DNA from: a virus
Direction: 5' to 3' (one strand)
Virus record (IMG/VR): IMGVR_UViG_3300050821_011653
Span: 1-23,045 of that record
Length of the DNA stretch: 23,045 bases
Below the pieces are notes generated by a model. That model was not told where the DNA came from, ran no database searches, and worked only from the letters and a program-made list of their open reading frames with translations. The first letter of the stretch is position 1. Every line of letters begins with the position of its first letter. The translations under genes were made by a program, and so were the position numbers. Positions 1 to 23,045 of the stretch are shown here, piece by piece.

Positions 1-128
1 TGCTTAGAGTCGGGATAGCAGTACATCATCTCTTTGCCATTCGCCTCGAAGCGCAAAGGTGCAACTGCTAACTTGCACCTCACGATTTCATCCTGCTCTT
101 GCCTAAATTTCAGTTGCTCTGCCGTCAT
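1..128 (-). CDS. Partial hypothetical protein (N-terminal 42 residues)
   Basis: An open frame runs off the left edge on the minus strand, starting with M-T-A-E-Q-L and continuing without a stop for 42 codons. The ATG at 128 is preceded by GGAGG five bases upstream. An in-frame ATG at 140 lacks an equally good site. The visible part is charged and helical at its start, then contains Y-C-Y-P-D. It lies about 30 bases downstream of the next minus-strand gene and so continues that operon. I do not recognise a family. Confidence 0.5.
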   Translation of the reverse strand, partial: MTAEQLKFRQEQDEIVRCKLAVAPLRFEANGKEMMYCYPDSK

Positions 129-160
129 CTTGTCCTCCATCCTTACCCGCGCACCGCGAG

Positions 161-436
161 CTAACTCAGCAACTTCCGTCCGGAATCTTCGTCATCGCAG
201 CCCACGCCAAAAGCCTCTTCGCGCCGAGCTTTGATTTGCCTGCGCCCCTCTTCTGCCGAGATGCCGCGAATTGCGATCGTATGCGGGAAGCAGTAGCTTG
301 ATCCCAGCGGCACGCAGGATTTCGCCTCGCATCCCGGCCAAGGGCAATCGGGCCACGCTGCAAATGCTTGGGAGGTCGGCAACCCGTCTGGCCCCGCTTC
401 AACCCACTCGTGGTTTGGATCAATAAACCTTGCCAT
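161..436 (-). CDS. Small Cys-rich hypothetical protein (91 aa)
   Basis: The start at 436 is chosen because GGAGG lies eight bases upstream; the frame stays open upstream to 556, but that extension would overlap the neighbouring gene. The product has five metal-ligand-like residues in one block (C31, C36, C41, C49, H52), suggesting a small zinc-binding knuckle, followed by a charged helical tail. Its start follows the stop of the 439-624 gene by only two bases, so the two are probably translated together. No family is recognised. It belongs to the run of small accessory genes beyond the primase-helicase. Confidence 0.6.
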   Translation of the reverse strand: MARFIDPNHEWVEAGPDGLPTSQAFAAWPDCPWPGCEAKSCVPLGSSYCFPHTIAIRGISAEEGRRQIKARREEAFGVGCDDEDSGRKLLS

Positions 437-438
437 TT

Positions 439-624
439 CTACGCCTCCGGTCGTGGATCGATTTCGAATTGATGCCCCTTTGTGCAGGTAGCAACCCACG
501 GCATGACATCCGTCTGAAAATCTGTTTTCAGGTCCAATGTCATACATTGCGGGCAAACCGCCTTATATGCCGGTATCGTGACGCCACCATTTAACGTCAA
601 ATGCTGAATCTCGTACTTCGCCAT
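439..624 (-). CDS. Small zinc-ribbon-like hypothetical protein (61 aa)
   Basis: The ATG at 624 has a purine-rich GGAGGGAGAGG stretch just upstream. The protein has two potential metal-ligand pairs, C24-x2-C27 and C47-x3-H51, around a short hydrophobic core, as expected for a one-finger zinc ribbon. Its length and spacing fit many phage accessory zinc-ribbon proteins, but no named family can be assigned. It sits between two other Cys-rich small genes on the same strand. Confidence 0.6.
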   Translation of the reverse strand: MAKYEIQHLTLNGGVTIPAYKAVCPQCMTLDLKTDFQTDVMPWVATCTKGHQFEIDPRPEA

Positions 625-653
625 ATCCCCTCTCCCTCCAGCCCCGCCACCGG

Positions 654-857
654 CTATGGTTCTTCTGCTAATGCACGCCTCAGATTATTCATTGCGCATC
701 GTGAGCAGTTGGGGCAGCATTCGCGCTTCTTTGGCCCTCCGCACTGCCGACAGCGGGTGTGAGTCAAACCCCACAGCCATGCTCCGCTGAAGCGCCCCAC
801 GCCATACCACGCCCCTCTACGGGCCAGGCTCCAAAGCATCCGCAATCTTCGCCACAT
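654..857 (-). CDS. Small Cys-rich, Arg-rich hypothetical protein (67 aa)
   Basis: The start at 857 is supported by AGGAGG about eight bases upstream. The N-terminal half is basic and tryptophan-rich (W2, W9, W17, W27, W29). The C-terminal half has six cysteines (C36, C39, C47, C48, C51, C54) that could form a zinc site. The gene begins 12 bases after the stop of the upstream gene. The combination could be nucleic-acid binding or membrane-peripheral. I do not recognise it. Confidence 0.5.
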   Translation of the reverse strand: MWRRLRMLWSLARRGAWYGVGRFSGAWLWGLTHTRCRQCGGPKKRECCPNCSRCAMNNLRRALAEEP

Positions 858-869
858 TTTTCTGGCCTC

Positions 870-1253
870 CTACTTCATTCCACGTTTCAATTCGGCAAGT
901 GCTGCTTGTTCGCGTGCGAGAATGCGTGCCCACCTACAAAGTTCTCTGACAAGCGGTGTGTATTGTTCGACCATTGTCGCTAATCTGATCTCGCCATGCA
1001 TTTCCCAAAACTCTAAATTTAAAAGCGCAATCTCTTCCTCCACCTGCCGAATCTCCTCTTCGCGGGCCTCGGTAAAGGCGCGGGCTGCGGACCATGCTTC
1101 TGAATGCTTTGCCCCGTGAAAGCAAAAGAAGTTGCCGGGGTGGCTAACAATCTCGACTTCGTAGCGCAGGTTCACAGTATAGGGGCTAAAATCGCGGTCC
1201 CACAACGCCACATCAATCCACCGCTGCCTCACGTACTCTTCATTCGCGTCCAT
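870..1253 (-). CDS. Hypothetical coiled-coil protein (127 aa)
   Basis: The ATG at 1253 follows a GAGGAG site. The first half looks globular (Y-E-V-E-I-V-S-H-P-G-N-F-F-C-F-H-G-A-K-H-S-E-A). A long Glu/Arg-rich helix from about residue 57 to the end is likely a coiled coil. The start lies 10 bases downstream of the primase-helicase stop on the same strand, so it is probably cotranscribed with it. No family was recognised. Confidence 0.65.
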   Translation of the reverse strand: MDANEEYVRQRWIDVALWDRDFSPYTVNLRYEVEIVSHPGNFFCFHGAKHSEAWSAARAFTEAREEEIRQVEEEIALLNLEFWEMHGEIRLATMVEQYTPLVRELCRWARILAREQAALAELKRGMK

Positions 1254-1263
1254 CGTAGTCTCC

Positions 1264-3339
1264 TCAATTCACTGTAGGCTTCTTCTCCGCCGCGCTCTTA
1301 CCGCCTATGGCGTACTTCTCCTGCCATTCCTCATTATGCTTAGCAGCTGCGTCGGCCGGTCCAAGGCGTTCACACATCGGTTCATGACACAAGGCCCACA
1401 CACGCTCCCGAACTCCATTGACGATTACGTTATTCAATCCGTTAGCTACCAGCTTGAATCCAGCCTTGCGCAAACAGCGGGAAAGATGATTGGCCGTGAT
1501 ACGCTTCTTACCTTCCGGATCCAGGACGGAAAGAATCTCCTTAGTAGTCCACAAGTGGCGCTTGGCCCAGTGTCGCGGTATCTCCGTGCCTCGGTCCGCA
1601 TACATACGAGCGCATACGTAATCCAGTTCGGACATAGACGCCTCTATCAGCGCGCTCTTAGAGTCCGTAACTGGTGGTCGATCCTTGGGCTGGAAGCTGC
1701 CCATATCCAGGTCATACAAGAAGTAGTGGAGAAGATGACTAGCACCGCCCTCCTCGTCCAGCCAGCGGAAATACGCCGTGGCGTCGGCCTCGGTCATAGA
1801 CTCCACAGCGGTTTGGTGCACGAAGAAGCGCCTATCATCCGGGTCCAGTTGAATGGCGTTCTCCTTGTTGGATGTGAAGTAGTAATTCAAACAATCCCGC
1901 GTAGTGTACGGTGCGGCCATCTTGAGCTCGATGGTGATGTCGTCGCGCGTGATCATGTCTTTGAGTTTGTTAGATACCTCGAACTTGGTCTTGGGTTCTA
2001 TCTCATCAACCATGATGAAGCTATGTCTATGCGCCCAGTAGCTGAACCGGCCGAACAGCACTTCATCCGAGGTCTTGTGGAAGTTATCGCCATACAATCG
2101 CTTCATGGTCACGCCTAGAATTCCCTTGCCCACGCCCTGCGCTCCCCAAATAAGAACTGAACTGTGCAGCTTAGTTCCAGGCCACTTCAGCGGTGCGGCG
2201 AACCATCGCTTCAGCCACAGAATATCTGCCGCCTTGGCACCTTGCAATACGCGATTCAGTTGTATCTCCCACGGCTGGATAGACCCACGCGTAGGAACAA
2301 GGTTAGTGGGTCGCCACAAGTTATATTCACGCGCCTCGGTGATCAACGGCTCACCGGGATTGTACGTCAGCCTAGCTACTTCGTTACGATATTCGCATTC
2401 CATCCACTCCTTGGCTGTATAGCGTAGCTTGTTAGCGTCGCCTACCTGCTCGTAATACTTACGTGGCTTGTAGGCTACATTGGTAAACTTGTCGGCGGTC
2501 ATGATGTTTGCCGTGGCTATCTCGATGATCTCCTGCGAAGAGCGTATATACGCTACCTCGTCGTTCATCTTGTGCAACTCAGCGCTGTATACCATCTCCT
2601 TGGCTTCAGAGACCAAGGCTAAGAAAGATTCCATACCCTGACTGACTATGTAGTCATCCATACCGACCTTGGCACCGTCAATGGGTGGGAGGTCGATGTG
2701 GAAGACGTGCGCACCATGCGCCGTCAGCTGGGCCGCAAGCCGGTACTGCGCCTGCTGTACGTCGGCCTTGGTGCCGTTGTTGGAATCGGAGTCGTAGCAT
2801 ATATATATGTTGCGCTCCAATTGGAAGGCGGTGATGGACGGTAGTAGCATAAGACCCAGCCGCGCGCTCTGGAAGTTCCATACGCCACCTAGTCCGATTA
2901 CCGGTATTCCATGCGCACAACCGCAGGCCGCTTTCAATTCTCCTTCCGTTATGATCAAGGGCTCGTCGGACTTCGCAACCTTGGCCCAGGAGTTGCCTCC
3001 GTTCAGTAATGGAGGTAGATACACATCGGGCGCTGTTCCGGCCGGTTGCGTGTACTTACGAGCCTTGGCTGGTTCTACTAAAGAAGCGAATCCACGCGTG
3101 GGCCTGTCCTGTAAAAACCGATAGCGGAAGAATGGTAGCATCTTCCCTTTGATGTCGAAGTACGGAATCTTGAAGCCGGCAAAGGAAGGACGTATGTTAA
3201 GCTGCGACGCCTGACTTTCCGTTGTGGGTTGAAGCTGCATGAGCCTTGCGTGTTTTGGTGTTAGTAGACTTTCTTGCAGCTTTTCCATCATAGCTGCTTT
3301 GACCGAATCCGGACTTCGAGGATCTTTCGCTGACGGCAT
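1264..3339 (-). CDS. Phage DNA primase-helicase (TOPRIM/DUF3854 plus D5-like DUF5906 helicase)
   Basis: This is a 691-aa replication protein. Residues about 55-235 form a TOPRIM-like DUF3854 domain with the acidic motifs T-E-G-E-L-K (E132, E134) and Y-D-S-D-S (D183, D185). Residues about 375-560 form a superfamily 3/D5-type helicase: Walker A G-A-Q-G-V-G-K-G at 399-406, Walker B F-I-M-V-D-E at 441-446, a sensor-like T-S-N-K-E at 489-493, and the D-P-D-D-R-R finger at 499-504. Known relatives unwind DNA and prime at phage forks. The start at 3339 has GGAGAG eight bases upstream; the longer in-frame GTG at 3384 has no ribosome site. The N-terminal 143 bases overlap the preceding gene in another frame. 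Confidence 0.92.
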   Translation of the reverse strand: MPSAKDPRSPDSVKAAMMEKLQESLLTPKHARLMQLQPTTESQASQLNIRPSFAGFKIPYFDIKGKMLPFFRYRFLQDRPTRGFASLVEPAKARKYTQPAGTAPDVYLPPLLNGGNSWAKVAKSDEPLIITEGELKAACGCAHGIPVIGLGGVWNFQSARLGLMLLPSITAFQLERNIYICYDSDSNNGTKADVQQAQYRLAAQLTAHGAHVFHIDLPPIDGAKVGMDDYIVSQGMESFLALVSEAKEMVYSAELHKMNDEVAYIRSSQEIIEIATANIMTADKFTNVAYKPRKYYEQVGDANKLRYTAKEWMECEYRNEVARLTYNPGEPLITEAREYNLWRPTNLVPTRGSIQPWEIQLNRVLQGAKAADILWLKRWFAAPLKWPGTKLHSSVLIWGAQGVGKGILGVTMKRLYGDNFHKTSDEVLFGRFSYWAHRHSFIMVDEIEPKTKFEVSNKLKDMITRDDITIELKMAAPYTTRDCLNYYFTSNKENAIQLDPDDRRFFVHQTAVESMTEADATAYFRWLDEEGGASHLLHYFLYDLDMGSFQPKDRPPVTDSKSALIEASMSELDYVCARMYADRGTEIPRHWAKRHLWTTKEILSVLDPEGKKRITANHLSRCLRKAGFKLVANGLNNVIVNGVRERVWALCHEPMCERLGPADAAAKHNEEWQEKYAIGGKSAAEKKPTVN

Positions 3340-3757
3340 TTCCCAGGCTCTCCGCACCAATAATGATAAGCGCTTCAGCAACACGACTAAGGTTAACTAC
3401 CGTACGCGCTGCGTGCGCAGCACTACGTACGGCTTTACTGTTATCACGACGTGCTTTTTTGATGTAGTACAACACCTCACGCACACGTGATTCACCGCCA
3501 TGTTGCAGCCTGGAATTAAGGCGCTCCGTCAGATTGTTCTTAGTTACAGGTACGCCGCCTCCGAGTTCCTTGGTGATTACAGCGTAGTTCTCCGTACTAA
3601 GGCCGTCGGAATCTACGACGGGCGCAGCCGGTGTGTCAGAATTGATCAACCCAAGGCGTGTAACCAAGGCTGAATCGGATCCGGCTTTCTGTGTAATGGA
3701 CTCCAGCTTCTGCTGCGTCTCTGGAGACACAGTTATAGCCAGCACGAGTCTTCGCAT
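3197..3757 (-). CDS. Hypothetical protein upstream of primase-helicase, with basic tail (186 aa)
   Basis: The ATG at 3757 is preceded by GGAG eight bases upstream; the frame is open further (to 3940), but upstream Met codons have poor sites. Residues about 1-30 resemble a short strand-helix start (R-R-L-V-L-A-I-T-V-S-P-E). The middle is helical and the last ~50 residues are low-complexity and rich in Ser, Lys, Ala and Arg. That tail is encoded in the 143 bases shared with the primase-helicase N-terminus. The position suggests a replication accessory or nucleic-acid-binding role, but this is inference; no family is recognised. Confidence 0.65.
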   Translation of the reverse strand: MRRLVLAITVSPETQQKLESITQKAGSDSALVTRLGLINSDTPAAPVVDSDGLSTENYAVITKELGGGVPVTKNNLTERLNSRLQHGGESRVREVLYYIKKARRDNSKAVRSAAHAARTVVNLSRVAEALIIIGAESLGNAVSERSSKSGFGQSSYDGKAARKSTNTKTRKAHAASTHNGKSGVAA

Positions 3758-3993
3758 CTTCGAATCTCCGCTCTCTATTAAGGGTGGTTTGTAGCAGCAC
3801 CTATTATAAACCTTGGACGGTGCAGGCCGTTTAGCTCCAGGCGGCGTCCAATAAACCAATGGGTTTAAGGTCAAAGTTTGAGTTTCTGAGTAATACGAGA
3901 CCGCAAGTGGTTTATTTTTCATCAACCTACTTAAACTCAAATTCCACTCAGATCCCTGCCACTATAGCTAACCTTTTCCATTGACCCCATTAA

Positions 3994-4022
3994 TATATAA
4001 TACACAATTACATAAACACCAA
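3994..4022 (-). promoter_or_regulatory. Candidate sigma70-like leftward promoter
   Basis: Read on the minus strand, TTGGTG (4022-4017) and TATATA (3999-3994) are separated by exactly 17 bases inside the most AT-rich stretch. It would drive the 3757 gene and the primase-helicase with a leader of roughly 230 bases. The hexamers are imperfect and AT-rich DNA gives chance matches. Confidence 0.35.
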
Positions 4023-4053
4023 TGCTACTTAACTAATAACTATTTGAGTATTT

Positions 4054-4131
4054 AAGTAAGTGTATGAATCGAGTGAACTTAGCTTCACTCAAACTCACTT
4101 AGAAGGCTGCCGGTTTCCAAGTAAGTGTATG
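4054..4131. repeat. 13-bp direct repeat AAGTAAGTGTATG and interposed small hairpin
   Basis: AAGTAAGTGTATG occurs at 4054-4066 and again at 4119-4131. Between the copies, GAGTGAA (4071-4077) and TTCACTC (4084-4090) form a 7-bp stem with a 6-base loop. A related TTGAGT-TTTAAGTA pattern appears on the minus strand near 3929-3944. The arrangement resembles iterons or operators. Confidence 0.55.
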
Positions 4132-4223
4132 TCACCACGCCACTTGGCGATTTGAGTGGAATTTGACCTCCAGTCGTATGATGGCCGGACACGTTAGAAT
4201 AGAGCTCGTGACCCTGTTGCATC

Positions 4224-4251
4224 TTTGCGTAGTCATCGCGCTGTGTATAAT
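4224..4251 (+). promoter_or_regulatory. Candidate sigma70-like rightward promoter
   Basis: A consensus TATAAT at 4246-4251 is preceded by TTTGCG at 4224-4229 with a 16-base spacer. Initiation would be expected near 4257-4260, at the base of the hairpin described next. It is the best visible promoter for the GIY-YIG pair and possibly for transcription into the tRNA and packaging genes. Confidence 0.5.
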
Positions 4252-4302
4252 CTGATTCTGAAGAGCAGCGTAGCCTTTACGCGGCTATGTGTTCTTCATC
4301 AG
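4252..4302 (+). promoter_or_regulatory. Long imperfect hairpin at expected transcript start
   Basis: TGAAGA-GCA-(G bulge)-CGTAGCC at 4259-4275 pairs with GGCTATG-TGT-TCTTCA at 4283-4298 around a 7-base loop, giving 16 pairs with two G-U pairs and one bulge. CTGA (4252-4255) and TCAG (4299-4302) can extend the base. There is no T-run, so it is less like a terminator than a 5' leader structure or a DNA hairpin. Confidence 0.6.
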
Positions 4303-4334
4303 TCCGTAGTATGCATTCACGACTGACGCTATCT

Positions 4335-4353
4335 GTCGTAGTGGAATTACGAC
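4335..4353 (+). promoter_or_regulatory. Small hairpin in leader before the 4386 gene
   Basis: GTCGTA (4335-4340) pairs perfectly with TACGAC (4348-4353) around the 7-base loop GTGGAAT. The loop shares GTGGAAT with the inverted repeat at 4153-4165. It lies about 20 bases upstream of the GGAGG of the 4386 gene, so it could affect translation. Confidence 0.4.
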
Positions 4354-4385
4354 ACCACAAAGCGTGCCTTTAGCTGGAGGTATCT

Positions 4386-4667
4386 TTGGAAGTTTGCTTA
4401 CTGTCCTTGGAGGAAGCAGGCAGATTGGAGCATTGGGGAATTTGGCCCAAGTGCAAAGCGCATCATCATTTGAAGCAGGCAGCTGCTCGTGAAGGTGCTG
4501 AAGCTGGCTTATACAGATTTCTAGGCGGCGAAGGTACGAAGATACAGGGAACAGTAAGCATGGTGGTGCCTGTAGCAGAATCTATGTGGAAACCTGTACA
4601 AGCACGAAATACAGATGGCTCAGTAGTCATCGGTCTACGTGTTTGGGGGTTGGCTCCGTCCAGATGA
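4386..4667 (+). CDS. Small orphan domain related to the C-terminus of the adjacent GIY-YIG protein (93 aa)
   Basis: The start is TTG at 4386, five bases after GGAGG; an in-frame TAG at 4371 and the absence of ATG leave little alternative. Residues 16-30 (H-W-G-x-W-P-x-C-K-x-H-x-H-x-K) match residues 161-175 of the next protein at ten positions, and both are preceded by a D/E-rich helix and followed by a beta segment. The conserved Cys and His suggest a metal-binding or DNA-binding module. The TGA overlaps the next ATG (ATGA). It could be a stand-alone DNA-binding subunit or the remnant of a second endonuclease. Function is unknown. Confidence 0.6.
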   Translation: MEVCLLSLEEAGRLEHWGIWPKCKAHHHLKQAAAREGAEAGLYRFLGGEGTKIQGTVSMVVPVAESMWKPVQARNTDGSVVIGLRVWGLAPSR

Positions 4668-5353
4668 ACGAGCGTGGATTTGTCTATTCCATCTACAATT
4701 TACTACGTAGTAAAGAATACGTAGGCGGGACTGGTTTACGAACGCCGGATTTACGTTGGAATCAACATATTCATGCTGCTGAGCGCGGTAGTGAACTTCC
4801 CATTCATTGTGCTTTACGGAAGTATGGTGTATCTGCCTTCAAGTTCAGTGTAATTTGGGAAGGTTCGTTGATTGATGTAGGTAGTAAAGAAACACAATTC
4901 ATTGTAGAACGTAATACACTGGTCTTCAATGGATACAACTTACGGTCCGGTGGTGAAGGCTTTATCACTACGGAAGAAACAAGGCGTTTGATCAAACTGA
5001 ACGCGGACAGACGCGGTGTTGAGCCTTTAGTAATATTTCCTGAGTTAGAGTTTAGTAACGTACTTGCTAAGTTGAAGCGTAAAGGTGGTGCGCAGGGTGG
5101 TAAGCTGTGTTTGATATCAGATGTTGAAAAGAACAGATTGATTCATTGGGGTGAGTGGCCCTGTTGTAAACATCACAGGCATATAAAGCGTAAAGAGGCC
5201 CTCGTTGGACCTTATCAGTTTATTCAGTCTAGAGATGGCACGCGATTGCCGATGGTAGTACGCTTGATAAATGTTTCTGGGTGGATTACGAAGGAAGCTA
5301 TGAGTACTATACCTGGAAATGTATTTGCCGATCACGGCACACATCGTATTTAA
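4664..5353 (+). CDS. GIY-YIG family endonuclease, probably a free-standing homing endonuclease
   Basis: The 229-aa protein starts at the ATG overlapping the previous stop. Residues 5-95 form a GIY-YIG nuclease: F-V-Y at 6-8, Y-V-G at 19-21, R31-x3-H35, metal-binding E76 (K-E-T-Q-F-I-V-E) and N92 (G-Y-N-L-R-S-G-G-E-G). These match the family's catalytic Arg, Glu and Asn. Residues 100-150 are a linker, and 150-205 carry the H-W-G-x-W-P-x-C-K-x-H-x-H module shared with the 4386 protein, probably for target recognition. The gene and its partner are AT-richer than the terminase genes. Its position between replication and packaging blocks, beside a tRNA, is typical of mobile endonucleases. The target is unknown. 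Confidence 0.85.
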   Translation: MNERGFVYSIYNLLRSKEYVGGTGLRTPDLRWNQHIHAAERGSELPIHCALRKYGVSAFKFSVIWEGSLIDVGSKETQFIVERNTLVFNGYNLRSGGEGFITTEETRRLIKLNADRRGVEPLVIFPELEFSNVLAKLKRKGGAQGGKLCLISDVEKNRLIHWGEWPCCKHHRHIKRKEALVGPYQFIQSRDGTRLPMVVRLINVSGWITKEAMSTIPGNVFADHGTHRI

Positions 5354-5449
5354 GCGTGGCGGGTGTTGTTACGGCCTGCTTACGGGGCGGTTGATCTCGC
5401 TGGGTATTCGCAGAGTACGCCCTGTACAAAGTGTTCGTCGGAGTTGCTA

Positions 5450-5522
5450 GCTGATGTAGCTCAGTTGGAAGAGCAACGCATTTTGGGTGCGAGGGTCGGT
5501 GGTTCAAGCCCACTCGTCAGCA
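5450..5522 (+). tRNA. tRNA-Gln (anticodon UUG)
   Basis: All 73 positions fit standard numbering. The acceptor GCTGATG pairs with CGTCAGC (one G-U), the D-stem is GCTC/GAGC with G18 G19 in the loop, and the T-arm is GGTGG-TTCAAGC-CCACT. The anticodon loop is TTTTGGG, giving TTG at 34-36, which reads CAA. A27-A43 is mismatched, G37 is unusual for tRNA-Gln, and CCA is not encoded. A one-base register change would give the Pro anticodon TGG, but the 4-bp C-G-C-A/T-G-C-G stem argues against it. Confidence 0.8.
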
Positions 5523-5549
5523 TCGAGGCAAATATCCGGCGGCAATGAG

Positions 5550-5580
5550 AGCTACACGGTTCATCGTGGTTCCGGTAGCT
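5550..5580 (+). other. Hairpin downstream of tRNA-Gln
   Basis: AGCTAC (5550-5555) pairs with GTAGCT (5575-5580), extended by CGG/CCG after a bulged A, with a 12-base loop. It lies 28 bases past the tRNA end and may be a 3' processing or stability structure. Confidence 0.4.
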
Positions 5581-5584
5581 TCGT

Positions 5585-5606
5585 TGGTGGGTTCGCTAAC
5601 CCACCA
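5585..5606 (+). terminator. Terminator-like hairpin after tRNA-Gln
   Basis: TGGTGGGTT (5585-5593) pairs perfectly with AACCCACCA (5598-5606) around the loop CGCT. The stem is strong, but the following TAGTTTAG is only weakly T-rich, so termination may be partial. It separates the endonuclease-tRNA unit from the terminase genes. The region 5523-5760 holds no gene that I can support. Confidence 0.45.
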
Positions 5607-5640
5607 TAGTTTAGGGAGTGGCGATTGAGAGTGAAGCGAA

Positions 5641-5658
5641 GCGAGTAACGTTACTCGC
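5641..5658. promoter_or_regulatory. 18-bp perfect palindrome upstream of the small terminase gene
   Basis: GCGAGTAACGTTACTCGC is identical to its reverse complement. It lies 103 bases before the terminase start in a non-coding stretch. A dyad of this length with no loop suits binding by a dimeric protein (repressor, or a terminase start/pac-type site) more than an RNA hairpin. No second copy was seen. Confidence 0.5.
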
Positions 5659-5760
5659 ACAGACTTAGCATTGCAAAGTCATCCAGCGACTTCACGGGCC
5701 ACCATTGCAGGACGAGGCAAGCCTGCTCGCGATAACAAACAAACATCAAGGAGATACAGC

Positions 5761-6429
5761 ATGGCCACCGCTAAGAAGCGAGGCGCGCCAGCGTCAGCTT
5801 CAAAGGCGGAGCGCCCATCTCGTGTAATACGACAGCTGGCAGGAAAACTCGCTCGAGAGAATAGACGTAAAGTAAATTCAGAGGAATACAGAGCCGGTCG
5901 CGAAGCATTGAAAGATGCAGCGAAGAGAGTTGCTCCAGCATCTGATGTTAAGAAAGATGGTCGTGTATTTGAGATAACTCCTGAATTGGTAGCGGAGTTT
6001 GAAGATGCTGTAATTCTTGGTGTACCTGTGAGTGAGATTGCTCAGCGTGACAACTTCCCTTCAGAAGTAACTTTGTGGAGACACATAGCGAACGAACAAT
6101 CTGAAATCTGCAGGGCATACGCGCGTGGGAAACAGATCGCAGTAGCCAAGCGCGAAGAGCTGATAGAAGAGATTGCACGGACGCCGCAAACAGGTGTCAT
6201 CACTGTTCGTGGTCAGCGCGTTACGGCGGACGGAGATGTTGTAGACGTAGTCGAGCATAAGGAGTACGACATGCTCGGTCACCGGCAATTACTGATTGAC
6301 ACTCACAAGTGGGCGCTAGCGCACATCAAGCCTAAGAAGCACGGCCGACAGCCTGAGACCGGATCCGGAGGCGTTACACCGCAGTTACAGGCACTCTTCG
6401 ACTCCCTGAAGTCAGGACCGGCAGAATGA
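5761..6429 (+). CDS. Terminase small subunit (Sf6-like)
   Basis: The 222-aa protein starts at ATG 5761 with AAGGAG upstream; in-frame codons further upstream (to 5671) lack a site and look non-coding. Residues about 72-125 form a helix-turn-helix (L-G-V-P-V-S-E-I-A-Q-R-D ... S-E-V-T-L-W-R-H-I-A) followed by the R-A-Y-A-R-G-K oligomerisation helix, the layout of Sf6 gp1-type small terminases that recognise the packaging start. The N-terminal 60 residues are basic and disordered. The C-terminus has D-T-H-K-W-A-L-A-H-I-K-P-K-K, also typical. Placement two genes before the large terminase agrees. A K-D-A motif (51-53) resembles joints in downstream proteins. Confidence 0.85.
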   Translation: MATAKKRGAPASASKAERPSRVIRQLAGKLARENRRKVNSEEYRAGREALKDAAKRVAPASDVKKDGRVFEITPELVAEFEDAVILGVPVSEIAQRDNFPSEVTLWRHIANEQSEICRAYARGKQIAVAKREELIEEIARTPQTGVITVRGQRVTADGDVVDVVEHKEYDMLGHRQLLIDTHKWALAHIKPKKHGRQPETGSGGVTPQLQALFDSLKSGPAE

Positions 6430-6647
6430 AGCTACAGGTGTGCTTCCCATGGTTCAAGCTAGATTGGTCGCGACTGCATATTAAGTTTGTTCGCGTTTAC
6501 GATCGTTGTAACTGCGGTAGTTACAAGCTTCATCCAGAGCACCAACATTTTCGTTTTCACAGGCACTATCGCACACTAACAGCTAGTGATGGTTTCATTA
6601 TTGACTTCTGGCTGTTGGAGTTCTCCATAGGTTGGTGGTTGGAATGA
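6426..6647 (+). CDS. Small aromatic-rich hypothetical protein (73 aa)
   Basis: The start overlaps the terminase stop as ATGA, and the stop overlaps the next start in the same way, so translation is probably coupled on both sides. The protein is rich in Trp, Phe, Tyr and His and has C6, C29 and C31. No transmembrane segment or known domain is evident. Coding is supported mainly by the overlaps. Confidence 0.55.
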   Translation: MKLQVCFPWFKLDWSRLHIKFVRVYDRCNCGSYKLHPEHQHFRFHRHYRTLTASDGFIIDFWLLEFSIGWWLE

Positions 6648-6904
6648 AGAACGGAACCGTTAGAATGGTGGAGAGCTTAGGTGGCGGTGGACGACAGGTA
6701 ACCGTCATCGGTCGTGAACGTCACGATGGACAAACGTTCTACAGGGTGGCGGAGATACCGGGAGCGCTGTTCCTCAATTCCAGCTTGTTCGTCCCCAAGC
6801 CTGAACACATCACGGCTCCTTGTGAAACCTGCGGTGCTGCGTATGGACGACCATGCAGCTATAAGGGACGGCGTGCGCATTATCGCAACGGACCGGCTAG
6901 ATGA
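6644..6904 (+). CDS. Small protein with C-terminal zinc-finger motif (86 aa)
   Basis: The ATG at 6644 overlaps the previous stop, and the TGA overlaps the large terminase start. Residues 1-55 look beta-rich (R-Q-V-T-V-I-G-R-E-R ... T-F-Y-R-V-A). Residues 60-82 carry C-x2-C-G-A-x4-R-P-C-x7-H-x2-R, a compact Cys3His finger common in small phage DNA-binding proteins. Its position between the small and large terminase genes suggests a packaging accessory, but that is inference. Confidence 0.7.
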   Translation: MKNGTVRMVESLGGGGRQVTVIGRERHDGQTFYRVAEIPGALFLNSSLFVPKPEHITAPCETCGAAYGRPCSYKGRRAHYRNGPAR

Positions 6905-8175
6905 GCACCCTGGACGCAGTTCTCGATCCGCAGCAAGTAATCATGAAGCCGTTTGGGCGCAAGGCGCATTCGTTCATCATGCGTCCGCCCAAGCTGGACA
7001 AGAAGTACACCATCGCCGAGGGCTCGGTACGTAGTTCCAAGACCTTCATGGCTGACGCCAAGCTGATTACACAGTACAGTCACTACGAGGTACCGGGTAA
7101 GCGCTTCATTGCCGGCGTCAGTAAGGAGACCGTCCATCGCAACATGCTGATCGACCTATTCGGTATTGTAGGTCGCGACAACTACAGCTACAACATGGCT
7201 ACCGGCGAGATGTGGTTGTTCGGTAAGCAGTACTTCGTTGTAGGAGCGCGTGACGAAGCCGCGTACAAGAAGATTCTAGGTTCGACTATCGGCCTATTCA
7301 TCGGCGATGAAATCGTAGAGTTTCCCAAGTCGTTTCTAGCGCAAGTCTGGATGCGTATGTCGCCTGACGGCGCGCGCTTCTTAGGTACTACCAACCCGGG
7401 AAATCCGTACAGCTACCTGAAGTCCGAAGTCATCGACATCTTCCCGTCGGATAAGCTGGAGGTCATCCACTTTACCCTGGATGACAATCCCAATATTTCA
7501 CCTGATGCTAAGTCCGACATCATCGCGTCGCAAACCGGTGTCTTCCGGCTACGCTACATCGATGGTCTTTGGGTGGTAGCGGAAGGTTCTATCTACCGCG
7601 ATAGTTGGGACGACAAGCTGAACACTTACGACGACCCTCCGACGCCGTTACTTAGCCCGGGAGGACGTGGTGGGTACGTCGATCATTGGTTCTCGATTGA
7701 CGCTGGCGTGGATCACCCGCAGGTTCACCTGGAGTTCTACGATGATGGTGACACTATATGGTGCACGCGGGAGCAGGTGTGGGATAGCAAGCTGGAGCGC
7801 CGTCAGAAGACGGATGGACAGTACTCCGAGGATTTGAAGGCGTTCGGAGCTCTAGGCTGCGAAGTACGCGTTCCGCCGGAAGCTGCGTCGCTTAGAGCTC
7901 AGCTACTACTGGATGGGTTCTGGGTAGTAGATGCTGACAACTCCGTGGCCGAGGGTATACACACTGTTTCTACTCTTCTCTCACGCCGCATGCTGAAGAT
8001 CAGCAAGTCCGGCTGTCCGCGTCTTTGTAAGCGCATACCGACCTACGCGTGGGACGATAAGGCCTCACGACGCGGCGAAGAGCAGCCGCTCAAGAAGGAA
8101 GACGACGAGCCTGACGCCCTGCGGTACGGCGTACATGGAAAGATCCCGGTGTGGCGCGTGAAGGGGGAGAATTGA
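6901..8175 (+). CDS. terL: Terminase large subunit (ATPase-nuclease)
   Basis: This is the motor that pumps DNA into the prohead and cuts it. In 424 aa it has Walker A G-S-V-R-S-S-K-T at 41-48 (Ser where Gly is usual before Lys), Walker B G-L-F-I-G-D-E at 131-137, the coupling motif G-T-T-N-P-G-N-P at 162-169, and RNase H-like nuclease acids D267 (S-I-D-A-G) and D402/D405 (D-D-E-P-D-A-L-R). Length and motif spacing fit the PBSX/Terminase_3-6 group. ATG at 6901 overlaps the previous TGA. The first bases after the start share 21 of 23 positions with the start of the 10954 gene. Confidence 0.95.
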   Translation: MSTLDAVLDPQQVIMKPFGRKAHSFIMRPPKLDKKYTIAEGSVRSSKTFMADAKLITQYSHYEVPGKRFIAGVSKETVHRNMLIDLFGIVGRDNYSYNMATGEMWLFGKQYFVVGARDEAAYKKILGSTIGLFIGDEIVEFPKSFLAQVWMRMSPDGARFLGTTNPGNPYSYLKSEVIDIFPSDKLEVIHFTLDDNPNISPDAKSDIIASQTGVFRLRYIDGLWVVAEGSIYRDSWDDKLNTYDDPPTPLLSPGGRGGYVDHWFSIDAGVDHPQVHLEFYDDGDTIWCTREQVWDSKLERRQKTDGQYSEDLKAFGALGCEVRVPPEAASLRAQLLLDGFWVVDADNSVAEGIHTVSTLLSRRMLKISKSGCPRLCKRIPTYAWDDKASRRGEEQPLKKEDDEPDALRYGVHGKIPVWRVKGEN

Positions 8176-8672
8176 TGATTGTAAGAGTGACCATCTTGAT
8201 GTTTGCACTCGCAGCGGCCTTGGTAATGCATGGACAAACTCCCGAGCCTTCCAAGACTACGATGACGATGAGTGCGTTGCCGGTTACCTTCATCAGCAAT
8301 GGATCTGCTACGGGATCGGAGACGGACGCGCTGGTAGCTGCCTTGAATCCTTTCAGCATCGGTGAAACTGCGATCATAAGTAGTAAGGTTTCATTCATAG
8401 GCGGACGCGCCGACCTTGGAATAAAGCCGCTATCGACGTTCGTACAGAATCACAGCTCGTTGAGCGGCTCTAAGTTCCAGATGGGACCCACTGTCAGCTT
8501 CGGAGGCGTCAAAGCAAGCAGTGCGTTTCATTACGGAGAACGAGCGGGTGTATTCATCAACTACACGCTTGGTTGGGCCGTAGGAATGCAGTTCGAAGCC
8601 CAGTGGAATCACTTCCCGGGCTACGCGAACAATGCTATGAGTTTCAGTTTCGGACCGCGCTGTTATTGGTGA
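8175..8672 (+). CDS. Predicted secreted beta-rich protein (165 aa)
   Basis: ATG at 8175 shares one base with the large terminase stop (TGATG). Residues 1-21 have the shape of a Sec signal peptide: Arg at 4, a hydrophobic core, then H-G-Q as a likely cleavage region. The mature part is rich in Gly, Ser and alternating hydrophobics, ending G-V-F-I-N-Y-T-L-G-W-A-V-G-M-Q-F-E-A-Q-W and S-F-S-F-G-P-R-C-Y-W, reminiscent of outer-membrane beta-barrel strands. An exported protein here could alter the host envelope, for example superinfection exclusion, but this is inference. No family is recognised. Confidence 0.65.
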   Translation: MIVRVTILMFALAAALVMHGQTPEPSKTTMTMSALPVTFISNGSATGSETDALVAALNPFSIGETAIISSKVSFIGGRADLGIKPLSTFVQNHSSLSGSKFQMGPTVSFGGVKASSAFHYGERAGVFINYTLGWAVGMQFEAQWNHFPGYANNAMSFSFGPRCYW

Positions 8673-8679
8673 TACGACA

Positions 8680-8856
8680 ATGGCCTGTTTCGGATTCGAA
8701 AGCACGGACATCTGCGTAGTCGAAGAAGACGACTTACAATACGTAATTGCCATCCACTACGAGATGCTCAGTACAGGCCTGAATATGCACGTGGAGACCA
8801 TCATCGTGATGGACAAGTACGGATGCACTATCGACAGTAAGTGCGACGAGGACTGA
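8680..8856 (+). CDS. Small acidic hypothetical protein (58 aa)
   Basis: An open frame of 58 codons from ATG 8680 to TGA 8856, starting M-A-C-F-G-F-E-S and ending S-K-C-D-E-D. Its stop overlaps the next start (TGATG). The ribosome site is weak, but the previous stop lies eight bases upstream, so reinitiation is plausible. The composition is acidic with five Cys-spaced residues (C3, C12, C49, C55). No family is recognised. Confidence 0.5.
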   Translation: MACFGFESTDICVVEEDDLQYVIAIHYEMLSTGLNMHVETIIVMDKYGCTIDSKCDED

Positions 8857-9167
8857 TGCCGAAGCTTGGGAGACTTCACGAACTAGCGCCGAAGCTGTTG
8901 CAATTCCACTGTCCCGGGTGTAAGTACGGACATGCTGTGGCCGTCAACGGCCGGACCATGCCGGATAGCGAAGGCAGGCCCGTAAGCTGGACTTGGAATG
9001 GCAACTATGAGAAGCCGACGTTTACGCCGTCGCTTCTTATCAACAAGAACGGCGACGGCGGTTATCCGCGCTGTCACTTGTTAGTTACCGACGGCAGGCT
9101 CAATTTTCTTACGGACTCCACGCATCAACTGGCCGGCAAGATGGTTGAGATGGAGCCTTGCGAGTAG
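8856..9167 (+). CDS. DUF6527 family protein (103 aa)
   Basis: ATG at 8856 overlaps the previous stop. The motif series F-H-C-P-G-C-K-Y-G-H (17-26), S-W-T-W-N-G-N-x-E-K-P-T-F-T-P-S-L-L (44-61), C-H-L-L-V-T-D-G-R-L-N-F-L-T-D-S-T-H-Q-L-A-G-K (73-95) is that of DUF6527, a small family common in phages and often misnamed ammonia monooxygenase. The Cys/His residues (C19, C22, H26, C73, H74, H90) suggest a bound metal. The biochemical role is not known. Confidence 0.8.
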   Translation: MPKLGRLHELAPKLLQFHCPGCKYGHAVAVNGRTMPDSEGRPVSWTWNGNYEKPTFTPSLLINKNGDGGYPRCHLLVTDGRLNFLTDSTHQLAGKMVEMEPCE

Positions 9168-9183
9168 CCTTGTGAGAGGCGAG

Positions 9184-9219
9184 GTTGGGAGCTTCGGATT
9201 AGATACCCGGACTCCCAAC
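9184..9219 (+). other. Inverted repeat between DUF6527 and Ig-like genes
   Basis: GTTGGGAG (9184-9191) pairs perfectly with CTCCCAAC (9212-9219) with a 20-base loop. No T-run follows, so a terminator is doubtful; it may structure the leader of the 9265 gene. Confidence 0.4.
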
Positions 9220-9264
9220 TCCAAACTACTTGTTGCCTTGGATCTATGAATACGGAGGCGCGTC

Positions 9265-9735
9265 GTGCACGATAACATAGCAGCCGCGCTGATTGAAGAG
9301 GTGCGCAAGGTAGTAAGATTACTGGAGCGCATCGATCGTCGACTTGAAAACGAATTTAACCGCGTTCTGGGTGGCGTAATTACCCAGCAAGGAGATCCTG
9401 ATATGAATCCCATCCAGCCCGGACAAACAGTAAAGTTCCTGGTTACGCCCACGTTCAGCGGAGTGCCGTTCGCGCTCGTCGGAGCGCAGGCCGCAGTAAC
9501 TTCCAGCGACCCTACCAACTTCCCGGTGTCCATCGATCTCACCGACGATCCTACGGGCGCTACGTTCGAGTCCGTGATTCCTTCCACGGCGACGCCCGTC
9601 GGCGGTAGCGAGGCCATCACCGTCACCTGGACTTACACCAACACCGACGGCACCGTCGCCACCGTCAGCGGCACCGTGACCGAGAACGGCATCGTGGACG
9701 ACGTCACCGGCGGAACGTTCGCGCAGATCTCGTAA
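9265..9735 (+). CDS. Ig-like domain phage protein with two possible starts (156 or 110 aa)
   Basis: The GTG at 9265 has GGAGG seven bases upstream. The first 46 residues form an amphipathic helix (I-E-E-V-R-K-V-V-R-L-L-E-R-I-D-R-R-L). Residues about 48-156 form a Thr/Val-rich Ig-like beta sandwich (T-V-K-F-L-V-T-P-T-F-S-G-V-P ... E-A-I-T-V-T-W-T-Y-T-N-T-D-G-T-V-A-T-V-S-G-T-V). A second in-frame start, ATG 9403, has its own AAGGAG at ideal spacing and would give only the Ig-like part. Such domains usually decorate capsids or tails and bind surface carbohydrate. A terminator follows. Confidence 0.75.
   Translation: MHDNIAAALIEEVRKVVRLLERIDRRLENEFNRVLGGVITQQGDPDMNPIQPGQTVKFLVTPTFSGVPFALVGAQAAVTSSDPTNFPVSIDLTDDPTGATFESVIPSTATPVGGSEAITVTWTYTNTDGTVATVSGTVTENGIVDDVTGGTFAQIS
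9389..9405 (+). promoter_or_regulatory. Internal ribosome binding site and ATG inside the Ig-like gene
   Basis: AAGGAG at 9389-9394 is eight bases before ATG 9403-9405, in frame with the longer gene. It is at least as good as the site for the GTG start and sits exactly at the border of the helix and the Ig-like domain. Confidence 0.5.
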
Positions 9736-9746
9736 CTTTCTCCTAT

Positions 9747-9790
9747 GCGGTGCGTGGTGCCTTGACCGGGTCGCTACGCACCGTCTTTTT
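9747..9790 (+). terminator. Rho-independent terminator after the Ig-like gene
   Basis: GCGGTGCGTG (9747-9756) pairs with TACGCACCGT (9775-9784), eight Watson-Crick pairs flanked by G-T pairs, with an 18-base loop, followed immediately by CTTTTT. It is the clearest terminator in the window and divides the array between the 9265 and 9808 genes. Confidence 0.75.
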
Positions 9791-9807
9791 ACGGAAGGAG
9801 ACCGCTA

Positions 9808-10131
9808 ATGTCGTTCGCAAAGAGGCCAACTAACTTCAGTAAAGGCGAGAAAGTACTTGTGGATGGCTCGCCTGCAGTAGTTATGCATGTATTTGGCGGC
9901 GAAGATGCTGGCTGGGTACGTGTGAAGATGTCTGATGGCAGCGTTCGCGAAGTAAATGCTGAGTTACACATTAAGAAAATTACGAAGGCCCAAGACTCCC
10001 TCGGCGTCGTAGCACTGATAGCTTCGCTGCTGGCTTGGTACCAGGCGTACAAGGCCGACGAGGAAGCGGCGCGCAACCAGGCGTCGGGATACAATCTCGA
10101 GAACTACAGACCCAAGCCACGAGGTTTCTGA
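9808..10131 (+). CDS. SH3-like domain plus membrane anchor protein (107 aa)
   Basis: ATG 9808 follows GGAAGGAG at good spacing. Residues 8-58 look like an SH3/KOW-type small barrel (F-S-K-G-E-K-V-L-V-D-G ... G-W-V-R-V-K-M-S-D-G-S-V-R-E-V). Residues about 65-80 are a single hydrophobic helix, followed by a basic/acidic tail. DNA of the SH3 part is AT-richer than that of the membrane part, with the change near K-A-Q-D-S, as if two pieces had been joined. The stop overlaps the next ATG by one base. Confidence 0.7.
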   Translation: MSFAKRPTNFSKGEKVLVDGSPAVVMHVFGGEDAGWVRVKMSDGSVREVNAELHIKKITKAQDSLGVVALIASLLAWYQAYKADEEAARNQASGYNLENYRPKPRGF

Positions 10132-10361
10132 TGATCAACCTAGGCGACGAAGTCAAGGACGAAGTAACCGGCATACAGGGAATCGTATTGGCTCGCATGG
10201 AGTGTTTGTACGAGGCCACCTCTTGCCGTGTGCACGCGCGCAACACCGAGCCGGGATGCATTCCGCTCTCCATTTGGTTGGAGGAAGATAGGCTCCAGGT
10301 GATCAAGGAGCGCGCCGTAGTGGGTTTCGTGCAGGTGGCCGGAAGGCAGGTGCCGGCATGA
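10131..10361 (+). CDS. Small SH3-like phage protein (76 aa)
   Basis: ATG 10131 shares its A with the previous stop. The pattern L-G-D-E-V-K-D-E-V-T-G-I-Q-G-I-V-L-A-R, then E-C-L-Y and W-L-E-E-D-R-L-Q-V-I, matches a widespread small phage protein with a beta-barrel fold usually found near head or tail genes; its role is unknown. The stop overlaps the next start (ATGA). Confidence 0.7.
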   Translation: MINLGDEVKDEVTGIQGIVLARMECLYEATSCRVHARNTEPGCIPLSIWLEEDRLQVIKERAVVGFVQVAGRQVPA

Positions 10362-10522
10362 CCGCGTGGGAGTTCGGCCTCATCGTATTCGCGGCTGTAG
10401 CAGCCGTAGGCGTGATCTTCGCCAATGCCAAGAAGGAGGAGTGTCCGCCGTCCACGGAACACTTCTTCATAGATGGACCTCCGCCACCGCCTGCGAACGT
10501 AGCAATGAAGAAGGGTATGTGA
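10358..10522 (+). CDS. Small single-pass membrane protein (54 aa)
   Basis: ATG 10358 lies in an ATGA overlap with the previous stop. Residues 4-23 form a hydrophobic helix (W-E-F-G-L-I-V-F-A-A-V-A-A-V-G-V-I-F-A-N), then a K-K-E-E-C segment and a proline run (P41-P45). It could be a holin-like or spanin-like peptide, but no lysis enzyme is seen nearby. Its stop overlaps a possible GTG start of a tiny lipoprotein. Confidence 0.6.
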   Translation: MTAWEFGLIVFAAVAAVGVIFANAKKEECPPSTEHFFIDGPPPPPANVAMKKGM

Positions 10523-10581
10523 AGCTATTGATCGCGATACTTGCATTTCTATTTCTAGGAGGCTGCGATGCCGACGTCTGA
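10519..10581 (+). CDS. Possible 20-aa lipoprotein-like peptide
   Basis: GTG 10519 overlaps the previous stop (GTGA) and opens a 20-codon frame: M-K-L-L-I-A-I-L-A-F-L-F-L-G-G-C-D-A-D-V. This is a textbook lipoprotein signal with lipobox L-G-G-C and a five-residue mature part. The codons for G-G-C also contain the AGGAGG used by the next gene, so some of the likeness may be chance, and a leader-peptide role is also possible. It follows a membrane protein, as the outer-membrane partner of a spanin pair would. Confidence 0.3.
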   Translation: MKLLIAILAFLFLGGCDADV

Positions 10582-10957
10582 TAACAACGTTCCTTCCATC
10601 GACATGCAGAAGTGGGGCGACCGCGCCGCCATGCCCGACGAAGTCCAGGCCTACGCGCGGGGACCGATTCCGCACTCGCTCCACAAGCCAATCGCCATCC
10701 GCGTGGAGGAGTTCGAGATACGGATGTTGTACGCCGCGCAGCAGGGTGAATGCGATCCGGACGCTTACAACCAATTTCTGTTGGAGCGCTTCAAGCACGC
10801 CGGAGCTCCGGTGGAAGGTATCATCAAGCTGCGTCTGGCGCACGGCGCTGTCTGCAAGGTGAAGACCAACCACTTGGAACCGCAAACCTTCTTCCAATAC
10901 CTCTGGATACCGGCCGAGTACGCTCATGCAATTGCTCAGGCAGGAGTAACTCATTGA
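10568..10957 (+). CDS. Hypothetical structural-region protein (129 aa)
   Basis: ATG 10568 has AGGAGG six bases upstream. The protein has an N-terminal disordered part, a helical middle (I-A-I-R-V-E-E-F-E-I-R-M-L-Y-A-A-Q-Q-G-E-C-D-P-D-A-Y-N-Q-F), and a C-terminal part ending F-F-Q-Y-L-W-I-P-A-E-Y-A-H-A-I-A-Q-A-G. I do not recognise a family. Its TGA overlaps the TTG start of the next gene. Confidence 0.7.
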   Translation: MPTSDNNVPSIDMQKWGDRAAMPDEVQAYARGPIPHSLHKPIAIRVEEFEIRMLYAAQQGECDPDAYNQFLLERFKHAGAPVEGIIKLRLAHGAVCKVKTNHLEPQTFFQYLWIPAEYAHAIAQAGVTH

Positions 10958-11862
10958 ATCGTGCTCGCGCTCATCGTGCCCTGGACGCGGTTCTCGATGC
11001 GAGGAGTACTGCGGTATTGCTTGAAGAGTATCGCGGCTTCAAGATTAAGCGTGCTGCGCGGTCAGAGTCAAGTGGTAAAGGTGCGGTGATTGTCGAAGGT
11101 CTTTCTAACCGTCCTCGTTACTTCACTTATTGGTCAGAAGATGGCGCTGTACAGCTAGCCAAACAAGCTATTGACAAGCATCTTGGCAATGCGAAAGACA
11201 TGCGCACGCGTCCTTCCGAGCGCATCAGCAATCCCTGTCCCTACTGCGACAACGACCACGACCCGTCCATCCAGTGCCGCAACGTGCAGGGTCCGCAGGG
11301 ACTTCTGAATCCGCGTCCGAAGAAACCTACCAAGGACGCCATCCAGCACATCGCCGTAGAGCCAATCACCGGCTCCTTGAGGACGCGCGTCAAGTACGGA
11401 GAGAACACGGCCGAACGTGCCGGCTTCGCTAGTCCTAAGAAAGCGCAGCGCTGGGGCGAAAGCACCATGGCGAAGCTTGAGAAGCAAGCCAACGCAGCGC
11501 CAAAATTTCGTTCCTGGAAGATAGCTCCGCAGTCCAATACGGCTGCGCCTTGTCCGAAGTGCGGCCAACAGATGGCTCTGGTCGAAGGCCGCATTGCCGC
11601 GCATACTCGTCCTTGGCTCTACGGAGTGCAGAAGAACTTCAAGGTGGATCCGGCTAACAAGAAGTATCAGTGCAAAGGTAGTGGACAAGAGCCGGTTACA
11701 GCGATTGCGACGGATGCACCAGGCGATTCCACAGCTTACAAAGGTTACCTGATCATAGAACTGCGTGGCGGCGGATTCTGTATTAAGAAGGATGGATACA
11801 CGATACAGAACCACACCGGCAGCGTAGTCAGTGCGAAAAGCATAATCGATCAGTTGGTGTAA
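10954..11862 (+). CDS. Mosaic protein with duplicated Y-K/R-G domain and two zinc-ribbon-like motifs (302 aa)
   Basis: The start is TTG 10954, in a TTGA overlap with the previous stop and seven bases after AGGAG; upstream in-frame codons only shadow the previous gene. Residues 24-77 (E-E-Y-R-G-F-K-I ... A-K-Q-A-I-D-K-H-L) and 261-302 (A-Y-K-G-Y-L-I-I ... A-K-S-I-I-D-Q-L-V) look like two versions of one small alpha/beta domain. Between them are C95-x2-C98...C108 and C200-x2-C203...C240, zinc-ribbon-like, and a joint K-P-T-K-D-A-I followed by V-E-P-I (135-138). The P-K-K-P-T-K-D-A string is also at the end of the 19284 protein. Function is unknown. Confidence 0.7.
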   Translation: MNRARAHRALDAVLDARSTAVLLEEYRGFKIKRAARSESSGKGAVIVEGLSNRPRYFTYWSEDGAVQLAKQAIDKHLGNAKDMRTRPSERISNPCPYCDNDHDPSIQCRNVQGPQGLLNPRPKKPTKDAIQHIAVEPITGSLRTRVKYGENTAERAGFASPKKAQRWGESTMAKLEKQANAAPKFRSWKIAPQSNTAAPCPKCGQQMALVEGRIAAHTRPWLYGVQKNFKVDPANKKYQCKGSGQEPVTAIATDAPGDSTAYKGYLIIELRGGGFCIKKDGYTIQNHTGSVVSAKSIIDQLV

Positions 11863-11867
11863 ATCTT

Positions 11868-12728
11868 ATGCCAGCCAAGAAGCCTCCCGAGTTCCATCCC
11901 ACGCAGCGCTTACAGCGCGAGTATGAACAGGGCATGCGTACCATTGCCAAGCGCATGCTTCCACCTAAGCGGCCGGAGCAGTCCTTCCAGGAATGGCAGG
12001 AAGAGCTCGCGGAACGTAGTCGCCGCCCTGACGTGCAAGATGCTAGTGAGTTCCTTGCGCGGAAGATGATAAAGTGGGTCAGCATTCGCAACGCGCAATC
12101 CTGGCGCACTGCGGCTGCAAGAAGTCAGCAGTCCAGAAGACTTTTTCGTCTTCTAGAATCTGAGATGCAGGGAGCTACCGGTTCGCGCGTCAGCATCATC
12201 ATACGTGAGAATGCAGCGCTTATACGGTCCATTCCGCTAGTAGTTGCGCAGAAGCTGAGCGAGGAAGTCCAGAGAGCTACGTTCCAGGGTGCGCGTGCCG
12301 GTACCATTTCCAAGATGCTTCGTACCCGGTTCCCGGAGTTACTCAGCAGTCGTATCAACCTTGTATCACGTACGGAGACGGCCAAGGCCAGTCTCGCGCT
12401 GACGCAGTCGCGTTGCGAAGATCTTTCCATTGACTTCTATCAGTGGGCTACGAGTGAAGATCAACGTGTACGCGCTAGTCACAAGAAGATGCACAACGTT
12501 ATCGTGCCTTGGAGCCAGCCTCCAGATCCAGACCTACTGTTCGGAGAGCGCGCAGCTGGGCACTATCATGCGGGTGGTACGTACAACTGTCGTTGCAGTC
12601 AGATTCCAATTCTTACCTTGGATGACATCACTTTCCCCACTCGTGTTTACTGGCATGGTCGCGTCAGTATGATGACTAAGCAGCAATTCAAACAAATAGC
12701 CGTCAATTTGGAATCCAGAGCGGCATGA
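11868..12728 (+). CDS. Mu F-like head morphogenesis protein (MuF / SPP1 gp7 family)
   Basis: The 286-aa protein has the MuF domain at about 130-247: helices leading to L-V-S-R-T-E-T-A-K-A-S (165-175), then Y-Q-W-A-T-S-E-D-Q-R-V-R-A-S-H (191-205) and the final H-A-G-G-T-Y-N-C-R-C (234-243). In relatives this minor capsid protein sits inside the prohead near the portal and is ejected or aids DNA entry. Residues 1-130 are helical and basic. The start at 11868 lacks a strong ribosome site. It precedes the portal by 2 kb, whereas it usually follows it directly. Confidence 0.9.
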   Translation: MPAKKPPEFHPTQRLQREYEQGMRTIAKRMLPPKRPEQSFQEWQEELAERSRRPDVQDASEFLARKMIKWVSIRNAQSWRTAAARSQQSRRLFRLLESEMQGATGSRVSIIIRENAALIRSIPLVVAQKLSEEVQRATFQGARAGTISKMLRTRFPELLSSRINLVSRTETAKASLALTQSRCEDLSIDFYQWATSEDQRVRASHKKMHNVIVPWSQPPDPDLLFGERAAGHYHAGGTYNCRCSQIPILTLDDITFPTRVYWHGRVSMMTKQQFKQIAVNLESRAA

Positions 12729-12781
12729 TGTGGAACGTGGAGCTAAATTCAATTCAAGGCGGGCCAGGCATTGCCTACTGA
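12725..12781 (+). CDS. Possible 18-codon mini-ORF linking MuF to the next gene
   Basis: ATG 12725 lies in an ATGA overlap with the MuF stop and is followed by 18 codons (M-M-W-N-V-E-L-N-S-I-Q-G-G-P-G-I-A-Y) to TGA at 12779-12781. It ends just inside the next gene, whose TTG start at 12771 has a poor ribosome site, so it could carry ribosomes there. It may equally be chance. Confidence 0.2.
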   Translation: MMWNVELNSIQGGPGIAY

Positions 12782-13361
12782 CGACGCAGATAACGGCAAA
12801 CAGGCCAGCGGAGTAAAGGCGCTGGCCGCAGAGCTGGCTAACCAGCTGAAGGCCGACGACGCGGACAAGGCGCTGATAGCTGCCGAAATAGCCGCGCAGC
12901 TGAAACCGATGCAAGAGGCGCTAGCGAAGGTGCAATCCTGGATGTTAGGATTGTGGAGCAACGGCAGCAACCAGCCCGAAGGCTACCTGCAACGGGCGCG
13001 CGCCGAGGACAAGCGACACATAGCGGACCTATTGAGTAACCAGCAGGACATCGCACGGCGCGTGGGCCTCGTGGAGGACTACGTAGCGGAGCAGAAGATC
13101 ATCAGGGCGGAGCGTGAGCGGGCTGATGAAGAGAAGGCCAGACTAGCTGCGCAAGAGGCATCCAAGATACAGCTCGCGCTGGACACGGCCAACACCAAGG
13201 TCAACAGGCGCATCAGTCGGCAAAACATACTGATAGCGCTGGCCGCGCTGCTTGTATCGATATTCATGGCCTGGATAACGTACAAGGAGTACCAACGCCA
13301 CACAGCAGTGAATCAGTCGCACTCACAGGTACTGGAGCCGCAGCACGCGACGTCTGAGTAA
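12771..13361 (+). CDS. Coiled-coil membrane protein (196 aa)
   Basis: The best available start is TTG 12771; a TAA at 12744 closes the frame and no ATG is present. The site is weak, so coupling to the mini-ORF is possible. Residues 16-60 are Ala/Lys helices (A-L-A-A-E-L-A-N-Q-L, then A-L-I-A-A-E-I-A-A-Q-L), about 73-148 is a coiled coil (R-A-E-R-E-R-A-D-E-E-K-A-R-L-A), and 152-170 is one transmembrane helix. This resembles haemolysin/XhlA-like or tail-tip membrane proteins in layout only. The family is not recognised. Confidence 0.65.
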   Translation: MPTDDADNGKQASGVKALAAELANQLKADDADKALIAAEIAAQLKPMQEALAKVQSWMLGLWSNGSNQPEGYLQRARAEDKRHIADLLSNQQDIARRVGLVEDYVAEQKIIRAERERADEEKARLAAQEASKIQLALDTANTKVNRRISRQNILIALAALLVSIFMAWITYKEYQRHTAVNQSHSQVLEPQHATSE

Positions 13362-13370
13362 AGGAGAAAC

Positions 13371-13535
13371 ATGCCTAAGCCGATTATTGGTGGTTGCGGC
13401 GGTTCGAACCAGCCTCCATGTCCGCCGGTGAATTCTATCAGCGATTCCAGCGTTCCTCGCACGTACACGCTGGAAGATATGAAGGCGCACGGCTGGACCT
13501 GCTACAAGAAGGGCATTTGTGCAGGTTCAAATTAA
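13371..13535 (+). CDS. Small Cys-containing hypothetical protein (54 aa)
   Basis: ATG 13371 follows AAAGGAG at good spacing. The protein is M-P-K-P-I-I-G-G-C-G-G-S-N then a Pro/Cys part and ends W-T-C-Y-K-K-G-I-C-A-G-S-N. Four cysteines (C9, C17, C44, C50) could bind metal. It overlaps the next gene by 17 bases. No family is recognised. Confidence 0.55.
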   Translation: MPKPIIGGCGGSNQPPCPPVNSISDSSVPRTYTLEDMKAHGWTCYKKGICAGSN

Positions 13536-14154
13536 CAATCTCGAGCTATCAGCAGGCTGGACGGAGAACGTCGGATCCACTATCAACCCGGTAGCGCCTT
13601 CGGGATACGCACCGGTACAGACGGCTGGCCAACTACGCCTTTACTGCTGCGGCGCTGCGTATGCTGGATGGCTGGCTAAGTTCGTGAATCCGCTGTGGTC
13701 ATTGTTCACTACGATAAGCCTACAGTACGCACTCAGTATCGACGACTGCACGGCGGAAGTTGCGCAGGTCATAGAGACCGACACTAAAGTCACGGACTCT
13801 GCTGGTTGGACGTACGACCTCAGCGCGCAATTCAACATCGCCGAAGGTTGGATGTTCCAGATCGGTAATCCATGGAAGGACACCGGCATCATCGTCTCGC
13901 CGCCTGCTTCCAACGTTTGGACTCCAGTGCAGATTGACTATGCCCTGAATTATGCGGCGCGCACTAGTAGCGTCTTAGCAGTCACGGTAGCTGGAAAGAA
14001 GTACTTGGTTCCGACCACCATGCAGAACGTCCCTGCCGGGCAAGTGGGATGGACGCCAAATCAGATTGTTACACAACTGCAGCAGTGTATTGGCGCGCAA
14101 TCGTCGGCGTACAGCGTGGCCTTCAAGAACATCAACTACTTACTAAGTATGTAG
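13519..14154 (+). CDS. Beta-rich structural hypothetical protein (211 aa)
   Basis: GTG 13519 has AAGGG five bases upstream, inside the end of the preceding gene. The protein is Trp/Tyr/Val-rich with alternating strands (I-N-N-L-E-L-S-A-G-W ... L-R-L-Y-C-C-G-A-A-Y-A-G-W ... W-T-P-V-Q-I-D-Y-A-L-N-Y-A-A-R), suggesting a jelly-roll or carbohydrate-binding-like fold on the virion. C43-C44, C78 and C196 are the cysteines. The family is not recognised. Confidence 0.65.
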   Translation: MQVQINNLELSAGWTENVGSTINPVAPSGYAPVQTAGQLRLYCCGAAYAGWLAKFVNPLWSLFTTISLQYALSIDDCTAEVAQVIETDTKVTDSAGWTYDLSAQFNIAEGWMFQIGNPWKDTGIIVSPPASNVWTPVQIDYALNYAARTSSVLAVTVAGKKYLVPTTMQNVPAGQVGWTPNQIVTQLQQCIGAQSSAYSVAFKNINYLLSM

Positions 14155-14163
14155 GAGACGAAC

Positions 14164-14517
14164 ATGCAGAATCTTGGTAACATCAACTACGACAACGTCG
14201 GCCTTCAACCCAACATCTTGCCAAAGGTTACAGCCACTACCGGTATCAGCACGCTCAGCGCTTCGCTGTTGACCGACGATGGTACAACGTTGAAGTACAA
14301 CGGCAACGCCGTCGCCGGTGGCGCCTCCGGCTTGACGCCGCCCACTACTATCTACTCCGCGGGCGGCACCCCGCTTCCAGCCGCGACCGCCGCGCTCAAA
14401 GGCGCACGAGCCGTGGTTAGCGACGCTACTACGCCCACATTCCTTGGTGCTTACGTTTCTGGCGGCGCAGTGGTAGCTCCCGTACTCTGTATCGGAACCG
14501 GGTGGGTTACGGCGTAG
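14164..14517 (+). CDS. Phage structural or decoration-like protein (117 aa)
   Basis: ATG 14164 has TAGGAG upstream. Residues 1-55 are Asn/Thr/Ser-rich. The C-terminal part G-A-R-A-V-V-S-D-A-T-T-P-T-F-L-G-A-Y-V-S-G-G ... P-V-L-C-I-G-T-G-W matches a short pattern at the ends of many phage tail-fibre or decoration proteins (A-x-V-x-D-A-x2-x-T-F-L, then P-V-x2-x-G-x-x-W). Its place among head genes suggests a virion surface role. Confidence 0.65.
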   Translation: MQNLGNINYDNVGLQPNILPKVTATTGISTLSASLLTDDGTTLKYNGNAVAGGASGLTPPTTIYSAGGTPLPAATAALKGARAVVSDATTPTFLGAYVSGGAVVAPVLCIGTGWVTA

Positions 14518-14571
14518 TAAGTTAGGTGCGCCACTTTCACTTTTTCGTACAGGCGTCGTCGGAGAATAGCA

Positions 14572-14805
14572 ATGGCCACGTTGGGCTCCCGCAGGATAAA
14601 GGTGTCACCGGGCGACGTACTACTTATCAACGGGTACGAGGTGGATGCTTCCATACTTGTCGAAATGGTAGCGCCGGAGAAGCGCCTGCTTTGGGCGTTC
14701 GTCCGCAACAACGAGGTTGAAATACAGCCGGTACCGTACGACGAGTCGCGTGTATTGTGGCTGGCTGAAGAAGACTTGGTGCGTAGTGAAACTGATCAAT
14801 TATAG
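14572..14805 (+). CDS. Small conserved phage protein upstream of the portal (77 aa)
   Basis: ATG 14572 follows CGGAGA. The pattern I-K-V-S-P-G-D-V-L-L-I-N-G-Y-E-V-D-A-S-I-L then P-E-K-R-L-L-W-A-F-V-R and V-P-Y-D-E-S-R-V-L-W-L-A matches a small protein repeatedly seen in phage head regions, of unknown role. The 54 bases before it, after the 14164 gene, hold nothing I can support. Confidence 0.65.
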   Translation: MATLGSRRIKVSPGDVLLINGYEVDASILVEMVAPEKRLLWAFVRNNEVEIQPVPYDESRVLWLAEEDLVRSETDQL

Positions 14806-14819
14806 GAAAGGAGGGCGCG

Positions 14820-16844
14820 GTGGCATTACCACGTAAGAACTTCAGTCGTCGCACCAAACCCTCCTTCACCGAGCAAGCTGTAGCCAAGGGCCTCCAGGGC
14901 AAGACCGACCCACGCATGGCGTCGGTCATGGACTACTTTACTAACGCACCGGCTCGTATGGGCTTCGGCACTCCGTCTTTGGCTGAAGGCGCGTCGTACG
15001 AACTAATTCGGTTCAGTTATGATTACTGGATGCTCATCACGCTGTATCGTAATCACTGGATCAGTCGGCGCATCATCGACACGCCTGCCAACGATATGGT
15101 CAAGGCTTGGCCCAAGCTTACTAGCGATATCACGCCGGAAGACATCACCAAGGTGGATCGTGTAATCCGTCGTACCGGCACCAAGGCGCAAATGCTCACC
15201 GCTATGAAGTGGGCACGGCTATTCGGTGGAGCCGGTGCGCTAATCGCCATCAAGGGGCATGAGAAGGAGCTGGACCAGCCATTGGACTTGGACACCGTCG
15301 AGATCGGCGGGTACCAAGGGCTGATTCCGTTCGATCGCTGGGCTGGAATCAATCCTGATGGCGAAATCTGTACGGACATGGGACGTCCGCTGGACTTCTC
15401 TAAGCCGGAGTACTACAGCGTGCGCGCTAATGGTGGAGAAAGCTTCCGCGTACACAGCACGCGCATTCTACGTTTCCTAGGTCCTACTGTACCTACGCCT
15501 GAAGTCGAAGCGCAGACATGGTGGGGTATTTCTGTCCTGGAACCTATCTACGAGGCCATCCGCAAGCTGGATAACATGTCCTGGAATATCCTGAGCCTCA
15601 CGTTCAGGGCTAACATTCTAGGCATGAAGTTCCCGGATCTAGCATCTTTGCTTTCCGGACTAGGTTCATCGCAAAAAGCGTCGCAGAACTTCGAGACGCG
15701 TATGTCGGCTGTTAATCACCTGATAAGTAATCAATCGCTGGTTCCGTTGCCGGCCGAAGGGTCCATAGAATCCACGGCATACACATTCGGCGGACTCAGT
15801 GATGTGTATCAGCAGTTCCAGCTTGATCTTTCCGGCGGTTCCGGCATCCCGGTTACGCGCCTGTGGGGACGCACCATCACGGGCCTCGGACAGTCCAACG
15901 ACGCCGACGAGCGTATCTACGAGGAAAAGATTGCACAAGATCAGTCCACGGACATGGTACCGCAGCTTGAGAAGCTGTATCCCGTCGTATGCATGTCGGA
16001 ATTGGGTGAAGTACCGGACGACCTCGATCTTACCTGTCCGTCCGTTCGCGTTCTGGATGAAAAGGAGAAGGCCGAGCTGGCCAAGTCTGTCGCGGATACG
16101 GTAACCGTGTACATGAATGGCGGCATCATGTCGCCGCAGATTGGTGCGAAGGAAGTCAAGCAATCCAGCGACGCTACCGGCATTGGTACTAACCTTACAG
16201 ACGAGTTCATAGCCACGCTCAGTAATAAGGTACAGAGCGAGGGTGAACTCGGAGAAGGCTTGTTCGGTGAAGAATCCGGTGGCGAGCCGCAGCTGGAAGC
16301 CGCTAGCGGTCCGCAGAAAGTTCTTCGCGAGATGGGCAAGGAGAAACAGGAGCAGGAACCTGCACCTACATCCAAGGTCAAGGGTAAAGCCGCAGACTCT
16401 GACGGCGCTGGGCCGGAGCGCGAAGTACATGGATTCAAGGTAGTCATTGAGACGCCCAAGGGATATCCGCGTCACGGACTTACGCCGGACGGTAAGAAGT
16501 GGAGTCAAGTACTTCCGTATGACTATGGCTACTTCAAGGGAATCGAAGGAGCCGATGGTGACAGCCTGGACATCGCACTGGGCGACGATCCGTCGTCGGA
16601 CTGGGTCTACGTCTTCGATCAATCGACACTCGGCAAAAAGGCATCCTTCGACGAGTCCAAGGTATTCATGAACTTCGCGACGCAGGGCGACGCCTTGCGT
16701 GCGTTCAAGGCCGGACATCACAAGGCCGAAGAAGTGTTCATGGATTTCACGCCTATGCCTATAGGCGAGTTCAAGGCATGGCTGGCCTCGGCTAACCTGC
16801 ATCAACCTTGCGGTGATGAACTTACGGGGACGTTACCTGTATGA
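14820..16844 (+). CDS. Portal protein (DUF1073) with C-terminal inorganic-pyrophosphatase-like domain
   Basis: GTG 14820 has AAAGGAGG upstream. Residues about 55-480 form a DUF1073-type portal, the ring through which DNA is packaged: S-Y-D-Y-W-M-L-I-T-L-Y-R-N-H-W-I-S-R-R-I-I-D early, and L-W-G-R-T-I-T-G-L-G-Q-S-N-D-A-D-E-R-I-Y near 348-367. After a disordered Glu/Lys/Pro linker, residues 537-656 are an InPase-type domain as described for phage polyvalent proteins: I-E-T-P-K-G-Y-P-R-H-G, W-S-Q-V-L-P-Y-D-Y-G-Y, G-A-D-G-D-S-L-D-I-A-L-G, V-F-D-Q, D-E-S-K-V, F-K-A-W-L. At 674 aa it is longer than plain DUF1073 portals. The acidic D-G-D-x2-D core suggests retained metal binding; activity is unproven. 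Confidence 0.88.
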   Translation: MALPRKNFSRRTKPSFTEQAVAKGLQGKTDPRMASVMDYFTNAPARMGFGTPSLAEGASYELIRFSYDYWMLITLYRNHWISRRIIDTPANDMVKAWPKLTSDITPEDITKVDRVIRRTGTKAQMLTAMKWARLFGGAGALIAIKGHEKELDQPLDLDTVEIGGYQGLIPFDRWAGINPDGEICTDMGRPLDFSKPEYYSVRANGGESFRVHSTRILRFLGPTVPTPEVEAQTWWGISVLEPIYEAIRKLDNMSWNILSLTFRANILGMKFPDLASLLSGLGSSQKASQNFETRMSAVNHLISNQSLVPLPAEGSIESTAYTFGGLSDVYQQFQLDLSGGSGIPVTRLWGRTITGLGQSNDADERIYEEKIAQDQSTDMVPQLEKLYPVVCMSELGEVPDDLDLTCPSVRVLDEKEKAELAKSVADTVTVYMNGGIMSPQIGAKEVKQSSDATGIGTNLTDEFIATLSNKVQSEGELGEGLFGEESGGEPQLEAASGPQKVLREMGKEKQEQEPAPTSKVKGKAADSDGAGPEREVHGFKVVIETPKGYPRHGLTPDGKKWSQVLPYDYGYFKGIEGADGDSLDIALGDDPSSDWVYVFDQSTLGKKASFDESKVFMNFATQGDALRAFKAGHHKAEEVFMDFTPMPIGEFKAWLASANLHQPCGDELTGTLPV

Positions 16845-16963
16845 CCCAACTCAAGAGCGCAATTCTAATTGCATTTATCACAGTTGTTGTATTCTTCGTG
16901 GCGTGGATTCTCATCGCGGCGTTAGAACTAGCGCGTATCCAGCACTGGCCGGTGCACGTGTGA
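16841..16963 (+). CDS. Single-pass membrane peptide (40 aa)
   Basis: ATG 16841 overlaps the portal stop (ATGA) and the stop overlaps the next start (GTGA). Residues 6-30 form one strongly hydrophobic helix (A-I-L-I-A-F-I-T-V-V-V-F-F-V-A-W-I-L-I-A-A-L), followed by a short tail R-I-Q-H-W-P-V-H-V. It is too short for the canonical two-helix holin; a one-helix holin or regulator is possible. The overlaps on both sides support translation. Confidence 0.6.
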   Translation: MTQLKSAILIAFITVVVFFVAWILIAALELARIQHWPVHV

Positions 16964-17184
16964 ACATACACCTTAACAAACGTCAGCGGCAGCTGCTTCG
17001 CTTGCTACTGTTGGGTATGAGCAACGATTCGATCGCGAAGGAGGTCGGATTGTCTATGAACGCCGTGAAAAATCACATTTTTCAGCTTTGCGACGCCACC
17101 GGTCAAGGAAGTCGTACGGAGTTGGTATTGTGCGTGTTGAACGACGAACCGCTCTTGACGCAGGTATACGCATGCGTCCGGTAA
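16960..17184 (+). CDS. Stand-alone LuxR/GerE-type helix-turn-helix protein (74 aa)
   Basis: GTG 16960 lies in a GTGA overlap with the membrane peptide gene. Residues 5-58 are a LuxR-type DNA-binding domain: L-N-K-R-Q-R-Q-L-L-R-L-L-L-L-G-M-S-N-D-S-I-A-K-E-V-G-L-S-M-N-A-V-K-N-H-I, with the usual G-x-S-N-x-x-I-A and T/N-V-K-x-H-I elements. There is no receiver or ligand-binding domain. It probably binds DNA as a dimer and could regulate phage or host genes. Its place inside the head operon means it is made late. Confidence 0.75.
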   Translation: MNIHLNKRQRQLLRLLLLGMSNDSIAKEVGLSMNAVKNHIFQLCDATGQGSRTELVLCVLNDEPLLTQVYACVR

Positions 17185-18824
17185 CGCAGTCGCGCATCGG
17201 TGAGGATGGACGCTGCTTTCCGGCATGTATAGCTTCCATCCTGGAACTATCTGAGGCTAGTGTCCCGGACCTGGACAACACCAACGAGCAACAGGTCAAC
17301 GCATTTCTAGCGCCGTACAACCTGCGTTACCAAGAGATTCCCATCACGGACGACTCGCCAATTCCGGTAGGTTATCACGTAATCTGCGGCGTCAGTCCGC
17401 GCGGCGGGATGCACGCGGTGGTGGGTAGGGACGGCGCGTTTGCACACGACCCGCACCCAATTAGCGACGATCCGCGTCGCGGCGTGGTGAAGCCGCTGAG
17501 GTGGGGCTTGTTGATCCCTGCTAATGACCAGCCAAATTTTAAGGCGTTGGATACTAACATTACATCACGCTTCATTAAAGGTCGTGGTGTTGAAGGTGGG
17601 TGGGTACCTGAGACTGGCGGTAAGGTAAACGTAAAACTTGATGGAAAGAAGATAGGTGAGGCTGGAGTTGCCAAAGTACGTGGCTCAAATGCTTGGCGTA
17701 TTACAACTGCACGCGTAAACCCAAGTCTTGTTGGCAAGGGTTTTGGTAAGCATCTTTATACGGAACTTGTTAAACAAGCTGCTACTCATGGCATCACCGA
17801 ATTAGTAAGCACAGACAAGCATAGGTCTCCTGGTGCTGAGCATGCGTGGCAGCAATTGGCAAAGACGCATGGTGCTGTAAATGAAGACGGCGTATGGCGT
17901 GTAAAGGCAAAGGACGCTGGAGAAATGCGAACTGGATTACCGACGATCGCGCCTATAAAGGACGCCCGTCCTCCGCTGTATGATTGGTCGCCGAAAGACG
18001 CGCCCAACCTGCGCGCCATCATTTCCAATCTCAAGGCAACGGTGCAGATGATTGAGTCCGCCCAGCCGCTCACGCCGGAGCGTCAACGCGAGGCCGACGG
18101 CTATAAGGCCGAGATCAAGGAATGGGAACGATTGTTGGCCAAGTGCGGGGTAATGGAGCGGCGCGGAGGGAAGGACGCGGAGCCGTGGAACGACGCCGAT
18201 ACCAGTAGGTATCGTGTAGAAGTGGAACGTAGATTCAAAGAACGTACACCGCCACAACGTCCTGACGAAGTATTGTGGGAATCTCGTGTAATGCGCGGAG
18301 AGATGCGTAGTTGGGCACAACAAGTACTTGGAAAGCTTCCGCCGGAAAGTGATGAGCGTTGGCTTAATCAGCATGGTACGTGGTACCAGTCAATGGCCAA
18401 GCGTTATGATCCTTCGGCTGTAAAGAAGCGCAAGGCAAAGGATCGCGCCGACATGATGGCGCTTCGTCGCAACACGCAGAGACAAGGCGGACCGTTCCAC
18501 GTGCAGCTCACCGAACCGGACGGCATGGAGCACACCGCCTCCGTCAAGGCACTGCGTGCGTACGACGCAGTATGTCGCGGTTGCGGGAATCCACTTCCTA
18601 TTCGTGCGCAATACTGTGAGACGTGCAAACGTAACGGCAAAGCGCCTTCGTACGACGCTGTCGATCCCATCCCTCCCTACCGTCCAGGCGATGTAATCAA
18701 ACTAGCCAATGGCAAGCGCACCACGGTGAAGACCTGTACGCTGGGCGAGAACTTGTTTCACGAGCCGGAGTGGCACGTACTCACCGCTTCCGGCGACGTC
18801 GTAACCGTCAAAATGCGCGGGTAG
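17172..18824 (+). CDS. Mosaic multidomain protein: C39-like peptidase, GNAT acetyltransferase, zinc ribbon, SH3-like
   Basis: The start is ATG 17172, inside the end of the HTH gene; the upstream frame is shadow. Domains of the 550-aa protein: 1-110 a C39/papain-like peptidase with C15 (G-R-C-F-P-A-C), H81 (G-G-M-H-A-V-V-G) and D93 (H-D-P-H-P); 148-245 a GNAT fold with V-N-P-S-L-V-G-K-G-F-G-K-H-L (182-195); 265-330 a helical coiled coil; 345-415 a Trp-rich helical part; 441-500 with a zinc ribbon C468-x2-C471...C482-x2-C485; 501-550 an SH3-like barrel. Joints hold A-K-D-A (247-249), A-P-I-K-D-A (260-265), G-K-D-A, A-K-D-R and V-D-P-I (497-500). The GNAT and 340-420 parts are AT-richer. The stop codon lies within the tRNA that follows. 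Confidence 0.75.
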   Translation: MRPVTQSRIGEDGRCFPACIASILELSEASVPDLDNTNEQQVNAFLAPYNLRYQEIPITDDSPIPVGYHVICGVSPRGGMHAVVGRDGAFAHDPHPISDDPRRGVVKPLRWGLLIPANDQPNFKALDTNITSRFIKGRGVEGGWVPETGGKVNVKLDGKKIGEAGVAKVRGSNAWRITTARVNPSLVGKGFGKHLYTELVKQAATHGITELVSTDKHRSPGAEHAWQQLAKTHGAVNEDGVWRVKAKDAGEMRTGLPTIAPIKDARPPLYDWSPKDAPNLRAIISNLKATVQMIESAQPLTPERQREADGYKAEIKEWERLLAKCGVMERRGGKDAEPWNDADTSRYRVEVERRFKERTPPQRPDEVLWESRVMRGEMRSWAQQVLGKLPPESDERWLNQHGTWYQSMAKRYDPSAVKKRKAKDRADMMALRRNTQRQGGPFHVQLTEPDGMEHTASVKALRAYDAVCRGCGNPLPIRAQYCETCKRNGKAPSYDAVDPIPPYRPGDVIKLANGKRTTVKTCTLGENLFHEPEWHVLTASGDVVTVKMRG

Positions 18825-18928
18825 CTCAGAACACGGTGTAGCGCGTAGGAACAACGTGCAGCCGTGCGTAGCAGAGCGCTCCGTTTGTAACGGAGAGGTC
18901 AGTGGTTCAATCCCATTCCCGCGCTCCA
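18815..18928 (+). tRNA. tRNA-Thr (UGU) with a structured D-loop insertion
   Basis: Acceptor GCGCGGG (18815-18821) pairs 7/7 with CCCGCGC (18918-18924), followed by T and an encoded CCA. The D-stem is GCTC (18824-18827) with GAGC (18874-18877); the anticodon stem is CTCCG/CGGAG with loop TTTGTAA, giving TGT; the T-arm is AGTGG-TTCAATC-CCATT. The D-loop spans 46 bases (18828-18873) instead of 7-11. Within it CACGG pairs with CCGTG and GCGCGT with ACGTGC around the loop AGGAACA, so it extends as a second hairpin. The 5' end overlaps the last codons and TAG of the upstream gene. It could be an expanded D-arm, an unusual intron, or a disrupted tRNA. Confidence 0.7.
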
Positions 18929-18956
18929 CATCTGCAAGGAGAAAGGTAACAATCCC

Positions 18957-19268
18957 ATGGCACTCATTCCCACCTCCGCATTTACTCCAGACGCCAGCGT
19001 CGGGTGCTCCGCCGGTCCTACGGCCGCAGCAGTGCTGCTTCCTGGCACTCCCGCCAGCGACACCACGCTACGTGTTACCAATATTGGCAATAACCCGGTA
19101 GGCGTCAAACTCGGAACGTCCAGCGCCGTGACATGCACTATGAGCACCGGCCTGGTCGTGATGCCGGGTCAGACTGAGTACCTGGGCATCGGCGCGAATA
19201 CCTACTTGGCGCTTTGCACCGGAGCACCGGGCACGTCCAGCAGCGTCAACCTCACCACCGGCAACTAA
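18957..19268 (+). CDS. Small beta-sandwich structural protein (103 aa)
   Basis: ATG 18957 follows a purine-rich AAGGAGAAAGG stretch at somewhat long spacing. The protein is Thr/Gly/Val-rich (L-R-V-T-N-I-G-N-N-P-V-G-V-K-L-G-T-S ... V-V-M-P-G-Q-T-E-Y-L-G-I-G-A-N-T-Y-L-A-L-C) and looks like one beta sandwich, as in capsid decoration or tail-associated proteins. It is the first gene after the tRNA. The specific family is not recognised. Confidence 0.65.
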   Translation: MALIPTSAFTPDASVGCSAGPTAAAVLLPGTPASDTTLRVTNIGNNPVGVKLGTSSAVTCTMSTGLVVMPGQTEYLGIGANTYLALCTGAPGTSSSVNLTTGN

Positions 19269-19283
19269 GAGAGGACTATCGCA

Positions 19284-21695
19284 ATGCCCTTGCTCAAAGG
19301 CAAAGAGAACATAGGCAAGAATATCAAGACTGAAGAAGAGCATGGCAAGCCTAAGAAGCAGGCCATTGCGATAGCGCTGCACACCGCCGGAGTACCCAAG
19401 GCGAAAGACGCTGACGACGAGGAAACCAAGAGAATACAAAATCGTTACAGCGATCTACGCGGGCGATCCACACAGGATTTGAAATCGATAATGCAGCGTT
19501 ATCACAAGATCATAGATCTTCGTGAGGCTACCAAATCCACTTTGTGTTGGGACATCTTACGCGCCGAGTTCGGTGATAAGAAGATCGATGCCTATCTATC
19601 CAGTAAGTCCAAGGATGCCGTCCTTCCCATCGGAGACGACCACGAAGAGGAGGGCTTCGAGCATCACGCCTCGCGTCCGCGCCAGCCGCTGAAACCCTAC
19701 GACGACGTCGCGGATGTCCGGCCCATTCCGACGGATACCAAGGTCGCGTTGGCCAAGCACAATGCTGGGCTCACCAAGTCGCAGGACCGACGTACGAGGG
19801 ACGCAGAGTTAAACATTGGCGACAAAGTTCACCTTGGTTTCGGTACGAAAGGTGGCGCTGGCTTTGAAGGCGTAGTTACAAAGATTGAAGGTGATACGGT
19901 GTACATCAAGAATAATGAAGGTCGTACGTTCAAGGGACCGCTGAAGTCAGTTACCAAAGCGAACGACGTAGACCTCGTCCAACCCATCCGTGTGGACCCG
20001 GTCCCGACGCCGTCCGGGGAGCACAACGAGCGCGGTTGGTTCGCGGACGGGAGGGACGAAATGGATGATGCGCAGCGACTGAAGAATATCAAGTCGACGC
20101 TGGTATACTTGCGCAAGAAGTACGATGCTTGCCTTCAGCGTGGCGACCGCTACGGCGCGCAGGAGAAGGAGAAGGACATTCGCACCTGGCTCAGCGAGAA
20201 GGAGTCCGTGGAACGCCGCATCGCGCAATCAAAGGCCAAGGACGTATCCGCCCTCGCCCCCAAGGCCGAGCAGTTCGAGAACGGCGCGCGCGTGCACAAC
20301 TCTCGCGGCAGCGTGGGCGAAGTGGTTCACGTCCAGGGCAACAAGGTGATCGTCGCCGTTGGCGGCAGGCGCGAGGAGTGGCCGCTGGCCAAGACGTTCC
20401 GCGCGGCTGGGGCGGAGGACTCTTCGGAGAATGAAAGTTACGCTAGCGAAGAGCTGATTGAAGTCGAAGAGTATTACACCAAAATCTCGAAAGATCCGAA
20501 GGCTACTGCTAAGCAGAAATCAGATGCTCTTAATGATTTCAAGGCAGCACAGGCAGCATGGCGTCGTGCGAAAGCGCAAGCGGGAGCGGAGGATGTACTC
20601 CCCATCGGCGAGGACGCCACCAACCCGAATCCCAATCCACGCGTACTGACCAGTTTCGCCGCGCCGTCCAAGGAGGACGTCCAGCGCATCTACGGAAAGA
20701 AGACCACGCCGGAGGGATTCAAGAAGCAGTTCGGGAAGGACGCCGCGCCGCCACCCAAAGGTACTTACCTGGAGTTTGAAAAGAAGCCTGGACAATTCTT
20801 CAAGATCACAGCTAAAACTAACGCACAGTACGACGCACAGTACGACGCAGCAGTCAAGAAGGCTGGATTGTATAAGAAAGGTGAGGAGTACCCATGGTTC
20901 ACTGTCTATATTGACGGTGAGGAATCTGGCGGAGGTGGCGGTCGTAACTCTGGCGAAATGAAAGACGGCTACGCCGAGACTTACGCCGCTGCGCGCAAGA
21001 AGACCGGACAAGTAAGGCCCATCCCGTTGGGTCCAGCGCCGGAGCCCGAAGCGCTGAAGGAAGTGGAGCGTCGAGCGCAGGACGACGTAATTACTCCGAA
21101 GCAGAAAGCGGTCGTGGACAAGGTCTACGCCATGCTTCGCGAGGCGCACATCCCAACACGAGAAATTCGACGTACCACTGTCGAACAGACTGTGATGGAA
21201 GGCCATACGGCAAAAGAAATATTCACTTGGATCAAACAATCTTTCGATGATGAACAGGTAAATGACTCCGAAGTGAAACCCATCCGCGTCAATCCCGCGC
21301 CGATGGCCAAGCTGATTCCGCGCAGCAAACGACCGGCGAAGGATACGGTGCCAGCCGGCAATGCGCTCATGCGTAGCGGTGGTAAGTTGGAAATGGACGG
21401 TAAGTTCAAGGCTGCTCTTGCTGAGTACAAGAAGGCGCTGGAAGCGTTCAAGAAAGAGCGTGACAAGACTGGTCAGCGTGACGCCGAGCAAGCCATTTAT
21501 GAGATGGAACGTAAGGCTAAGCACGGCGAACACTTTGGCGCATTCGACACACATCCAGTGATTGAGAAGTACAATGCTGCGCGACAGGCTGAGTCAGAAG
21601 CTGAGCTAAAGAAGAACGGCTCTAAGTGGAATGAGCAGCACTATCCTAAGAAACCGACGAAGGATGCCGTACTTCCCATCCCGGTAGGAGCGTAA
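19284..21695 (+). CDS. Giant mosaic linker-repeat protein, possible polyprotein (803 aa)
   Basis: ATG 19284 follows AGAGAGG. Residues 1-38 match a small phage module (K-x-x-I-G-K-N-I-K-T-E-E-E-H-G-K-P-K-K-Q-A-I-A-I-A-L). Then come separate units: helical 46-105; SH3-like 174-225 (L-N-I-G-D-K-V-H-L-G-F); helical 259-318; SH3-like 329-376; helical 386-432; beta 490-545; helical 600-656; TPR-like 695-750. Seven V-x-P-I motifs (113, 145, 232, 438, 577, 665, 796) and several K-D-A/V sites (111-112, 319-321, 485-487, 793-795) lie between units. Domain bodies are mostly AT-richer than joints. It directly precedes the DUF2213 protease. It may be cut during head maturation; that is inference. The function of each unit is unknown. 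Confidence 0.75.
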   Translation: MPLLKGKENIGKNIKTEEEHGKPKKQAIAIALHTAGVPKAKDADDEETKRIQNRYSDLRGRSTQDLKSIMQRYHKIIDLREATKSTLCWDILRAEFGDKKIDAYLSSKSKDAVLPIGDDHEEEGFEHHASRPRQPLKPYDDVADVRPIPTDTKVALAKHNAGLTKSQDRRTRDAELNIGDKVHLGFGTKGGAGFEGVVTKIEGDTVYIKNNEGRTFKGPLKSVTKANDVDLVQPIRVDPVPTPSGEHNERGWFADGRDEMDDAQRLKNIKSTLVYLRKKYDACLQRGDRYGAQEKEKDIRTWLSEKESVERRIAQSKAKDVSALAPKAEQFENGARVHNSRGSVGEVVHVQGNKVIVAVGGRREEWPLAKTFRAAGAEDSSENESYASEELIEVEEYYTKISKDPKATAKQKSDALNDFKAAQAAWRRAKAQAGAEDVLPIGEDATNPNPNPRVLTSFAAPSKEDVQRIYGKKTTPEGFKKQFGKDAAPPPKGTYLEFEKKPGQFFKITAKTNAQYDAQYDAAVKKAGLYKKGEEYPWFTVYIDGEESGGGGGRNSGEMKDGYAETYAAARKKTGQVRPIPLGPAPEPEALKEVERRAQDDVITPKQKAVVDKVYAMLREAHIPTREIRRTTVEQTVMEGHTAKEIFTWIKQSFDDEQVNDSEVKPIRVNPAPMAKLIPRSKRPAKDTVPAGNALMRSGGKLEMDGKFKAALAEYKKALEAFKKERDKTGQRDAEQAIYEMERKAKHGEHFGAFDTHPVIEKYNAARQAESEAELKKNGSKWNEQHYPKKPTKDAVLPIPVGA
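19620..21680 (+). repeat. Dispersed V-x-P-I linker repeats encoded in the mosaic gene
   Basis: Seven in-frame copies begin at about 19620, 19716, 19977, 20595, 21012, 21276 and 21669. They commonly follow an acidic or K-D residue and precede a Pro/Gly/Asp-rich stretch such as I-R-V-D-P-V-P or I-P-L-G-P-A-P. At DNA level they share GTN-CNN-CCC-ATC-like cores but are not long exact repeats. Similar joints occur at about 11356, 17946 and 18660 in two other genes. Confidence 0.6.
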
Positions 21696-21699
21696 GCCG

Positions 21700-23045
21700 A
21701 TGCGCGGATATTTCACAACTCCTCTTTCTGAGCATCTGGAGGAAATGCCGAATGGCACGCTGATTGCGCGTGACTGCGTTATTGCACGCACCGGATTCCA
21801 GACTTACAAGGTCAGCGATCTTCCGCAGGAAGCTGCTCGAGACATGGGCGTGGATTTGTCCAATCCCAATGCAGAGATTGATCTTTACCGTCCAGCGGAG
21901 GAAGTATTTCACCCGGATACGTTGAAGTCTGCTGAGGGTCAGGCAGTCACCGACAACCACCCTCCGGAATTTGTAGATCCGGAAAATTTCACGGAGTACT
22001 CGCGCGGTCACTTGCAGAATGTACGTAAGGGCAAGGAGCCGATGGATTCCGGTGATTGGCCGATGATTGCAGACATCATCATCGCGGCCGAACCTCTTCT
22101 GTCCAAGGTTAAGAATAAGCAGGCGCGAGAACTTAGTCTTGGCTACGACTATGCCATTGCCAAGGACGGCGACCGTATCAATCAGACGGACATGGTGATT
22201 AATCACCTCGCTGTTGTGCCGAAGGGTCGTGCGGGTCCAGAAGCTCGTATCATGGACGCTGCACCGGAAGCAGTTTTAGAACCACCTGCGCCGCCCGCCG
22301 TTGAAAGGGCGGCGACGTCGTCAACCTCAACCGCAGTACCAACCAAGAAGGAGATTAAACCTGTGGCAAACATCTTTAAGCAGTTGCTGGGTCTCGGGCT
22401 GAAAAGCTACGCGGCCGACGCAACTCCAGAAGAGTTGGCGACGGCGGTGGAGGCAATGAACCAACCGTCCGCGAGCAATCGTGCTCGAGCCAATGATGGA
22501 GAGGGTGAACCGGAATCCCTTGCCGAGCTGGATAGAGCCAAGCAGCGCGACAAAGGCAAGGCCAAGGACAAGCGTGCTAAGGACGATCTAGGCGATCCGC
22601 CGGACGAAGACGTTGAGCCGCCAGCCGTGGATGCCGGGCGCAAGAAGATGCACGACGCGCTGGACGCCATGATGGATCGCAAAGGCAAGGATGCCGACAT
22701 GACCGAACTTCGTGCCCTTCTCGATGAATATCTCGGCGAAGAACAGGAAGAGCCGGAGCATGCGGATGTTGCCGCTGGCGACGTTGGCGCACTGGAGCAG
22801 GTTATCAACAAGGAGACCGACGCTGCTGATAGTGAAACCTGTCCCGAGTGCGGACTTGGTGATGCTGAGTGTGAGTGCGAAGACGTCGAGGGCGAACCGG
22901 GCGAGGAAGAAGTGGAGTCTGGCGAGGAAGAGCTCGAAGACGCCGCTGCGCGCGACGGTAAGGCCAACGATCGCGGACGTGCTCGCGACGCGGCTATTGC
23001 CGGCTCCTTGGCTACGCTGAAGGTACTGCGTCCGTTCGTCGCTCG
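21700..23045 (+). CDS. DUF2213 prohead protease with scaffold-like C-terminus (partial)
   Basis: ATG 21700 starts five bases after the previous stop; 448 codons are visible before the window ends. Residues 1-185 match DUF2213, with probable catalytic His in T-D-N-H-P-P-E (H87) and Ser in R-E-L-S-L-G-Y-D (S146), the H and S-x-G arrangement of HK97-type (S78-like) prohead proteases, then I-N-H-L-A-V-V-P-K-G-R-A-G. Residues 220-448 are highly charged, helical and low-complexity, like a scaffold, with C381-x2-C384...C391-x-C393. A strong internal start at 22363 could make the scaffold part alone. The major capsid gene would be expected just beyond. Confidence 0.85.
   Translation, partial: MRGYFTTPLSEHLEEMPNGTLIARDCVIARTGFQTYKVSDLPQEAARDMGVDLSNPNAEIDLYRPAEEVFHPDTLKSAEGQAVTDNHPPEFVDPENFTEYSRGHLQNVRKGKEPMDSGDWPMIADIIIAAEPLLSKVKNKQARELSLGYDYAIAKDGDRINQTDMVINHLAVVPKGRAGPEARIMDAAPEAVLEPPAPPAVERAATSSTSTAVPTKKEIKPVANIFKQLLGLGLKSYAADATPEELATAVEAMNQPSASNRARANDGEGEPESLAELDRAKQRDKGKAKDKRAKDDLGDPPDEDVEPPAVDAGRKKMHDALDAMMDRKGKDADMTELRALLDEYLGEEQEEPEHADVAAGDVGALEQVINKETDAADSETCPECGLGDAECECEDVEGEPGEEEVESGEEELEDAAARDGKANDRGRARDAAIAGSLATLKVLRPFVA
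22348..22365 (+). promoter_or_regulatory. Internal ribosome binding site and GTG start for a nested scaffold protein
   Basis: AAGGAG at 22348-22353 is nine bases before the in-frame GTG at 22363 (residue 222, V-A-N-I-F-K-Q-L-L-G). The site sits exactly at the junction of the protease and the scaffold-like part and is better than the gene's own start site. It parallels the lambda C/Nu3 arrangement. Confidence 0.5.

Follow-up and report, generated by a model that had tools for sequence, protein, structure and literature searches.

The Alt and internal proteins of phage T4, DarA of phage P1, and the ejection proteins of phage SPN3US all pass into the prohead, have a piece removed by the head protease, and can later be ejected along with the DNA. 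Each is a single protein that loses a leader. In the locus described here, by contrast, one precursor would yield many products.

Polyvalent proteins are found in phages and conjugative elements, and the authors who described them likened them to viral polyproteins (PMC5512222). Like the protein studied here, they are multi-domain polypeptides (2–15 distinct domains) that are mosaic between relatives and encoded among portal and head genes (Iyer et al. 2017, PMC5512222). We analyzed a 23,045-nucleotide fragment of an uncultivated virus (the window) that contains genes for TerS, TerL, a MuF-type protein, a portal-InPase fusion, proteins of 578, 103, and 803 residues, and a DUF2213 protein. The InPase domain is fused to the portal as in BcepF1 (PMC5512222). 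The 803-aa protein is a variant of the polyvalent and internal head proteins, and is new as a variant. Searches of Pfam, PHROGs, and NCBIfam found in it no recognizable effector domain, no domain of the published polyvalent set, and no embedded peptidase, a feature that is common but not universal in polyvalent proteins. Its cassettes are very small (about 40–110 aa) and are separated by a repeated linker, and the joint resembles the predicted site of the protease encoded by the next gene.

The gene order matches that of other systems pairing DUF2213 (PF09979) with a PF09950 capsid protein, including SEN34, Mulock, and E217, except that here cassette genes are kept ahead of the DUF2213 gene. 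The closest stand-alone counterpart is gp21 of the Pbunavirus E217, a Pseudomonas phage. This 68-aa phrog_2423 protein is homologous to the N-terminal module of the 803-aa protein and continues with TAKD but, unlike it, has no further cassettes.

Results

Architecture of the 803-aa Protein

The reading frame proved to be exactly as first called (Table 1), as did its seven V-x-P-I motifs, at aa 113, 145, 232, 438, 577, 664, and 796. Composition-preserving shuffles gave a mean of 0.13 such motifs, so recurrence by chance was rejected; a reading of the protein as a simple tandem repeat was rejected as well. The original prediction had named K-D-A as a second recurring linker element and had described the linker as constant. 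Four copies of K-D-A are present (aa 41, 110, 485, and 793), but the wider pattern, which the first reading had missed, is x-x-D-[ASTV], an Asp with Ala, Ser, Thr, or Val as the usual next residue. V-x-P-I is constant in this protein, but the joint peptide varies across phages (VLPVP, LEPIP, and ALPLP elsewhere). An Asp lies within about five residues ahead of V-x-P-I in all motifs except that at 577. It falls mostly within x-x-D-[AVS], and other joints are marked by x-x-D-[ASTV] sites as well. The core of the linker in the cassette array can be written x-x-D/[ASTV]..VxP[IVL].

Table 1. Coordinates of predicted features in the window
Position	Strand	Feature	Remark
10750..11862	+	Third gene: KPTKDA linker and Zn-ribbon-like unit; counterpart of the 267-aa gene of relative G001	Start position uncertain
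16386..16401	+	Predicted site KAAD526/S, junction of portal and fused InPase domain	Identical in G001
17088..18824	+	Second cassette gene, 578 aa: conserved head domain (phrog_5845), GNAT, other cassettes	
19284..21695	+	Cassette protein, 803 aa	ATG start
19284..19409	+	N-terminal module, aa 1–42, phrog_2423; ends AKD/A	Sole part common to 10/10 homologues
19410..19616	+	Helical cassette, aa 43–111; SKD/A end, then VLPI	Low to moderate model confidence
19617..19802	+	Linker and short HNAGLTKSQD unit, aa 112–173 (VLPI, VRPI)	Like units in L033, L047, L048, G001
19803..19967	+	SH3/Tudor-like cassette, aa 174–228; TRD/A and AND/V either side	
19968..20243	+	VQPI linker and helical-hairpin cassette, aa 229–320; AKD/V end	
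20244..20420	+	Second SH3-like cassette, aa 321–379; GC3 0.90	Common to G001 and L033
20421..20594	+	Helical-hairpin cassette, aa 380–437; GC3 0.43; AED/V end	
20595..20741	+	VLPI linker and short cassette, aa 438–486 (IYGKKTTPEGFKKQFGKD)	Present in L063 too
20742..21011	+	Beta-containing cassette, aa 487–576	Low-confidence model
21012..21266	+	VRPI linker and three-helix cassette, aa 577–661; VND/S end	
21267..21344	+	VKPI linker, aa 662–687; AKD/T end	
21345..21665	+	TPR-like cassette, aa 688–794; TKD/A end	Divergent copy of a cassette in 7 other homologues
21666..21692	+	C-terminal tail AVLPIPVGA	Other members' ends alike (KDALPLPVKVTK, RDGKEVRPV, KDSREVLPV)
21700..23045	+	DUF2213 protein, predicted head maturation protease/scaffold	Runs off window
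22246..22266	+	Predicted release site past protease domain, IMD186/AAP	

An AlphaFold2 model built from a nine-row alignment (pTM 0.32) gave confident islands at aa 1–39, 181–226, 262–320, 328–372, 383–433, 600–660, and 704–785, with pLDDT below 50 between them. The low-confidence stretches make up 40% of the residues and hold all seven V-x-P-I motifs (p = 0.0015) and 11 of the 15 x-x-D-[ASTV] sites (p = 0.009). The proposed chain of small separate domains is what the model shows, small folds with disordered linkers between, and a single continuous fold was rejected. SH3/Tudor-like barrels were the best local matches in a PDB fold search with the model, all at E > 0.001. The phrog_2423 profile matched aa 1–42 (E = 5e-10) and also matched each of the eight homologues scanned.

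Cassette Exchange among Related Phages

Direct searches of IMG/VR with the 803-aa and DUF2213 proteins of the window returned no matches, and relatives were reached through a portal search, then a homologue search, then a search with a capsid alignment. The portal search led to a 105-kb relative, G001, whose portal is 72% identical and which encodes a 523-residue homologue of the 803-aa protein at the same gene position. The capsid search yielded 57 loci from uncultivated phages, giving ten distinct homologues (504–975 aa) including that of the window. Scanning genomes with the capsid alignment turned up no relative from which a host could be assigned. A weak tblastn match in phage Tunturi_3 was rejected: it is out of frame with the annotated gp128, which is no cassette protein.

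If the protein had captured its domains singly, homologues should gain and lose cassettes as units, as the original prediction had it. Comparison of the homologues bore this out; whole cassettes have been acquired, dropped, copied, or relocated, and rather than sharing one full-length sequence the proteins differ in cassette sets and order. All ten start with the same module of about 40 aa, followed by different sets and orders drawn from a shared stock. The first SH3-like cassette of the window (aa 172–224, 53 aa) is 72% identical to aa 38–90 of the L058 protein, at a different position. Between L058 and L026 the N-terminal module is 92% identical and the next common cassettes 88–96%, while the stretch between them differs, a swap whose flanks are 92–96% identical. 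L033 and L036, which are near-identical phages, differ only in a tandem duplication of a 71-aa cassette. Within L026, the cassette at aa 106–163 of the 975-aa protein is 64% identical to one in the same phage's cysteine-protease-like gene.

Plain BLAST alignments ran on through the linkers, so we tested block boundaries with tighter gap settings. In a test chosen after seeing the data, ends of shared blocks lay no more than 6 aa from x-x-D-[ASTV] in 99 of 239 cases, against 69 expected from shifted controls (p = 0.001). Cassettes have been swapped, copied, and relocated from one gene to another, and the joints fall at the linkers. Modularity and the sharing of linkers are established by these comparisons.

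Compositional Mosaicism and Linker DNA

Domain bodies had been described as AT-richer than the joints, a contrast that survives only weakly (GC 0.58 in joints, 0.55 in bodies). At third codon positions, GC content (GC3) ranges from 0.43 to 0.90 across the cassettes of the 803-aa gene (chi-square p = 2e-10, or 1e-5 with equal windows). The neighboring portal (p = 0.79), TerL (p = 0.17), and DUF2213 (p = 0.82) genes have no such heterogeneity. The GC3 contrast is weaker in the relatives, where heterogeneity also extends to two DUF2213 genes. The DUF2213 genes of L047 (7366-9177) and L048 (6588-8231) have strong internal GC3 heterogeneity (p = 4e-8 and 3e-6), and because of it their C-terminal halves may perhaps have taken up foreign segments as well.

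The linkers are also alike at the DNA level. The core GTNNNNCCCATC occurs eight times in the window against 0.5 expected, with six copies in the 803-aa gene and one in the 578-aa gene, where it encodes part of the linker DAVDPIPP. All seven V-x-P-I prolines use CCC, which accounts for 15% of the phage's Pro codons (a test again chosen after seeing the data). Other phages each have their own nearly constant linker DNA. Such near-constancy within a genome is consistent with linkers having been copied recently or having served as recombination points, and the linker DNA may serve as short homology for cassette capture.

Other Cassette Genes and Neighbors

The head domain of the 578-aa protein is labeled "cysteine protease" in an Acinetobacter phage annotation. 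Relatives of this gene range from 117 aa (the head domain alone, in L062) to 600 aa and show the same cassette behavior as the 803-aa gene; the gene itself is a GC3 mosaic (p = 2e-9).

Several other genes were seen in passing. The cassette gene at L063:5900-7549 has a large internal tandem duplication comprising a linker and two cassettes. Between the portal and cassette genes of the 105-kb relative (L003:15439-19692) lies a gene for a protein of 1417 aa in which an imperfect repeat of about 50 aa recurs many times (e.g., VAPVQLAFQYPAPWQFEQDEPSTLSGQPDEDFW); the window has no counterpart. L003 also has, upstream of its MuF gene (5638-6939), a gene with an ADP-ribosyltransferase exoenzyme domain (PF03496) and ATD/A near its N-terminus, which resembles T4 Alt in position and possible processing. 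The 103-aa protein directly before the cassette gene in the window (18957-19268) is kept in relatives (103–105 aa) and had no PHROG match. By eye, a frame at 4586-5353 of the window resembles a GIY-YIG homing endonuclease, and a similar-looking frame lies 3' of the capsid gene in another phage (L028:9646-10446).

The DUF2213 Protein and a Shared Aspartate Site

The DUF2213 gene matched the PF09979 profile at E = 2.5e-36. Residues H87, S146, and H169 are invariant across sets of 12 and 23 sequences, in the His/Ser/His order of assemblin/S78-type serine proteases, and we infer that they form the catalytic triad. A model of the protein (pLDDT 88) had no significant fold match in the PDB, and structure search revealed no known protease fold. 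The DUF2213 profile had no significant match to HK97 gp4 or T4 gp21; hhalign with HK97 gp4 aligned only the SxG motifs (E = 0.14). The protease role is thus predicted from PHROG labels, gene order, and the conserved H/S/H residues. The papers retrieved gave no site specificity for DUF2213.

Sites resembling the linker Asp recur in other head proteins. When the 111 predicted proteins of G001 were ranked by excess of [ATS]-x-D-[AST], the top three were the 803-aa homologue, the DUF2213 protein, and the product of the 267-aa cassette gene; L047 and L063 had no excess of this strict form. The Asp of IMD186, at the end of the DUF2213 domain, is invariant in the 12 sequences and nearly so in the 23. 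The capsid protein has FD/[AT] at its N-terminus in all relatives listed, and its Asp is invariant in nine PF09950 capsids.

Two solved capsids bear on whether such sites are processed. The E217 capsid protein, gp25, reads AMD64/S65, and the cryo-EM map leaves residues 1–65 unresolved (PMC10329688). The capsid protein of XM1, a distant phage, reads FKD30/E31, and its first 30 residues are unseen in the structure, although the XM1 authors propose a different protease (PMC10457771). The putative Asp site thus matches the processing boundaries of both, D64/S65 and D30/E31. Since the SPN3US prohead protease cleaves after A-x-E (PMC10052503), A-x-D is a plausible variant under an analogous P3-x-P1 rule. 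The x-x-D site is short and degenerate enough for single sites to arise by chance, and one, D733, lies within a predicted helix.

Discussion

We favor, at slightly better than even confidence, the view that the 803-aa protein is a cassette polyprotein that enters the prohead, where the head protease splits it into small products. The gene would be an expandable array, with a fixed N-terminal module followed by small independent domains on disordered linkers. The linker Asp would be the P1 residue for the DUF2213 head maturation protease of the next gene. The precursor would enter the prohead, probably by way of its N-terminal module, and the protease would cut it at the linkers while trimming the capsid protein and itself. 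The freed small proteins would remain in the head, leave with the DNA, and act early on the host. Cleavage at the linkers is suggested by the coincidence of the motif with domain and processing boundaries, and head entry and ejection by gene position and the T4 Alt and SPN3US precedents.

The main rival is a polyvalent protein packaged and injected whole, its linkers serving as flexible joints or recombination points that are never cut. Cassettes on disordered linkers fit such a protein, and the virion RNA polymerase of phage N4 is packaged uncut (PMC5512222). We nevertheless think it unlikely, since the linkers have a specific Asp signature in common with the capsid protein, head protease, and portal-InPase junction, and this signature is concentrated in proteins of the head cluster.

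A second rival is an internal scaffold or core protein, whose D-sites would let the protease degrade it so that it exits the prohead and whose cassettes would be filler with no host function. Many cut sites are typical of scaffolds, the 803-aa gene adjoins the protease/scaffold gene, and in phage Pa193 the capsid vertices retain a segment of the DUF2213 protein (PMC11042391). A scaffold that determines shape would not be expected to consist of folded, exchangeable domains of differing base composition, to include Zn-finger-like and GNAT cassettes, or to turn over so fast, and we consider this reading improbable. Least probable of all is that V-x-P-[IV]-P is a docking motif tying cassettes to the capsid or scaffold surface, like cargo-loading peptides, with cleavage secondary or absent: the motif does end the chain in several members and in the 267-aa protein of G001, where a cut would free few residues, but its VxPI part is missing from L074 and differs between phages, and the preceding Asp is conserved more widely and shared with non-cargo proteins.

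We also advance a bolder proposal, tentatively and with somewhat less than even confidence. A double-stranded DNA phage would here have a true polyprotein strategy for its injected proteins. An open-ended array of swappable effector cassettes would be spread over two or more head-cluster genes, and the constant linker on either side of each cassette would act both as a cut site for the head protease and as DNA homology for capturing further cassettes. Many small virion-delivered proteins could then be read from sequence by cutting such arrays at their x-x-D linkers. The proposal also makes a definite prediction of where the widespread DUF2213 head proteases cut, one that would extend to cultured phages such as E217. 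It suggests, too, that phages may gather injected proteins singly, with no need to equip each addition with its own promoter or targeting signal.
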